NCBI GenBank assembly: GCA_947486785.1
Contig: CANKUU010000021.1
Coordinates: forward strand, 1-57,792
DNA: 57,792 nucleotides
Direction: 5' to 3'
DNA from: an uncultured Flavobacteriaceae bacterium
GTDB taxonomy: Bacteria; Bacteroidota; Bacteroidia; Flavobacteriales; Flavobacteriaceae
Below, one piece after another: positions 1 to 57,792 of the stretch. Below the pieces are notes generated by a model. The model saw only the letters and a list, made by a program, of their open reading frames with translations. It ran no database searches and was not told where the DNA came from. Each line of letters starts with the position of its first letter. The first letter of the stretch is position 1. Made by a program: the position numbers and the translations under genes.

Positions 1-1005
1 GTCATTACTTTAATATACTAAATATTCTACTTTTTCTATGTTAAAAAAACAAATTTCTTAAGTCGAACTCAGGTTTCAAGTGTTTCTTAAATCGTATGGT
101 TAACTGAATTTCAATTATTTAGTTATCATTAGTGTTCTTGTCAAAAATCACTTCATTATCTAAAATTAACTTGAGTAGACATACATCGCTTTAAGCAAAT
201 TAGAACATCTAAGCCAAGTACTATAGAGTTTGTATGTCATACCTAGCGCTGCTCATATGGCTACAAATACTGAATTATAGCTATTTAAATATTCAAAAGA
301 CACTCAATTGAAATCTATTATCTAACGAAACGTCGATAATAAAAGGGGAAAAAACTATTTGGTTATACAGAATCCATTAAAAAAGATATTCATCCTGCAT
401 TTGCACATTGTACTAAAAATAAACATATGTTTTTCATACAAATTTCATGCTCTTTGTGACAAAAATGGTGGGTTTAATTCTTTTGATTTAGCTCCTGCAT
501 ATATGTATGATATTGAGTGTTATAAGATATAAAATACCTTTTAAAAAATCACAGATGAATAGGTGATGAAACTTACATAAGTACTAATTATTAGATAGAT
601 TTGTTTACTCATTCAAATGTTAATCGATCTGTTTTAATGAAAGAAAATTAACATAGTTATGTGCTTTTTTCAAAGATAAAAAGGACGAAAAGAAAGAGAA
701 TTGAAACTAATTTTTTCAATTTCAGTGTCAGTTCTTATGAATAATCCATTATGCTAAATTATTCTTGGGTGTAGCTACAAGATTACGCTCCAAAATAAAT
801 GTTTTTGCCAAGATTCAATGCTTAAACTTATTTGTTTTATGAAAACCAATGAACAAACGCAAAACTCCCTTAGCCAAAATTCACAACAGTTACTATTTAT
901 GTTTTTAAGTTATTCAATGGATATTCAATTTGATGTGGCACGCTTTTGGGTCGCTTACTCTGATGTTTGAGCAAGTTATCTTAATTATGGTTGCAACTAT
1001 AACAG
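1..1005. other. gene-free stretch, probably decayed coding DNA
   Basis: I see no open frame of useful length and no recognisable RNA or mobile element. Short runs of plausible codons broken by stops (for example around 345-456) suggest old coding sequence, but I could not match any to a family. Confidence 0.4.
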
Positions 1006-1434
1006 ATGGTGGTGTATCATCTTAGACGTTCTAATTTAATGATGTTAATAAATACCTACCAAATCAATAGTAGTGGTACTTATGTGGAACGGGTTGAAAA
1101 TTCAAATGACTGTAAGGCAATATTCAATATAGAAATAGAGTTTATATACATTGAAATACCTAACTTTTATACACCTAAAGGTGTCAAACTTAATGAGCAT
1201 TGGTTTCCTAAAAAAAAAAATACGGAGGGATGGCCTGAAATAGTCATTAAAGTATATAATCGTTATGGTAAGATAGAGAGGCCTACGGGGTAGTCAACAA
1301 AATGGTCAGGAAGGGCTCTATAAAAGAGCGAATTGCCCAAAGTTGATTATTGGTATGTAATAAAACTTCACGTTGAAAATGACGAAGAGGGTTTGTTGGC
1401 CATATTATATATCGTTAATATTTACACAACTTAA
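1006..1434 (+). pseudogene. relic of a T9SS type B sorting-domain protein (C-terminal end)
   Basis: The first 95 codons look like the end of a repeat domain followed by the start of the CHU_C / gliding-motility C-terminal signal: IPNFYTPKGVKLNEHW near residue 51, then IKVYNRYGKIE near residue 81, compared with the usual FTPNGDGINDxW and IKIFNRWG. After the TAG at 1291-1293 the same frame still reads WSG, a second stop, then LPKVDYWYVIKL, the expected last part of that domain, ending at 1432-1434. Homology crossing two in-frame stops in one frame marks a pseudogene. The signal normally directs secretion and surface attachment through the type IX system. The upstream bulk of the adhesin-like protein is not recognisable here. 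Confidence 0.6.
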
Positions 1435-1449
1435 CTAACAGTTTAGATT

Positions 1450-1602
1450 ATGTATAAAATCGAGATAAAAGACTCCTTTGAGAACTTAGAGAGAATTTCA
1501 ATATTTCTTGAGAACAACCATATTAAGCACTTTGTAGTTTCAGATATAGATAGCGAACATTCGATTGCAGAAATTGAAGAGAGTATTAATTGGCCATTTT
1601 AA
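1450..1602 (+). CDS. 50-residue hypothetical protein, possibly a relic
   Basis: A short open frame from ATG 1450 encodes MYKIEIKDSFENLERISIFL and a mixed-charge remainder ending INWPF. It has no membrane segment or motif I recognise. It is followed directly by a ribosome-binding-like AAGGAGG and an ATG whose frame closes after five codons, so the surroundings are decayed and this may be a fragment too. Confidence 0.25.
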   Translation: MYKIEIKDSFENLERISIFLENNHIKHFVVSDIDSEHSIAEIEESINWPF

Positions 1603-2298
1603 TAAGGAGGCTAACCAATGGTTAAGATCAATTAAGGTTCTGTTGTAAATGTGGTTCTTTATCACATTGGAAAATTTGAAAATACTCCAGCTACTAAGGT
1701 GCTACAAGCTGCGGAGCTAAAAAAAAATGAGGTATTATCGGTAATAGAGAAACGGTATTAGAAACAAGATTGTAAGAGACTATTTTGAGCTCAGAAATTA
1801 TTATTCGATAAGAATTGATTTTGACAATTTGTTTTATTTACCATACATAAATGAGGAATTTCAGCATTTGCGCCTACTAGTTACAGAAATTATAAAGCGG
1901 TGTATAGTTTTAAGGTTTTTCTTTTTTTTTAAAGTTAAAGTTATTTAAATAAAGACTTGATTAACATAACACGTTAATCTCTTTCCTAAATTAAATTCTA
2001 GTAATTGTGTTTTTGTAACCTAGAGTTAATTAAAGTTTCACTGGTGTTACAGGTCTTAGGCTTAAAAATAATTATATATTTGCGCATTTTAATTTTAAAG
2101 AAGTTTTTTGATCGTTATCTATTAAGATTTGGAGTTTTAAATACGTAAGTTTTTTAAGCTTATTTTGGCTTCGAGGGTTACTAAAAATAATTATAACCAA
2201 ATAGTGCGTAATTAAAAAGTTTATTTCAACAGCTGATAAGGCACAAAAGTGTACAGTAGTAGAAAGTTAATTTTTAAGCAATGTTATCCGTTTAGAAT
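1603..2298. other. gene-free stretch before the DUF2147 gene
   Basis: There are broken short frames only between 1620 and 1900. A TATATTTG at 2075-2082 matches the Bacteroidota -7 element and could serve the gene starting at 2299, but I see no matching -33 TTG at the right distance. Nothing else is recognised. Confidence 0.35.
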
Positions 2299-2805
2299 AT
2301 GTTTTATTTGAGTAAAAAATATTTGGAAAATAAATATCCAGGCTTGCTATTTTACCAGTTGCTAGTTGCGTTCGTTAAATTTAGTTGTTTTTTTCTGTTC
2401 GGTGCTTTGTTTGTGTTAATCTTGTCGAATGATCTTACGGCCCAACAAAATGATATTGTAGGATATTGGAAGTCATGTGATGAGGGAGATAATATGGTAG
2501 TGAGAATTGATTTAGTCGATGGAATACCAGAGGGCTATCTTGTGGGTTTTCAACGTAATGATGGCAGCTGGGAGGATAATAAGCCAAAAAAAGGAGTTAA
2601 AGTAATGTATGGTTTTAAGTATAAAGGAGATTTAAAATGGAACGGAGGTAAAATTTTTGATCCAATAGCGGACAGAGCGTATCGCGGAGTAGTAAAAATT
2701 CAAAGTAAAGACACCATTAAAGCAACCGGATATTGGGGCTTCTTGTGGGACGATATTTTGTATAAGAGAATAGGACTTGAAAAGAAAGATGAACCTAAAG
2801 GCTAA
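2299..2805 (+). CDS. DUF2147 family secreted protein
   Basis: This 168-residue protein has a hydrophobic export segment near residues 20-50 (LLVAFVKFSCFFLFGALFVL) ending near LTAQQ, then a compact domain. Seen motifs are DIVGYWKSCDEGDNMVVRI, a WNGGKIFDPIADRAYRG stretch, and GYWGFLWDDILYKRI at the end. These follow the DUF2147 pattern of a small beta-barrel fold with a conserved glycine-tryptophan start and an arginine-containing end. Function in the family is unknown. The start gives a long hydrophilic lead before the hydrophobic segment, so a later start is possible. Its 3' end overlaps or abuts the next gene, suggesting co-transcription with the outer-membrane protein. Confidence 0.65.
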   Translation: MFYLSKKYLENKYPGLLFYQLLVAFVKFSCFFLFGALFVLILSNDLTAQQNDIVGYWKSCDEGDNMVVRIDLVDGIPEGYLVGFQRNDGSWEDNKPKKGVKVMYGFKYKGDLKWNGGKIFDPIADRAYRGVVKIQSKDTIKATGYWGFLWDDILYKRIGLEKKDEPKG

Positions 2806-5311
2806 AAAAGTTAAAAAGGCAGGCCTACTTTTAGTGCTTTTTTATGTATCACTGTCTTTTGTAAATAGGCTAGAGGCGCAAGCTATCAAAGGAATTGTGC
2901 TAGATAAAGAAGACGGCAATGGAGTGCCTTTAGTAAATATATACAATAAAAGAACTTCAACAGGTGCGATTACCGATTTTGATGGCAATTATACATTAGA
3001 TCTTCAAGGAGATCGAGCAAAAAAAGATTCAATTGTTTTTAGTTGTTTAGGTTACGACACTAGAATAGTTGCGGTTAAAGATCTTAAAAAAGCATCAACT
3101 ATATATTTAGAGAAAGGAGCTGTGTCATTAAACGAAGTTGTTCTTTTTGCCGAAGGTACTTCTGATTATCAAGACTACCTGATGCAAAAAATAATTAAAA
3201 ACAAAAAGTTTAATGATCCTGGTCGAATTGGTAAATATCAATCTCTAGAAACTTCTCTTCTTTCTGTTTTTTTAGCAAATTTAGATGACGAAATTATAAG
3301 GAAAAGGAGGTTTAGAAAATCGGAAAAGGCTTTTATAAAAGATAGTGATTCTACAGTTATGATGCCGGTTTTATTTACTAAAGAAATTATTCGACATCGT
3401 ATCGACAAAAGCGATAATTTAAATGAATCTAAAATTCTAAAAATAGAACAAGAAGGTACACTTGAGCAGCTGAGCAGTCTTGTTAAAGAGACTATAAATA
3501 AAAAGATTACACAGGATATTAATTTCTATGACGATAATATCGATCTTTTGGGACGAAGTTTTCAAAGTCCAATAGGATCAAACTATAAATCTCATTATAA
3601 AATACATTTATCCGATAGTATGAATATTGATGGTGTAAAGCATTATGAGTTTTTGTATTATCCAAAAAATGAAAAGAGTGTAGCTTTTGATGGAAGCTTT
3701 TTAGTTGATTCGGAAAGTTTTGCACTTAAAAAAATAGATGCCACGTTGCCAGCTCTTGCAAATATTAATTTTATTAAAAAGTTGAATTTTGATATTGAAT
3801 ATGATAAAACAAAAGACAATGTTTGGTATGTGAAAGTGCAGAAGACGAATACCACCTTTTCTTTTCTTAGCTCTAAAAAGAAGAACGGAAGGTTTTTTTC
3901 TGTTCAAAAAAATCAAAAATACTCTAATTTTAAATTAGATTTTGATGCTACACTAGCTCTCGAAACAGAAGGATTTGCAGAAACAGCATCAGAAAATTTA
4001 GTCAATACAATTGGAACTGCTAAACTGGATTCTACTGAGATAAAGGCCTTGAGTGGAATTCGAAAATTAAAGAAAAATAATCATATTAAATTTCTAGATC
4101 GTTTTGGAGCTATGTCGCTTAACGGTTTTTATAATATGAATAAATTTGATTTAGGGCCTTATTTTGATTTTTATATAAAAAATGGTATCGAGGGTTCTCG
4201 GTTTACTTTGCCCATTCGTACTAGTGAAAAAATGTTTGACAATTTTACCGTTGGTGGTTTTTTAGGCTATGGTGCTAAAGATAAAAAGTTTAAATATGGC
4301 TTTAATTCAAAATATAAGTTTCGGTCAGATAAAAACATCATTATTTCTGCAAACTATTTTGATGATTATAATGATGTTGCAGGAAATAGGTATTTAGAAT
4401 TTGTTCGTGAAAATCCTTTTTCTAAAGGTGGTGGAAATGTGCTATCTGTTTTTAATGATCCTTCTCGCTTAAATTTTAGATTACTACGTAAAAAACATGT
4501 TGATGTGGGCTTGTCTTATGAGCCAACCGAAAATTCTAGGTATTTATTTCGCCCTTTTTACGAAAAATATCAAGACAATGAATACAATAGATTTATTCAG
4601 AATGGTACTGAGATAGATAATTATACGAGTGTAGGTGTTTTGTTTGATTATCGATATTCTAGAGCTCGTAATTACGATCAACAATTTTTCTCTAGAATTT
4701 ACTTTGGTACAACAAAACCAGTATACCATTTTACTGTAGAAGTAGGTAACAACAAAATCACAGATTTAAGTCGCGTCTCAAACAACTCAGAGTACTATGC
4801 GCGTTTGAATGTATCTATGAAAAAGAAATTTTTAATAGGTCCTGCTTTTCTAAAATTATATGCAAACGTGGGTTACTTAATTGGTAAAGTTCCTTATCCA
4901 TTATTAAATAACCCTAGTGGAAATCAAAGTATTGGCTTGGCTAGATTTAATTACAATTTGCTAAATCCGGTATCTTTTTCATCAGATACGTACACTAATT
5001 TACATTTAAGTTTCAATGGTGGAGGTTTTTTATTTAATAAAATTCCATTTATTTCAGCATTAAATCTTCGTGAATCCTTATCTTTCAAAAGTTTTTATGG
5101 TAGCCTAAGGGATGAGCATAATAGTTTTTTTAAGCTTCCAGAAGGACTTGAAGAGTTAAGAAAAGAACCTTATTTAGAGTTAGGTATTGGTGTGACCAAT
5201 ATATTTAAGGTCTTGCGGATAGAGTACGTTAGAAGATTAAACGCGGGTGGTTTTTATGATGCCATATCAAATAAAGGAGCTTTAAGGTTCCGCATAGAAG
5301 TAGGTTTTTAA
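2789..5311 (+). CDS. DUF5686 outer-membrane protein with CarboxypepD_reg-like domain
   Basis: The protein has 840 residues when the ATG at 2789 is used. I prefer this to the TTG at 2777 because it puts the signal peptide (GLLLVLFYVSLSFVNRLEA) right at the N-terminus. A carboxypeptidase-regulatory-like beta-sandwich follows at about residues 32-115 (GIVLDKEDGNGVPLVNIYNK, then TDFDGNYTL). The rest fits DUF5686, a large family of Bacteroidota outer-membrane beta-barrel proteins of unknown function, with many alternating aromatic and polar strands and a terminal phenylalanine (IEVGF). It is probably surface-located. The start lies inside the end of the DUF2147 gene, so the two form an operon. A weak palindrome (ACTGGTCT / AGACTAGT) lies downstream near 5347. 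Confidence 0.75.
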   Translation: MNLKAKKVKKAGLLLVLFYVSLSFVNRLEAQAIKGIVLDKEDGNGVPLVNIYNKRTSTGAITDFDGNYTLDLQGDRAKKDSIVFSCLGYDTRIVAVKDLKKASTIYLEKGAVSLNEVVLFAEGTSDYQDYLMQKIIKNKKFNDPGRIGKYQSLETSLLSVFLANLDDEIIRKRRFRKSEKAFIKDSDSTVMMPVLFTKEIIRHRIDKSDNLNESKILKIEQEGTLEQLSSLVKETINKKITQDINFYDDNIDLLGRSFQSPIGSNYKSHYKIHLSDSMNIDGVKHYEFLYYPKNEKSVAFDGSFLVDSESFALKKIDATLPALANINFIKKLNFDIEYDKTKDNVWYVKVQKTNTTFSFLSSKKKNGRFFSVQKNQKYSNFKLDFDATLALETEGFAETASENLVNTIGTAKLDSTEIKALSGIRKLKKNNHIKFLDRFGAMSLNGFYNMNKFDLGPYFDFYIKNGIEGSRFTLPIRTSEKMFDNFTVGGFLGYGAKDKKFKYGFNSKYKFRSDKNIIISANYFDDYNDVAGNRYLEFVRENPFSKGGGNVLSVFNDPSRLNFRLLRKKHVDVGLSYEPTENSRYLFRPFYEKYQDNEYNRFIQNGTEIDNYTSVGVLFDYRYSRARNYDQQFFSRIYFGTTKPVYHFTVEVGNNKITDLSRVSNNSEYYARLNVSMKKKFLIGPAFLKLYANVGYLIGKVPYPLLNNPSGNQSIGLARFNYNLLNPVSFSSDTYTNLHLSFNGGGFLFNKIPFISALNLRESLSFKSFYGSLRDEHNSFFKLPEGLEELRKEPYLELGIGVTNIFKVLRIEYVRRLNAGGFYDAISNKGALRFRIEVGF

Positions 5312-5441
5312 ATTGCGGTGGCAACTAACATCTAATTTGTTTTCTCTACTGGTCTCAAGACTAGTTCTGTAAAAGGAGTTAATTTTTTCATATTTAATTT
5401 CAAAGACCAGTTGAATTAATCTGAACTAAAAATTTTGTTGT

Positions 5442-6656
5442 ATGAAATACAGTTTTATTTTAAAGAGCCAATTGACTAAGAAAATGTGTTACTTAAAGTC
5501 GAAAGGTCTGTACCCATTTTTTAAGGAAGTGAGCTCTGCACAAACCGATATTGCTTTTTTTGGAGGAAAAAAAGTGTTAATGTTCGGCTCTAACAATTAT
5601 TTGGGTTTAAATAACCATCCTAAGATAAAAAAGGCAGCACAAGATGCCATTTCTAAATACGGTACTTCTTGCACAGGTAGTAGGTTTATGAACGGAACTC
5701 TAGATCTTCATAAAGAACTTGAAGATGAATTAAAAGATTTTTTAAATCAAGAAGCCGTAATAGTTTTTCCGACAGGTTTTCAGGTGAATTCTGGTGTGAT
5801 ACCCGCTATTGCTTCAAAAGGAGATCGTATTTTCATAGATGAATTAAATCATGCTTCTATTTTTGATGGTTGTAAAATGAGTTATGCTAAGCGAATTAAA
5901 TATAAGCATAGCGATATGAAAGATTTGGCAAAGAAATTGGAATTAAGTCCGGATGATGATACCAAAAATTTAATTGTTACTGACGGTGTTTTCTCTATGG
6001 ATGGGGATATTGCCAAGCTTGATGAAATTATTAAAATTGGTAAAACCAAAAATGCTATCACTATGGTTGATTGTGCCCATGCAATTGGAGTTATTGGAAA
6101 GCATGGTTCAGGTACAGCCTCTCATTTTGGAGTTTCGAAAGAGGTAGATTTAATTGGAGGAACTTTTAGTAAGTCTTTGGCCTCTTTAGGCGGTTTTGTT
6201 GCTGGTGACGCAGATATGATTGATTATTTAAGTCACGCATCAAGATCTTTTATGTTTAGTGCAAGTTTGCCCCCGGCTTCTACAGCAAGTGCGTTAGCGG
6301 CATTAAAGATTATTAGAAATGATTCTAGTTACACAGAAAGATTGTGGGAGAATACCCACTATGCAATTGAACAAATGAGAATTCATGGTCTGGATATTGG
6401 AAATACAGAAACACCAATTATACCAATTTATATAAGAAGTAGCTTAAAGACTTTTGAGGTGGCAAAACAACTTTTTGAAAGTGGTATTTATGTAAATCCT
6501 GTGGTAGCGCCAGCGGTAAATGATTCTGATTCGTTATTACGATTTTCGTTAACTTCTTCTCATACTAAAGAGCAAATTTTATTTGCTGTAGTAGAAATAG
6601 CAAGAATTATAGAACAGGTTACAAAACAAGTAAATGGCAGCACCTATACTTATTAA
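5442..6656 (+). CDS. spt: serine palmitoyltransferase (alpha-oxoamine synthase family)
   Basis: This is a PLP enzyme of 404 residues, the usual size of bacterial serine palmitoyltransferase. It condenses L-serine with a long acyl-CoA or acyl-ACP to 3-ketosphinganine, the first step of sphingolipid synthesis. The PLP lysine is K244 in GGTFSKSLASLGG, a form closer to SPT (TFSKS) than to BioF or KBL. The cofactor-stacking histidine is H137 (ELNHASI), and D210/H213 lie in VDCAHAIG. The neighbours are a GNAT acyltransferase overlapping its 3' end by 23 bases and an NAD-dependent reductase, the arrangement expected of a ceramide pathway. An alternative is a cysteate acyltransferase for sulfonolipids (capnine), but no cysteate synthase is in the window. 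A shorter start at the methionine at residue 15 is possible. Confidence 0.85.
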   Translation: MKYSFILKSQLTKKMCYLKSKGLYPFFKEVSSAQTDIAFFGGKKVLMFGSNNYLGLNNHPKIKKAAQDAISKYGTSCTGSRFMNGTLDLHKELEDELKDFLNQEAVIVFPTGFQVNSGVIPAIASKGDRIFIDELNHASIFDGCKMSYAKRIKYKHSDMKDLAKKLELSPDDDTKNLIVTDGVFSMDGDIAKLDEIIKIGKTKNAITMVDCAHAIGVIGKHGSGTASHFGVSKEVDLIGGTFSKSLASLGGFVAGDADMIDYLSHASRSFMFSASLPPASTASALAALKIIRNDSSYTERLWENTHYAIEQMRIHGLDIGNTETPIIPIYIRSSLKTFEVAKQLFESGIYVNPVVAPAVNDSDSLLRFSLTSSHTKEQILFAVVEIARIIEQVTKQVNGSTYTY

Positions 6657-7761
6657 AAAAGTTGATACCAAAAAAGAGTTAAAAGAATTTATTAGGTTTT
6701 ATAACCGGCTGTATAAAGGTAACCCTAATTTTGCAGCACCCTTAGAATTTGATGAGTTATCAACCCTTAGTAAACATAAAAACCCATCGCACAAAACATG
6801 TGAATCTAGCTATTGGTTAGCAATACGTGATAATAAAACTATTGGGCGTATTGCAGCAATTATAAGCTCAAATGAAATAATAGTTACCGGAAAACAGATT
6901 GGTCGTTTTGGTTATTTTGACTTTATAGACGAAAACCAAGTTTCTGAGAAACTGATGCAAACAGCCGTACTATGGCTTAAAAAACAGGGAATTAAAACTA
7001 TTCATGGACCTTTCGGCTTTACCGATTTAGACAGACAGGGTGCATTGGTCAAAGGTTTTGATAGAGAAGGTACCATGGCAACTATTTATAATCATGAGTA
7101 TTATAATGACCATTTTAACAAACTAGGCTTTGAAAAAAGTACCGACTGGGTAGAATATTTGTTTGATATAAAGGATAAGCCGCCAGAAAAACTAGGTAGA
7201 ATAGCTCGCTTTTCTCGTGAAAAATTTAAAGTGAAATCATTAAAAGTTAGAACGAAAGCCGAATTAAAAAAGTACATACCAGAGATGTTTGCGCTAATCA
7301 ATAGCAGCTATTCTGACTTATATGGATACGTACCCCTTTCTCAAGAGCAAATAGAATACTATGGTAAAAACTATATCGGTTTTGTGAAAAAAGAATTGGT
7401 ACGTTTAATTATTAATGACCAAGAAAAGTTGATAGGTGTAGCCATCACAATGCCTTCTTTTACTAAGGCACTCCAAAAAGCAAATGGGAAGTTATTTCCG
7501 TTTGGTTGGTATCATATGTTAAAAGCTTTAAATAACAATAAAACTCTTGACTTGTATTTGGTAGCTATTGATGCCAATTATCAAGATAAAGGTATTACCG
7601 CCATTATAATGGATGAGCTATACCAAGCCTCTATTGCTTTTGGTATAAAACAGGTAGAAACTAATATTGAATTAGAAGATAACCATAAGGTACAGTCTAT
7701 GTGGAAACTTTTTGGAGCCGAACAACATAAACGAAGGCGTTGTTATATTAAAAATATCTAA
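6634..7761 (+). CDS. GNAT-type acyltransferase, putative bacterial ceramide synthase
   Basis: This 375-residue protein has a GNAT-like fold in both halves. The N-terminal half contains RLYKGNPNFAAPLEFDE and SYWLAIRDNKTIGRIAAI. A central GPFGFTDLDRQGALVKGF segment is followed by a C-terminal GNAT-like part with LDLYLVAIDANYQDKGITAI, ending in ELEDNHKVQSMWKLFGAEQHKR. Bacterial ceramide synthases described in Caulobacter are GNAT-type proteins that N-acylate the sphingoid base. The position straight after spt, overlapping it by 23 bases, strongly suggests the same role. Many databases would call it only an N-acetyltransferase or hypothetical protein. The reaction assignment is inferred from context plus fold. 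Confidence 0.65.
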   Translation: MAAPILIKKVDTKKELKEFIRFYNRLYKGNPNFAAPLEFDELSTLSKHKNPSHKTCESSYWLAIRDNKTIGRIAAIISSNEIIVTGKQIGRFGYFDFIDENQVSEKLMQTAVLWLKKQGIKTIHGPFGFTDLDRQGALVKGFDREGTMATIYNHEYYNDHFNKLGFEKSTDWVEYLFDIKDKPPEKLGRIARFSREKFKVKSLKVRTKAELKKYIPEMFALINSSYSDLYGYVPLSQEQIEYYGKNYIGFVKKELVRLIINDQEKLIGVAITMPSFTKALQKANGKLFPFGWYHMLKALNNNKTLDLYLVAIDANYQDKGITAIIMDELYQASIAFGIKQVETNIELEDNHKVQSMWKLFGAEQHKRRRCYIKNI

Positions 7762-7768
7762 CTTTTAA

Positions 7769-8743
7769 ATGCCTTTGCAAAACAAAAAAAACATACTAAT
7801 AACTGGAGCAACTGGTTTTATTGGAAGCTATATTGTAAAACATGCACTTGCTTTAAAATATGAAGTGTATGTTGCCGTACGAAAAACGAGTAACAGAAAA
7901 TCGTTAGAGGACTTAAATGTAAATTTTCTAATTCTTGACTTTTCTTCGGAAACTGCAATAGCTAGAACACTTACTTCAACTATAGTTTTTGATACCGTAA
8001 TACATAATGCAGGGGTAAAAACAGCATCAACCGAGGAAGCTTATAAACATAACAATGTTGATTTAACTAAAAATCTTTGTGCAGCATTACAAAAAAAAAG
8101 ACTTTTAAAAGGCTCTTTTATTTTTATCAGCAGTTTGGCTGCTCTAGGGCCTGGCGAAGAAGATAGTATGGCCTGTATTGCAGAAAATAGAGTAGCTTCT
8201 CCCTTATCTTCTTACGGAAAAAGTAAATTATTGGCAGAGAAAGAAGTTGAAAAATCTGGCTTAAAGTATACTATTATTAGACCAACCGCGGTATTTGGAA
8301 AAGGAGGTAATGATTACAAGCAATTAGTAAGTTTAGTAAAAAAAAATATAGCCATATATTTAGCGTCACCAAAGCAGTTACTATCCTTTATTCATGCCGA
8401 TGATTTGGCAAGACTTATATTTTTAGCGAATACACCAGCAGGAGTAAACCAAGTATTTAACGCTTCGGACACGCAAAATTATACCTTAGAGAAATTTTAT
8501 AAAACGGTAGAACATGCACTTGGTAAAAATATAAAAATACGTTTAAGAGTTCCTTTTTTTATAGTGGCATCAATTGCGAACTTAAATGGATTATTACAAA
8601 AAATGTGTAATATAAAAAGTCCACTAGATAGTATAGAAAAAGCAAGGGAAGTTACTGCCTTAAACTGGGCTTGCTGTACAGATAAAATTCAAAGTCAATT
8701 GCATTTTGTTGCTCAACATTCTTTAAACGAGATTATAGACTAG
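7769..8743 (+). CDS. NAD-dependent epimerase/reductase, putative ketosphinganine or ketoceramide reductase
   Basis: This is an extended short-chain dehydrogenase of 324 residues. The dinucleotide motif is GATGFIG at residues 13-19, the catalytic pair is Y149/K153 (SSYGKSK), and a serine pair lies near 121-122 (FISSLAALG). RPTAVFGKG and FIHADDLARL are typical of the NAD-dependent epimerase/dehydratase family. In known bacterial sphingolipid clusters a member of this family reduces the 3-keto group (CerR in Caulobacter), at the ketosphinganine or ketoceramide stage. It starts 7 bases after the acyltransferase and is followed 3 bases later by the LysE-type gene, so it belongs to one tight operon with spt. 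Confidence 0.7.
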   Translation: MPLQNKKNILITGATGFIGSYIVKHALALKYEVYVAVRKTSNRKSLEDLNVNFLILDFSSETAIARTLTSTIVFDTVIHNAGVKTASTEEAYKHNNVDLTKNLCAALQKKRLLKGSFIFISSLAALGPGEEDSMACIAENRVASPLSSYGKSKLLAEKEVEKSGLKYTIIRPTAVFGKGGNDYKQLVSLVKKNIAIYLASPKQLLSFIHADDLARLIFLANTPAGVNQVFNASDTQNYTLEKFYKTVEHALGKNIKIRLRVPFFIVASIANLNGLLQKMCNIKSPLDSIEKAREVTALNWACCTDKIQSQLHFVAQHSLNEIID

Positions 8744-8746
8744 TAG

Positions 8747-9490
8747 ATGAGTGAAAGTATTACTACTGTATTTATTATAGGATTGATAGCAGGATTTCTT
8801 TTTTCTATGCCGATTGCTGGCCCCATTAGTATTATGGTTGTTTATAATGCCATAAAGGGAAAATTGCGTTATTGTATTCGCTTGGCTTTGGGCGCTAGTA
8901 TTGTGGAATTTTTTTATGTCTTTATTGTCGTTTATGGCATGTCTAGTCTTTATAAGTATTACGCTAGCTATATACCTTATATCTTATATGTAGGTGCTTT
9001 GTTTTTGTTTGTTTTAGGTTTTAAAATATTACGAGAAAATTTTAGTATCGAAAATTTAAATACTAAAGAAGCTTATTCTAATAAAGGCGGTTTAAGAACA
9101 GGTATTTTACTTAATTTGTCAAACCCTACACTTTTACTAGGTTGGTTAACCTCTTCTTTTGTAGCACTTTCGTTTGCCTCATCAATTGGTTTTAATACAG
9201 GTGATTTAGATGTTTTAGTGGGAAGTAATTCAGATTTTTTTCTGAATCACGATCAAAATTCAATGGTTGTTAAAGATGAAGCTATTAATGCTAAATTTGA
9301 ACTTTCTATGGTATATGCTTTGGGTGTAGCCTTAGGTTGCTATATTTGGTTTTACATTTTAACTAAAATTATAGTTAAGTATAGAAATAAAATTAAAGTA
9401 TTTTATATAAATATGCTGACAAAGATTTTTGGCCTTTGTTTGTTATGCATTGGAATATATCTTATTTGGCAAGGTTTTATTTTACAATAA
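8747..9490 (+). CDS. LysE family membrane protein
   Basis: This is a 247-residue integral membrane protein with about six hydrophobic segments. It begins with FIIGLIAGFLFSMPIAGPIS, the conserved first helix of the LysE/RhtB family with its proline-rich PIAGP motif. A second conserved helix reads GILLNLSNPTLLLGW near residues 119-133. A hydrophilic loop at about residues 150-185 separates the two halves. LysE proteins export amino acids or small metabolites. Here the gene sits between sphingolipid and phosphonate genes with 3-base spacing to the reductase, so a role in moving a pathway intermediate, or possibly the lipid, is conceivable. The substrate cannot be read from the sequence. Confidence 0.7.
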   Translation: MSESITTVFIIGLIAGFLFSMPIAGPISIMVVYNAIKGKLRYCIRLALGASIVEFFYVFIVVYGMSSLYKYYASYIPYILYVGALFLFVLGFKILRENFSIENLNTKEAYSNKGGLRTGILLNLSNPTLLLGWLTSSFVALSFASSIGFNTGDLDVLVGSNSDFFLNHDQNSMVVKDEAINAKFELSMVYALGVALGCYIWFYILTKIIVKYRNKIKVFYINMLTKIFGLCLLCIGIYLIWQGFILQ

Positions 9491-9579
9491 AAACCATTAT
9501 AAACCATACTTGGTATAAATTGTAAGGTTTTATAAGGCCGTGGAATAATTGGATAAGTGATAAATAATTAAAATATAAA

Positions 9580-10881
9580 ATGAGTAAAACAGTCTACATA
9601 GGAATGACCGCAGATATTATGCACCCTGGTCTAATTAATATTATAGAAGAAGGTACAAAGCATGGAGAAGTAATGGTAGGTTTACTTACCGATAAGGCAA
9701 TAGCCGAGTATAAACGCCTTCCTTATTTAAGTTTTGAACAAAGAAAAATGGTGGTGGAAAATATTAAGGGAGTTACTAAAGTTGTTGCTCAGGAAGAGTG
9801 GGATTATGCTCCAAATCTCTTAAAATATAAACCTGATGTAATGCTGCATGGTGATGATTGGGTTAAAGGGGCTCAAGAAAAATACCGTAACCTAGCGTAC
9901 AAGACGATGAAAGAAATAGGTGGAGAAGTTATCGAAGTGGCTTATACTACCGGTATAAATTCTACTGACCTAGTAGAAAGCACCAAAACAATAGGCACAA
10001 CGCCTCAAGTTAGGCTAAAAGCTTTAAGAAGACTAATCAACTCAAAACCTATTGTTCGAATTTTAGAATCTCATAGTGGGCTTACAGGTTTAATTGCTGA
10101 AACAACCGTAGTTGAAAAAGGTGGTAAACGGGTTGAGTTTGATGGCATGTGGTCTAGTAGTCTTACCGACTCTACTTCTAAAGGTAAACCAGATATTGAA
10201 GCAGTACATATAACATCAAGATTGCATAGTTTAACAGATATGTTGGAGTGTACTACAAAACCTATTATTTATGACGGAGATACAGGAGGTAAAATAGAAC
10301 ATTTCGCTTTTACCGTTCGTACTTTAGAGCGTAATGGTATTTCGGCGGTAATTATCGAAGATAAAGTGGGTTTAAAAAAGAATTCGCTTTTCGGTACTTC
10401 TGTTCCTCAAACTCAAGATACTATTGAAGGCTTTTCTGATAAAATAAAATCGGGTAAACGCGCACAGATTACCGAAGATTTTATGATTATTGCTCGAATT
10501 GAAAGCCTTATTTTAGGCAAAACGGTTACCCATGCACTAGAGAGAGCCATGGCTTATATAAAAGCAGGGGCAGATGGAATTATGATTCATAGCAAAGAAA
10601 AATCTGGCGAAGATATTTTTGAGTTTGTTAACAAGTTTAGAGCTCTTGATACTACCACTCCAATAGTAGTTGTACCATCTACCTATAACCACATAACAGA
10701 AGAGGAGTTCGAAAAACTAGGTGTTAACATAGTTATTTATGCCAATCATATGTTACGGTCATCTTATCCAGCAATGCAAAATGTAGCCAAGTCTATTTTA
10801 GAAAATGGCAGATCTTTAGAGGCCGCTGATGCTTGTATGTCTATAAAAGAAATATTAGAATTAATACCAGGCACAAAATAG
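9580..10881 (+). CDS. aepX: phosphoenolpyruvate mutase with N-terminal nucleotidyltransferase-like domain
   Basis: This protein of 433 residues isomerises phosphoenolpyruvate to phosphonopyruvate, forming the C-P bond. The mutase domain covers roughly residues 145-430. Mg-binding aspartates are D232/D234 (YDGDTGG), and the PEP-mutase signature EDK...NS is E260-D261-K262 with N268-S269, the mark separating mutases from isocitrate-lyase relatives. Residues 1-135 form a cytidylyltransferase-like domain (VYIGMTADIMHPGL, then LLTDKAIAEYKR). Its nucleotide-binding HxGH is changed to H15-P-G-L18, so that domain is probably not catalytic. It follows the LysE gene after 89 bases and leads directly into the decarboxylase gene. 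Confidence 0.9.
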   Translation: MSKTVYIGMTADIMHPGLINIIEEGTKHGEVMVGLLTDKAIAEYKRLPYLSFEQRKMVVENIKGVTKVVAQEEWDYAPNLLKYKPDVMLHGDDWVKGAQEKYRNLAYKTMKEIGGEVIEVAYTTGINSTDLVESTKTIGTTPQVRLKALRRLINSKPIVRILESHSGLTGLIAETTVVEKGGKRVEFDGMWSSSLTDSTSKGKPDIEAVHITSRLHSLTDMLECTTKPIIYDGDTGGKIEHFAFTVRTLERNGISAVIIEDKVGLKKNSLFGTSVPQTQDTIEGFSDKIKSGKRAQITEDFMIIARIESLILGKTVTHALERAMAYIKAGADGIMIHSKEKSGEDIFEFVNKFRALDTTTPIVVVPSTYNHITEEEFEKLGVNIVIYANHMLRSSYPAMQNVAKSILENGRSLEAADACMSIKEILELIPGTK

Positions 10882-10889
10882 GAGTAACT

Positions 10890-12017
10890 ATGATAGATCC
10901 AAAAAAATGTTTTGATGTTTTAAAAGATAATGAAGTTGAATTTTTTACTGGTGTACCAGATTCTTCTTTAAAAAGCTTTACCTCCTATGTGACAGACAAT
11001 AGTAATAAATTTAATAATGTAATTGCTGCTAATGAAGGCACAAGCGTTGCTCTAGCAATGGGGCATCACCTTGCCACAGGTAAGGTTCCTTTTGTTTATA
11101 TGCAGAATTCAGGAATAGGAAATGCGGTAAATCCGCTTTTATCTTTGGCAGACGAGGAAGTATATAAAATTCCAATGTTACTGATGATAGGCTGGAGGGG
11201 AGAACCAGGGGTGAAAGATGAGCCCCAACACGTAAAACAGGGTGAAATTACAGTAGCATTGTTAGAGACGATGAAAATACCGTATGTTGTGTTAAGTGAA
11301 TCTGAACCTAATGCATTAAAGCAGCTTGAAGAAATAATTAAAAAGACCAAAAAAGCGTCTACACCTCATGTAATTTTAGCTAAAAGAACTTTATTTAGCC
11401 CTTATAAATTGCAAAGTAAGCTTGTTAATAGTTTTGCAATGTCGCGAGAAGAGGCTCTAAAACTTGTAGTATCTCATTTTCAAGAAGATGATATTGTAGT
11501 TTCTACCACGGGTAAACTGTCAAGAGAATTGTTCGAATTTAGAGTAAATTCGAACCAATCTCATAAAAGCGATTTTTTAACCGTAGGCGGTATGGGGCAT
11601 TGTTCTTCAATTGCATTGGGTATTGCAATATCAAAACCAGATAAAAGAATTTATTGTCTCGATGGTGATGGTGCGGTGTTAATGCATACAGGTGCAATGT
11701 CTAATATTGGAGATTTAGCACCAAAAAATTATTTTCATATCATTTTTAATAATGGAGCACATGAATCGGTAGGGGGGCAGCCAACTGTAGGTTTTGACGT
11801 AGATTTTTTAAAAGTTGCGCAGGCATTTTCATATAAAGATTATCGCAGTGTAGAAACTAAAGAGGAGCTATCAAAAACAATAGCTCAATTACAAGAAATT
11901 GATGGTCCGGTATTGCTTGAAATAAAAGTTAGAATTGATTCTAGAAAAGATTTGGGTAGACCTACCATTTCACCAGTAGATAATAAGGCTAACTTTATGA
12001 GTAATTTAAGAAGATAG
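10890..12017 (+). CDS. aepY: phosphonopyruvate decarboxylase
   Basis: This thiamine-diphosphate enzyme of 375 residues converts phosphonopyruvate to phosphonoacetaldehyde, pulling the unfavourable mutase equilibrium forward. The start chosen is ATG 10890, preceded by GGAGT 5 bases upstream. The frame extends 19 codons further upstream into aepX, but those codons look unrelated. The N-terminal half shows FFTGVPDSSLKSF and ANEGTSVALAMG, with the glutamate of the ThDP site. The C-terminal half shows the ThDP/Mg motif GDGAVLMHTGAMSNIG followed by FNNGAHESVGGQPT, characteristic of this decarboxylase. It starts 8 bases after aepX and is 7 bases from the next gene. Confidence 0.9.
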   Translation: MIDPKKCFDVLKDNEVEFFTGVPDSSLKSFTSYVTDNSNKFNNVIAANEGTSVALAMGHHLATGKVPFVYMQNSGIGNAVNPLLSLADEEVYKIPMLLMIGWRGEPGVKDEPQHVKQGEITVALLETMKIPYVVLSESEPNALKQLEEIIKKTKKASTPHVILAKRTLFSPYKLQSKLVNSFAMSREEALKLVVSHFQEDDIVVSTTGKLSRELFEFRVNSNQSHKSDFLTVGGMGHCSSIALGIAISKPDKRIYCLDGDGAVLMHTGAMSNIGDLAPKNYFHIIFNNGAHESVGGQPTVGFDVDFLKVAQAFSYKDYRSVETKEELSKTIAQLQEIDGPVLLEIKVRIDSRKDLGRPTISPVDNKANFMSNLRR

Positions 12018-12024
12018 GGTATTT

Positions 12025-13407
12025 ATGAGTAATGTAAAGGAACAATCGGTAAGGGTAATGGTAGATATGTCTGCAACTTTGATGCATTATGGGCATGTAC
12101 GTTTATTAAAAAAAGCTAAAAATTATTTTAAAGATAAAAAGGTTACTGTTGTGGTAGGTTTAACTACCGACGATGAAGTAATTAAACATAAAGGATACAG
12201 ACCTGAGATACCTTTTAAAGGTAGAAAAGAGCTTTTAGAGGCAATTGAGTATGTAGACGAAGTAGTACCCACAACTTGGAAAATTACCGAAGAAACAATT
12301 ACAAAATATAGTATTGATTTTTTAGTGCACGGTAGCGATAATTCAAATAACGTTAAGAATATAATTCAGTTTGACCGCACCGAAGGAGTCTCAAGTGAAA
12401 TGTTAAGGGTTAGAGCATTAAATTCAATAATTCAAAAACGAAATTCTTCAAAACCAATGTATACTCCTGGCCCATCAAATTTATCTTTAGATAATGTGCT
12501 TGATTTAAGAGGTGTTTTTGGTCGTGATGACCAAGAGTATGACCATATAGAAGAAACAGTTTTGAACAATATTTTAGCACTTACAGGTCATGATCATATT
12601 GTAAGAATGCAAGGTTCGGCAACTACAGCGATTGATGTGGCAACAACAAATTTTGTAGTAGGTTCGGTTTTAATAGTAGTTTCTGGCTATTACAGCAAGC
12701 GATTAATAGAAATATATAATCGAAAAAAGCATTTAATGCCTAAAACCACTATTACTATTATTGACTATTTAGAGCTAGAAGATGAGTTAAAGAAAAACCG
12801 AAAGTTTGATTGGATTTCGGCTGCTTATACAGAGACTGCAGGCGGGTTCTTAGCCGATATTCAATTATTACACAATTTAGCGAAAGCTAAAGAGGCAAAA
12901 TTATTTTTAGATGCAACGGCCTCTATTAATTTAGAAGATCATCACAATTTGGCAGACGCCTGTGCATTTAGTTCTTGCAAAGGCTTGGGTGGATTAACTG
13001 GTGCTGGTTTTATAACCTTCAAAGAAGGTTGTTTAAGTAATGAAAAACCTACCAATTTACCTTGGTCTTTAGATATAGCAACGTATCAAAATAAAATGAC
13101 TACTGGTCCTTATCATGCAATATGTTCTTTGTATACTATTTCTAAGAATTTTGAAAGGGTTAAAAATAATGTGAGAAAAAGTAAAGATATTTTTCTTAAA
13201 AAATATGCAGATAGAATTGTAAGGCCTGAAAAAGATCAAGCACAATTGTCAACTCTATTTAAAGCAACTAACCTTAAGGCAGAAAAAGGGGTGACTTATA
13301 GCCCAAGGGCGGTTACAGAGGGTAACGCTATTATTTGTCATTTAGGAGATATGTTTAGTGAACACGATGATATTGGTCAACTTTATAATAATCTAAAAAT
13401 AGATTAA
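12025..13407 (+). CDS. fusion of HxGH cytidylyltransferase and 2-aminoethylphosphonate aminotransferase-like domain
   Basis: This 460-residue protein has two domains. Residues 1-135 are a nucleotidyltransferase of the TagD / ethanolamine-phosphate cytidylyltransferase superfamily. HYGH is intact at residues 21-24 (SATLMHYGHVRLLKK), and RTEGVSSEMLR near 118-128 replaces the family's RTxGxSTT motif. Residues 145-460 are a class V aminotransferase opening with YTPGPSNLS, with D296 (LFLDATASI) and probable PLP lysine K319 (SSCKGLGGLTGAG). By context the aminotransferase makes 2-aminoethylphosphonate from phosphonoacetaldehyde and the other domain activates it with CTP to CMP-aminoethylphosphonate. 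The aminotransferase part, about 315 residues, is shorter than the usual 360 or so. The first domain differs in type from the MobA-like domain of the known fusion PntC. Confidence 0.75.
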   Translation: MSNVKEQSVRVMVDMSATLMHYGHVRLLKKAKNYFKDKKVTVVVGLTTDDEVIKHKGYRPEIPFKGRKELLEAIEYVDEVVPTTWKITEETITKYSIDFLVHGSDNSNNVKNIIQFDRTEGVSSEMLRVRALNSIIQKRNSSKPMYTPGPSNLSLDNVLDLRGVFGRDDQEYDHIEETVLNNILALTGHDHIVRMQGSATTAIDVATTNFVVGSVLIVVSGYYSKRLIEIYNRKKHLMPKTTITIIDYLELEDELKKNRKFDWISAAYTETAGGFLADIQLLHNLAKAKEAKLFLDATASINLEDHHNLADACAFSSCKGLGGLTGAGFITFKEGCLSNEKPTNLPWSLDIATYQNKMTTGPYHAICSLYTISKNFERVKNNVRKSKDIFLKKYADRIVRPEKDQAQLSTLFKATNLKAEKGVTYSPRAVTEGNAIICHLGDMFSEHDDIGQLYNNLKID

Positions 13408-13447
13408 CCTTCTAGCTACAACGAAATAATTACAACTAGTCCTTGAA

Positions 13448-14314
13448 ATGAGTTTATTAAAAGAGTATAAATCATCTTTAAAATTAATTGAAACAGAAGA
13501 AGTTGTAGAATTAGTATTTTTTAGACCCTTAGCTTTTTTATTTGTTAAGTTAATATACAATACAGGTCTTACACCAAATCAAGTTACATTCTTAGGTTTA
13601 ATTTTTGGAGTTTCAGGAGGTGTATCATTAGCATATGGCACTCCTAAATCTATGATTATTGCTGCTTTCTTATTCATTATATTTTGTGTTTTAGATTGTA
13701 GCGATGGTCAATTAGCGAGATTAAAGGGCAACGGTACGCAGTTCGGCAGAATATTCGATGGCATGGCAGATTATTTAGTTTCTATTGCCACTTATACGGG
13801 TATGATTATCGCTTATGCTGTAAATTCACTTACGCCATGGTCAAATGCTCTTTTAATTTTAATGGCGGCTTTAAGTAATATTGTACACGCCGTTCTAGTA
13901 GATTATTATCGCAATCGTTTTATAGATTACGCACGGGGTGGTAAAAGTGTCTTAAATGATGAAATGAGTAATCTACAACTTGAATATGAAGAATTAAAAA
14001 ACAAAAAAGGTAAAATATTTGAGAAAATAGTTCTTCGTATCTATTTAAAGTATTCGTCTCTTCAAAATAATTTGGTTTCTACTGCTGGTAATAAAAGTAA
14101 AATATCATCTAAAGAATATTATAAAGTAAATAAATTACAGATTCATCTTTGGACGTATTTGGGTCCAACTACACAATGGTCTTTCTTAATTATTTGCTTA
14201 TTTTTCGATAGTATACATTTCTATCTTTGGACACTTATAACCGTATTTAACATCTATGCCTTCGGCTTATTTTTTGTGCAAAAAAGTAGAAACAGACTTC
14301 TTGATCTTAATTAG
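13448..14314 (+). CDS. CDP-alcohol phosphotransferase, putative phosphonolipid head-group transferase
   Basis: This is a membrane enzyme of 288 residues with the complete CDP-alcohol phosphotransferase signature: D83, D86-G87, A90-R91, G100, D104 and D108 (DCSDGQLAR, then GRIFDGMAD). These aspartates bind two metal ions and D108 is the general base. Hydrophobic helices flank the motif, and a polar stretch of about 70 residues (roughly 160-230) interrupts the C-terminal helices. The family transfers a phospho-alcohol from a CDP/CMP donor to a lipid hydroxyl. Following directly after an aminoethylphosphonate cytidylyltransferase, its likely donor is CMP-aminoethylphosphonate. The acceptor is probably ceramide from the upstream genes, though diacylglycerol is possible. 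Confidence 0.8.
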   Translation: MSLLKEYKSSLKLIETEEVVELVFFRPLAFLFVKLIYNTGLTPNQVTFLGLIFGVSGGVSLAYGTPKSMIIAAFLFIIFCVLDCSDGQLARLKGNGTQFGRIFDGMADYLVSIATYTGMIIAYAVNSLTPWSNALLILMAALSNIVHAVLVDYYRNRFIDYARGGKSVLNDEMSNLQLEYEELKNKKGKIFEKIVLRIYLKYSSLQNNLVSTAGNKSKISSKEYYKVNKLQIHLWTYLGPTTQWSFLIICLFFDSIHFYLWTLITVFNIYAFGLFFVQKSRNRLLDLN

Positions 14315-14466
14315 TTGAAATTATATTAGTGCAACAAAAAGAAACAATTTAGAAGGGTTTTGTACTTTCTTTATGTAGTGGTGATTTCACCTTTTTTAAA
14401 TAAAGTATAAAAATTTCACAAGTATTGACTTGATTTTTATTCTTTGTTATTTGACTTGATTATAAC

Positions 14467-14493
14467 AAAAAAAGAAGCCGTCGAAAGACGGCT
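14467..14493 (-). terminator. intrinsic terminator of the small RNA
   Basis: A 7-bp GC-rich stem with a 4-nt loop is followed on the minus strand by seven U residues. Read on the plus strand it lacks a U tract, so it is unlikely to end the phosphonate operon efficiently. Confidence 0.6.
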
Positions 14494-14588
14494 CCTTTAG
14501 ATTGAAATTCGTGTCCCTCCGAATTTCACCTATTCAACGAAATTTAACGACAGATAGCGAAAGTGGCGCTATCTGTGTTTCTTATCAA
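14467..14588 (-). ncRNA. candidate small RNA of about 120 nt
   Basis: On the minus strand a promoter at 14621-14593 is followed by three tandem hairpins and a U tract. Hairpin 1 has perfect 10-bp arms at 14567-14576 and 14550-14559. Hairpin 2 has 9-bp arms at 14520-14528 and 14503-14511, with an 8-nt loop reading GAGGGACA in the RNA. The last hairpin (14493-14476, stem AGCCGUC/GACGGCU) runs into seven U residues at 14473-14467, a classic intrinsic terminator. No ORF of note lies inside. It could belong to a known flavobacterial RNA family (Flavo-1 or 6S-Flavo are the ones to test), or be new. The purine-rich loop resembles a Shine-Dalgarno sequence. Confidence 0.55.
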
Positions 14589-14592
14589 TACT

Positions 14593-14621
14593 CAAATGTA
14601 AGAAAAAACTTACTAACCAAA
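14593..14621 (-). promoter_or_regulatory. Bacteroidota-type promoter for the small RNA
   Basis: Read on the minus strand, TTTG at 14621-14618 is followed after 17 bases by TACATTTG at 14600-14593. This fits the TTTG / TAnnTTTG elements of the Bacteroidota primary sigma factor, with spacing inside the usual range. Transcription would start near 14588. Confidence 0.55.
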
Positions 14622-14774
14622 CAAGTATAGTTGTGAAAATATTAAAAATAGTTGTGAAATCACTAAAATATGATGTCTGGGGGTAAAAAGTAAACGTTAT
14701 GAGTGATGTTAAATTTATTTTTCAAGTTGGTTCTTAGCCCCAAAAGATGAACCTAATATACTATTTTAGCTAAA

Positions 14775-16898
14775 ATGATATTACCGATGTGTATTAAAAA
14801 TTATTGTGATTATATTTTTTCTGTTTTTTTTATCTGTTCTCTATTGTTCTTTTCTGCATGTAAAGTTCAGAAAGAAGAGCAAAATGAGCATACTTTCACC
14901 AACGACTTGGTGTACGAGACTAGTCCATATCTATTACAGCATGCACATAATCCTGTTGATTGGAAAGCATGGAATGAGGAGTTGTTTACAAAAGCCAAAA
15001 AAGAAAATAAGCTGCTATTAATAAGTATTGGATATTCTTCTTGTCATTGGTGTCACGTTATGGAGAAGGAAACTTTTGAAGATACATTGGTCGCAAATCT
15101 TATGAACAAACATTTTATTAGTATAAAGGTAGATAGAGAAGAAAGACCCGATGTAGACCAAGTATATCAAACAGCGATTCAACTTATTGGGCAAAGTGGT
15201 GGCTGGCCGTTAAACGTAATAGCCCTACCTAACGGTAAACCTTTATATTTAGGCACATATCTTCCTAAAGAGCAATGGAATGAGGTATTGAGTAAGGTTA
15301 ATAAGATGTACACCAATGACCCAGAGAAGGCTAATGAATATGCAAACAGCTTAGCGCAGGGTATAAATGAAGTCAACGTTTTAACACCTTCCTACGAGTT
15401 TGAAAATTTGACCAAAGAAAACTTAAGTCTGGCGGTGGAAAAATGGAAAGAAAAATGGGATTTAGACCTAGGGGGTAATCAAGGTAACCAAAAATTTATT
15501 ACTCCTAATAATTTGCAGTTTTTACTAGATTATTCAGTCGTAGCTAAAGATAAAGCAACTTTAAAACACGTTAAAAATACATTACAGAAAATAGCAAATG
15601 GTGGTATTTATGATCATATCGGTGGCGGTTTCTACCGATACAGTACCGATTCGAAATGGAGAATACCTCATTTTGAGAAAATGCTTTACGATAATGCTCA
15701 AATTATCAGTTTGTATTCTAATGCATATAAAGTTTTTAAAGAACCAGCTTTTAAAGACATCGTTTATGAAACTATTAGATTTTTAGAGCGCGAGATGAAA
15801 CACTCAGAAGGTGGGTATTATGCAACATTAAATGCAGATAGTAATGGTGTTGAAGGGGAGTATTATGTTTGGACCTTAAAGGAGTTAAAGTTAATTTTAG
15901 GTAGCGATTTAAAGCTATTTAGTAGTTATTATAACGTTGAGCCTGCTAATGCTTGGGAAGAAAATAAATATGTGCTTTTTAAAGATGGTTTAGATACTAA
16001 TTTTTTAAAAAAACATGAGGTTTCTGTAATAACATTGGATTCTTTAAAACGGCGGTGGAGTGATAAGCTATTAAAAGCTAGGTATAAAAGAGTGAGACCG
16101 ACAATTGATGACAAAATTATAAGTTCTTGGAATTCTCTCTTAATAAAAGGGTACACAGATGCATACGCTGTTTTTGGTGACGAAACTTTTTTAGAACGTG
16201 CGCTTTCAATCTATAATTTTATTAAGGCAAAGAGTTTTAAAAACGGAAGACTCATTCATTCCTACAAAAAAGGTAGCAAAAGAAATGAAGGTTTTCTCGA
16301 GGACTATGCTTTTTTAATTGATGCATCGTTAAATCTTTATACAGTAACCTTAAATGAGGAATTTGTTGATTTCTCTATGGAACTGACCGATATTGTTTTC
16401 AAAGATTTTTCTGATAAGGAATCAGGTATGTTTACCTTTAATAAAGATCAAAGTTTAATATCTAAAATCATTAAAACTAATGACGGTGATATACCCTCGC
16501 CTAATTCAGTAATGGCACATAATCTATTAAAATTGGGGCATATTAAATATTTGCCCGATTATATAAAGCAATCTCAGGCAATGACTACAACAGTTTTACC
16601 CTATATTAAAGCGTATACCGATGGTTACTCTAATTGGGCAAGCCTATTACTCAATACAACTCATCCTTATTTTGAGATTGTAGTAGTTGGTAAAAATGCT
16701 AAAAAAACAATAAAAAAATTACACTCAAAACACCTGCCAAACACCTTAATTGTTGGCACTACGGGTGATAGCGAGGCACCTTTATTTAAGGATCGTTTTG
16801 TTGAAGACGCTACCTATATTTATGTGTGTCAAAATAGTACATGTAAGTTGCCAGTTACCACAATTACAGAAGCCTTAGAGCAACTACAAAATTTTTAA
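14775..16898 (+). CDS. YyaL/DUF255 thioredoxin-domain lipoprotein
   Basis: This 707-residue protein has an N-terminal lipoprotein signal ([12 protein letters not shown], lipid cysteine C29). The DUF255 thioredoxin-like domain starts at about residue 45 with [17 protein letters not shown] and carries the C90-HW-C93 redox motif ([10 protein letters not shown]). An alpha/alpha toroid like that of N-acylglucosamine 2-epimerases follows ([26 protein letters not shown]). The family includes human SPATA20 and bacterial YyaL; its biochemical role is not established. A lipid anchor would place it in the periplasm or at the membrane. It stands alone between long gaps. A start four codons further in is possible. 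Confidence 0.8.
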
Positions 16899-17266
16899 AC
16901 CCGCTCGTTACTTTCAAAAATAAAACAAAGAATTTATAAGCAATCTATTTTTTTTAAAAAACTAGTATGCCATAAAAATCAAAAAGTATTTATACGTTCT
17001 ACGAGTAAATTTGTGAAACAAAAACACTACGTTAAGGTTTAATCTCAATAATTTAAGCAAACCTTATTTGCAATATGGTTGCCTAAAAATTACTCAAATT
17101 TATACTAGCTAAATAGCGAACTATTTGTTTTAAAAGTGGTTATTTTGATGTTCTTTTTAACATTATTTTAAAATGCACAAATGTCCGAAATTCGCAATGA
17201 TTCTAGTTTTTAGGTAAGCTACGGCAATTATTTTCAATATTATTCTTTAGTTGGTCATTGGTAGGA
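16899..17266. other. intergenic gap between convergent genes
   Basis: This is AT-rich sequence between the plus-strand YyaL gene and the minus-strand AraC regulator. I see no ORF, no RNA-like structure and no clear terminator. Confidence 0.4.
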
Positions 17267-18142
17267 CTATTTTATATTTGATTGGTAACGAGATAAATAA
17301 GTTCTTGGCGACATTTTTTTAATTGCTTTAAACTGTCGATTAAAATTAGAAACATTATTGTAACCAGATTCAAAACAAATACTTGCGATACTGCTTTTGT
17401 TTTCAATTAATTTTTTACAAGCATACCCTATTCTTACCTCATTGAGATAACGAGAAAAAGTTTTTCTATTTACTCTTTTAAAAAATCTGCTAAATGCGGT
17501 CGGATTCATTTTTGCAATTTGGGCAATATCATTTAAGCGAATTTCTTTATTAAAATTTGCAAAAATATATTCATACGTTTTATCAAGTTTGCTATTTTTA
17601 TTTTGAATGAATGAGTGAACAAACGATTCACTCGATAAAAACTCAAATTGCTTATGATGCGCTAAATCAGACAAAAGTTTAATAAATTTTAGTGTTCTTT
17701 TAAACCCAGGTTGTAGCTTTTTTATTTTTGTTATTTTTTTTGATAATTTTTCGGTCGATCCCGTAAACTTAATACCATATTTAGAGGCTTCGAGCAAGTT
17801 AAAAATGGGTTTCATTTCATGGGCATTTAAAAAATCAAATCCTAAAAAATCTTTTTTAAAGTGAATAACAATGTCTTCGGCAATTAGATTGTTATTTTTA
17901 TTGAAATAAGCATCATCATTTAGCCACATATGAGGTAAGTTTTTGCCAAGTAATACCAGATCACCTTCTGCAAAATTTTTAATGCTATCACCAACAAAAC
18001 GAGTACCAGTACTTTTAAGCGTTAAAATTAACTCTAATTCCGGATGATAATGCCATACTTTTAGAAAGTTAGGTTCTTTATGATGGGTCACAGAAAATGA
18101 ACTATTCTCTGGCTTCTCGCGGCTAATATAATGTAACTCCAT
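17267..18142 (-). CDS. AraC family transcriptional regulator
   Basis: This regulator has 291 residues. The N-terminal part (about 15-150) is a cupin-like sensor with KVWHYHPELELILTLKSTGT and GDLVLLGKNLPHMW. The C-terminal part (about 185-288) is the double helix-turn-helix: LNDIAQIAKMNPTAFSRFFK, then ASICFESGYNNVSNFNRQFK and SPRTYLSRY. This layout is typical of AraC-type activators of sugar catabolism. It is divergent from the decayed dehydrogenase/kinase relics and the intact UxaA-fucose genes, which it probably controls or once controlled. Confidence 0.8.
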   Translation of the reverse strand: MELHYISREKPENSSFSVTHHKEPNFLKVWHYHPELELILTLKSTGTRFVGDSIKNFAEGDLVLLGKNLPHMWLNDDAYFNKNNNLIAEDIVIHFKKDFLGFDFLNAHEMKPIFNLLEASKYGIKFTGSTEKLSKKITKIKKLQPGFKRTLKFIKLLSDLAHHKQFEFLSSESFVHSFIQNKNSKLDKTYEYIFANFNKEIRLNDIAQIAKMNPTAFSRFFKRVNRKTFSRYLNEVRIGYACKKLIENKSSIASICFESGYNNVSNFNRQFKAIKKMSPRTYLSRYQSNIK

Positions 18143-18304
18143 TTATGCGTATCGGGTGAATTAAATACGTGTTGTTTGAGCAATTTACTATGTTTAAGAC
18201 TAATTGTTAAATTTTAAGGCAAAAATAGTATCGTTAATAATGCTTTTTGTGGTAGAATTTTATGTTTTGTTACCCTAGTTTTGATTTTTGTATAATTAGT
18301 TGTT

Positions 18305-18547
18305 CTCAAAATACAATGTATCGTTTGTACGAAGCCCGTAGAATTTGTTTCGAAAGAGAAAAAAGTTCCAGAAATTATGAAAAGAGAAACATTACTTAAA
18401 ATTACTCAAGTGGGTATTTGCGGTACAGATATACATCCTTTTCTGGGTATTCCTGCCTTTTTTAAGTACTTACCAATATTAGGTCATGCATTAGCGGCTA
18501 AAGTTGATAAAAACGAAAAAATTGTTGTGGTTGACTGTGGTCAATAG
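18305..18547 (+). pseudogene. relic of a zinc-dependent alcohol dehydrogenase (N-terminal part)
   Basis: One frame reads CIVCTKPVEFVSKEKKVPEI, then LLKITQVGICGTDIHPFLG and YLPILGHALAAKV. This is the N-terminal GroES-like zinc domain of medium-chain dehydrogenases (catalytic cysteine in VGICGTDIH). The normally conserved GHE is GHA, and the frame ends at TAG 18545-18547 after about 75 residues of the usual 340. No start codon stands at the expected place. Such dehydrogenases occur in L-fucose/uronate gene sets, so this is probably a dead member of the neighbouring pathway. Confidence 0.65.
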
Positions 18548-18983
18548 GCATAACTATTTCTACAGATTTAAATTATCGAGCAAAACTTTGGAAGTACGGA
18601 GGTGATAGAGAAGCCATAATGACAACGCTAACATTGTACTGCGATATAATACTAGGTAACGAAGAAGATGCAGAAAACATCTTGGTATTCATCCCGAAGG
18701 TTTAGATGTTCATAAACATGGAGGTCAGCTAAAAGCAGTAGTTTTTTTATCAGTTTGCAAACAAATGATGAAAAAATTTCCGAAATCTAAAAAAGTAATT
18801 ACTACTTTAAGGGGCTCAATTTCAGCATCACATAATACTTGGGACGGCGTTTTGTTTGATGGTAAAAAGATGTTTGAAACTTTTGAATATCAGATTACAG
18901 ATATTGTTGACAGAGTTGGGGGAGGAAATTCTTCTATGGGCGGTTTAATTTAAGGATTGTTACAATTTAGTAAAGATATTTTA
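18545..18983 (+). pseudogene. relic of a PfkB-family sugar kinase (KDG kinase-like)
   Basis: Starting where the dehydrogenase relic stops, the sequence reads STDLNYRAKLWKYGGDREA and YCDIILGNEEDAEN, shifts frame near 18685, continues LGIHPEGLDVHKHGG, and ends VDRVGGGNSSMGGLI-stop-GLLQF. This follows 2-keto-3-deoxygluconate kinase, which phosphorylates KDG. The PfkB catalytic GxGD is GGGN, the start is missing, one frameshift is present, and a tyrosine codon has become TAA at 18951-18953. The two relics appear to have been joined by a deletion. A further unrecognised fragment runs to about 19059. Confidence 0.7.
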
Positions 18984-19065
18984 TCAAAAACAAAGTTAAA
19001 GGTCTTGAAGCCAAAGTAAAGGATATTTTAGTATTGTTTAAACGTTTAAGAAAATAATAAAAGCA

Positions 19066-20718
19066 ATGAAGCAAGTATTTTTAAAAATCCATCCCAAAGA
19101 TAATGTTCTAGCAGCTTTACAAGATATTAATGCTGGATTTGAGATTAATTTTGAAGGTGATTCATTCAAATCAGTCGAAAAGATACCTGCCAAACATAAA
19201 TTTACATTTCAAACCTTTGCTAAGGATGATGAAATTATAATGTACGGTGTTCTTGTGGGTAAAGCAACAAGGTTTATAGAAAAAGGTGAACGCATTACTA
19301 TGGAAAATTGTGTTCATGCCACTATGGCTTATGGTGTAAACGAAAATGAACTTTCTTGGAAAGCACCAGACGTTAGCAAATGGAAAAACACCACATTTAA
19401 TGGGTATCATAGAGCAGATGGCAGCGTAGGTACAGCAAATTATTGGTTAATTATTCCAATGGTTTTTTGCGAGAACCGTAATGTTGAGGTTTTGAAATCT
19501 GCCTTACAAGAATCTCTAGGTTATCATACCACTAAAGATTTTGTGGTTGATACCGCTAGCTTGGTTCATCAATTTAAAAATGGAGCTTCTACTGAAGATT
19601 TAATGAAATCTGAGATTACACGCACTACCGAAGAAATAAAGAAAAATAGAGTTTTTACGAATGTAGATGGTATAAAATTTTTAACCCATGATGGTGGTTG
19701 TGGTGGTTTTAGATTAGATTCTGAATCGCTTACTAGTCTTTTGGCAGGGTATATTACGAACCCAAATGTCGCGGGAGCAACAATTTTAAGTTTAGGTTGC
19801 CAACATGCCGAAGTAAAAAACGTGCAGGAAAGTATTCTAAAACGCGATCCAAATTTTGTAAAACCTTTATACATACTTGAGCAACAAAAAAGTAAAAGCG
19901 AGCGACATTTTATTGAAGAGGCAGTTAAAAAAACCTTTTTAGGTTTAATTGAAGCAAATAAAACAGAAAGAAAACCCGCCCCTTTGAGTCATTTAAATTT
20001 AGGTTTAGAATGTGGAGCGTCAGACGGTTTTTCGGGTATATCTGCAAATCCTACTTTAGGTTATGTTTCTGATTTGTTAGTCGCCTTAGGAGGAACAACG
20101 GTACTGTCTGAGTTTCCAGAATTAAATGGTGTAGAACAAGAACTAATAAACAGATGTAAAACCAAGCAGAATAAAAAGAAGTTTGCACATTTGATGAATA
20201 GATATGCGGCTAGAGCAATAGCTTTAGGGTCTGCTTTTAAAGACAATCCTTCACCTGGTAATATTAAAGACGGATTAATAACTGATGCTATGAAATCTGC
20301 AGGGGCAGCAAAAAAAGGAGGAACTTCACCAATTACAGCTGTTTTAGACTATACTGAAAAATGCACAAAAAAGGGACTCAATTTATTGTGTACCCCGGGT
20401 AATGATGTAGAAAGCACCACAGGCCTTGCTGGGTCAGGTTGTAACATTATTGCATTTACAACTGGTCTTGGCACACCTACTGGTAACCCTGTTGCACCAG
20501 TAGTAAAAATTTCTACCAACACTACCTTATCAGAAAAAATGAGTGATATTATCGATTTTAATGCGGGCACTATCATAACTGGGGAAGATACTATTATTTC
20601 TAAAGGAGAGGCACTTTTAGAGTATATCATAAAAGTTGCTAGTGGAGAAGAAGTACCGGCAGCTGTTCGTTTGGCGCAAGATGATTTTATACCATGGAAG
20701 CGGGGTATTTCATTATAA
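19066..20718 (+). CDS. UxaA family altronate/sugar-acid dehydratase
   Basis: This protein has 550 residues, the full length for the altronate dehydratase family. An N-terminal SAF-like domain (about 1-95) is followed by the large UxaA domain, with HRADGSVGTANYWLIIPMVF near 115, THDGGCGG near 207 and NLGLECGASDGFSGI near 308, plus LCTPGNDVESTTGLAGSGCN. Members dehydrate altronate or related sugar acids to 2-keto-3-deoxy acids, probably using iron. The truncated tagaturonate reductase downstream argues for altronate. The fuconolactonase and fucose transporter further on make L-fuconate an equally possible substrate now. It looks intact. Confidence 0.8.
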   Translation: MKQVFLKIHPKDNVLAALQDINAGFEINFEGDSFKSVEKIPAKHKFTFQTFAKDDEIIMYGVLVGKATRFIEKGERITMENCVHATMAYGVNENELSWKAPDVSKWKNTTFNGYHRADGSVGTANYWLIIPMVFCENRNVEVLKSALQESLGYHTTKDFVVDTASLVHQFKNGASTEDLMKSEITRTTEEIKKNRVFTNVDGIKFLTHDGGCGGFRLDSESLTSLLAGYITNPNVAGATILSLGCQHAEVKNVQESILKRDPNFVKPLYILEQQKSKSERHFIEEAVKKTFLGLIEANKTERKPAPLSHLNLGLECGASDGFSGISANPTLGYVSDLLVALGGTTVLSEFPELNGVEQELINRCKTKQNKKKFAHLMNRYAARAIALGSAFKDNPSPGNIKDGLITDAMKSAGAAKKGGTSPITAVLDYTEKCTKKGLNLLCTPGNDVESTTGLAGSGCNIIAFTTGLGTPTGNPVAPVVKISTNTTLSEKMSDIIDFNAGTIITGEDTIISKGEALLEYIIKVASGEEVPAAVRLAQDDFIPWKRGISL

Positions 20719-20773
20719 TAATATTACATTTTCTGATAAGCTCCACACCATTTTTTGTCAATTAAAATATAAC

Positions 20774-21307
20774 ATGCAGCAAATAAATATAAAGGCTACT
20801 TATCTAACTGAAAAGAAACACTCAAAAGTATTACCGTTTGAAACAGGAAATTTTCTTCGCGCTTTTGTTGATTTGATGATTCAAAAATTGAACAAAAAAA
20901 ATAACTTTAAAGCCTTTGTGGTGCTTGTAATGCCCACGAATCAAAGAAATTATAATATACTAAAATCTCAAGAGGGCTTATTTACTATTGTTATTAACGG
21001 TTTTAAGAATGGTAATCAGGTTGTTGAAAAATCAGTCGTATCCTATATTCAAAAACGGGTAAATCCTTATTTAAATTGGAGTGCATATTTAACCTTAGCA
21101 AAAATTAAGGATATCGGTTTTATAGTATCAAATACTACTGAGGCCGGCATCAAATTTAATAGACAAGATAAATTGGAAGAATATCTACCGAAAGATTTTT
21201 TTTTCCAAATTAACACTTTGGTTATTTTAGCTAGTACTCGTATCAAAATATCTTCCGTAAATACAAAATTTTGGAATCTCTCAAACTTTATTAAATTTAA
21301 AAAATGA
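20774..21307 (+). pseudogene. truncated tagaturonate reductase (UxaB-like), N-terminal third
   Basis: From ATG 20774 the frame encodes 177 residues matching only the beginning of mannitol-dehydrogenase-family tagaturonate reductases, which are about 480-500 long. Seen are GNFLRAFVDLMIQKLNKKN, QEGLFTIVINGF and FIVSNTTEAGIKFN. After LPKDFF the match fades and the frame ends at 21307. The substrate-binding and catalytic lysine-containing C-terminal half is missing. The conserved FGxGNFLRAF start is altered to FETGNFLRAF, which would damage the NAD motif. The stop overlaps the ATG of the fuconolactonase, so it may persist as a leader for that gene. Confidence 0.7.
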
Positions 21308-22131
21308 AAATTGATTCACACCAACATTTCTGGCAATACGATCCTCAAAGGCACTCATGGATTACTGACGATATGGCTATTATTCGTAAAGACTTTCTGC
21401 CTCAAAACCTGAGAATGGTTTTTGAGCAGAATGGAATTGACGGCTGTGTAGCAGTACAGGCAGACCAAACTTTATCCGAGACAAATTTTCTCTTAGATCT
21501 GGCAAAAGCAAACGACTTTATTAAAGGCATAGTAGGTTGGATAGATTTAAGATCAGAAAAAATTGAAGACTTGCTTTATGAGTACCATCAGCAACATCTA
21601 ATAAAGGGCTGGCGTCATATTGTACAAGGAGAAGCAGATCATAACTTTTTGCTTCGCAAAGATTTTGTTAACGGAATTTCATCCTTAGAAAAATATAATT
21701 ACACCTATGATATTTTAGTTTTGCCCCATCAATTAGGTGCAACATTAGAGTTTGTAAAGCAATTTCCAAATCAAAAATTTGTCATAGATCATATGGCTAA
21801 ACCATATATAAAAAATGGTTATTTTGAGGGTTGGGCGGTTCTGATGAAAGAAATTGCTAAGCATGAAAATGTATATTGTAAATGCTCAGGTATGGTAACC
21901 GAAGCAGATTATAAAAGTTGGAAACCAGAACAGCTAAAGCCTTATTTTAAATTGATTTTAGATTCTTTTGGTGTAGATAGAGTAATGTACGGGTCAGACT
22001 GGCCTGTATGTTTGGTTGCAGGAAGTTATAGTAAGGTAAAAGATGTAATTACTGATTTTATCAAAACTTTAAGTAGTACTGAGCAAAAAGCCATCATGGG
22101 CTTAAACGCCGTTAATTTTTATAATTTATAA
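21304..22131 (+). CDS. amidohydrolase, L-fuconolactonase-like
   Basis: This metal-dependent hydrolase of 275 residues belongs to the amidohydrolase-2 group that opens sugar lactones. Metal-site motifs are IDSHQHFW at the start, FVIDHMAKP near 158 and MYGSDWPVC near 226, the standard order for L-fuconolactonase / rhamnonolactonase. It would hydrolyse L-fucono-1,5-lactone, made by fucose dehydrogenase, to L-fuconate. It overlaps the truncated uxaB by 4 bases, is followed 2 bases later by the SDR gene, and a fucose symporter comes next, which supports L-fucose as substrate. Confidence 0.75.
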   Translation: MKIDSHQHFWQYDPQRHSWITDDMAIIRKDFLPQNLRMVFEQNGIDGCVAVQADQTLSETNFLLDLAKANDFIKGIVGWIDLRSEKIEDLLYEYHQQHLIKGWRHIVQGEADHNFLLRKDFVNGISSLEKYNYTYDILVLPHQLGATLEFVKQFPNQKFVIDHMAKPYIKNGYFEGWAVLMKEIAKHENVYCKCSGMVTEADYKSWKPEQLKPYFKLILDSFGVDRVMYGSDWPVCLVAGSYSKVKDVITDFIKTLSSTEQKAIMGLNAVNFYNL

Positions 22132-22133
22132 TA

Positions 22134-22922
22134 ATGGATTTAGAATTAAAGGATAAAATTGTAGTTGTAACCGGTGCTGCGGGGCTTAAAGGTAGTATAG
22201 GAGAAACTTTAGTGCAAGCTTTAGCAAATGAAGGCGCAACACCTATAATTATTGATATCAGCCCAAGAGGAGAGGTATATGCAAATGCCTTAAGAAATAG
22301 GGGTATTGACTCTATTTTTATCAATACAGATCTAACAGATCCAAAACAAATAGAAAAAGCCGCAAATTTAATTGGCGAAAAATATGGGCGAATAGATGCT
22401 TTAATTAATAATATTGGAGTAAACGACGGAGTTGGCTTAGAAGCTTCTGTAGAAGATTTTATGAAGTCGATAAAGCTAAATTTGGTTAGTTTTTTTGCCG
22501 CTACCAAATACTGCTTACCCTATTTAAAAATAGCAAAAGGAAACATTTTAAACATAGGCTCAAAAGTAGCATTAACCGGACAAGGAAATACCTCTGGTTA
22601 TGCGGCCGCAAAAGGAGGGGTATTGGGTTTAACCCGAGAGTGGGCGGTTGATTTGATTAAATATGGAATACGTTCGAACGCTATAATTATTTCAGAAAGC
22701 TGGACACCCTCTTACAACACTTGGATACAATCGTTAGAAAATGGTGAAAAGAAATTAAAATCGATAATTAAAAAGATACCATTAGAAAATAGAATGACAA
22801 CACCCCAAGAAATTGCAGATGTTTGTTTATTTACTATTTCAAAAAAATCATCACATACTACTGGTCAGTTTATTACAGTAGATGGTGGTTATGTTCATTT
22901 AGATCGTGCCCTGCTTAACTAA
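22134..22922 (+). CDS. SDR family oxidoreductase, probable L-fucose dehydrogenase
   Basis: This is a classical short-chain dehydrogenase of 262 residues. Catalytic residues are in GYAAAKGGVLGLTREWA (YxxxK) with an upstream serine in NIGSKVALTG. The C-terminal VDGGYVHLDRAL is typical. The dinucleotide loop is TGAAGLKGSIG, two residues longer than the usual TGxxxGIG. Sitting between fuconolactonase and the FucP-type symporter, it most likely oxidises L-fucose to the lactone. The other candidate step is oxidation of 2-keto-3-deoxy-L-fuconate, also done by SDR enzymes, and the sequence alone does not decide between them. Confidence 0.65.
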   Translation: MDLELKDKIVVVTGAAGLKGSIGETLVQALANEGATPIIIDISPRGEVYANALRNRGIDSIFINTDLTDPKQIEKAANLIGEKYGRIDALINNIGVNDGVGLEASVEDFMKSIKLNLVSFFAATKYCLPYLKIAKGNILNIGSKVALTGQGNTSGYAAAKGGVLGLTREWAVDLIKYGIRSNAIIISESWTPSYNTWIQSLENGEKKLKSIIKKIPLENRMTTPQEIADVCLFTISKKSSHTTGQFITVDGGYVHLDRALLN

Positions 22923-22942
22923 TAACAACCAAATTTAAAATC

Positions 22943-24265
22943 ATGACCGAAATTAAAAAAGTCCATATTGTTTCAAAAGAGTTTCTACTCCCCTTTATTC
23001 TAATTACCTCTCTTTTTGCACTTTGGGGTTTTGCCAACGACATAACCAATCCTATGGTTTCAGCTTTTAAAAAAATATTAGAACTTACCAATATTCAAGC
23101 ATCATGGGTACAAGCAGCTTTTTATGGGGGATATTTTACAATGGCACTTCCTGCAGCATATGTAGCCAAAAGATATTCTTATAAAACTGGTATTTTAGTA
23201 GGTCTTGCCCTTTATGGTATAGGAGCTCTCTTATTTTATCCAGCGGCAGCTAATGAAAATTATATGTTTTTTCTTATCGCCCTATATGTGCTCACCTTCG
23301 GATTAGCTTTTTTAGAGACCACAGCAAACCCTTTTATTATGCATATGGGGGCAGAAGAAACTGCTACCCAACGTCTAAATCTAGCTCAAGCATTTAATCC
23401 ATTAGGAGCACTTTCAGGACTTTTTGTTGCACAAACTTTTATTTTGTCATCCTTACAGTCCGACAATCTTGATGCTGATGGTAATCTTATTTACGAAACG
23501 CTTTCTAGTACAGCAAAAGCAGCGGTAAAAACTTCAGATTTACAGGTGATTCGTAACCCATATGTGGCCTTGGGCTTATTTGTTATTGTGATGCTTGTGA
23601 TTGTTTTATTCATTAAAATGCCCGAGAAAAATCAAGAGGAGAATGCAACCGATATGCGAGGGTCTATTAAACGTATCTTTAAAAAAGAACGGTTTGTAGG
23701 TGGGGTTTTTGCGCAAATGTTTTATGTAGGTGCTCAAATCATGTGCTGGACTTATATCTACCAATATGCAGAAAATTTAGGCATAGCAAACAAAGACGCC
23801 GTAAATTATGCATATGCAGCACTTATCATATTTCTGTTGGGTCGATTTTTTAGTACCTATTTGATGAAATTTATTTCTTCAGGTAGAATATTAATGCTTT
23901 TGTCTGTTTTAGCGATTTTCTTATGCCTCGGAACAATTTTTATTCATGGTTTTGTTGGACTATACTGTTTAGTAATGATCTCTTTTTGTATGTCTTTAAT
24001 GTTTCCAACGATTTATGGAATAGCCCTTAGCGGTTTAGGCGACGATGCAAAGACAGCTTCAGCATTTTTAGTAATGGCGATTGTTGGTGGTGCATTTATG
24101 CCTGTATTTCAAGGTTTAATTCTTGATTTAGGTGGGCCAGGATATGATGATATCTTAATTATGGGTGTGCCTGAGGTCAATTTTTCATTTATATTACCTT
24201 TAATATGTTTTCTTGTGGTTACCTTTTATGGCTATCGAACGTTGGTATTAAATAGAAATTCTTAG
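22943..24265 (+). CDS. fucP: FucP-type MFS sugar:proton symporter
   Basis: This membrane protein of 440 residues has about 12 hydrophobic segments. It opens with LFALWGFANDITNPMVSAFK, the signature of the fucose/glucose/galactose permease group. ALYVLTFGLAFLETTANPFI and RLNLAQAFNPLGAL are also conserved in FucP. Inner-membrane import of L-fucose with protons fits the adjacent fucose dehydrogenase and lactonase. Galactose or glucose transport is a possible alternative, given galactokinase nearby. It starts 20 bases after the SDR gene. Confidence 0.8.
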   Translation: MTEIKKVHIVSKEFLLPFILITSLFALWGFANDITNPMVSAFKKILELTNIQASWVQAAFYGGYFTMALPAAYVAKRYSYKTGILVGLALYGIGALLFYPAAANENYMFFLIALYVLTFGLAFLETTANPFIMHMGAEETATQRLNLAQAFNPLGALSGLFVAQTFILSSLQSDNLDADGNLIYETLSSTAKAAVKTSDLQVIRNPYVALGLFVIVMLVIVLFIKMPEKNQEENATDMRGSIKRIFKKERFVGGVFAQMFYVGAQIMCWTYIYQYAENLGIANKDAVNYAYAALIIFLLGRFFSTYLMKFISSGRILMLLSVLAIFLCLGTIFIHGFVGLYCLVMISFCMSLMFPTIYGIALSGLGDDAKTASAFLVMAIVGGAFMPVFQGLILDLGGPGYDDILIMGVPEVNFSFILPLICFLVVTFYGYRTLVLNRNS

Positions 24266-24445
24266 TTTAACAGATGGTATTAAAATGCTTTTTTACATTA
24301 ATTATGTAAAGCTTCTTTATAATTTTACTTAAAAACAAAAGCTTAGTTTTAAAACCAAAATGCGGTTAAAAACAAGAAATTAAATTAAGGATGAGAATAA
24401 ATTTAACACCTTTTAAAAGGGTGCGACAAAAAAATTAGAACCAAT

Positions 24446-26020
24446 ATGTATTTAAAAAAGTCTAATTTACTAATTGCTTTAACGAGCTTACTAATTGTAT
24501 CATGCAATGAAAAAAAAGGTGATGATACCGTTAAAGTAAAGCCAACGAAGCCCAATATTATTTACATTTTAGCTGATGATTTAGGCTATGCTGAGTTGGG
24601 GGTTTATGGCAATACAAAAATAGAAACGCCAAATATTGATGCTTTGGCTAAAGAAGGTATGCTCTTTACACAGCATTATAGCAGTGCCCCGGTTTGTGCA
24701 CCTGCACGGTATATGTTTTTAACAGGAAAGCACGCAGGGCATGCTTATATTCGAGGTAATAATGAGTGGAAAGAACGTGGTGATGTTTGGAACTATCGGG
24801 CCATGGCAAAAGATTCAACATTAGAGGGGCAAGGTCCTATGCCAGAGAGTACAATAACAATGGCACATAAACTTAAAGATGCAGGTTATGCAACAGGTAT
24901 AATAGGTAAGTGGGGCTTGGGAGCTCCACAAACAAAATCGGTACCAAATGATATGGGCTTTGATTTTTTTTTCGGATACAACTGTCAACGGCAAGCGCAT
25001 ACGTATAACCCCTTGTTTTTATATAAGAACAAAAATCGAGTACATATAGCGAATGATACCATTGCGCCTCGTACCAAATTAGCACCAAATGCCGACCCTA
25101 ATGACCCAATTAGTTATGCAAAGTTTAATCAAAAATACTATAGCCCAGATCTATTTTTTAAAGAATTAACTGGTTTTGTAGATAGAAATAAAGCACAGCC
25201 ATTTTTTTTATATTGGGCTACTCCTATACCTCATGTTGCACTGCAAGCACCTAAAAAATGGGTAGATTATTATAGTGCCAAATTTGGAGAAGAGAAACCT
25301 TACTTGGGTGACAAAGGTTATTTTCCACATCAAAAGCCTAGAGCAGCCTATGCCGCAATGGTCTCATATTTAGATGAGAATATTGGTAAATTGATAAAGC
25401 AATTAAAAGCAGAAGGTATTTATGATAATACCTTAATTATTTTTACTTCTGATAACGGCCCAAGCTATGCTGGGGGCGCAGACCCTGCCTTTTTTGATAG
25501 TGCGAAACCTTTTGATGGTGGGTATGGAAGAGCAAAGGGCTTTTTATATGAAGGGGGTATTAGGGTACCCATGATTGCTACTTGGCCAGGTCATATTAAA
25601 TCAGGTAGCAAAAGCGATCATATTTCTGCACACTATGATATGTTAGCAACCTTTGCTGATGTCGTTAATTTTGAGAATTTAGAGCCAACAGATGGTATTA
25701 GTATTTTGCCCACCTTGTTATCTGAAAAGAATCAAAAAAAACATGAATTTTTGTATTGGGAATTTCCTAGTTATGGGGGTCAAGTAGCAATTAGAATAGG
25801 AGACTGGAAAGTAGTTAGGCAAAACTTGAAAAATAAAGATAAACCAACTTTAGAACTTTATAATCTTGTGAGCGACCCAACAGAAAAAAATAATCTTGCT
25901 GCTCAACATCCCGAAATATTAAAAAAAGCAGCAGAAATTTTTAAAAAAGAACGTAAATCACCAGAACTAGAAGATTTTAAAATACCGCTACTAATGAACG
26001 GTCTTTTATCTGAAAAATAG
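24446..26020 (+). CDS. arylsulfatase-type lipoprotein (S1 family sulfatase)
   Basis: This sulfatase of 524 residues has a lipoprotein signal (ALTSLLIVSC, C20). The catalytic formylglycine precursor is C84 in SAPVCAPARYMFLTGKHAGH (C-x-P-x-R type), metal-binding residues start with ADDLGYAELG at 43-52, and further conserved stretches are GIIGKWGLG and IIFTSDNGP. It removes sulfate esters, presumably from algal polysaccharide or its oligosaccharides, in the periplasm or at the outer membrane. The gene for its probable maturase follows 30 bases downstream. Exact substrate and subfamily cannot be decided by eye. Confidence 0.85.
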   Translation: MYLKKSNLLIALTSLLIVSCNEKKGDDTVKVKPTKPNIIYILADDLGYAELGVYGNTKIETPNIDALAKEGMLFTQHYSSAPVCAPARYMFLTGKHAGHAYIRGNNEWKERGDVWNYRAMAKDSTLEGQGPMPESTITMAHKLKDAGYATGIIGKWGLGAPQTKSVPNDMGFDFFFGYNCQRQAHTYNPLFLYKNKNRVHIANDTIAPRTKLAPNADPNDPISYAKFNQKYYSPDLFFKELTGFVDRNKAQPFFLYWATPIPHVALQAPKKWVDYYSAKFGEEKPYLGDKGYFPHQKPRAAYAAMVSYLDENIGKLIKQLKAEGIYDNTLIIFTSDNGPSYAGGADPAFFDSAKPFDGGYGRAKGFLYEGGIRVPMIATWPGHIKSGSKSDHISAHYDMLATFADVVNFENLEPTDGISILPTLLSEKNQKKHEFLYWEFPSYGGQVAIRIGDWKVVRQNLKNKDKPTLELYNLVSDPTEKNNLAAQHPEILKKAAEIFKKERKSPELEDFKIPLLMNGLLSEK

Positions 26021-26050
26021 CCTATACTTACCCCATTAATTTATGTATTT

Positions 26051-27193
26051 ATGAGCCATAATTCTAGTCTTATTATTTTTATGTCCGCTGTTATATTTTG
26101 CTTTAGCTGTAAAGAGGAAGTAAAACAAATACAATTAAAAGATCATAAAATTGATCAAAAATCAAAGGCCAATAACAAGAAGGTTTTAGCAGAAGTACTA
26201 GTAAACAAGCCAGCGAATATTAGTACACCAGAAGGTATGGTTTGGATTCCTGGCGGTACATTTCGGCAGGGTGCAGTTCCGCAAGATACAATGGCTATGG
26301 CTCATGAAGTACCTTCGCATAAAGTAGCGGTAGATGGTTTTTTTATAGATATAGCTGAAGTAACAAATAAACAATTTAGAAAATTTGTAAAGGAGACAGG
26401 GTATAAAACCCTTGCAGAAACAGCCCCTAACTGGGAGGAGATGAAAAAACAACTGCCAGAGGGAACTCCAAAGCCACACGATAGTCTTATGCGTGCAGGT
26501 TCTTTAACCTTTATTAAAACTAAAACCGCTGTAAAAAACTGGTATGATTTTTCGCAATGGTGGCAATGGACCATTGGAGCCAATTGGCAACAACCTAACG
26601 GACCAGGTTCTTCAATAAAAGGGAAAGACAATTATCCTGTAGTACATATTGCATATGTAGATGCTCAAGCATATTGTAAATGGGCAGGAAAAAGACTGCC
26701 TACTGAGGCAGAGTGGGAGCGAGCAGCAAGAGGAAATAAAGTGACTACCTATTTTTGGGGCGATGATAGTGCTGTTTTAGAAAAAATGGCAAATACTTGG
26801 AACGGGCAATTTCCTGTAGCGAATACCACCTTAGATGGTTTTGAAAGACTAGCTCCTGTAAAATCGTATCAACCCAATGAATTTGGTCTTTACGACATGG
26901 CAGGCAACGTTTGGGAGTGGACTTCAGATTGGTATAATGTAAATTACTATAAAGAGTTGGCAGATAGCAATAAAACAGTTATCAATCCTACCGGAGCTTC
27001 AAGACCTTTTAATCATAACAACCCTTTGGTTAAAGAAAAAATAATGAAAGGAGGCTCTTTTTTATGCAATGCATCCTACTGTGCGAGTTATCGTATTTCA
27101 TCTCGAATGGCAACTACCATAGATTCATCGCTTGAGCATCTAGGTTTTCGTACAGTAGTAACTCTTGACATGATCACAAAATCAAATAATTAA
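26051..27193 (+). CDS. formylglycine-generating enzyme (SUMF1 family) lipoprotein
   Basis: This protein of 380 residues has a lipoprotein signal with C20 (VIFCFSC). The FGE-sulfatase domain covers about 62-370: GMVWIPGGTFRQG, EVTNKQFRKFV, RLPTEAEWERAARG, GLYDMAGNVWEWTSDWY and GGSFLCNASYCASYR. The two cysteines C339 and C344 sit exactly where the copper-binding, catalytic pair of true FGE lies, and the ending TTIDSSLEHLGFR matches. It therefore probably oxidises the sulfatase cysteine to formylglycine, unlike many SUMF-domain proteins that lack the pair. Being 30 bases behind the sulfatase, it is very likely its dedicated maturase, acting outside the cytoplasm. Confidence 0.8.
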   Translation: MSHNSSLIIFMSAVIFCFSCKEEVKQIQLKDHKIDQKSKANNKKVLAEVLVNKPANISTPEGMVWIPGGTFRQGAVPQDTMAMAHEVPSHKVAVDGFFIDIAEVTNKQFRKFVKETGYKTLAETAPNWEEMKKQLPEGTPKPHDSLMRAGSLTFIKTKTAVKNWYDFSQWWQWTIGANWQQPNGPGSSIKGKDNYPVVHIAYVDAQAYCKWAGKRLPTEAEWERAARGNKVTTYFWGDDSAVLEKMANTWNGQFPVANTTLDGFERLAPVKSYQPNEFGLYDMAGNVWEWTSDWYNVNYYKELADSNKTVINPTGASRPFNHNNPLVKEKIMKGGSFLCNASYCASYRISSRMATTIDSSLEHLGFRTVVTLDMITKSNN

Positions 27194-27200
27194 GTATCAA

Positions 27201-28325
27201 ATGAAGTTTATAGAAAATTTTCAGCCACAACTTACGATTGCATCGCCAGGTAGAATTAATTTAATTGGCGAGCATACAGACTATAATTTGGGTTACGTTC
27301 TACCTACTGCAATAGCAAATAAAATCGTCTTTAAACTAGCAAAAAATAATTCTAAATCACAATGCAATGTGTATTCTGTTGGATATGAAGGTTTCTCTTT
27401 TGACTTAAATGCCGTTTGTAAAAGCGCTTCTGAATGGGAAAATTACGTGTTGGGTGTACTTAGTGAAATTTTAAAACTAACGAATAAAGTGGAAGGTTTT
27501 GATTGTATTATTGAAAGTAACCTACCTCTTGGTGCAGGTTTGAGTTCTTCTGCTGCTATGGAGTGTGGTATGGCATTTGGCTTAAATGAATTATTTGATT
27601 TGGGTTTGTCAAAAAACACAATTGTAGCTTTATCTCAAAGAGCAGAGCATAATTATGTAGGTACTCAATGCGGAATTATGGATCAATTTGCCTCGGTAAT
27701 GAGTAAAGAGGGCCATGTGATTTTATTAGATTGTAAGTCGTTAGATTATCGTCATATTCCTTTGGATTTACAACCGTACAAGATTATTATGATGAATACA
27801 AAAGTATCACATAATTTGGCTACAAGTGCCTATAATACAAGAAAGCGAGAATGCGAAGAAGGGCTAACTATCATAAAAACTAAATGGCCAAAAATAAATT
27901 CGCTAAGAGATGTTACTCTAGATATGATTGAAGACGCTAAAGATAAATTAACGCAAACGGTTTACAACAGATGTTGTTATATCATTAATGAAAATAACCG
28001 GGTACTTGAGATGGCAAAAGCGCTTTCAGAAAAGAAGCTAAAAACTGTAGGGAAACTACTTTATGAAGCACATAAGGGCTTAAGTGAGCGATACGAGGTA
28101 AGTTGTGTAGAATCTGATTTTTTGGTAGATTTTTCTAAGAATTATGATGGGGTCTTAGGGGCTCGCCAAGTAGGAGGTGGTTTTGGCGGCTGTGTTTTAC
28201 ATATCGTTCATGAAAACATAGCAACTAAATATAAACAAGATTGTATTGAAGCGTACAAAAAGAAATTTAATTTAGATTTAGAAGTGTTTGAAGTAAAGCC
28301 GACAGGTGGAACTCATATTATTTAA
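27201..28325 (+). CDS. galK: galactokinase
   Basis: This GHMP kinase of 374 residues phosphorylates galactose to galactose-1-phosphate. The galactokinase signature is SPGRINLIGEHTDYNLGYVL at 15-34. The ATP-binding loop is LPLGAGLSSSAAME, and GIMDQFASV carries the catalytic aspartate. GGGFGGCVLHIV near the end completes the GHMP motifs. It starts 8 bases after the FGE gene, so it belongs to the sulfatase operon, which suggests that a galactose-containing sulfated glycan is degraded. Its end faces the LytTR gene, with 5 bases between the stops. Confidence 0.9.
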   Translation: MKFIENFQPQLTIASPGRINLIGEHTDYNLGYVLPTAIANKIVFKLAKNNSKSQCNVYSVGYEGFSFDLNAVCKSASEWENYVLGVLSEILKLTNKVEGFDCIIESNLPLGAGLSSSAAMECGMAFGLNELFDLGLSKNTIVALSQRAEHNYVGTQCGIMDQFASVMSKEGHVILLDCKSLDYRHIPLDLQPYKIIMMNTKVSHNLATSAYNTRKRECEEGLTIIKTKWPKINSLRDVTLDMIEDAKDKLTQTVYNRCCYIINENNRVLEMAKALSEKKLKTVGKLLYEAHKGLSERYEVSCVESDFLVDFSKNYDGVLGARQVGGGFGGCVLHIVHENIATKYKQDCIEAYKKKFNLDLEVFEVKPTGGTHII

Positions 28326-28330
28326 GCAAT

Positions 28331-29041
28331 CTATTTACTTTCTGTACTTAGAAGAGCTTCTTCTAATTGTTGTTTTTTATATCTACTTAAGGGTATTTTT
28401 TCACCATTAACCTCCACTTTCGCACTACTATATTTTTCTACTCTATCAAGATTTACAATGTAGCTTTTGTGTATCCTTAAAAATTTATTTTCAGGCAATT
28501 TTTTTATAAATGCTTTCATAGTGGATAAAACTAAAATTGATTCAGTTGTAGTCACAATTTTTATGTAATCACCCAAACCTTCAATCCATTTGATATCATC
28601 GATAATAACTTTCACCTTTTTAAGATTACTACTCACATAAATAAAAACATTCTCTTTTTCTTCGTAGCTTGATTTTGTTACTTTAAAAAGGGCTTTTTTA
28701 ATAGACTCGTCAAAACGTTCTTTAGAAATTGGTTTTAATAAATAATCTGTTACATTATAATCAAAAGCTTTCATGGCATAGTCTGGCTTGCCAGAAATTA
28801 GAATAATCTGTGGTGTTTTTAATAAAGACTCAATAAACTCAAAACCATCTAAAATTGGCATTTCTACATCCAGAAAAATTAAATCTATTTGATTTTGGGC
28901 CACATTTCTATACGCTTCCATGCCATTATTATATTCAGCTATTAAATCAATATGAGGGTTGTCTCTAATGAGCTTTCCTACCGCCATTCTTTGAATAGAT
29001 GAATCATCAATAATAATGGTTCTTAGTTTGTTTGTCTTCAT
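28331..29041 (-). CDS. LytTR family response regulator
   Basis: This regulator has 236 residues. The receiver domain spans about 6-122, with acidic pocket D12/D13, phospho-acceptor D58 (LIFLDVEMP) and the conserved lysine in LLKPIS. The LytTR DNA-binding domain spans about 138-230 (IEGLGDYIKIVTT, FLRIHKSYIVNLDRVEKY). It would bind DNA after phosphorylation by a LytS-like histidine kinase, but none is next to it, so it is an orphan here. It runs convergently with galK. Confidence 0.85.
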   Translation of the reverse strand: MKTNKLRTIIIDDSSIQRMAVGKLIRDNPHIDLIAEYNNGMEAYRNVAQNQIDLIFLDVEMPILDGFEFIESLLKTPQIILISGKPDYAMKAFDYNVTDYLLKPISKERFDESIKKALFKVTKSSYEEKENVFIYVSSNLKKVKVIIDDIKWIEGLGDYIKIVTTTESILVLSTMKAFIKKLPENKFLRIHKSYIVNLDRVEKYSSAKVEVNGEKIPLSRYKKQQLEEALLSTESK

Positions 29042-29145
29042 GTTCTAAAGCTTTTAAAAGTTAACCTTTAATTAAGAACAATTATCGACTAACTTTTTAA
29101 AAAATTGTAACTGGTTTAAATAACACCTAGCCTCAACTTTCTTGC

Positions 29146-29153
29146 CAAATATA
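29146..29153 (-). promoter_or_regulatory. possible -7 element of the LytTR gene
   Basis: TATATTTG on the minus strand, about 105 bases before the start codon, matches TAnnTTTG. No TTG at the expected -33 distance was found, so this is only suggestive. Confidence 0.3.
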
Positions 29154-29424
29154 ACGATTTAGGTTTTTTTATTATGTTAAAAACAATAAAATGGCTTTAT
29201 TTAATTAATTCAATCACTAAAATTTTAACTATAACTTTTTTGATTTATTCTTGTTTTCCTGTTTTTTATTAGCATTTCGTCTATTTTTTTTTAGATCTAT
29301 TTTTTTAATACAAATCACAATTTTTTTTAAAATAAATAAAAAAGTACATAGTATCACCTGTTTTACAACTGGTTGAATCTAAAACTTTTGATAAAATGTT
29401 CCAATAGTTTTTACTAAAAAAAGC

Positions 29425-29432
29425 TATTTTTG
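29425..29432 (+). promoter_or_regulatory. possible -7 element of trxB
   Basis: TATTTTTG, 29 bases before the trxB start, fits TAnnTTTG. The -33 region has no clear TTG. Confidence 0.35.
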
Positions 29433-29460
29433 CTAATCAAAATATAATACAAATTTTCGC

Positions 29461-30429
29461 ATGTCAGATCAAATTGAAAGAGTGAAAACATTAATTATAG
29501 GATCGGGTCCGGCCGGCTATACAGCGGCTATCTATGCCGCAAGAGCAGATTTAAAACCTTTGTTGTATACAGGTATGGAACCTGGGGGGCAATTAACCAC
29601 TACAACTGAAGTAGATAATTTTCCGGGTTATCCTGAAGGTATTGATGGCCCTACAATGATGGTACAGCTGCAGCAGCAAGCAGAACGTTTTGGTACAGAA
29701 GTGCGAATAGGAATGATTACTGCTGTCGAATTTAGTACTGAAAAAGGTGGTATACATCGGGCAACAATTGATGATTCTGATAAGATCATCGAAGCAGAGA
29801 CTGTAATTATATCTACCGGCGCTACCGCAAAATATTTAGGTATTGAAAGTGAACAGCGATTAAGAGGTGGAGGTGTTTCTGCCTGTGCGGTTTGTGATGG
29901 TTTTTTCTATAAAGGGCAAGATGTGGCCATAGTAGGGGCTGGTGATACCGCCGCGGAAGAAGCATCTTATTTAGCAAATATCTGTAATAAGGTAACTATG
30001 CTAGTTAGAAAAGACCATATGAGAGCATCAAAAGCAATGCAACATCGTGTGAATAGTCTTAAAAATATTGATGTTCGCTATAATACTGAGGTTGATGAGG
30101 TTTTAGGAGAACAGGTAGTTGAGGGTTTGCGTATGGTGAATAACCAAACTGGTAAAACAGAGGATATTGCCATAACTGGTCTCTTTATTGCTATTGGTCA
30201 TAAACCTAATACTGAAATATTTAAAGGACAATTAGATATGGATGATACGGGGTATTTAATTACCCAAGGAAAATCTACTAAAACTAATTTGCCAGGTGTT
30301 TTCGCTTGTGGAGATGCACAAGACAAAGAATACAGGCAAGCAGTAACGGCAGCAGGAACTGGATGTATGGCAGCATTAGATGCAGAACGTTACTTAGCTA
30401 CTATTGAAAGTGTTGAAGAAGTTTTATAA
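29461..30429 (+). CDS. trxB: thioredoxin-disulfide reductase
   Basis: This flavoenzyme of 322 residues is the standard length of low-molecular-weight thioredoxin reductase. The FAD-binding motif is GSGPAGYTAAIYAARA at 14-29. The redox-active pair is C142/C145 (SACAVCDGFF), and the NADPH motif is GAGDTAAEEASYLA. The FAD-closing GVFACGDAQDKEYRQAVTAA lies near the C-terminus. It reduces thioredoxin with NADPH in the cytoplasm. It is a single gene with a strong intrinsic terminator 15 bases after the stop. Confidence 0.95.
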   Translation: MSDQIERVKTLIIGSGPAGYTAAIYAARADLKPLLYTGMEPGGQLTTTTEVDNFPGYPEGIDGPTMMVQLQQQAERFGTEVRIGMITAVEFSTEKGGIHRATIDDSDKIIEAETVIISTGATAKYLGIESEQRLRGGGVSACAVCDGFFYKGQDVAIVGAGDTAAEEASYLANICNKVTMLVRKDHMRASKAMQHRVNSLKNIDVRYNTEVDEVLGEQVVEGLRMVNNQTGKTEDIAITGLFIAIGHKPNTEIFKGQLDMDDTGYLITQGKSTKTNLPGVFACGDAQDKEYRQAVTAAGTGCMAALDAERYLATIESVEEVL

Positions 30430-30443
30430 TCTTAATGCATACT

Positions 30444-30479
30444 AAAAAGCCGTTGTACCTAAAGTATGGCGGCTTTTTT
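30444..30479 (+). terminator. intrinsic terminator after trxB
   Basis: The arms AAAAAGCCG and CGGCTTTTT pair perfectly, extended inward by G-U and Watson-Crick pairs around a CTAAA loop. They run into six T residues at 30474-30479. Confidence 0.85.
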
Positions 30480-31009
30480 GTGCTTTATGGTTTTATAGGC
30501 ATCTTTAAAAAGTAACGGTCAACGTTTTAAATTACATGGCATCCTCATTAATTAGTGAAATTAAAATAACATTTTAGTAAGAACTCTATTTCTTTTTTAA
30601 TTAAAAATGTCAATTTCGATTATTAAAAATGATGATTTCGACACATTCGTCGGTGAGTTTTAACGGCCAATTGGTTGCAAAAAAAGCTTCTACAGTGCTA
30701 TTCAAACCATATGATGACTTAAGCCAACTTAGTTTTCTCAAGACAATACTTCAAAACTTGATACTACATTAAAGCACATCTAACTATGCTAAAGTCAGCT
30801 TAATTAATAGATCATTAAAGATTAAGTCTGAAAAATAAAAAACGATACCTATCTAGCTGACATACTTTATATATTTGGATGAAGATTTGATTAAAAAACA
30901 CTTAATTATAAGCTTTATTTTAAATTGTGAAACCTTACGTATTAGCGTAACGCTAATACGATATACGCAATTTCACTTTTGTCTAAGTCATAAAAACCGT
31001 ATTATAATT
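30480..31009. other. long leader/intergenic region with a palindrome
   Basis: Apart from the terminator edge, the only structure seen is the palindrome at 30938-30960. A 45-codon upstream extension of the following ORF (from 30875) has no coding character and crosses that palindrome, so I treat it as untranslated. Confidence 0.45.
30938..30960. repeat. perfect 10-bp inverted repeat, operator-like
   Basis: The arms CGTATTAGCG (30938-30947) and CGCTAATACG (30951-30960) are separated by TAA. The palindrome lies 50 bases before the hydrolase start, has no T tract, and so looks like a protein-binding site or leader hairpin rather than a terminator. Confidence 0.5.
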
Positions 31010-31882
31010 ATGAAAAAAATATTGAAAATTTGCGGATTAACTTTGTTAATTCTGTTTTTCGGCCTTTTTGGAATAGGAGTCTATTTTTATCAAACTGACC
31101 CTATGATAAAAGCAATAGTAAATAATGATGAATCCAAGCTCTACTATTTTCCATCCAAAAAAATGACAAATATGAACGAATTAGATTTTGATGAATCGAC
31201 CTTAACGGTTGAGGATTCATTAATAATTTACAGTTATCAATTTAGACCTAGGGTTGAAAATAAAGCCAATATTTTTCTAATTCACGGAGCTGGAGGAAAT
31301 GTAAGTTCATATAGCAATCTTATAAAACCATTAACTGATAATGGATTTGCAGTTTACACAGTAGATTGGCGAGGTTATGGAAAATCGACAGGAGTGCCCA
31401 ATTACAGGGGAGTGATGAAAGATACCGAAATAGCTTTTCAAGATTTTATAAAGAAAACAGCTAAAGATAGCTTAAAGACTATCGTTTACGGTATGTCATT
31501 AGGAGGTCCGATGGCGATAAAGATAACTAAAGACAACCAAGATCAAGTAAATTTATTAGTGTTGGATGGTACGGTAGAATCTGCGCAAAGTTTAGCGATT
31601 GATTACGCACCAATTGATTTTTTAAAAGAAAGGGCTAAAAGTTCGCCAGAAAAATTTAATCAAGATTATGTTGGTGTTAGAGACATCGCAGAAATTGAGA
31701 ACATTCCTAAATTGATTATTCATAGTAGAATGGACACAGATGTTCCGTACATACGTGGGAAAAATGTTTTTGATGCAGCCCAAGAGCCAAAAGAATTTTG
31801 GGAAACTGAAACAGACCATATTATGACCTTAAAAGACTTGAGTGATGAGGTGATTGAAAAAATCGAACAAAAAATAAGGTAA
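31010..31882 (+). CDS. alpha/beta hydrolase with N-terminal membrane anchor
   Basis: The protein has 290 residues from ATG 31010. This start places a hydrophobic anchor (LKICGLTLLILFFGLFGIGV) directly at the N-terminus. The hydrolase core shows IFLIHGAGGN (oxyanion region), VYTVDWRGYGKSTG, and the nucleophile elbow YGMSLGGPMA (GxSxG). An aspartate in HSRMDTDVPY and a final histidine in ETDHIMTL complete the triad. It resembles the BAAT/serine aminopeptidase-like hydrolases anchored to the membrane. The substrate is unknown. It stands alone between two gene-poor gaps. Confidence 0.7.
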   Translation: MKKILKICGLTLLILFFGLFGIGVYFYQTDPMIKAIVNNDESKLYYFPSKKMTNMNELDFDESTLTVEDSLIIYSYQFRPRVENKANIFLIHGAGGNVSSYSNLIKPLTDNGFAVYTVDWRGYGKSTGVPNYRGVMKDTEIAFQDFIKKTAKDSLKTIVYGMSLGGPMAIKITKDNQDQVNLLVLDGTVESAQSLAIDYAPIDFLKERAKSSPEKFNQDYVGVRDIAEIENIPKLIIHSRMDTDVPYIRGKNVFDAAQEPKEFWETETDHIMTLKDLSDEVIEKIEQKIR

Positions 31883-32240
31883 AATTAAGCGGGTGCTGTG
31901 TAATGCTTTAGGCTTTAAAATATTAGCGCAGTTCTAACGATACGAAATTTACGATCTAATTAAAAAAAATAAGGAGTATTTAAAAATTTTCGGGTCCATT
32001 TTTGGTGATTTTTTTACAAATTCAAAATCCATAGAATTTAATATAAGAAATTAAATATCAATATATTAGCACATTTAAATTAATATTAAGTTGTTTAGTA
32101 AAGTTCTCAAGAGCTTTTCGTTTTTGTTACTAGCAGAAAATCAAACAACAGCTTTATATACGTTAGAGGATATATTTTTAGATTAAATAGGTTTGCTTCA
32201 TGCTAGTGGTTGCATAAAAGGATAAATCATAGAATGTAGG
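31883..32240. other. intergenic gap between convergent genes
   Basis: No ORF, terminator or repeat stands out in this AT-rich stretch. Confidence 0.4.
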
Positions 32241-33281
32241 TTAAAATTGATTTATTGCTTTAGCTAGCTTTTCGATGTCGCTGGTATGATGATGGGCAGA
32301 AAGAACAATTCTGCTCACTAAAGGATCATTTTTTGTGGGGTAGTTGAAGTTGGTTATGATGATGTTATTTTTTTTAAGATGCTTTGCCAGCGCAACATTA
32401 GAAAAACCAAAACTAGGATAATTTGATATATATTTAAATTGTGAGATATTTTTAACTAAGGCTAAGAATAATTGGATATGCTGTTGTAACAGTGCTCTTT
32501 TCTTTTTAAAAATTTCATCTGCAGCTAATATTGCAGCTAAAGCTGCAGGAATCGCGGGGCTTGCTCCTCCAAAAAAGATTGTATTTGAAAATGATTTAAT
32601 ACGAGATTTTTCACCAAATATAGCACCGCCTTGAACGCCAAAACCTTTGCCTAAAGAGCAACAAACAATTAACTCTTTAGGGTTAAATTGTGTTAGTTTT
32701 TGATAAGCCCCACCGCCACATTCGCCGACAATACCAATGCCATGCGAATCGTCAGCAACAAGTATTATTTGATCTAAAGGTAGTTGTTGAAGACCCTTAA
32801 AATCTGGATAATTTTGACCATCTGTATCTATGGTGTCAAAAAGTAGTACCGGAATACTTTTACATTTATTTAAGTGACTACGAATCGCACTATTCAAAGC
32901 TGAAAACGAGGAATAGTGTTTTTTAGAAGAAGTGTGCATTGCAGAATGCGTATTAGGGGCATAAAATAGTTCGTATTCTTCTGCATTTAAGGTTTGTGCC
33001 ACTAATTGACCGGCAAGATATCCAGACGATAGCGTAATACAATTAGGACTACCTACTGTATTTGCTAAATACAGCTCTACCTCGTCAAAAATAGAAAGTT
33101 GGATGTTTGATTTTCTAGATGCACTATAGTTTGAGCCATATTTCTTTATGTTATTAATAAGTATATTTTGAAATTCCGAATTTGTTTGAAGCCCTAAATA
33201 TGATGTTCCTCCAAAATAAAGAAACGACTTGTGGTCAATATTAATTTCTCTGCCAGGTGCTGAATCAATTTTATTCGTCAT
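32241..33281 (-). CDS. PLP-dependent alpha-oxoamine-synthase/aminotransferase homologue
   Basis: This fold-type I PLP enzyme of 346 residues belongs to the same superfamily as BioF, KBL and SPT but is about 50 residues shorter. The PLP lysine is K212 (CSLGKGFGVQGGAIFG), the aspartate-histidine pair is in VADDSHGIGIVG (D177, H180), and H112 is the likely stacking histidine. Its SLGKG lysine motif is like neither SPT nor BioF. It overlaps the dipeptide epimerase gene by one base, so the two work together, most likely in handling peptidoglycan-derived amino acids or dipeptides. The reaction is unknown. Confidence 0.65.
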   Translation of the reverse strand: MTNKIDSAPGREINIDHKSFLYFGGTSYLGLQTNSEFQNILINNIKKYGSNYSASRKSNIQLSIFDEVELYLANTVGSPNCITLSSGYLAGQLVAQTLNAEEYELFYAPNTHSAMHTSSKKHYSSFSALNSAIRSHLNKCKSIPVLLFDTIDTDGQNYPDFKGLQQLPLDQIILVADDSHGIGIVGECGGGAYQKLTQFNPKELIVCCSLGKGFGVQGGAIFGEKSRIKSFSNTIFFGGASPAIPAALAAILAADEIFKKKRALLQQHIQLFLALVKNISQFKYISNYPSFGFSNVALAKHLKKNNIIITNFNYPTKNDPLVSRIVLSAHHHTSDIEKLAKAINQF

Positions 33282-34291
33282 TAAAATAAGCTTATACCAC
33301 TACCGCCATTACTAGGAAAAATAACTTCACCATTATTTTTTAGTTCAACTCCTTTGGCAATATCGTTTTTTAACAGCATCGCGCCATCCATATCCACATA
33401 ATCTAATTGAGGTAAGAGTTGGGCTATTGCCGAAATACCAACCGATGACTCTGTCATGCAACCCACCATTGTTTTAAGCCCTAATTTTTTTGCTTTCTTA
33501 ATCATGCGTAATGCAGGTGTTAATCCACCGCATTTGCTCAATTTGATATTAATTCCAGAAAAGTGAAGCGCACATTTTTTTATATCATTTTCAACAATAC
33601 AGCTCTCATCTGCAATGATGGGCAAAACACTTTGGTGCATTACTTGCTCCATTCCTTCCCAATTATCAGCTGCCAAAGGTTGCTCTAAAAATTCTACCCC
33701 TAATGCTTTTAGTAATGGGGCATTTATAATTGTTTCTTTAACTGTCCAAGCGCAATTGGCATCTATTCTAAAAATGGCGTTGGTATGTTTACGTAGTTCT
33801 TTTATTATGGCAACATCATTGTTAGTGCCCAATTTAATTTTGTAGATAGGCCAAGGCGTTTCTTTCATTTTGGCTACCATTTCATCTATCGAGGCAATAC
33901 CGATAGTGTAATTGGTTGTTGGGTAGCTATTTATAGTTGTTTTCCATATTTTATAAAGTGGTTTCTCTAAAATTTTACCATAAAGATCATGAGCAGCCAA
34001 GTCAATTGCACAAATGGTAAAATTACTTAGTTCTTTAGCAACCAAATATTTGTGTAGGGCTTTAGGAGTGGTAAATATAAAGGCTTCTAACTCATTTTTT
34101 ATCGCCGTAATTTCGGCAATCATATGTTCTACGGTAATGTCGTAGTAGGGGTTAGAAGTAGCTTCTCCATATCCTGTTTTGCCATTCAAAGAAAGAGAAA
34201 CAATTAAAGTATCTTGAAAATCATGCGATTCGCGAGAAATACTAAAGGTATGTTTTAAAGCTAGTGTAAATTTTTCAAAATTAATTTTCAT
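33281..34291 (-). CDS. dipeptide epimerase (enolase superfamily)
   Basis: This protein has 336 residues with the muconate-lactonizing-type barrel. Acid-base lysines are K151-x-K153 (YKIKLG) and K250/K253 (INIKLSKCGG). Metal ligands are D177 (IDANCAW), E203 (EFLEQPL) and D228 (IIADES). The SKCGG form and overall layout fit L-Ala-D/L-Glu epimerases, which recycle the murein dipeptide, although several flavobacterial relatives act on other dipeptides. It is the first gene of a two-gene minus-strand operon with the PLP enzyme. Confidence 0.8.
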   Translation of the reverse strand: MKINFEKFTLALKHTFSISRESHDFQDTLIVSLSLNGKTGYGEATSNPYYDITVEHMIAEITAIKNELEAFIFTTPKALHKYLVAKELSNFTICAIDLAAHDLYGKILEKPLYKIWKTTINSYPTTNYTIGIASIDEMVAKMKETPWPIYKIKLGTNNDVAIIKELRKHTNAIFRIDANCAWTVKETIINAPLLKALGVEFLEQPLAADNWEGMEQVMHQSVLPIIADESCIVENDIKKCALHFSGINIKLSKCGGLTPALRMIKKAKKLGLKTMVGCMTESSVGISAIAQLLPQLDYVDMDGAMLLKNDIAKGVELKNNGEVIFPSNGGSGISLF

Positions 34292-34428
34292 AGGTAGTAG
34301 TGATGTTTTTACTAATATAGAAAAACTACTAAAGATTTAGAATAAAAATGAATTTGAAAAATAGCTCAAATGAGACTTTTTATTTTCTTTTCGAATCGTT
34401 TAAGAGCATAAATTGTAACTTAAAAAAT

Positions 34429-34453
34429 AAACCCACCTAAATTTGGTGGGTTT
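34429..34453 (-). terminator. intrinsic terminator of the DUF2807 gene
   Basis: The arms AAACCCACC and GGTGGGTTT pair perfectly around a 7-base loop, followed on the minus strand by a T-rich run. It lies 27 bases after the stop of the DUF2807 gene. Confidence 0.75.
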
Positions 34454-34479
34454 TAACTATTCAAATAAATAACAGCAAA

Positions 34480-35211
34480 CTAGTATTGATGTACACTACC
34501 AGAAACTGATTTTTTAGTTTTTACATTTGGGTTTCCTTTATAAGAAATATTTCCTCCGCTACTGGCTTCGGCGACTAAACTTCTTTCAACCATCACTTTT
34601 ATATTTCCTCCGCTACTTGCATCTGCATTACAATTTTGAGTCTGTAGCTCATTAGCATTTATAAAACTACCAGAGCTAACGTCAATTTCCGCTTCATTTG
34701 AGCTGCCCGAAAGTCTTAAAGTAGACCCACTAGAGCCTTCAATATCTATTTCATTTGCTACAACGTCTATTTCTAAAACGGCACCACTACTGCCATCTAC
34801 TTCCAACTCAGAAGTGTTAATGGTATTTTTAGTTCTCAGAAGTGTGCCGCTAGAGCCCTCTAATTTGGTTATTGTTGGTAAAGTAACATAAATATTTTTG
34901 GTGGCAGCACCTATGTTTTTACTCGTATTAATACGTAGTTTTCCGTTTTTTATGGTGGTATTAATAAGGTCTATAACGTTTTCATCAGCTTCTACTTGAA
35001 TATTAAATTTATCAGCTTGAGTTACATAAACCTTTAAGCCTGCTGCAGCTGATATTTCTGTAAATTTTTGAGTTATTTTTCGGCTGTCGTTAACAACCTT
35101 TCCATTTCCTTTTTTACCAGAGCCAAAGTTTCCAAGATTAATGTCGAATTCGCAGGAAGTTAAAAAAAGTGACATTAAAAGGGCAATTACAATTCTTATT
35201 ATTGTAGTCAT
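34480..35211 (-). CDS. DUF2807 (head GIN domain) lipoprotein
   Basis: This protein has 243 residues with a lipoprotein signal (ALLMSLFLTSC, C20). The body is a putative auto-transporter adhesin head (GIN/DUF2807) domain built of regularly spaced turns: EGSSGT, DGSSGA, EGSSGS, DVSSGS, DASSGG and EASSGG at roughly 15-22-residue intervals. That pattern indicates a right-handed beta-helix with serine-glycine corners. The family is common beside PadR/PspC genes in Bacteroidota; its function is not established, but a cell-envelope role is likely. It lies downstream of the PspC gene on the same strand. Confidence 0.75.
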   Translation of the reverse strand: MTTIIRIVIALLMSLFLTSCEFDINLGNFGSGKKGNGKVVNDSRKITQKFTEISAAAGLKVYVTQADKFNIQVEADENVIDLINTTIKNGKLRINTSKNIGAATKNIYVTLPTITKLEGSSGTLLRTKNTINTSELEVDGSSGAVLEIDVVANEIDIEGSSGSTLRLSGSSNEAEIDVSSGSFINANELQTQNCNADASSGGNIKVMVERSLVAEASSGGNISYKGNPNVKTKKSVSGSVHQY

Positions 35212-35297
35212 GATTGTGTTATTTTGATTGTGTTATTTTTAATAAAAAATTCTAGATTAATACTAAAGAGCGATAGGCTGTTTTTTTGTATTGCTAT

Positions 35298-35408
35298 TTA
35301 ATTTTTTGTGTTAAATTCAGTACTGTCTTTCTTAAATGATATATTTAAATTCTCTTTATCGTTTACGTCGTTTGATTTAATTTCTGCAACGCTATCATTA
35401 ATTTTCAT
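35298..35408 (-). CDS. 36-residue ORF overlapping the PspC stop, possible frameshift tail
   Basis: This ORF starts at an ATG that overlaps the PspC stop (ATGA) and encodes a polar, Asp/Asn/Lys-rich peptide (MKINDSVAEIKSNDVNDKEN...). Its composition resembles the PspC C-terminus. The bases before the stop read T TTA AAA in the PspC frame, a canonical -1 slippery heptamer. Slipping there leads exactly into this frame and would add 36 residues. It may therefore be a frameshift extension, a separately translated coupled peptide, or the remnant of a longer PspC. Confidence 0.35.
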   Translation of the reverse strand: MKINDSVAEIKSNDVNDKENLNISFKKDSTEFNTKN

Positions 35409-37084
35409 TTTAAAGAATCGCCATTATCGTTAATATTAATATCGATGCCTTGCTTGTTAATATGAATATGATAATTGTCGCTATCGATGTCTGTATCTAT
35501 CAGTTCTTCACGGGGGCATTCTTGACATTTAAGTACTCCGTCTTCACTCATTTTCCATACATGTTCGTTTAAGCCACTATTAGCGCTGTTGGTTTGGGCA
35601 CGAATCACCCAATCTCGAGTATTGTTAGAGGTATATTTCATTAATTCACCAACAGGCAGATAAATATTTACGCGAACTTCTTGTTGATTGAAACTGCTCT
35701 TTTTTTCTGAAGTAAAGAAAGTATTTAACTTAATGGTATTACCCTGTTGTGAGTAGTTGTAATTGATGTTTTCGGCAAGTCTGCGAGATGCCTCATACGA
35801 TATACCATTTGCTTCTTTTCGCACCTTAATATGACCTAAAGAATCATTTGATTTTAAAATATTTATGCGCACATTTTCAGATTGAAATACTGGCGTGCCA
35901 TCATCATCCAAAAGCATAACTATATCACCAACGCTATAACTTTGGTCATTTTCATATTTGTTAAAACCTACTAATTCAATATTTAAAGTATCAGAACTAT
36001 TCTTAAGTGTATAGGTTTTTTCTATAGTATTGCTGCCAGTAATCGCATGGGCAGCAGCCTCTTTTACTCCAATAATAATAAGCGTAATTATAGAAATTAG
36101 CCAAAGGCCTAAAAGCGAAAATTTTGCAATCTTACCAATTGATTTTAGGTTGTTTACTAATATTTTTAGCCCTAAATAAGCGAGAAAGAAAAAAGGAATA
36201 GAAATGGCCAAAAAGAACAATAATGTAAGTACCCAGAGAGGAGCAAGCGTAAAATTATCTAGTGAGTTACTTATACCAGGTAGCTGAATCCAGTTTAAAG
36301 TGGTTGCAGTAATCATGCCGATAAACATGCCAATTATAGTGCTAAAACCAACGATAACTAAGACAATACCAATTAGTTTCCCAAAAATTTTAAAGCAAAA
36401 TAAAACAATCTCACTAAAGGTGTCGAATATGGTTTTTCCACCACTTTTCACCTTATTACCAACGTTTTCATAATCTACGTTTTTTATTTTTTCTGCAACA
36501 TCTTCAAACCCTTCTTTTACCGCACGCTCTATATTGCTAATGTTGATATCTTCTCCTCGCATTTCTAATTTTTGTGAGGTGGTGGTAGCCTCTGGAATTA
36601 AAATCCACAGTAAGGCATATAGTAATATAAAACCGCCGCCAGAACCTAAAGTGAGTATAACCCAAAGTAAACGGATCCAAAGAGGATTTACACCAATATA
36701 ATGTGCAAGACCAGCTGATACCCCTGCTACAAATTTCATCTCAGTATCTCGGTATAGCGTTTTAGACTTTCTTTTATCTTCAGTTCTTTTTAAATTAGGT
36801 TCATCTTCAAATATATCTTCATCTACCATATAGTCTTCAGGCTGCCCCATGATACTAATGATTTCATCTATTTCCTTAAGCGTAATAACTTGTCTTTCAT
36901 TCTTTAATTTTTCATGTAAAAGTTCTGCGATACGGGCTTCTATATCTGCAAGTATTTCATCACTACCTGGTGTATTGGCAAAAGAACGTTTAATAGACTC
37001 TAAATAAAGTCGCATTTTATGGAAAGCATCCTCATCTATATGAAAGAGGATATTCGCTAAATTAATATTAACTGTTTTGTTCAT
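35405..37084 (-). CDS. PspC domain membrane protein
   Basis: This protein has 559 residues. The N-terminal ~95 residues (NILFHIDEDAFHKMRLYLES, EIISIMGQPEDYMV) form the regulatory region usual in Bacteroidota PspC proteins. The PspC domain with a transmembrane helix is at about 112-175 (FVAGVSAGLAHYIGVNPLW, then LLYALLWILIPE). Three further membrane segments lie between about 230 and 345. A beta-rich C-terminal domain follows (SEDGVLKCQECPREE). PspC in enterobacteria senses membrane stress; in this phylum the partner is unclear. It lies 58 bases after the PadR gene, so PadR probably controls it. Confidence 0.8.
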   Translation of the reverse strand: MNKTVNINLANILFHIDEDAFHKMRLYLESIKRSFANTPGSDEILADIEARIAELLHEKLKNERQVITLKEIDEIISIMGQPEDYMVDEDIFEDEPNLKRTEDKRKSKTLYRDTEMKFVAGVSAGLAHYIGVNPLWIRLLWVILTLGSGGGFILLYALLWILIPEATTTSQKLEMRGEDINISNIERAVKEGFEDVAEKIKNVDYENVGNKVKSGGKTIFDTFSEIVLFCFKIFGKLIGIVLVIVGFSTIIGMFIGMITATTLNWIQLPGISNSLDNFTLAPLWVLTLLFFLAISIPFFFLAYLGLKILVNNLKSIGKIAKFSLLGLWLISIITLIIIGVKEAAAHAITGSNTIEKTYTLKNSSDTLNIELVGFNKYENDQSYSVGDIVMLLDDDGTPVFQSENVRINILKSNDSLGHIKVRKEANGISYEASRRLAENINYNYSQQGNTIKLNTFFTSEKKSSFNQQEVRVNIYLPVGELMKYTSNNTRDWVIRAQTNSANSGLNEHVWKMSEDGVLKCQECPREELIDTDIDSDNYHIHINKQGIDININDNGDSLK

Positions 37085-37142
37085 TTTTTGACTTTTTATG
37101 TTCTGAAGCTCGTTCAGATTTTTTTTGTAATAGCTTGTTTAG

Positions 37143-37472
37143 TTAGGTGTTTTTGGTAACTAAATTGGTTGCATTTCTTAATTCATCCCAAGTACTGTCA
37201 AGCTCTTTTAAAAACAGCTTGCCTGTCTCAGTTAGGGTATAATATTTTCTTGGAGGTCCTGAGCTAGATTCCTCCCAACGATAGTTGAGTAGCCCTGCGT
37301 TTTTTAGTCGTGTTAATAAAGGGTATATGGTTCCTTCTACCACAAGCATTTTTGCATCCTTGAGAGTGAGGAGAATTTCAGAGGCATATTTGTCATGTCC
37401 ATTTAGGATAGATAGAATGCAATACTCCAGAACACCCTTGCGCATTTGTGCTTTTGTGTTTTCTACGTTCAT
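37143..37472 (-). CDS. PadR family transcriptional regulator
   Basis: The protein has 109 residues using the ATG at 37472. The longer frame from 37532 adds 20 residues not found in the family, and an AAGAAG-type ribosome site precedes 37472. The winged helix reads MRKGVLEYCILSILNGHDKY, then VVEGTIYPLLTRLKNAGLL and SSGPPRKYYTLTETGK, all PadR hallmarks. PadR proteins repress envelope-stress or transport genes and often themselves. It heads the PadR-PspC-DUF2807 group. The palindrome at 38347-38369 is a candidate site for it. Confidence 0.8.
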   Translation of the reverse strand: MNVENTKAQMRKGVLEYCILSILNGHDKYASEILLTLKDAKMLVVEGTIYPLLTRLKNAGLLNYRWEESSSGPPRKYYTLTETGKLFLKELDSTWDELRNATNLVTKNT

Positions 37473-37555
37473 AACTTCTTTTTGCTTTTTATGCCGAATT
37501 TTCTTTGTTGTGTGTGAAATGATTGTTTGCATAGATTAACGGTTCGTTTTTTGAA

Positions 37556-37624
37556 TGATAAATAAACATCCTAGATTATTTTAATTGATGATGAAAAACT
37601 TACTTTTCTGATTGATAAATAAAC
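37556..37624. repeat. direct repeat upstream of the PadR gene
   Basis: TGATAAATAAAC occurs at 37556-37567 and again at 37613-37624, each followed closely by CTAGA. Two spaced copies upstream of a regulator gene could be binding sites. Confidence 0.3.
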
Positions 37625-37650
37625 GCTAGAGGTGTGATTAGTACCTGTTA

Positions 37651-38142
37651 TTATTTGATGAATTGTATGGTAAAAGGGTATTCAAAATTTTGTCCTTTGT
37701 TCGCTTTTAAAGTTGCTAAAATGGTATAAACAATATTGATAATAATTAACGTCGAATGCAGCAGTCCTGCAATTCCGAAAGGCAATAACCAAGACCCCAA
37801 ATTAATACCGTCAACATCTCGATTAAAGTTAAAGCTCAACTGATTGTATTGGTTTAAACGGTTAAACCCAAAAAGGTCAAAATCGAAAACATCGGTTAAA
37901 AAGCCAACAAAAATAGGAATAGTGATAACCCCTAATAAAATAGAATAAAGGAGCATACTAATTTGAAAGTTTAAGGCCTGCTTACCATTATTATCTACAT
38001 AAACATGTTCATTCTTGTTAGCAGTCCACAGCACTAAGGGAATAATAAAATTTCCGAAAGGGATAAAGTATTTTGAAAATGTTGAGGCATGTATAATAGC
38101 CGCCAAATTTTTTTCATGTTTGGTGATGTTGTTCGTAATCAT
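37651..38142 (-). CDS. DUF4870 membrane protein
   Basis: This protein of 163 residues has three hydrophobic segments, beginning with FSKYFIPFGNFIIPLVLW. The conserved stretch YVDNNGKQALNFQISMLLYS is the DUF4870 (Tic20-like) signature. Function is unknown. It is frequently found with PadR/PspC genes in this phylum, as here. Its start lies 3 bases after a 48-codon ORF, so the two may be translationally coupled. Confidence 0.75.
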   Translation of the reverse strand: MITNNITKHEKNLAAIIHASTFSKYFIPFGNFIIPLVLWTANKNEHVYVDNNGKQALNFQISMLLYSILLGVITIPIFVGFLTDVFDFDLFGFNRLNQYNQLSFNFNRDVDGINLGSWLLPFGIAGLLHSTLIIINIVYTILATLKANKGQNFEYPFTIQFIK

Positions 38143-38145
38143 GAC

Positions 38146-38292
38146 TTAATTTTTTCTATTTAAAATTCGCGTTTGAAAACGGTGAAAAAAGCCTTTAGAG
38201 TTCGTTTTTTCGAAACCCCCTTCGAGGTGCAGTGATGCGTTACCAAAAGAGAATGTGGATGAATTAAAAGGATTGATTGATGAAATTTTCAT
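38146..38292 (-). CDS. 48-residue small ORF just upstream of the DUF4870 gene
   Basis: An open frame runs from ATG 38292 to TAA 38146-38148, three bases before the DUF4870 start. The peptide begins MKISSINPFNSSTFSFGNAS and ends in a basic stretch (RFQTRILNRKN). There is no membrane segment. It lies between a well-formed promoter and the next gene on the same strand, so it would be at the 5' end of that transcript. It may be a real small protein or a leader peptide. Confidence 0.4.
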   Translation of the reverse strand: MKISSINPFNSSTFSFGNASLHLEGGFEKTNSKGFFHRFQTRILNRKN

Positions 38293-38326
38293 AACAAAAT
38301 TTTATATTACCTAATATCTTACTATG

Positions 38327-38358
38327 CAAATATATATCTTAAAAACAGTACTATGCAA
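38327..38358 (-). promoter_or_regulatory. promoter of the small ORF / DUF4870 transcript
   Basis: On the minus strand, TTG at 38358-38356 and TATATTTG at 38334-38327 are separated by 21 bases, within the Bacteroidota range. The palindrome at 38347-38369 covers the -33 element. Confidence 0.5.
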
Positions 38359-38369
38359 CACATAGTACT
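38347..38369. promoter_or_regulatory. perfect 9-bp palindrome over the promoter, candidate PadR operator
   Basis: The arms AGTACTATG and CATAGTACT are separated by CAACA. A further ACTATGCAA copy lies 24 bases to the left at 38321-38329, touching the -7 element. The location over a promoter in a PadR-containing cassette points to a repressor site. Confidence 0.55.
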
Positions 38370-38442
38370 AAATATTAACATAAAATTAACAAAATGAAAG
38401 CTAAATATTTTCAGTATTTTTAGAGCATAAATATTTTAGAAA

Positions 38443-38898
38443 ATGGCAGTAACTACTAGTAAAATCAATGCTTTTTTGTTTTTTAAATTACCATCGGCAT
38501 GGTGGTGCGGAGTACGATTAGCGTATATAGATAATACTAAGGCGATTACAACTGTAAAGCATAGATGGATTAATCAAAATCCGTTTAATTCAATGTTTTG
38601 GGCTGTACAAGGTATGGCAGCCGAGCTCGCAACAGGGGCTATGGTAAGTAGTCAAATTGCTGATAGTGGTAAACGTATTTCAATGTTAGTGCAAAACAAC
38701 AATGCAAATTTTTCTAAAAAGGCTACTGGCCTTATCACATTTACCTGTGAAGATGGCCATTTAATAAAAGATGCTATAGCTAAAACTATTGCTACTAAAG
38801 AAGGGCAAACTATTTGGATGAAGTCAGTTGGTGTAAATAAAGAAGGGGTAATAGTTTCTACATTTAATTTTGAATGGACATTGAGATTAAAAAGCTAA
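38443..38898 (+). CDS. DUF4442 domain protein (hotdog-fold thioesterase-like)
   Basis: This protein has 151 residues. Motifs KHRWINQNPFNSMFWAVQGM and AAELATGAM match DUF4442, a hotdog-fold family related to PaaI-type thioesterases. MLVQNNNANFSKKATG and FTCEDG are the following strands. The substrate is unknown; members are often annotated as putative acyl-CoA thioesterases. It is divergent from the small ORF/DUF4870 transcript and starts 74 bases from the palindrome, so that site could also affect it. A weak AAAGCT / AGCTTT stem follows the stop. Confidence 0.75.
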   Translation: MAVTTSKINAFLFFKLPSAWWCGVRLAYIDNTKAITTVKHRWINQNPFNSMFWAVQGMAAELATGAMVSSQIADSGKRISMLVQNNNANFSKKATGLITFTCEDGHLIKDAIAKTIATKEGQTIWMKSVGVNKEGVIVSTFNFEWTLRLKS

Positions 38899-39024
38899 CA
38901 GCAGCTTTAAAGAATTATTTTATTATTAAACTGTAACGTTTCTACTATTTTTTTTACCAATAGATAAAATCATTAATTACGATAACAAATATTCGATTAA
39001 AACGAAAAAAATACTAATACTACT

Positions 39025-39819
39025 ATGAACGCACACGAAATAGATTATGAGATTTTTGGAGAAGAAATGCAATATGTTGAAATAGAGCTCGATCCTGATG
39101 AAGCAGTTGTTGCTGAGGCTGGTAGTTTTATGATGATGGATACCCAGATAAAGATGGATACCATTTTTGGTGACGGTTCTAACCAAGAAAAAGGCGTTTT
39201 AGGAAAAATATTTTCTGCTGGTAAACGAATGCTTACAGGAGAAAGTCTTTTTATGACCGCTTTTCTTAATATAGGTAAGGGGAAAAAGAAAGTCAGCTTT
39301 GCATCGCCATATCCAGGAAAAATTATACCTATTGATTTGTCTTTGTTTAATGGTAAATTTATTTGTCAAAAAGATGCCTTTTTATGCGCAGCGAAAGGGG
39401 TTTCTGTTGGTATAGAATTTTCAAAAAAACTAGGTAGAGGGTTGTTCGGAGGAGAAGGTTTTATTATGCAAAAATTAGAAGGCGATGGCATGGCATTTGT
39501 TCACGCCGGGGGCACAATGGCAAAAAAAGAACTGAAGTCTGGTGAAATGCTAAAAGTTGATACAGGCTGCATCGTAGGTTTTGACCACACCATTACTTAT
39601 GATATTGAATTTGTTGGAGGTATAAAAAATACAATTTTCGGTGGCGAAGGTTTGTTTTTTGCAACTTTAACTGGCCCCGGTACTGTATATGTTCAATCAT
39701 TGCCTTTTAGTAGATTAGCAGGTAGAATTGTATCCTCTATACCAAGAGGTGGAAATGACAAAGGTGAAGGTAGTATTTTAGGTACTTTAGGGGATATTGT
39801 TGGAGGTGATAATTTTTAG
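39025..39819 (+). CDS. AIM24 / TIGR00266 family protein
   Basis: This protein of 264 residues is the full length for the family. Typical stretches are VEIELDPDEAVVAEAGSFMM near the start, MLTGESLFMTAF, GKIIPIDLS and GGEGFIMQKLEGDGMAFVHA. FGGEGLFFATLTGPGTVYVQ comes near the end, and the protein closes with a glycine-rich tail. The fold is a double beta-sandwich barrel. The bacterial role is unknown; the yeast relative AIM24 is mitochondrial. It is a single gene facing a convergent carboxypeptidase gene across a 511-base gap. Confidence 0.85.
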   Translation: MNAHEIDYEIFGEEMQYVEIELDPDEAVVAEAGSFMMMDTQIKMDTIFGDGSNQEKGVLGKIFSAGKRMLTGESLFMTAFLNIGKGKKKVSFASPYPGKIIPIDLSLFNGKFICQKDAFLCAAKGVSVGIEFSKKLGRGLFGGEGFIMQKLEGDGMAFVHAGGTMAKKELKSGEMLKVDTGCIVGFDHTITYDIEFVGGIKNTIFGGEGLFFATLTGPGTVYVQSLPFSRLAGRIVSSIPRGGNDKGEGSILGTLGDIVGGDNF

Positions 39820-40331
39820 TCTTCCAGAAAGACTACGATATACATGAATTAAAAAAAAGTACAGGCGTTCTGCAATAACTATAGAATACCCAACTCGTGT
39901 TGCGATGAAATGAACTTTAAAAACGAGGTCATTTTATTATAGATCTGATGTCATCAGATTACGTGTTTTTTTAGTTGATATTTAGATTACTTAGCCTTAA
40001 GATGGTTTTGATGTTATTATAGCGTTTTAAGGTATGTGTAAAAAGCAGAGCTAATTCAATTTATTTAAGTTTTATACTTATTTACTATTTAATAGATTCG
40101 CTGCCAAACACATCAATATTTGTATTTGAAGGAAGTAGGTATCGTAGTCTATTGTTTATGACAACCCATCAGGGATTTATTTGGCAAATTTTATACCCCT
40201 CACAAATTAGATTTAAATTTAGTGTAATTTAATTTAGAGTGTAATAAGTATAAAGAGGATATCTTTTAAAATAACCTCAATACTACATAAAATTAGCAAT
40301 CAATCTAGTTTTTATGAGCCATCTAACTACC
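39820..40331. other. intergenic gap with a 17-base palindrome
   Basis: The gap lies between convergent genes. A short stem AGTCTT/AAGACT lies right after the AIM24 stop but lacks a T tract. ATCTGATG and CATCAGAT (39943-39950 and 39952-39959) form a near-contiguous palindrome. No ORF is seen. Confidence 0.4.
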
Positions 40332-41600
40332 TTAATAGGTATCTCTAATATGTTCTAAAATAGTCTCCATTTCTTTTTTTAACTCAGCGGAAGATCTTCT
40401 AAAATGATTGTTCATAAAACTAAATATTAAGGTTTTACCCGAGGCTGTTATCAGGTAGCCGCTTAGACAGTAATTATTACTTAAACTACCTGATTTAGCG
40501 AATAAATAAGGGGTAAAATTACCAGAGAAATTATTCTTGAGTGGCCCCTTCATTCCGCCCGCAGGAAAAAAATCGTACAAGCGCTCTTTAGGTATTTCTT
40601 TGTATAATTTGCTCAATACAGTAACCATGGCCGCAGGTGTAAAAAGATTGTAGCGCGACAAGCCCGACCCATCTACCCATCTAGGAGCTTGTTTTAGGTC
40701 TGATAAGTAATTTTTTAGTATATATTTTCGGGTAAAGTCACTACTTAGGGTGTCCGACAAAGTAGAGGAGCCAACTACTAAAAGCTGTTCTGCAATAAAA
40801 TTATCGCTGTCGTACATCATTCGTTTAAATACCGAATCTGATTTAACACTAAATAGAATTTTCTTTTTTTTGTCTGGCATTTGCGTTACCAAGCTTATTT
40901 TTCTATTTAATTTTTTTTCTAATAATTTCACTAATAAATTACCACTCGTTTTAAAAGGAATCTGAATGGTATCTTTTCGAGTTTTAGAAAAGTAAAAGCG
41001 ATTATGTGCTAGGTCTCTATTTTTTTTAAAGGGAATAGCAATTACAGAGTCTTTAAAGTAGCTAGGAATAACGTTGCCGCCATTAGTATTAAAAATAGTG
41101 GTTACATTTCCATATATCGGAAAGCTACTCTTTTCTGGTTGATAATAATAGCTATAATCATCCCAAGCCCAACCTTGGCCATACTTTTCATCTTCAAAAT
41201 TATTTACATATACCGCTATATTTTTGTGCGGTTTTAAAAATGCTATGGTTTGGTTATCTGCAAAATTAGTGTGCAATAGTGTTGGGTCACCCGTACCCTG
41301 TATAAAAAGTGTGTCATTATGTGTTGTATATTTTAAGGCGGGTATATTGTTGGGTAATAATTGTAATGCGCTATAGAGGGTGAAAATTTTTGTGTTGCTT
41401 GCCGGAGTAAAATATTTTTTGCTGTTAAAATTAAACAAAGTATCATTATTTTGTGTGTTTACAACTAAAAGGCCGGTAAATTGATGCTCTAAAAAGGAGT
41501 TAGGTAACTTGTATTTGGCACTTGTTTTGATACTTCTTTTAGTGCTTACACACCCTATTGTTACTGATAATGTAAAAATAAAAGCAATTACTTTTTTCAT
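40332..41600 (-). CDS. dacB: D-alanyl-D-alanine carboxypeptidase/endopeptidase (PBP4, S13 family) lipoprotein
   Basis: The protein has 422 residues from ATG 41600; the frame begins five codons earlier, but this start gives a clean lipoprotein signal (FIFTLSVTIGC). Penicillin-binding motifs are PASNTKIF (SxxK; S68, K71), DGSGLSRYN (SxN region) and FAKSGSLSN (KTG-type box). This order is that of S13 low-molecular-weight PBPs, which trim or open peptidoglycan cross-links in the periplasm. It is a single gene. Confidence 0.8.
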   Translation of the reverse strand: MKKVIAFIFTLSVTIGCVSTKRSIKTSAKYKLPNSFLEHQFTGLLVVNTQNNDTLFNFNSKKYFTPASNTKIFTLYSALQLLPNNIPALKYTTHNDTLFIQGTGDPTLLHTNFADNQTIAFLKPHKNIAVYVNNFEDEKYGQGWAWDDYSYYYQPEKSSFPIYGNVTTIFNTNGGNVIPSYFKDSVIAIPFKKNRDLAHNRFYFSKTRKDTIQIPFKTSGNLLVKLLEKKLNRKISLVTQMPDKKKKILFSVKSDSVFKRMMYDSDNFIAEQLLVVGSSTLSDTLSSDFTRKYILKNYLSDLKQAPRWVDGSGLSRYNLFTPAAMVTVLSKLYKEIPKERLYDFFPAGGMKGPLKNNFSGNFTPYLFAKSGSLSNNYCLSGYLITASGKTLIFSFMNNHFRRSSAELKKEMETILEHIRDTY

Positions 41601-41692
41601 TAGGAAAAATGGCAAATTAAGTTCTTAATAATGTAAAATACATTTAAATTCAATTTATCTATTTTTTAACAGATTATAGGCAATATCACTTA

Positions 41693-41725
41693 TTGTTTTC
41701 TGTTTAATTTGTGACGGAATCTTTG
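41693..41725 (+). promoter_or_regulatory. possible promoter of the 65-residue gene
   Basis: TTG at 41693-41695 and AATCTTTG at 41718-41725, separated by 22 bases, approximate the Bacteroidota elements with one mismatch in the -7 box. Confidence 0.3.
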
Positions 41726-41762
41726 TACTGTCAACAAAACTAACTTAAAAACACTTTTTAAT

Positions 41763-41960
41763 ATGTCTAAAACAATGCTAGAGTATTCTAAAACTGTACT
41801 CAAAAACGTAAGTTTTGATAGAACATTATTTTTTAAAGAAATAGAAAAGGCGTTTTCAAATTTATTACCAGATGAGATAGAAGAATTAAAACTCTGGATA
41901 AAACAGTTTGTAACCGATAAACCAGACCTTCAAGAAGGATTATTATATTCCCTTGTATAA
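41763..41960 (+). CDS. small conserved-looking protein, 65 residues
   Basis: This acidic, helical 65-residue protein (MLEYSKTVLKNVSFDRTLFF, then LLPDEIEELKLWIKQFV) has no membrane segment. Its own promoter-like sequence and a strong terminator directly after the stop support a real gene. The length and EIEELKLWI pattern resemble short uncharacterised proteins common in Bacteroidota. Function is unknown. Confidence 0.65.
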   Translation: MSKTMLEYSKTVLKNVSFDRTLFFKEIEKAFSNLLPDEIEELKLWIKQFVTDKPDLQEGLLYSLV

Positions 41961-41964
41961 TTAT

Positions 41965-41987
41965 AACCCTGCAATTGCAGGGTTTTT
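41965..41987 (+). terminator. bidirectional terminator between the small gene and oxyR
   Basis: The arms AACCCTGC and GCAGGGTT enclose a 4-base loop, followed by a T run on the plus strand and preceded by A residues. It separates convergent genes and may also act on oxyR read-through. Confidence 0.8.
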
Positions 41988-42927
41988 ACTTTTTATTTAG
42001 CGGACTTATAATTTTAACATCCTGAAAAGCTATTGCACCGCGCACAATTGCAGAAATTACATCAATCAAAGCTTCAGTAATTTGTATTTTTAGTTCGCTT
42101 TTGTGGTAGATAAAGCTTACCTCTCGAGCTGGCGGAGGATTTTCAAAATACTTTAAATTCTTTTTTTTAGTAGCATCAAGTTCTATAGTATTTAAATAGG
42201 GGAGTAGTGTCATGCCCATATCCTGATCTGATAGATTTACGAGAGTTTCAAAACTGCCACTTTGTAATTGAAAATGCTCTTTACCGAGGTCTTTTGATGC
42301 TTTACATAGGTTTATGACGCCATCTCTAAAACAATGCCCATCTTGCAGTAATAATACATCAGAAACATCTAAGTCGTTAGGCTTTAATGTGTCGTAATCA
42401 CCTAGCCTATGACCGCTAGGCACATAACCTACAAAGGGTTCGTAATACAGTGGACGCTCTTTTATAAATTCAATTTCTAAGGGTGTTGCAGCAATTGCAG
42501 CATCAATATGGCCATCTTGAAGGTTTCGTATAAGTCGTTCAGTACTCTGTTCTCTGATAATTAAATTTACCTTTGGATATCTCTTTATAAAAGTTTTTAG
42601 AAACATAGGTAATAAGGTTGGCATAATAGTAGGTATTATTCCTAAAATAAAATCACCTCCAATAAAGCCTTTATCCTGCGCAACAATATCAGTAATTCTC
42701 GAAGCTTCATTTACTATATTTTTAGCTTGCGCTACAATTTTTTCGCCTACAGAAGTTACAGCAATGGGCTTTTTACTTCGGTCAAAAATAAGCACATCTA
42801 ATTCATCTTCAAGTTTTTGTACCTGCATGCTTAGAGTTGGCTGCGTAACAAAGCTTTTTTGTGCCGCTAAAGTAAAATTTCGATATTCTGCCACAGCTAA
42901 AACATATTGTAGTTGAGTAATAGTCAT
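41986..42927 (-). CDS. oxyR: OxyR-type LysR family peroxide sensor
   Basis: This protein of 313 residues has a LysR helix-turn-helix at 1-60 (RNFTLAAQKSFVTQPTLSMQ) and a substrate-binding-like regulatory domain. Two cysteines, C199 and C208 (DGHCFRDGVINLC), have the spacing and numbering of the redox switch of E. coli OxyR. It therefore should sense hydrogen peroxide by disulfide formation and activate peroxide-defence genes. An AhpD-like gene lies upstream on the same strand. TAGTTTTG at 42963-42956 is a possible -7 element. Confidence 0.9.
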   Translation of the reverse strand: MTITQLQYVLAVAEYRNFTLAAQKSFVTQPTLSMQVQKLEDELDVLIFDRSKKPIAVTSVGEKIVAQAKNIVNEASRITDIVAQDKGFIGGDFILGIIPTIMPTLLPMFLKTFIKRYPKVNLIIREQSTERLIRNLQDGHIDAAIAATPLEIEFIKERPLYYEPFVGYVPSGHRLGDYDTLKPNDLDVSDVLLLQDGHCFRDGVINLCKASKDLGKEHFQLQSGSFETLVNLSDQDMGMTLLPYLNTIELDATKKKNLKYFENPPPAREVSFIYHKSELKIQITEALIDVISAIVRGAIAFQDVKIISPLNKK

Positions 42928-43161
42928 ACCTATAGATTTTGTATTATAATATTATCAAAACTATCAATTTAATCTATTTTAAATTCATTTTTATATGATT
43001 TTTTTTAGATGGTATTTTTTGATGTATAGCGTACTGTGACAAACAAATAGTAATGCTCCTCAGCCTCTTTAAAAATATACGCTCTCTGCTAAAAGTATAT
43101 TTTAGGGTAGCAAGTTACATGGATAAAAAAGTAAACCAGTTACAAATTTTTAAGATATAGA

Positions 43162-43767
43162 TTAAGAATGACCCCAATTATTTGGGTCGTCGCTTTGATT
43201 GGGAGAGAGCCCTAAAATATCTCCGTCGGTATTTGCGCCTAAACCTAAAACGCTTCTGTTTACATAATTAAAATAACTAACAACTTGATTGATTTCTAAA
43301 ATTTCTCCTTCATTAAACCCTTTTTCTATTAGTTTATCATAGTCATCTTTTCTTATATTTTGTATCTCTAAAGTTAGTTTTTTAGCATAGAGAGCACCTT
43401 GAGCTAACCGCTCATCTAAAACGTTGTCTAGCTTGTTACATGTAATCGCTTCTTTAATTTTTTTGGAGGCCTGTTGGTCGTTCAATAAACGTTGAAGCCC
43501 GGCAAAATGGTGCTCAAAACAATAATTACAATGATTAAGAAAGCTCACTAAACATCCTAAAGTTTCTAAATACCATTTAGGTAAAGTGTTACCAGAATGA
43601 TGCAGTACCGCCTTATATAAAACCATATGTCCTTCAAGTGTATGCGGGCGAAGGCTATGAATTTTTAAAACATTATCAATAGTATTGTTCGGGCCTTTAA
43701 CTCTTTTGTAGAGGTTTTTTAGTTTTCCTTCCGCTTTATCAAAAGCAATTGTTGTTATCCAACTCAT
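43162..43767 (-). CDS. AhpD-like peroxidase-related protein (carboxymuconolactone decarboxylase family)
   Basis: This all-helical protein has 201 residues. The redox motif is C80-NY-C83 followed by H87 (NHCNYCFEHHFAGL), the CxxCxxxH pattern of AhpD-like proteins. The longer N-terminal part and WYLETLGCLVSFLNH fit the peroxidase-related subgroup. It probably reduces peroxides or transfers reducing power. It is oriented towards oxyR and lies 234 bases upstream of it, so joint peroxide response is plausible. Confidence 0.75.
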   Translation of the reverse strand: MSWITTIAFDKAEGKLKNLYKRVKGPNNTIDNVLKIHSLRPHTLEGHMVLYKAVLHHSGNTLPKWYLETLGCLVSFLNHCNYCFEHHFAGLQRLLNDQQASKKIKEAITCNKLDNVLDERLAQGALYAKKLTLEIQNIRKDDYDKLIEKGFNEGEILEINQVVSYFNYVNRSVLGLGANTDGDILGLSPNQSDDPNNWGHS

Positions 43768-43887
43768 TGTTAAATAGGATTATTCTTAAAGATAAGTTTT
43801 GTTGCATTAGTCGCTATGTAAAAATAAAGCTTTCGACCTATGCAAGATAATTTTTTTTATACTCGTCAAATAAAGTACTACTTAGAA

Positions 43888-44379
43888 TTATTGCAGCGTA
43901 ATAGAATCTATTTCTAAAGTGAATGTTTCATTTTTTTTATTCCCAATTAGAAAAGCTATTTCACTCATTTTTTCTCCAGAGAAGTTGTTTTGGTTTAAAC
44001 TACGCCCTCTAAATGTGGGGTGCATTTCAGCGAAAGAAATAATCACCGTTTTCCATTTTGTAGAAGTTGTTATAGAATACATGTAAGAATGTCGATCATC
44101 GATAGTAGATTTAACTCTAAATTGATACGTTTTTCCATCGCCTTTTAATCGAATTTTAAATTTGCTAAATATTTTTGTGTCTAATGAACTAAACCGATGT
44201 CTAAGTAAAGAAAAACCACCGTTATTGGCTAAAGATACCGTACCTTGAAACAAACCATTACCTTCTTTGTTGATTAAAAATTGCCCTTTAGAAAGCCCTC
44301 CCATAACCCCATCGTTGACAACTTGCCAATCTTCTTTCTTTGAGGTTTTACAAAAATCAAATAGAATGATACTATTCAT
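43888..44379 (-). CDS. CIA30 family protein
   Basis: This 163-residue protein is a single CIA30 domain: WQVVNDGVMGGLSKGQFLIN, GTVSLANNGGFSLLRHRF, KIRLKGDGKTYQFRV and FRGRSLNQNNFSGEKMSEIA. The fold is a carbohydrate-binding-like jelly roll. The eukaryotic namesake helps assemble complex I; in bacteria the role is unknown. No signal peptide is seen, so it is probably cytoplasmic. Confidence 0.8.
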   Translation of the reverse strand: MNSIILFDFCKTSKKEDWQVVNDGVMGGLSKGQFLINKEGNGLFQGTVSLANNGGFSLLRHRFSSLDTKIFSKFKIRLKGDGKTYQFRVKSTIDDRHSYMYSITTSTKWKTVIISFAEMHPTFRGRSLNQNNFSGEKMSEIAFLIGNKKNETFTLEIDSITLQ

Positions 44380-44609
44380 AAGAATTAGAACAATTTAAAG
44401 TAGGGTTGCATAATTTCAACGGCGAGCAAGATACAATATATTCATTTTTATAGGCTAAACTATTGTTTGATCTGTTATTGATCATAAGCAGCGTTATCCT
44501 TATAAAACCTTTCATTTCCGTTAATTATTATAAAAATTCCAATTATAAAATTTGATAAGCGCAGAAGGTAATAAGTTTTATATTAACTACTTTGAATGTG
44601 GACGTTATA

Positions 44610-45221
44610 CTAGCGCCCTAGTTTGTTTTTCATAATTTTCGCAACGGCTTTTGATTGGGCATCACCATTTTCTAATTTTGAAATTATTTTCGGATGGTCT
44701 TGTGGTCTGCCTTGAGATAATTTATAGGTAGCTTGAATGTCTTCAATTTTGATTTCAAAACCTACAATTCCTTTAATTTGCTTAATTGTATTTTTAGACA
44801 TGTGTTTTAATGAGACAGGATCTTTTGACTCTTTTTCGTATTTGTCTACCAACTTATTTAAGCCCTTTAATACTGCTGTTTCGTCTTGTATTTTTAAGGT
44901 GCCATAAACGTGCAAGGCAATATAGTTCCAAGTAGGAACGTCTTCTTCTTTGTACCAAGACGAAGAAATGTAACTATGAGGTCCATTAAAAATACAAAGT
45001 ACCTGTGTTTCTGGCTTAAAATACTTCCATTGCGGATTTGCTTTAGCGATATGCCCTACAAGAATATCATCGTTATGTTCGTCAACATCGAGCTGTAAGG
45101 GTATGTGGGTTGCCCAAGGTTTACCATCAACTTGATTTATTAAAATGCCAAAGCCATTGTTAGCTATGAAATCTTTAATTTCGGTACTATCTAGGTTTTT
45201 GTAGGCGCTAGGTGTAAACAT
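44610..45221 (-). CDS. PaiB-type FMN-binding protein
   Basis: This protein of 203 residues opens with MFTPSAYKNLDSTEIKDFIA, the typical PaiB start. The split-barrel flavin-reductase fold shows PWATHIPLQLD, GHIAKANPQWKYF, LCIFNGPHSYISSSWY and PTWNYIALHVYG. The Bacillus relative is described as a negative regulator of sporulation and protease genes, but FMN binding is the conserved trait. The stop is 3 bases from the phosphatase-family gene upstream (start 46064), so they may be co-transcribed. Confidence 0.8.
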   Translation of the reverse strand: MFTPSAYKNLDSTEIKDFIANNGFGILINQVDGKPWATHIPLQLDVDEHNDDILVGHIAKANPQWKYFKPETQVLCIFNGPHSYISSSWYKEEDVPTWNYIALHVYGTLKIQDETAVLKGLNKLVDKYEKESKDPVSLKHMSKNTIKQIKGIVGFEIKIEDIQATYKLSQGRPQDHPKIISKLENGDAQSKAVAKIMKNKLGR

Positions 45222-45224
45222 GTT

Positions 45225-46064
45225 TTACTTAGTTGTTAGGGTACTAAAAACGGGTAAATGATCAGAAATATGTTTGTTGTTAGATAATCGCCTATCGATG
45301 TGATTGTAGTTTTTTACCCGAAAATGCTTCGTAAAAATATAATCGATTCGATCTGTAATGGGGGTGTTAGGTTTAAAACCATTAAATGTACCTTTTGGCC
45401 CTGAATTAGGTACTTCAGAAATTGTTATAGCATCATCTATTTTACTTTTCAATAGTTGAATTGCTTTTGTTTTTGGGCTTAAGTTTAAATCTCCCATTAA
45501 AATAACGGGTTTTTTTAACGTATTTAATTCCTTAATTTTTCTAAGAATAAGTTTTACTGACTTTTTTCTTGCAGTAGTTCCCTTATGATCAAAGTGCGTA
45601 TTAAATACCCAAGTTTGCTCTTTTGTAATCTTGTTTTGAAATAGTCCGTAGGTGCAAATACGCTCTAAAGCGGCATCCCATCCCACCGAGATTTTAGTAG
45701 GAGTTTTCGATAGCCAAAATGTTTTTGAGTTTAATAGTGTATATTTTGTATTATCATAAAAAATAGGGGAGAACTCTCCTTTTTCTTTACCATCTTCTCG
45801 GCCAACACCAATATAACTGTAATCTGGCATAGCTTGGTTGAGGAAGTGTAGTTGGTTAGCAAGAACTTCTTGCATACCTATAAAATCCGCTGAATTATTT
45901 TTTAAAAGTGTAACCATTGCTTGCTTTCTATCATTCCAGTTGTTTACCGTATCATTCGTATTATCGTACTTAATGTTATAGGTGATTACTTTAATTTCTT
46001 GTGCATACATTGGCAACAAAAACCAATGGAATAATAAGACCGCCAATAGTTTGTTAAAAGGCAT
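45225..46064 (-). CDS. secreted endonuclease/exonuclease/phosphatase family protein
   Basis: The protein has 279 residues from ATG 46064, where a signal peptide begins (LLAVLLFHWFLLPMYAQ). The longer frame to 46190 would bury it. Catalytic motifs of the DNase I-like fold are VITYNIKYDN, GMQEVLANQ, NTHFDHKG, LMGDLNLSP and the terminal SDHLP. Extracytoplasmic members hydrolyse phosphodiesters in nucleic acids, lipids or inositol phosphates; the substrate is not evident here. Confidence 0.8.
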   Translation of the reverse strand: MPFNKLLAVLLFHWFLLPMYAQEIKVITYNIKYDNTNDTVNNWNDRKQAMVTLLKNNSADFIGMQEVLANQLHFLNQAMPDYSYIGVGREDGKEKGEFSPIFYDNTKYTLLNSKTFWLSKTPTKISVGWDAALERICTYGLFQNKITKEQTWVFNTHFDHKGTTARKKSVKLILRKIKELNTLKKPVILMGDLNLSPKTKAIQLLKSKIDDAITISEVPNSGPKGTFNGFKPNTPITDRIDYIFTKHFRVKNYNHIDRRLSNNKHISDHLPVFSTLTTK

Positions 46065-46898
46065 AATTTTAATTTTTAAGATGATTTGTTTTAGTTTTTT
46101 AATTCTATTAGTAGGCACCTCAAAATGCCAAGTGTTGTCAAATGAGTGAATAGGTGAAATTTGTTTTCTTCGATATTTTTTTGTTGCCATATTTAATTTT
46201 CATTACGCCATTAGGTTTGGCGCTATCTCATTTGTCTTTTGACAATAGTACAAGTTTTCGTAATTAAAATTAGCTAATTTTTTAGATTAAGACATTTAAA
46301 AAAAGCAAACACATCTTGTTGTTATAAAAAAACTAAAAGTACTAATCTTTCTATTTCCTATGCAGCCTAAGCTTTATATTATTGTTCATTACACAAAGAA
46401 GAATACCAAATCTTTTGTAGGTTATAACGAAAGCACTTCGATTAACTTTTGAAGGTAAATAGCAAAATGGATGTAGCTTTTATTTTTTCTATTTTTTAAA
46501 CTATTGTTTTTGCTGGAATATGAGAGGCGGAAAATAGGCTAGGCACAATTTTCTAGAGGATAACAAGCGTAAAACTTAAACTTAGCCCACTTTGCGCCTA
46601 AAATAGACTAGTGTTCGCTTACTCCTTAAAGGTGAAAATCATCCTTATTTAGCTCAGATTTAGTGATATTAGTTTCAGAAACTAGTTGTTTTCTTGCGTT
46701 TTACCCAGTATTTTGAAAATACTAAAAGTTGCATTTTAAAGTGTAACTAGTTAGTTTATAGATGTTTAACCAAATCTTTACAGTCGCAAATAAGTACTAT
46801 CGTTGCTGATGTATTTTTGTTTCAGTAACATCAAATAATGGTCTATTCCACCACTTAAAAAATAGCCTGATAATTTTTATGATTTGCCCGGTTACTTT
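46065..46898. other. long gap upstream of the phosphatase-family gene
   Basis: The first part (to 46190) is an in-frame upstream extension I consider untranslated. The remainder has no ORF over about 30 codons and no stem with a T tract. Nothing is recognised. Confidence 0.4.
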
Positions 46899-48203
46899 TT
46901 AGTCCTTTTTTGTGGAGCTACCGCTATTGGTATTTCTATTTTTATTGCGATTTCTGTTACGATTTCTATTTCGGTTAGAATTCCTTGAACTGTTTGAAGA
47001 TTTATTTGAGTTTGAATTTTTAGATCTACCGGTCGGCCGTCGTGGGGTTGTTTCCTGTTCAGAAAGCTCATCCATAAACGGATGTTCTCCTAGTCTTGGC
47101 ACTTGTTGGTTAATTAATTTCTCTATATCTCTAAGATAAGGGCGTTCTTCCGCCATACAAAAAGATAGTGCAATACCACTTGCATTGGCACGACCAGTTC
47201 TTCCTATGCGGTGAACATAAGTTTCTGAAACATTTGGTAGATCAAAATTGATAACCAAAGCTAAATCATCAACATCAATACCGCGGGCAGCAATATCGGT
47301 AGCTACTAAGACCTTTAATGCACCATCTTTAAAGGCACCTAATGCTTTTTGGCGTGCTGTTTGTGATTTGTTTCCGTGTATGGCAGCTGAGCTAATATTC
47401 GCCTGCCCTAGCTTTTTAACAATTTTGTTGGCGCCATGTTTGGTTCTTGAAAAAACCAATACTGAATCGTTTGGTCGCTTTTCTAAGAGATACACAAGAA
47501 GATTTGTTTTATTGGCCTTACTCACAAAATATACCCCTTGCTCTACTTTTTCGGCAGTTGCCTGTCGCGGTTTTATAGTAACCCTTTCAAAATCTCCTAA
47601 TATTTTACGAGACAATTCAACAATTGTTTTTGGCATAGTTGCTGAAAAGAAAAGCGATTGCCTTTTGGGTGGAAGCTTCGCAATAATCTTTTTAATATCA
47701 TGAATGAACCCCATGTCTAACATTTGATCGGCTTCATCAAGTACAACAAATTTCAAGTCTCTAAAACTTATAAACCCTTGGTTCATTAAATCAAGCAATC
47801 TACCTGGTGTAGCAATAAGAATATCTACTCCTGCTCTAAGTTCATTTACTTGCTTTGCTTGCTTAACGCCCCCAAAAATTACGGTATTTTTAAGTCCCGT
47901 ATATTTTCCGTAGGCAGTAAAACTTTCTCCAATCTGTATGGCCAATTCACGAGTCGGCGTAACTATCAAGGCTTTTACTTTTCGTTTGTTTTGTCGTAAA
48001 CTGATACCTTGGTAAAGATGATGTAGAATTGGAATGCCAAAGGCGGCGGTTTTTCCTGTTCCTGTTTGTGCTACCCCTAAAAGGTCTTTGCCTTGAAGTA
48101 GAATCGGAATGGATTGTTCTTGTATCGGAGTAGGATTGGTATAGTTTTCTTCTTTGAGTGCTTTGAGTATAGGCTCTGCGAGCCCCAGTTCTTTAAATGT
48201 CAT
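46899..48203 (-). CDS. rhlE: DEAD-box RNA helicase (RhlE type)
   Basis: This protein has 434 residues. All helicase motifs are visible: the Q motif (NPTPIQEQSIP), AQTGTGKTAAFG at 45-56, PTRELAIQIGE, VLDEADQMLDMGF, FFSATMPK, ATDIAARGIDVDD and HRIGRTGRA. From about residue 378 the tail is low complexity, rich in Asn, Arg and Ser (SSNSSRNSNRNRNRNRNRN and on), likely disordered and RNA-binding. It unwinds short RNA duplexes in ribosome assembly or mRNA decay. TACCTTTG at 48227-48220 is a probable -7 promoter element. Confidence 0.9.
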   Translation of the reverse strand: MTFKELGLAEPILKALKEENYTNPTPIQEQSIPILLQGKDLLGVAQTGTGKTAAFGIPILHHLYQGISLRQNKRKVKALIVTPTRELAIQIGESFTAYGKYTGLKNTVIFGGVKQAKQVNELRAGVDILIATPGRLLDLMNQGFISFRDLKFVVLDEADQMLDMGFIHDIKKIIAKLPPKRQSLFFSATMPKTIVELSRKILGDFERVTIKPRQATAEKVEQGVYFVSKANKTNLLVYLLEKRPNDSVLVFSRTKHGANKIVKKLGQANISSAAIHGNKSQTARQKALGAFKDGALKVLVATDIAARGIDVDDLALVINFDLPNVSETYVHRIGRTGRANASGIALSFCMAEERPYLRDIEKLINQQVPRLGEHPFMDELSEQETTPRRPTGRSKNSNSNKSSNSSRNSNRNRNRNRNRNKNRNTNSGSSTKKD

Positions 48204-48219
48204 ATAAATTTATAAGCGG

Positions 48220-48227
48220 CAAAGGTA
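48220..48227 (-). promoter_or_regulatory. probable -7 element of the DEAD-box helicase gene
   Basis: TACCTTTG on the minus strand, 17 bases before the start codon, fits TAnnTTTG. No TTG is seen at the -33 distance. Confidence 0.4.
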
Positions 48228-48349
48228 CTGTTATTTACAGAATTGCACTTTGTAGCGTTAAAAGAACATGAAAGAAAATAAACTATATCATGTTTGATGT
48301 ATCTATATTTTTTCATTTAATGGGTTTAAAAGATAATTTACTACTCATT

Positions 48350-49909
48350 TTAATTATTGTAGCATTCAATAGCAGCTTCTGCACAGCGTTCACCATCCAT
48401 GGCTGCAGATACTATACCACCAGCATATCCACCACCTTCTCCGCATGGATATAAGCCTTTTATTTCTGGATGTTCTAATTTTTCATTTCTAGGGATGCTC
48501 ACAGGCGATGAAGTTCTCGATTCTACGCCTACAATATTTGCTTCTGAAGTGTAAAAGCCTTTCATTTTTTTGCCAAATTCGGCAAAACCTGCTCGTAGTC
48601 GGCTTCCTATTAACTTGGGAAGTAGTGAGTGGAGCGGTGCAGATTTAAGACCAGGTTGGTATGAAGTAGGGTTTAAAGTGTTAGAAATTTTTCCTTCAAC
48701 AAAATCTGTTAATCTTTGTGAAGGAGCACTTTGCGTTCTTCCACCTGAAGTAAAAGATAAATGCTCTAAGTTTTTTTGATATACTAAGCCTCTTAGTTCA
48801 CCATGCGCTTCAAATTTGTGTAAATCTTTATGAACGTCAATTTCAACGACAATTCCAGAGTTCGCATAAAGATTGTTTCTTTTAGAAGGTGACATGCCGT
48901 TTACTACTACTTCGTCTGGTGCTGTTGCAGCGGGTACGATAAAACCACCTGGACACATGCAAAAAGAGTACACCCCTTTGCCTTTAGTTTGATGAACCAG
49001 GCTGTAAGAGGCTGCAGGCAGTAACTCGTTGCGTTCGCCTTTGCAATGATATTGAATAGCGTCTATAATATGTTGTGGATGTTCTACCCTAACTCCCATA
49101 GCAAAGGACTTCGCTTTAAGCGCAATGTTTTTCTTTTGAAGTAGATAAAAAATATCTCGTGCCGAATGACCTGTAGCTAAAATTACTCGTTGTGAATTTA
49201 CACTTTTGTTATCATTTAAAATTATGGATTTAAGGATGTTATCTTTTATTATTAGATCTGTTACTTTAGTGTTAAAATGGACTTCTCCGCCATGATTAAT
49301 AATGGTTTCTCTAATGTTTTGAACAATTTTAGGTAGTTTGTTTGTGCCAATGTGTGGATGTGCGTCTACTAATATTTCTTCGGAAGCTCCATGGTATACT
49401 AAGCTTTCAAAAACGCGACGTACATCTCCTCTTTTTAAGCTTCTAGTATATAGTTTTCCGTCGGAATACGTGCCAGCACCACCTTCGCCAAAGCAATAGT
49501 TACTTTCTTTATTTACAAAATGATCTTGATTTATTGCTTTTAAGTCGCGTCGTCGGTCTTTTACATTTTTTCCACGTTCAAAAACGACGGGCTTAAAACC
49601 TAGCTCTAAGCAACGAAGTGCAGCCCACATTCCCGCAGGGCCAAAGCCAATGATGTGCACAGGCTTAGCGTTAGATACATCTTTGTATCGAAAATCATAC
49701 GTGCTAGTTTTAGGCATAGGCTCGTTAATATAGACTTCAAGTTTGTAGTTGAAATAAATGGTAGGTTTGCGCGCATCAATAGATTTGCGTTTTACTTTTA
49801 TTTTAATATTACTTTCTAAAAGACCTAAGCGTTTTGCTGTTATAGCTTTAATTCCGCTAGATTGCGCTTCTTCCTCTAGGCTAACTCGTAATTGAATTTC
49901 TCTAATCAT
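48350..49909 (-). CDS. FAD-dependent oxidoreductase (COG2509 type)
   Basis: This flavoprotein has 519 residues. After a ~90-residue alpha/beta lead, the FAD motif is VHIIGFGPAGMWAALRCLEL. Further family stretches are NYCFGEGGAGTYSDGKLYTR, LATGHSARDIF, FCMCPGGFIVPAAT and the final CGEGGGYAGGIVSAAMDG, which closes the FAD site. This matches the large uncharacterised FAD-dependent dehydrogenase family found in many bacteria. The substrate is unknown. It is upstream of the helicase gene on the same strand with a 146-base gap. Confidence 0.8.
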   Translation of the reverse strand: MIREIQLRVSLEEEAQSSGIKAITAKRLGLLESNIKIKVKRKSIDARKPTIYFNYKLEVYINEPMPKTSTYDFRYKDVSNAKPVHIIGFGPAGMWAALRCLELGFKPVVFERGKNVKDRRRDLKAINQDHFVNKESNYCFGEGGAGTYSDGKLYTRSLKRGDVRRVFESLVYHGASEEILVDAHPHIGTNKLPKIVQNIRETIINHGGEVHFNTKVTDLIIKDNILKSIILNDNKSVNSQRVILATGHSARDIFYLLQKKNIALKAKSFAMGVRVEHPQHIIDAIQYHCKGERNELLPAASYSLVHQTKGKGVYSFCMCPGGFIVPAATAPDEVVVNGMSPSKRNNLYANSGIVVEIDVHKDLHKFEAHGELRGLVYQKNLEHLSFTSGGRTQSAPSQRLTDFVEGKISNTLNPTSYQPGLKSAPLHSLLPKLIGSRLRAGFAEFGKKMKGFYTSEANIVGVESRTSSPVSIPRNEKLEHPEIKGLYPCGEGGGYAGGIVSAAMDGERCAEAAIECYNN

Positions 49910-50157
49910 AGGGTAAATTTACTGGAATTTTAGCAGCAGGCTTAAGGTAAAGATAATGTCATTTAATTATTTTAAAGTTATGGTCTATTTAGGCATGTAT
50001 TTTGTGTTCATCTTACTCGTTTAAATTGCTTTTGCTTGGTATAGAAAGTGTTTTTTTGTTTTTAAAAAACTAAGCGCTTCAAATTTATCATTTAAAATTA
50101 ATAGTTAGGTTGTCTTATTTTTCATCAACTTTGCAGTGGTAACAAATGTAAATTCCT

Positions 50158-50571
50158 ATGGTTTATTTCTTGAGGTTTTCTATTTTTTTAATGATGGTTT
50201 CTTTTGTAAGTGCCCAAAACACGAGCGATATAGAGGTAACCATACTTAACATTCAAAGCGATAAAGGACAAGTTTTAGTAGGTTTGTATAACTCAGAAGA
50301 TACTTGGCTAAATACGCCTTTTAGAGGTATTTTTGGAGAAATTAAAGATAGAAAATGCGTAGTTACTTTTTCTGAAATTCCTTTTGGTGTCTATGGTGTG
50401 TCTGCTTTTCATGATAAAGATAGTGACGGTGAACTAGATACTTTTTTGGGTGTACCTACTGAAGATACAGGTAGCTCTAACGATGCTCCTGCGAAATTTG
50501 GACCCCCAAAATGGGAAGTTGCAAAAATTGAAGTATCAGAGAAGATTACTAAACAGACGATTCACTTCTGA
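50158..50571 (+). CDS. DUF2141 secreted protein
   Basis: This protein of 137 residues has a signal peptide (FLRFSIFLMMVSFVSAQ). The mature part is a single beta-sandwich: IEVTILNIQSDKGQVLVGLY, FSEIPFGVYGVSAFHDKDSDG and a SNDAPAKFGPPKWEVAKIEV end, all typical of DUF2141. HDKDSDGELDTF looks like a metal or surface loop. Function is unknown. CAACTTTG at 50126-50133 may be a degenerate -7 element. Confidence 0.75.
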   Translation: MVYFLRFSIFLMMVSFVSAQNTSDIEVTILNIQSDKGQVLVGLYNSEDTWLNTPFRGIFGEIKDRKCVVTFSEIPFGVYGVSAFHDKDSDGELDTFLGVPTEDTGSSNDAPAKFGPPKWEVAKIEVSEKITKQTIHF

Positions 50572-50889
50572 ATAGGCTTTTGGTTTATGTGAAATTTAAA
50601 TCTTATTGCTTTAAAATACTTACTATGAGTACAATACGATTTTTTTTAGCCCTATTTGTTGACGTCTTCTCAGCTGTTATTAGCAAGATATAGTGGTATG
50701 CTGAAATATTTTTGTTCTTGGATAACGTGTAATTATTAGGGCGTTAAAATTTATTTCTTTAATTCAAATGAATAACTTTTGGGCTTTTATTTTCTAAATG
50801 AAAGTTAGCTCTGGTTTGCAAATACTAAATTTTCAATAAATACGGGAGTATATGTAATCGAATCAGGCTAGCTGTTGTAAACAGTACAA

Positions 50890-51042
50890 CTTTCTTATGA
50901 TTTATTTAGGTATTGTGAATGTAATTAGTCAAAGCGGATAAGGCGTCGCAAGAATGCTCTTAAATCTCTTGGTGTAACAAAATGTTTGAATCTTAGCGAT
51001 GCGGTATACGGCGCACCAACCGATGAATTGTTTATTTGCTAA
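50890..51042 (+). pseudogene. relic of a rhodanese-like domain
   Basis: Around 50914 one frame reads IVNVISQSG, corresponding to the active-site strand xVCxSG of rhodaneses. After a frame change, the frame from 50950 reads KNALKSLGVTKCLNLSDAVY and ends at TAA 51042. This is the C-terminal part of a rhodanese domain such as that found at the end of MoeB/ThiF-like proteins. The catalytic cysteine is replaced and the upstream part is gone. Confidence 0.45.
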
Positions 51043-51731
51043 TTCTTGTATTTAACTAAGGCTTATACGTCTTAAAGCTTTGCTGTTGAAATTTTTGAAC
51101 ATTTGGCGGTAAATACTGCTGTAATTTTTGCTGATGGAAGTCAGGGGTACACTAAAAGAACATAAATAAAAAAGCATTAATGTTGATTAGGGTCAATTGA
51201 TGATGGAAATTTTTAATGCGTATTTTATTCCATCAATCATTTAGGTCAGGCTTTTAAAAATTAACTCTAGATTTGGACGATAATATAAAAGTTTTGTAAA
51301 GTTCCTTAGTTCGATAGAATTGAAAATGATTTACGTTTAGGTTAAGATCTTAATATTTTTCTTATTGATAAGTTTGAGTATTTGCGGTTAAAACAATGGG
51401 GGGGGTGTGTGGTTGATGTTGCAGGCCTAAATAATTTGTTTAGGTAACATGAGTTCGGTTAAAAAATATGAGCTAAAGTTAAGACCTTGTTTATGTTTGG
51501 TAGTGTTTTTTTTAATAGTGAAAAATTAGGTCAAAGGTGTTTTTCTCTTATCTATTATTGGAGGCTTCAAAGCATGCTAAATAGCATTTTTTAATAAGAA
51601 ATTACGCTGAGTGAAGATAATTTAATTTAATTGAAGTTATAGTTTTATTGATGATATTTAAATTATTGATTTTAAAATATTTAAATATAACTATAGATTT
51701 TTCTTATACTAGCTATTTTGATTTAAAAAGA
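51043..51731. other. gene-free decayed stretch
   Basis: There are broken short frames and AT-rich sequence, with a run of G residues near 51400. Together with 50572-50889 it forms a gene-poor region around the rhodanese relic. Confidence 0.35.
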
Positions 51732-52919
51732 CTATTTTTTAATTCGATTTTCATCGAAAGATGAAGGTAGTAATTTTGGAATTAATTTGATAAAAATAGG
51801 TAGTAATACTGCGCCACCTGGCAACAAAAAAATAGCTAAAGAAGGAATGCTTTTAAAAATATCGATTAACTGATTTTGTACTTTTTTTTTCTCTTCCGAA
51901 CTTAAGTCAGTACTTGCAGATTTTGAAATTAGAGCAACTAATTCTTTGCTTTCTGAAAGTTCATTTTGCAGCCGTTTTCGATTTCGAATAATAAGTTTAT
52001 TTACAATTTTAGCCATGCTGTCGTAAAATTGTACGGCAAGATTTGTATCCTTTAAAAAAGGAATATCATCTGCATTAGTTTTAAAAAAGTAAGCAACTTC
52101 TTCGATAGATTTTGTTATCGTTTGTTCAGACAATCCGAGATCGTACCCAATGTTAAATATAAAATCGGATTCTTTCGACTCAAGTAATTGATCTTCCCAA
52201 ACTGCTAAGCATGCGATATCTAAAAAATATTGATTTTCCCATTTTTGAAAATTGAGATAGAGCTTCTCTCGGTAGGTTTTGTCTACAATCTTTTTTTCGC
52301 TATCAATAAAGGTTAATGATGCCGCAAAAACTTGGGCTAAGCGCTCATCACTTTTGTTTTTTTGCTTTGAACTTAGCGCATGGTAGGTAATGTTAATAGC
52401 GATATATTCTAAATTTTGGGCATATGCTTTTATGTTTTCGCGATCGTTTAAATACTTTTTAAAAATTAAAACATCAATAAATAAGAGTGAGTTAGTGATG
52501 ATACTATTAAATGTTTTGCTAATAACATTATCCTGAAGATATACCCTAGAATCAATTAATTTTTCTAACTGAGCTGCGGTTTTAGAGCCTGTTAAAATTT
52601 TATCTAAAAAAGAAATCTGCCGAATACCTAAATCTTGATAGAAACTAAAAATGGTTTCTAAAAAGATTTCAAAATCTACGCTTTTTGTATGAACAGCATA
52701 GGTTTGGTATAAGGCGGTGAGAAGGTTTATTTTAGCTTTTTCATCTTCAGAAAGTGTATGCTCTGATAAAATAAAGTTCTGTATACGAATGTTAACTCCG
52801 TAAACGAAACCAGTTTTTTTTAATTGGTTGTAGACCTCTTCAAAGGTATCATACGCTACGTTGGCTTCACTTACTATCTCACCAAACTTATTAATCCAAC
52901 CAGTTGCAGAAGGGTTCAT
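51732..52919 (-). CDS. LETM1-related protein (biofilm-associated annotation group)
   Basis: This protein of 395 residues is mostly helical with no N-terminal signal. The C-terminus SIPSLAIFLLPGGAVLLPIF then IKLIPKLLPSSF is the membrane-associated motif shared with the eukaryotic mitochondrial protein LETM1. The rest matches a Bacteroidota family usually named LETM1-related biofilm-associated protein. The bacterial function is not firmly known. CAAATGTA at 52940-52947 (TACATTTG on the minus strand) is a likely -7 element just before the start. Confidence 0.75.
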   Translation of the reverse strand: MNPSATGWINKFGEIVSEANVAYDTFEEVYNQLKKTGFVYGVNIRIQNFILSEHTLSEDEKAKINLLTALYQTYAVHTKSVDFEIFLETIFSFYQDLGIRQISFLDKILTGSKTAAQLEKLIDSRVYLQDNVISKTFNSIITNSLLFIDVLIFKKYLNDRENIKAYAQNLEYIAINITYHALSSKQKNKSDERLAQVFAASLTFIDSEKKIVDKTYREKLYLNFQKWENQYFLDIACLAVWEDQLLESKESDFIFNIGYDLGLSEQTITKSIEEVAYFFKTNADDIPFLKDTNLAVQFYDSMAKIVNKLIIRNRKRLQNELSESKELVALISKSASTDLSSEEKKKVQNQLIDIFKSIPSLAIFLLPGGAVLLPIFIKLIPKLLPSSFDENRIKK

Positions 52920-53217
52920 TAGCTCTTAATTTAGATAGTCAAATGTAGCTAAAATTAGTTAGCTTATTTAGAGGAGCTAATTTATATCAAACTGTACTTT
53001 AAATAGGCGCGAATCTAATCGCTATTAGATGTGCCAAATAATCACTTAACATTAAATTTTAAGCGGTTTCATATTCATAGGGTGGTATGCAAATAAAAAC
53101 ACGTGTTTACAGCTTCAATTACATCGGTTGGTTTTCATTATTAAACTATAGTATGGCGGGTGTAAATACCAATAACTCTTAAAGAGTATGAACCAAAATA
53201 AAAGTAAATTAAAGATT
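52920..53217. other. intergenic region between divergent transcripts
   Basis: It contains the probable -7 element TACATTTG (minus, 52947-52940) of the LETM1-related gene and a perfect ACTCTTAAAGAGT near 53174. No ORF is seen. Confidence 0.35.
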
Positions 53218-53252
53218 TATGTAGGTATTTTCCTACATATTACATATATTTG
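53218..53252 (+). promoter_or_regulatory. palindrome plus -7 element before the 34-residue ORF
   Basis: TATGTAGG (53218-53225) and CCTACATA (53232-53239) form an 8-bp palindrome with a 6-base spacer. TATATTTG follows at 53245-53252. The palindrome occupies the space between -33 and -7, a usual operator position. Confidence 0.4.
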
Positions 53253-53317
53253 TTTTAAAATGCCCCCAATTTAACATAAAACAGAATACATATTTGTAAA
53301 CTACCTATTAAACTTCT

Positions 53318-53422
53318 ATGGAATTTTTTTTATTTTTTTTATGGATCGCTGTTATGCTCTTCTTAATTCTAAGAGTATACTTTGCTTGGAGAGAGCTTCA
53401 AAAGACGAAGAGAAACAAATAA
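53318..53422 (+). CDS. 34-residue single-span membrane protein
   Basis: From ATG 53318 the frame encodes one hydrophobic helix (FFLFFLWIAVMLFLILRVYF) followed by a short basic tail (WRELQKTKRNK). A promoter-like TATATTTG and a palindrome lie 65-100 bases upstream. Small proteins of this shape are easily missed by gene finders. Function is unknown. It runs towards the convergent MMPL gene. Confidence 0.45.
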   Translation: MEFFLFFLWIAVMLFLILRVYFAWRELQKTKRNK

Positions 53423-53477
53423 TTTTTAAACCCTACCCAGTAAGAACAGTTTTAAATCCATCTTAATTTATCGGCAT

Positions 53478-55718
53478 TTATAGTAATTTCCTAATTAAAA
53501 CAGGTAGCAATAGTAAATCTACAATTAGGGCAGCCAATAGTGTTACGCTAACTAACAAGCCTATTGTTACACTTGGTTGATTTATAGAAAACAATAAAAC
53601 CATAAAACCGAAAAATAAAGTGAGTGTTGTAATTACTAATGCTCTACCCGTTTCGGCAAATGTAATAGCTAAGGCTTCTTCTTTACTTAGACCATTGGTT
53701 CTACTTAGCTTAAATCGGCCAAGAAAATGTATGGTGTCGTCCACCGCAATACCAAAAACAATGGCAAATACTACCGAGATTGTTGCCTCTAAAGGTATAT
53801 CGAGAAAACCCAATAAAGCGGCAGCAAACAGTAAGGGTAGTATATTAGGCAATAAGGAAATTACCACTAGTTTAAGGTTTTTAAAGAGAATAACCATGAT
53901 AAGCGCGACTAATAGCGAACCTATTAACAGACCATTGATAAGACTTTCTCTCACATAAATCGAGTTTTTATCTAATAAAATTCCTGTTCCAGTTAAACGA
54001 AATTTTACCTTACTGGTATCGGTTGCTGTTAAAATAAATGCGTTTAGGTCTTTATATACCTTGCTTATGGTATCTAAACCTACATCTAGTACCTTAGAAG
54101 TTATGCGCGACTTGGTTTCATCTGTATTTACAAATTTTGAAAATTGCCTTCTGGCGATCTTTTTCACCTCTTTTTTATAGAGTTCAAACTCTTTATTTTT
54201 ATTAGGTAATTTAAAAAATGCTGACTTATTTAAATGATTCGCTTTATGCAATGCTTTGTAGAAAGCATTTGCCGAGCTTACACTTTGAATAACTGGTATT
54301 GCCTTCATTTCTTGAACCACCTTTTCTATTTCTTGTGCAATTTCAAAATCTGTTATTTTGTATCCATTTTTGGTTATCACCGCTACTTCAAGGGGTCTAA
54401 AACCCGAATAATGATGTTGAAAAAATTCAAAATCATGTGCAATATCACTATTTAAAGGAAAGCTATTTTTAATCTGATAATTGGTGTTGATGTTAGATAT
54501 TCCTGCTATGCATATGATGCCGAAAAATAAACTGCCAAATAAAATACTTCTTGGGTTTTTCTTTGTAAACCTATTTGTTGCCTGTAAGCCTAATTGCCAT
54601 TTATTAGAGTTTACGTTTGTAGGTAAGAGGTATTTTTTATTTATCACTAAAAGTAATGGGCATGTAAAAAAGATTGTAGTAATAAAAGCTATTAAGACAC
54701 CAAGTGAAGCATTAACACCAAAACTACTTACAATGGTTGATTTAGAAGTTAAAAGAGAAGCAAAGCCAATAGAGGTGGTTAGTGAGGTTAACAAAGTAGA
54801 TACACCTACTTCTTTGAGCGTCATTTGCATTGCAATTTCTTGCTCAAAACCCTTTTTAATTTTTCCTAGATAATCATCTATAATATGAATAACATCTGAG
54901 GTGCCAACAATAAGAATAAGAATTGGGTAAAAAGCAGCTAGGGCATTTAGTTGAATATTATATGCAGAAAGTAGCCCCATAAATAATATCAGTGAGAGCA
55001 GAACAGATAATAACGATAGGGCAATAACGGTAAGACTTCGATAAACTAAAAATAAAATTAAAACTATTAAAATAGAGGCTGCTATGGTAGTAATTTGTAA
55101 TTCTCGTTTTTCCATTTCAACCAAAGCCTCATAAAAAAAAGATCTTCCTAGTAGGTGATATGTTGTGAAATTTGCTTCTTTTAGTCTTGAGCGAACAGCG
55201 TTAAGAAGTTCTTTGCTTCGCTCATAATCTAAATCATCAACTGTTTCAAGGGCTAAAACCAACGAGTTACCATCTTTAGCGATAAGTGAATTTATGAAAA
55301 GACCATCAGCCTTTATTTTTTTCCAGTCAGCCGCGTATTTAGTACTGTCTTTAAGATGAATAATTGGTAGTCTAGTATATCCTATAGGAGATTTTAGTGG
55401 ATAGAATAATGTTGTTAAGGATTGACTGTTGGTGACATAAGGAAATTTTTTAGCATCTACAGAAAATTGATGAAATTCGGTTAGAAACTTTTCGTCAAAA
55501 ACAGAATCTTGGTTTTCTATAGCAATGAGCAAAAAGTTGTCATCGGTACCAAAATCTTTAATGAAATCTTGATAGAAGGTTAAATCTTCATCACCTTCTG
55601 GAAAAAAGTCGCCAAAATCAAAGGAAAATTTAAGCTGTTTTAAAGACAGGGTGGCTAAAATTCCTAGTATTAAAAAAACAAAAAGTAATATTTTTTTTTG
55701 AGCCAATATTCTTTGCAT
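53478..55718 (-). CDS. MMPL/RND family transporter
   Basis: This inner-membrane exporter of 746 residues is built as two repeats. Each has one helix, a large periplasmic loop and five more helices. The first helix (ILLFVFLILGILATLSL) precedes FSFDFGDFFPEGDEDLTFYQ, typical of the family. DVIHIIDDYLG in the first half and GIAVDDTIHFLGRF in the second are the sterol-sensing-like, proton-coupling regions with paired aspartates. Members export lipids, hopanoids or drugs. No membrane-fusion or outer-membrane partner is adjacent. A full promoter (TTG at 55821-55819, 23 bases, TATATTTG at 55795-55788) lies upstream. Confidence 0.85.
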   Translation of the reverse strand: MQRILAQKKILLFVFLILGILATLSLKQLKFSFDFGDFFPEGDEDLTFYQDFIKDFGTDDNFLLIAIENQDSVFDEKFLTEFHQFSVDAKKFPYVTNSQSLTTLFYPLKSPIGYTRLPIIHLKDSTKYAADWKKIKADGLFINSLIAKDGNSLVLALETVDDLDYERSKELLNAVRSRLKEANFTTYHLLGRSFFYEALVEMEKRELQITTIAASILIVLILFLVYRSLTVIALSLLSVLLSLILFMGLLSAYNIQLNALAAFYPILILIVGTSDVIHIIDDYLGKIKKGFEQEIAMQMTLKEVGVSTLLTSLTTSIGFASLLTSKSTIVSSFGVNASLGVLIAFITTIFFTCPLLLVINKKYLLPTNVNSNKWQLGLQATNRFTKKNPRSILFGSLFFGIICIAGISNINTNYQIKNSFPLNSDIAHDFEFFQHHYSGFRPLEVAVITKNGYKITDFEIAQEIEKVVQEMKAIPVIQSVSSANAFYKALHKANHLNKSAFFKLPNKNKEFELYKKEVKKIARRQFSKFVNTDETKSRITSKVLDVGLDTISKVYKDLNAFILTATDTSKVKFRLTGTGILLDKNSIYVRESLINGLLIGSLLVALIMVILFKNLKLVVISLLPNILPLLFAAALLGFLDIPLEATISVVFAIVFGIAVDDTIHFLGRFKLSRTNGLSKEEALAITFAETGRALVITTLTLFFGFMVLLFSINQPSVTIGLLVSVTLLAALIVDLLLLPVLIRKLL

Positions 55719-55787
55719 GTGATGCGGAATGACTTTTGGTTAGCGGCCTACTTAAATGTTAAAACAGTTTATGCCAAATAGTAACAG

Positions 55788-55821
55788 CAAATATACTACC
55801 AATAGGATTATTATGACTCAA
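55788..55821 (-). promoter_or_regulatory. promoter of the MMPL transporter gene
   Basis: On the minus strand, TTG (55821-55819) and TATATTTG (55795-55788) are separated by 23 bases, ending 70 bases before the start codon. Confidence 0.45.
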
Positions 55822-56309
55822 TAAAGTATAAGTAAATACAAACTTATAGCATTTTTTAGATGAGAATCACCTTCTATTCGGCTAATATGTATTTTTTGAT
55901 AACCATATTATTTCAAGTAACTTATGCAACCAAACCGGCCAAGTCTAGCAAAGACGAATTTAGCTTTGGGTCTAAATTTTTTTTAAGTTTTTGATAGTTC
56001 TACTTTCTGTATATTTTATGGTTTAAGGCTGACTTGTAAAGTATATTAAGTCTGTTAAAAGTAATTAAGAACCTATTTTAGATTTTCAATATTGATTTTC
56101 GATTATAAATCGCTTTGGTTATTATTTTAGCTTCAGTAAAATGATAGGTGAAAATTTAAAAACTACATCTTAAAGTTGTGATTAGATTTATCTTCTTAAT
56201 AGGTTTCGTCTACTACCCCATTTGTACCAAGTAGCGTTTCGCAACCTATTATTTTATTAGTGTTTTTTTTGTAAATGTGCTGCGTTTTATGTTACTCCCT
56301 TTACAGTTT
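55822..56309. other. intergenic gap with one weak stem
   Basis: AATTTAG and CTAAATT (55957-55963 and 55972-55978), followed by T residues on the plus strand, form a weak terminator-like stem with no gene before it on that strand. Nothing else is seen. Confidence 0.35.
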
Positions 56310-57098
56310 TTATGGTTTTAACCAGTTATTCAAATCTAAGGTCCAATCATAATCGGAGTATCGAATCTCAATATTTTTTGTTGAGGGTATTAGTTGCTGG
56401 TTCTTTAAAATTTTCTTGATTCCTTTTTCAGATCCAAAATCTCCTCTAAACCAGCTAAACAGTGGTGTTACCACAACTTCATTTGTTTTATTATCAAAGC
56501 GTGTATTATTTTTTAGAAACAGGGCTGTACTGTTGCTTAATTGTTCATCTATATCCTCAGGAGTATAAATGGTTACTGGCGGACAATCCTTTGCGCCGCA
56601 ATTTAGCGCAAAATGTATTTGATAGTTTCGTTGGTTAACTCTAAGAGTTGTTTCAAATGTACTAGGAAACCATTTTTTAATTTTCCCTAAACCATAGGCC
56701 CATTGCGATTTTCTAATAATGCCATGTTCTATTAGAGCAAACGATATTGATTCACCGGCTATAAGAATGCGATTATCATTAAAAAAAGAATTACGATTTT
56801 CGTACAAATTAGGATTTTTTTTCAAAATTACTTGGATGTACGCATTGTAAATATTAATCCAAAATGCTAGTTTTTGTGCATCGGTTGGTAAACCCTCTTT
56901 TAACGCCTCTAAAGAAGTATTTGCTAATAATTCTTGATATTTGGTTGTGTTTTTTTCTAATCTGACAGCATTTAAAAATTGTTCTGATAGTTTGTTAAAA
57001 TCCTCTATAGTTTTATTCGAATGTTTCGCCTTGTTTGGTGAGCACGATAAAAAGGTTAAAGTTAAAAGCACTAGGATTCGTGTCAAATTGAAGCTCAT
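56310..57098 (-). CDS. DUF547 lipoprotein
   Basis: This protein of 262 residues has a lipoprotein signal (LVLLTLTFLSC, C19). The DUF547 domain shows DAQKLAFWINIYNAYIQVIL, ISFALIEHGIIR, FALNCGAKDCPP and the C-terminal VTPLFSWFRGDFG. The conserved cysteine and histidine positions give it a transglutaminase/protease-like appearance. Function is unknown; bacterial members are usually exported. It stands alone at the end of the window. Confidence 0.75.
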   Translation of the reverse strand: MSFNLTRILVLLTLTFLSCSPNKAKHSNKTIEDFNKLSEQFLNAVRLEKNTTKYQELLANTSLEALKEGLPTDAQKLAFWINIYNAYIQVILKKNPNLYENRNSFFNDNRILIAGESISFALIEHGIIRKSQWAYGLGKIKKWFPSTFETTLRVNQRNYQIHFALNCGAKDCPPVTIYTPEDIDEQLSNSTALFLKNNTRFDNKTNEVVVTPLFSWFRGDFGSEKGIKKILKNQQLIPSTKNIEIRYSDYDWTLDLNNWLKP

Positions 57099-57792
57099 AA
57101 ATTATCGGATAAGCGGTATCATGGTAAATATAATTAAAACCTGATTACTATTAGTTCGTTAAATAATCGAAAACTTTCGGTCGATCGAGGCACTAGAATT
57201 AAGGCACGTAATAGGTCTTTGGGGTAGGTCAAGAACAGGCTTAAATAATATAGGTTTAGAAAGTAAAATCGTTACTTTTTTAAGCTCACCCGAAAAATAC
57301 CTTAGTCTTTAAATTTTGCCATATTCGCTTTTATTCGTAACTTTTATGATCCACAACAGTGCTCTAAACATTGCGTTTTTAAATTAGACTATACCTACAA
57401 AATAACGTTTACATTTTGTATAAATAGCTTTTTAAAGGCTTCGTTTAGAAACCAATAAATTATATTTAACACTCTAGTTATATAGTACTTACGTTATTTA
57501 TAGTAACTAATAAATTTAATGGTTGTCCTTACAAAAACAACTATAATTAGTTTAGGTTAAAAGTATTTTTATTGATGTATTATCAGATCCTTAAAAAGGA
57601 GAAATCAACAACCTCAAATTTTCATGTTACAAGCTTTTTTTTGGCATCGTATTTTAAGTGCATGGCTTGACTTCGTTCTCCTTCTAATGTATCATTTTTG
57701 ATATTCTTTTGAACAGTAGGCTTCCCTAAAAATAGGACATTATAAAATTCGAATTTACTAACTTTAAATTCAAACTGTCAAAATGAAAAGCA
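57099..57792. other. gene-free end of the window
   Basis: AT-rich sequence without an ORF of useful length on either strand, and no clear RNA structure. A gene could begin beyond the edge. Confidence 0.4.

Follow-up and report, generated by a model that had tools for sequence, protein, structure and literature searches.

A candidate operon for phosphonosphingolipid synthesis in a member of the Flavobacteriaceae

Gene block and proposed route

The genome of an uncultured Flavobacteriaceae bacterium harbours sphingolipid and phosphonate genes that appear to form one operon for a phosphonosphingolipid, in which a phosphotransferase would pass CMP-2-aminoethylphosphonate to (dihydro)ceramide; the probability of this reading is put at roughly 0.66. 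The window, the whole stretch of 57,792 nucleotides that was analysed, was searched for open reading frames and with Pfam and NCBIfam, the Pfam scan covering ten proteins. Positions 5442-14314 were found to hold eight genes. The earlier note had rightly described the genes as co-directional, but had counted nine, which requires adding the DUF5686 gene that lies upstream and is probably the first gene of the unit. The features are:

2777..5311, + strand: DUF5686/CarbopepD_reg protein (PF18939 71.2 bits, above cut-off)
5442..6656, + strand: serine palmitoyltransferase (SPT)-like alpha-oxoamine synthase (AOS) (NF047600 545.6 bits, below the cut-off of 640)
6634..7761, + strand: GNAT-family N-acyltransferase (PF00583 27.2 bits, above the cut-off of 20.7)
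7769..8743, + strand: epimerase-type SDR (PF01370 112.6 bits; GATGFIG and YGKSK motifs)
8747..9490, + strand: LysE-type membrane protein (PF01810 66.7 bits)
9580..10881, + strand: PEP mutase (PepM) with N-terminal cytidylyltransferase-like domain (TIGR02320 415.2 bits, cut-off 319.55)
10890..12017, + strand: phosphonopyruvate decarboxylase (Ppd) (TIGR03297 495.1 bits, cut-off 312.5); start at the in-frame ATG 10890 chosen by hand, the mechanical ORF beginning at TTG 10833
12025..13407, + strand: cytidylyltransferase-aminotransferase fusion (PF01467 54.9 bits; HYGH and SCKG motifs)
13448..14314, + strand: CDP-alcohol phosphotransferase (DGxxARx8Gx3Dx3D motif and fold)
14470..14500, no strand assigned: GC-rich hairpin GCCGTC-GAAA-GACGGC, possible terminator, read by eye

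From the AOS through the phosphotransferase the intergenic gaps are -23, 7, 3, 89, 8, 7 and 40 bases, which agrees with the spacings given before (-23 to +7, then 89, then 7-40 bases). All nine recur, with order and orientation unchanged, in one tight operon of Puteibacter caeruleilacunae (Prolixibacteraceae), where a DUF5686 gene likewise precedes SPT and one extra gene, DUF4833, is present. Gaps in this operon range from -10 to +19 bases, and 8 bases separate the sphingolipid and phosphonate halves. Protein identity between the two genomes is 36-77 % across the eight block genes (49 % for the LysE-type protein) and 39 % for DUF5686. Such recurrence of a nine-gene arrangement in another family indicates that the block is more than chance, and because Puteibacter retains the genes in a single tight operon the two halves are one unit there. 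This supports the view of the earlier note that they form one block.

In the proposed route the SPT-like enzyme would join an amino acid, most likely serine, to an acyl thioester, yielding 3-ketosphinganine in the case of serine. N-acylation by the GNAT and reduction of the 3-keto group by the SDR would then give (dihydro)ceramide. PepM would convert PEP into phosphonopyruvate, which would be decarboxylated by Ppd. The fusion protein would transaminate the aldehyde to 2-aminoethylphosphonate (AEP) and subsequently load it on CTP to give CMP-AEP, from which the phosphotransferase would transfer AEP to the C1 hydroxyl of ceramide. Finally, the LysE-type and DUF5686 proteins may carry the product over the inner and outer membranes; at a guess, the former is a flippase or exporter and the latter has a role in lipid export. 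All of these reactions are predicted from the genes, as are the sequence in which acylation and reduction occur, the acceptor, the lipid finally made and the roles in transport; the gene order may represent the full route. The observation of the earlier note is confirmed and its interpretation supported in part; the N-terminal domain of PepM, the upstream DUF5686 gene and, outside the window, a separate sulfonolipid locus had been overlooked.

The predicted product resembles the lipid of Bacteriovorax stolpii in being a sphingolipid with a phosphonate head, here predicted from genes. B. stolpii belongs to another phylum and has a hydroxylated AEP head group. Its phosphonate is linked at C1 of the sphingoid base, and its SPT has been studied (PMC6148460). 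Phosphonosphingolipids are also chemically known in marine animals (PMC9174665). Trypanosoma cruzi resembles the block in combining a PEP mutase with a ceramide pathway, and AEP-ceramide was detected, a neutral loss of 125 being reported for AEP (PMC5648825). However, T. cruzi is a eukaryote, and the relevant passages of PMC5648825 name no AEP-ceramide transferase and do not mention clustering. In the open-licence literature searched, no head-group gene set for the B. stolpii lipid was found, and the matches listed included neither a bacterial phosphonosphingolipid gene set nor an enzyme placing AEP on ceramide. This literature joined PEP mutase and sphingolipid for trypanosomatids only, and nowhere joined cytidylyltransferase, phosphonolipid and pepM. 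For this rare kind of bacterial lipid the block would provide a first set of genes open to testing, compact enough to delete or express, with P. caeruleilacunae JC036 as a named strain for a lipid search. Laboratory E. coli, for its part, has no sphingolipid synthesis of its own (PMC9278070). The block also hints at a common sphingolipid core on which modules for different head groups are exchanged. A head group with a C-P bond would be expected to withstand phosphatases and to lock up phosphorus that can be recycled only by specialised enzymes.

The predicted phosphonate head group and its acceptor

The PEP mutase, Ppd and cytidylyltransferase named in the earlier note are supported: PepM and Ppd both exceed their family cut-offs, and a cytidylyltransferase is present. 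PepM carries EDKVGLKKNS, which fits the PEP mutase motif EDKX5NS. Its N-terminal domain belongs to PF01467 (cytidylyltransferase-like) and reads MHPGL; the second His of HxGH is missing there but present in the fusion protein (HYGH). The glycerol-3-phosphate cytidylyltransferase-type domain of the fusion protein is predicted to form CMP-AEP and its class V aminotransferase domain to form AEP; the latter scores 83.3 bits against TIGR03301, far below the cut-off of 360.8, and SCKG is a PLP-lysine-like motif.

These enzymes are reminiscent of the Pnt pathway, with an EDKX5NS-containing PepM, a Ppd and CMP-AEP, predicted for the block, as activated intermediate (Rice et al. 2019, PMC6697681), and of the PntC of T. 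denticola, an AEP transaminase fused to a cytidylyltransferase (PMC6697681). Formation of CMP-AEP from AEP has been established for other PntC enzymes of a different cytidylyltransferase family: the block enzyme belongs to PF01467, whereas the characterised PntCs are PF12804 LicC-like; PF01467 domains fused to Ppm are listed as well (PMC6697681). Unlike the Pnt pathway, the block adds a CDP-alcohol phosphotransferase and has sphingolipid genes in the same operon. The words ceramide or sphing- do not occur in the main text of PMC6697681.

The phosphotransferase has the motif DGxxARx8Gx3Dx3D and the fold of CDP-alcohol phosphotransferases. We propose that it is a CMP-AEP:ceramide phosphotransferase, ceramide being the predicted acceptor. 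In insects, ceramide phosphoethanolamine synthase belongs to the CDP-alcohol phosphotransferases and has ceramide as its acceptor, which argues against the main rival acceptor, diacylglycerol. Transfer to diacylglycerol would give a glycerophosphonolipid (a PE analogue), with the sphingolipid genes as a separate module and AEP maybe passed to ceramide later, in the way that Bacteroides passes on phosphoinositol, and is considered unlikely. It is favoured by fold neighbours of the phosphotransferase, which, where substrates are known, are glycerolipid or inositol enzymes according to a structure model built from 9 sequences (mean pLDDT 48-54 in four of five models). A PepM-Ppd-fusion trio in a genome assembly without SPT (G066, see below) points the same way. 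Furthermore, the phosphotransferase lies alongside an inositol-phosphate synthase in some other SPT operons, and this set first yields a diacylglycerol lipid in Bacteroides; in B. thetaiotaomicron the CDP-DAG enzyme BT_1523 comes first and the AUR1-like BT_1522 is required for the ceramide form (PMC9246714). However, Pfam and NCBIfam matched no second transferase in the unit. In addition, each of the three genomes with this phosphotransferase (E 1e-20 or better) carries it in an SPT operon, a weak argument against diacylglycerol since all three members were drawn from SPT or PepM loci; the third, G633, has another residue in place of the final Asp of the motif. The motif was present in one of 58 PepM loci (53 plus 5 regions; two of these are one contig), the SPT-linked L011, in a scan that misses variants and passed over the G633 protein.

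A phosphonate head group is further set apart by comparison with the inositol phosphoceramide cluster BT_1522-1526 of Bacteroides, which also has dedicated head-group genes and a CDP-alcohol phosphotransferase, but differs in its inositol head group, CDP-DAG route and AUR1-like enzyme (PMC9246714). Inositol-phosphate synthase, PgpA and AUR1-like enzymes were unmatched by Pfam among the ten proteins, and the inositol-phosphoceramide reading was rejected.

The predicted sphingoid enzymes

Lys281 of SulA is a diagnostic residue separating SulA from SPT (PMC9304779). In our alignment this position is Ala in all 39 SPT-side rows (37 SPTs besides those of the window and Puteibacter), Lys in 6/6 SulA-type rows, Asn in 7/7 KBL rows and Thr in 6/6 BioF rows. 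The best PDB match of the AOS is the SPT of S. multivorum with 448.7 bits, compared to 229.8 bits for SulA (7u7h). On the residue and the scores, the reading of the AOS as a sulfonolipid enzyme was rejected; the sphingoid half is SPT-like, in agreement with the earlier note. The AOS misses the curated cut-off of 640 bits for Bacteroidota serine palmitoyltransferase (NF047600). Nevertheless, it is the sole SPT-grade AOS in both unit-bearing genomes, with 545.1 bits in the window's genome and 542.9 bits in Puteibacter, the next-best AOS scoring 344.8 and 346.9 bits, respectively.

The window and Puteibacter enzymes form a two-row clade, sister to the 37 other Bacteroidia SPTs (support 100/98). 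They share 15 positions that differ from residues near-fixed in these 37, for instance a G replacing M directly before TFSK. The amino acid used may differ from serine, and together with the score below the SPT cut-off these features lend some weight to an AOS of new specificity, whose novel base would come from an unusual acyl donor or from another amino acid (e.g. phosphonoalanine, as capnine is built with cysteate). We regard this as very unlikely: the SulA-Lys281 position is Ala, the nearest solved structure is an SPT, and with phosphonoalanine as substrate Ppd and CMP activation would be pointless. In addition, several of the 15 changed positions hold residues found in KBL, BioF or SulA rows and may for that reason be neutral or ancestral.

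The assignment to ceramide formation extends to the neighbouring genes: the GNAT is probably a ceramide synthase and the SDR probably the 3-keto reductase of the sphingoid chain. Relatives near SPT were found in 24 (GNAT), 21 (SDR) and 11 (DUF5686) of the 37 other SPT loci, GNAT and SDR occurring together in 19. GNAT relatives also adjoin SulA-type AOS in sulfonolipid loci. Such a predicted locus is present elsewhere in the window's own genome, with a cysteate synthase on contig C15 of G000 (647.9 bits, cut-off 600), while Pfam and NCBIfam revealed no cysteate synthase in the block. The sulfonolipid locus resembles the block in having an AOS, joined in this genome by a GNAT, and in making a sphingoid lipid whose head group is not a phosphate, but differs in its C-S bond, its use of cysteate and its separate location in the same genome (PMC9304779).

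Distribution and origin of the unit

The unit is rare, and in most of the genomes surveyed its two halves occur separately. The cytidylyltransferase-transaminase fusion was detected in 2 of 295 relatives, one being the window's genome itself and the other G066. None of the 13 other genus members has it, and no plasmid copies were detected at E 1e-10. PEP mutase is present in six Flavobacteriaceae genomes, of which the other five lack an SPT-type AOS. In four of these five the PepM loci have different arrangements without a fusion protein of the window type. In the fifth, G066, the PepM, Ppd and fusion genes form a close trio that no phosphotransferase adjoins. Its assembly, 80 % complete, contains no SPT-type AOS; two incomplete AOS fragments at contig ends, which match part of the model with 241 and 203 bits, were read from these scores as probably not SPT. 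Conversely, phosphonate genes were absent from 37/37 other SPT loci within the locus DNA examined. The DNA around PepM or SPT is often short (4,281 bases for L187, 5,538 for L115), so that absence applies to these stretches. The earlier note had named frequent splitting of the halves among related genomes as evidence against its reading; taken literally, such splitting is observed (5/6 PepM genomes, 37/37 SPT loci). By tblastn, relatives of the LysE-type protein were found in none of the other 52 PepM loci, 5 more PepM regions and 37 other SPT loci.

LysE-type proteins export small amines. The majority of PEP mutase clusters are believed to contribute to glycans or lipids (PMC6697681), yet AEP decorating a cell-surface glycan or leaving the cell free, with the sphingolipid linkage incidental, is highly improbable given a single operon conserved in two families, a CDP-alcohol phosphotransferase in the unit and the lack of a match to any glycosyltransferase family in the block. 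The latter, already stated in the earlier note, was confirmed with Pfam and NCBIfam for the block, other ORFs in 1-20 kb being judged mostly from the ORF list.

A tRNA- or tmRNA-linked island was rejected, the window containing no tRNA or tmRNA gene, as was a compositional island (block GC 0.30-0.36, whole window 0.29-0.38, 2-kb windows). A Bacteroidetes-type promoter pattern gave 3 matches against 6.09 expected by chance, one of them inside the LysE gene (9319-9348) and none in the gaps before SPT or PepM. The single Rfam match, at 14452-14525, lies far under the gathering score and was taken as chance.

To the immediate right of the block, starting at about 14.5 kb, the window has DNA in common with all 13 other genus members. 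Within 2.3-14.4 kb their DNA matches are limited to at most 276 bases in GNAT and SPT, which probably reflect paralogues, and 44-47 bases in DUF5686, in a DNA-level comparison that could miss diverged copies. Identity between the window's genome and Puteibacter is 64 % for SPT, 66 % for KBL and 66 % for SulA (35 % for a BioF-like pair, possibly not orthologous). As the SPT pair is about as similar as the KBL and SulA pairs, identity alone shows no recent transfer. The case for transfer rests on the rarity of the unit, which may also reflect old inheritance with many losses. It is tentatively suggested, at somewhat less than even odds, that a transferable nine-gene operon adds a C-P sphingoid lipid, with a base made by a deep-branching AOS and a new CMP-AEP:ceramide phosphonotransferase, to a sulfonolipid-equipped flavobacterium. 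If so, sphingoid lipids of the C-S and C-P kinds would coexist in the host.

Gene content and the Puteibacter counterpart

The interval 5442-14314 contains eight genes on a single strand, as judged from the open reading frames and the Pfam and NCBIfam matches of the window; the nine genes claimed for it in the earlier note were a miscount. The DUF5686 gene directly upstream also belongs to the unit. Use of PEP mutase (PepM) as query against the genome contigs yielded 53 loci, and all nine genes in identical order were found at one of these, in Puteibacter caeruleilacunae (Prolixibacteraceae).

Genes of the unit in order, with identity to the Puteibacter counterpart and, within 5442-14314, the gap to the next gene
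2777-5311, DUF5686 protein: 39 %
5442 onward, SPT-like alpha-oxoamine synthase (AOS): 64 %, -23 bases
GNAT protein: 50 %, 7 bases
Epimerase-type SDR: 36 %, 3 bases
LysE-type membrane protein: 49 %, 89 bases
PepM: 77 %, 8 bases
Phosphonopyruvate decarboxylase (Ppd): 58 %, 7 bases
Cytidylyltransferase-aminotransferase fusion: 65 %, 40 bases
To 14314, CDP-alcohol phosphotransferase: 53 %

The Puteibacter operon carries an extra DUF4833 gene between the SDR and LysE genes. Its gaps range from -10 to +19 bases, with 8 bases between the sphingolipid and phosphonate halves compared to 89 in the window, and judged by this spacing both halves are predicted to form one operon there. A DUF2147 gene (2299-2805) overlaps the listed start of the DUF5686 gene by 29 bases in the window; it is absent from the equivalent place upstream of the Puteibacter operon.

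DNA to the right of the block, from about 14.5 or 14.9 kb onward, is common to all 13 genus members, and in these genomes the block DNA found no match beyond stretches of at most 276 bases. Beside the block end, ~110-130 bases (14503-14614) match four places in one genus member (G050) with 79-82 % identity, and represent a putative repeated intergenic element adjoining the block. At 909-1913, DNA that is 77 % conserved in two genus members (G935 and G937) harbours an apparently broken gene in the window.

Assignment of the AOS and cytidylyltransferase domains

The best match of the window AOS among solved structures was the SPT of Sphingobacterium multivorum (448.7 bits), compared to 229.8 bits for SulA of sulfonolipid synthesis (7u7h). 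In an alignment of 58 AOS proteins, including KBL and BioF rows, the position of SulA-Lys281 (PMC9304779) is occupied by Ala in the enzymes of the window and of Puteibacter as well as in 37 other SPTs, and by Lys in six SulA-type proteins. These features point to an SPT-like enzyme, with a score (545.6 bits) below the curated SPT cut-off of 640. In the phylogenetic tree the window and Puteibacter enzymes group together (100/98) and fall outside the clade formed by the 37 other SPTs (97/96); for this tree the software flagged the meeting of long branches between KBL-type and SulA-type rows. Fifteen positions are common to the window and Puteibacter enzymes, occur in at most one of the 37 other SPTs and are otherwise near-fixed there. 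One of the fifteen is a G instead of M directly preceding the TFSK lysine motif, and several hold residues also present in KBL, BioF or SulA rows.

HxGH is the catalytic motif of the cytidylyltransferase domain. The N-terminus of PepM (9580-10020) is a cytidylyltransferase-like domain with HPGL at this place, in the window as well as in Puteibacter and in the related locus of genome G066, and may be structural rather than catalytic. Because the fusion protein retains an intact HYGH motif, CMP transfer is more likely performed by the fusion than by the PepM N-domain.

Distribution and linkage of the two halves

PepM scored above the cut-off in 6 of 396 Flavobacteriaceae genomes, and an SPT-type AOS was found only in the window's genome among these six. 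One of the others (G081, 66 % complete) showed no AOS match whatever, and G066 showed two AOS fragments scoring too low for SPT. At E 1e-20 the fusion protein was found in 1/395 class genomes and 1/330 phylum genomes (in both the window's genome itself), in 1/149 Puteibacter relatives (Puteibacter itself) and in 2/295 relatives of the window's genome (itself and G066), in sets that overlap; it was absent from the 13 other genus members (completeness 57-99 %). SPT was found in 38/395 class genomes at E 1e-110 or better, the 37 others all belonging to families other than Flavobacteriaceae.

The linkage of the halves proposed in the earlier note is supported by the predicted Puteibacter operon, and their separation elsewhere argues against a strict link. 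In the DNA examined by tblastn around the 37 other SPTs, relatives of GNAT (24/37), SDR (21/37) or both (19/37) were found, and PepM, Ppd, fusion and LysE at none. Likewise, the DNA examined at all five other Flavobacteriaceae PepM regions harboured no SPT, GNAT, LysE or phosphotransferase, and a weak partial SDR match in one. G066 carries a PepM-Ppd-fusion trio (contig positions 208-4036; 79, 68 and 71 % identity), preceded by 207 bases to the contig end without a LysE-like frame and followed first by a gene that we take to be rpsO-like and next by a pnp-like one. No SPT was found in this assembly (80 % complete), which suggests a portable module of three genes that may in some cases serve an acceptor other than a sphingolipid.

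An SPT operon in G633 (locus L170, 973-9603) encodes a relative of the window's phosphotransferase, its motif lacking the last Asp in register. It also encodes a MobA-like nucleotidyltransferase together with a protein of 288 residues that has no Pfam match, and no PepM was found within the 19 kb examined. The operon is a candidate locus for another CMP-activated sphingolipid head group.

Known parts and a second sphingoid locus

Passages of the literature describe CMP-AEP (AEP, 2-aminoethylphosphonate) formation and its role in cell-surface tailoring (PMC6697681), a Bacteriovorax stolpii sphingolipid with phosphonate attached at C1 (PMC6148460), AEP-ceramide in the PEP mutase-bearing Trypanosoma cruzi (PMC5648825), and the bacterial ceramide steps, of which the order acylation before reduction is debated (PMC11087976). 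Among the matches listed from open-licence PMC literature, none described a set of bacterial genes for making a phosphonosphingolipid. The unit is a new combination of known parts.

The window's genome harbours a separate locus (contig C15, 7405-11056) encoding a GNAT 40 % identical to that of the window, an AOS of SulA type in which the SulA-Lys281 position is Lys, and a cysteate synthase (647.9 bits, cut-off 600); with these three genes it looks equipped for sulfonolipid too. In the GNAT tree the window protein pairs with that of Puteibacter (100/99), within a group of 12 that includes four GNATs of sulfonolipid-type loci and six of SPT loci.
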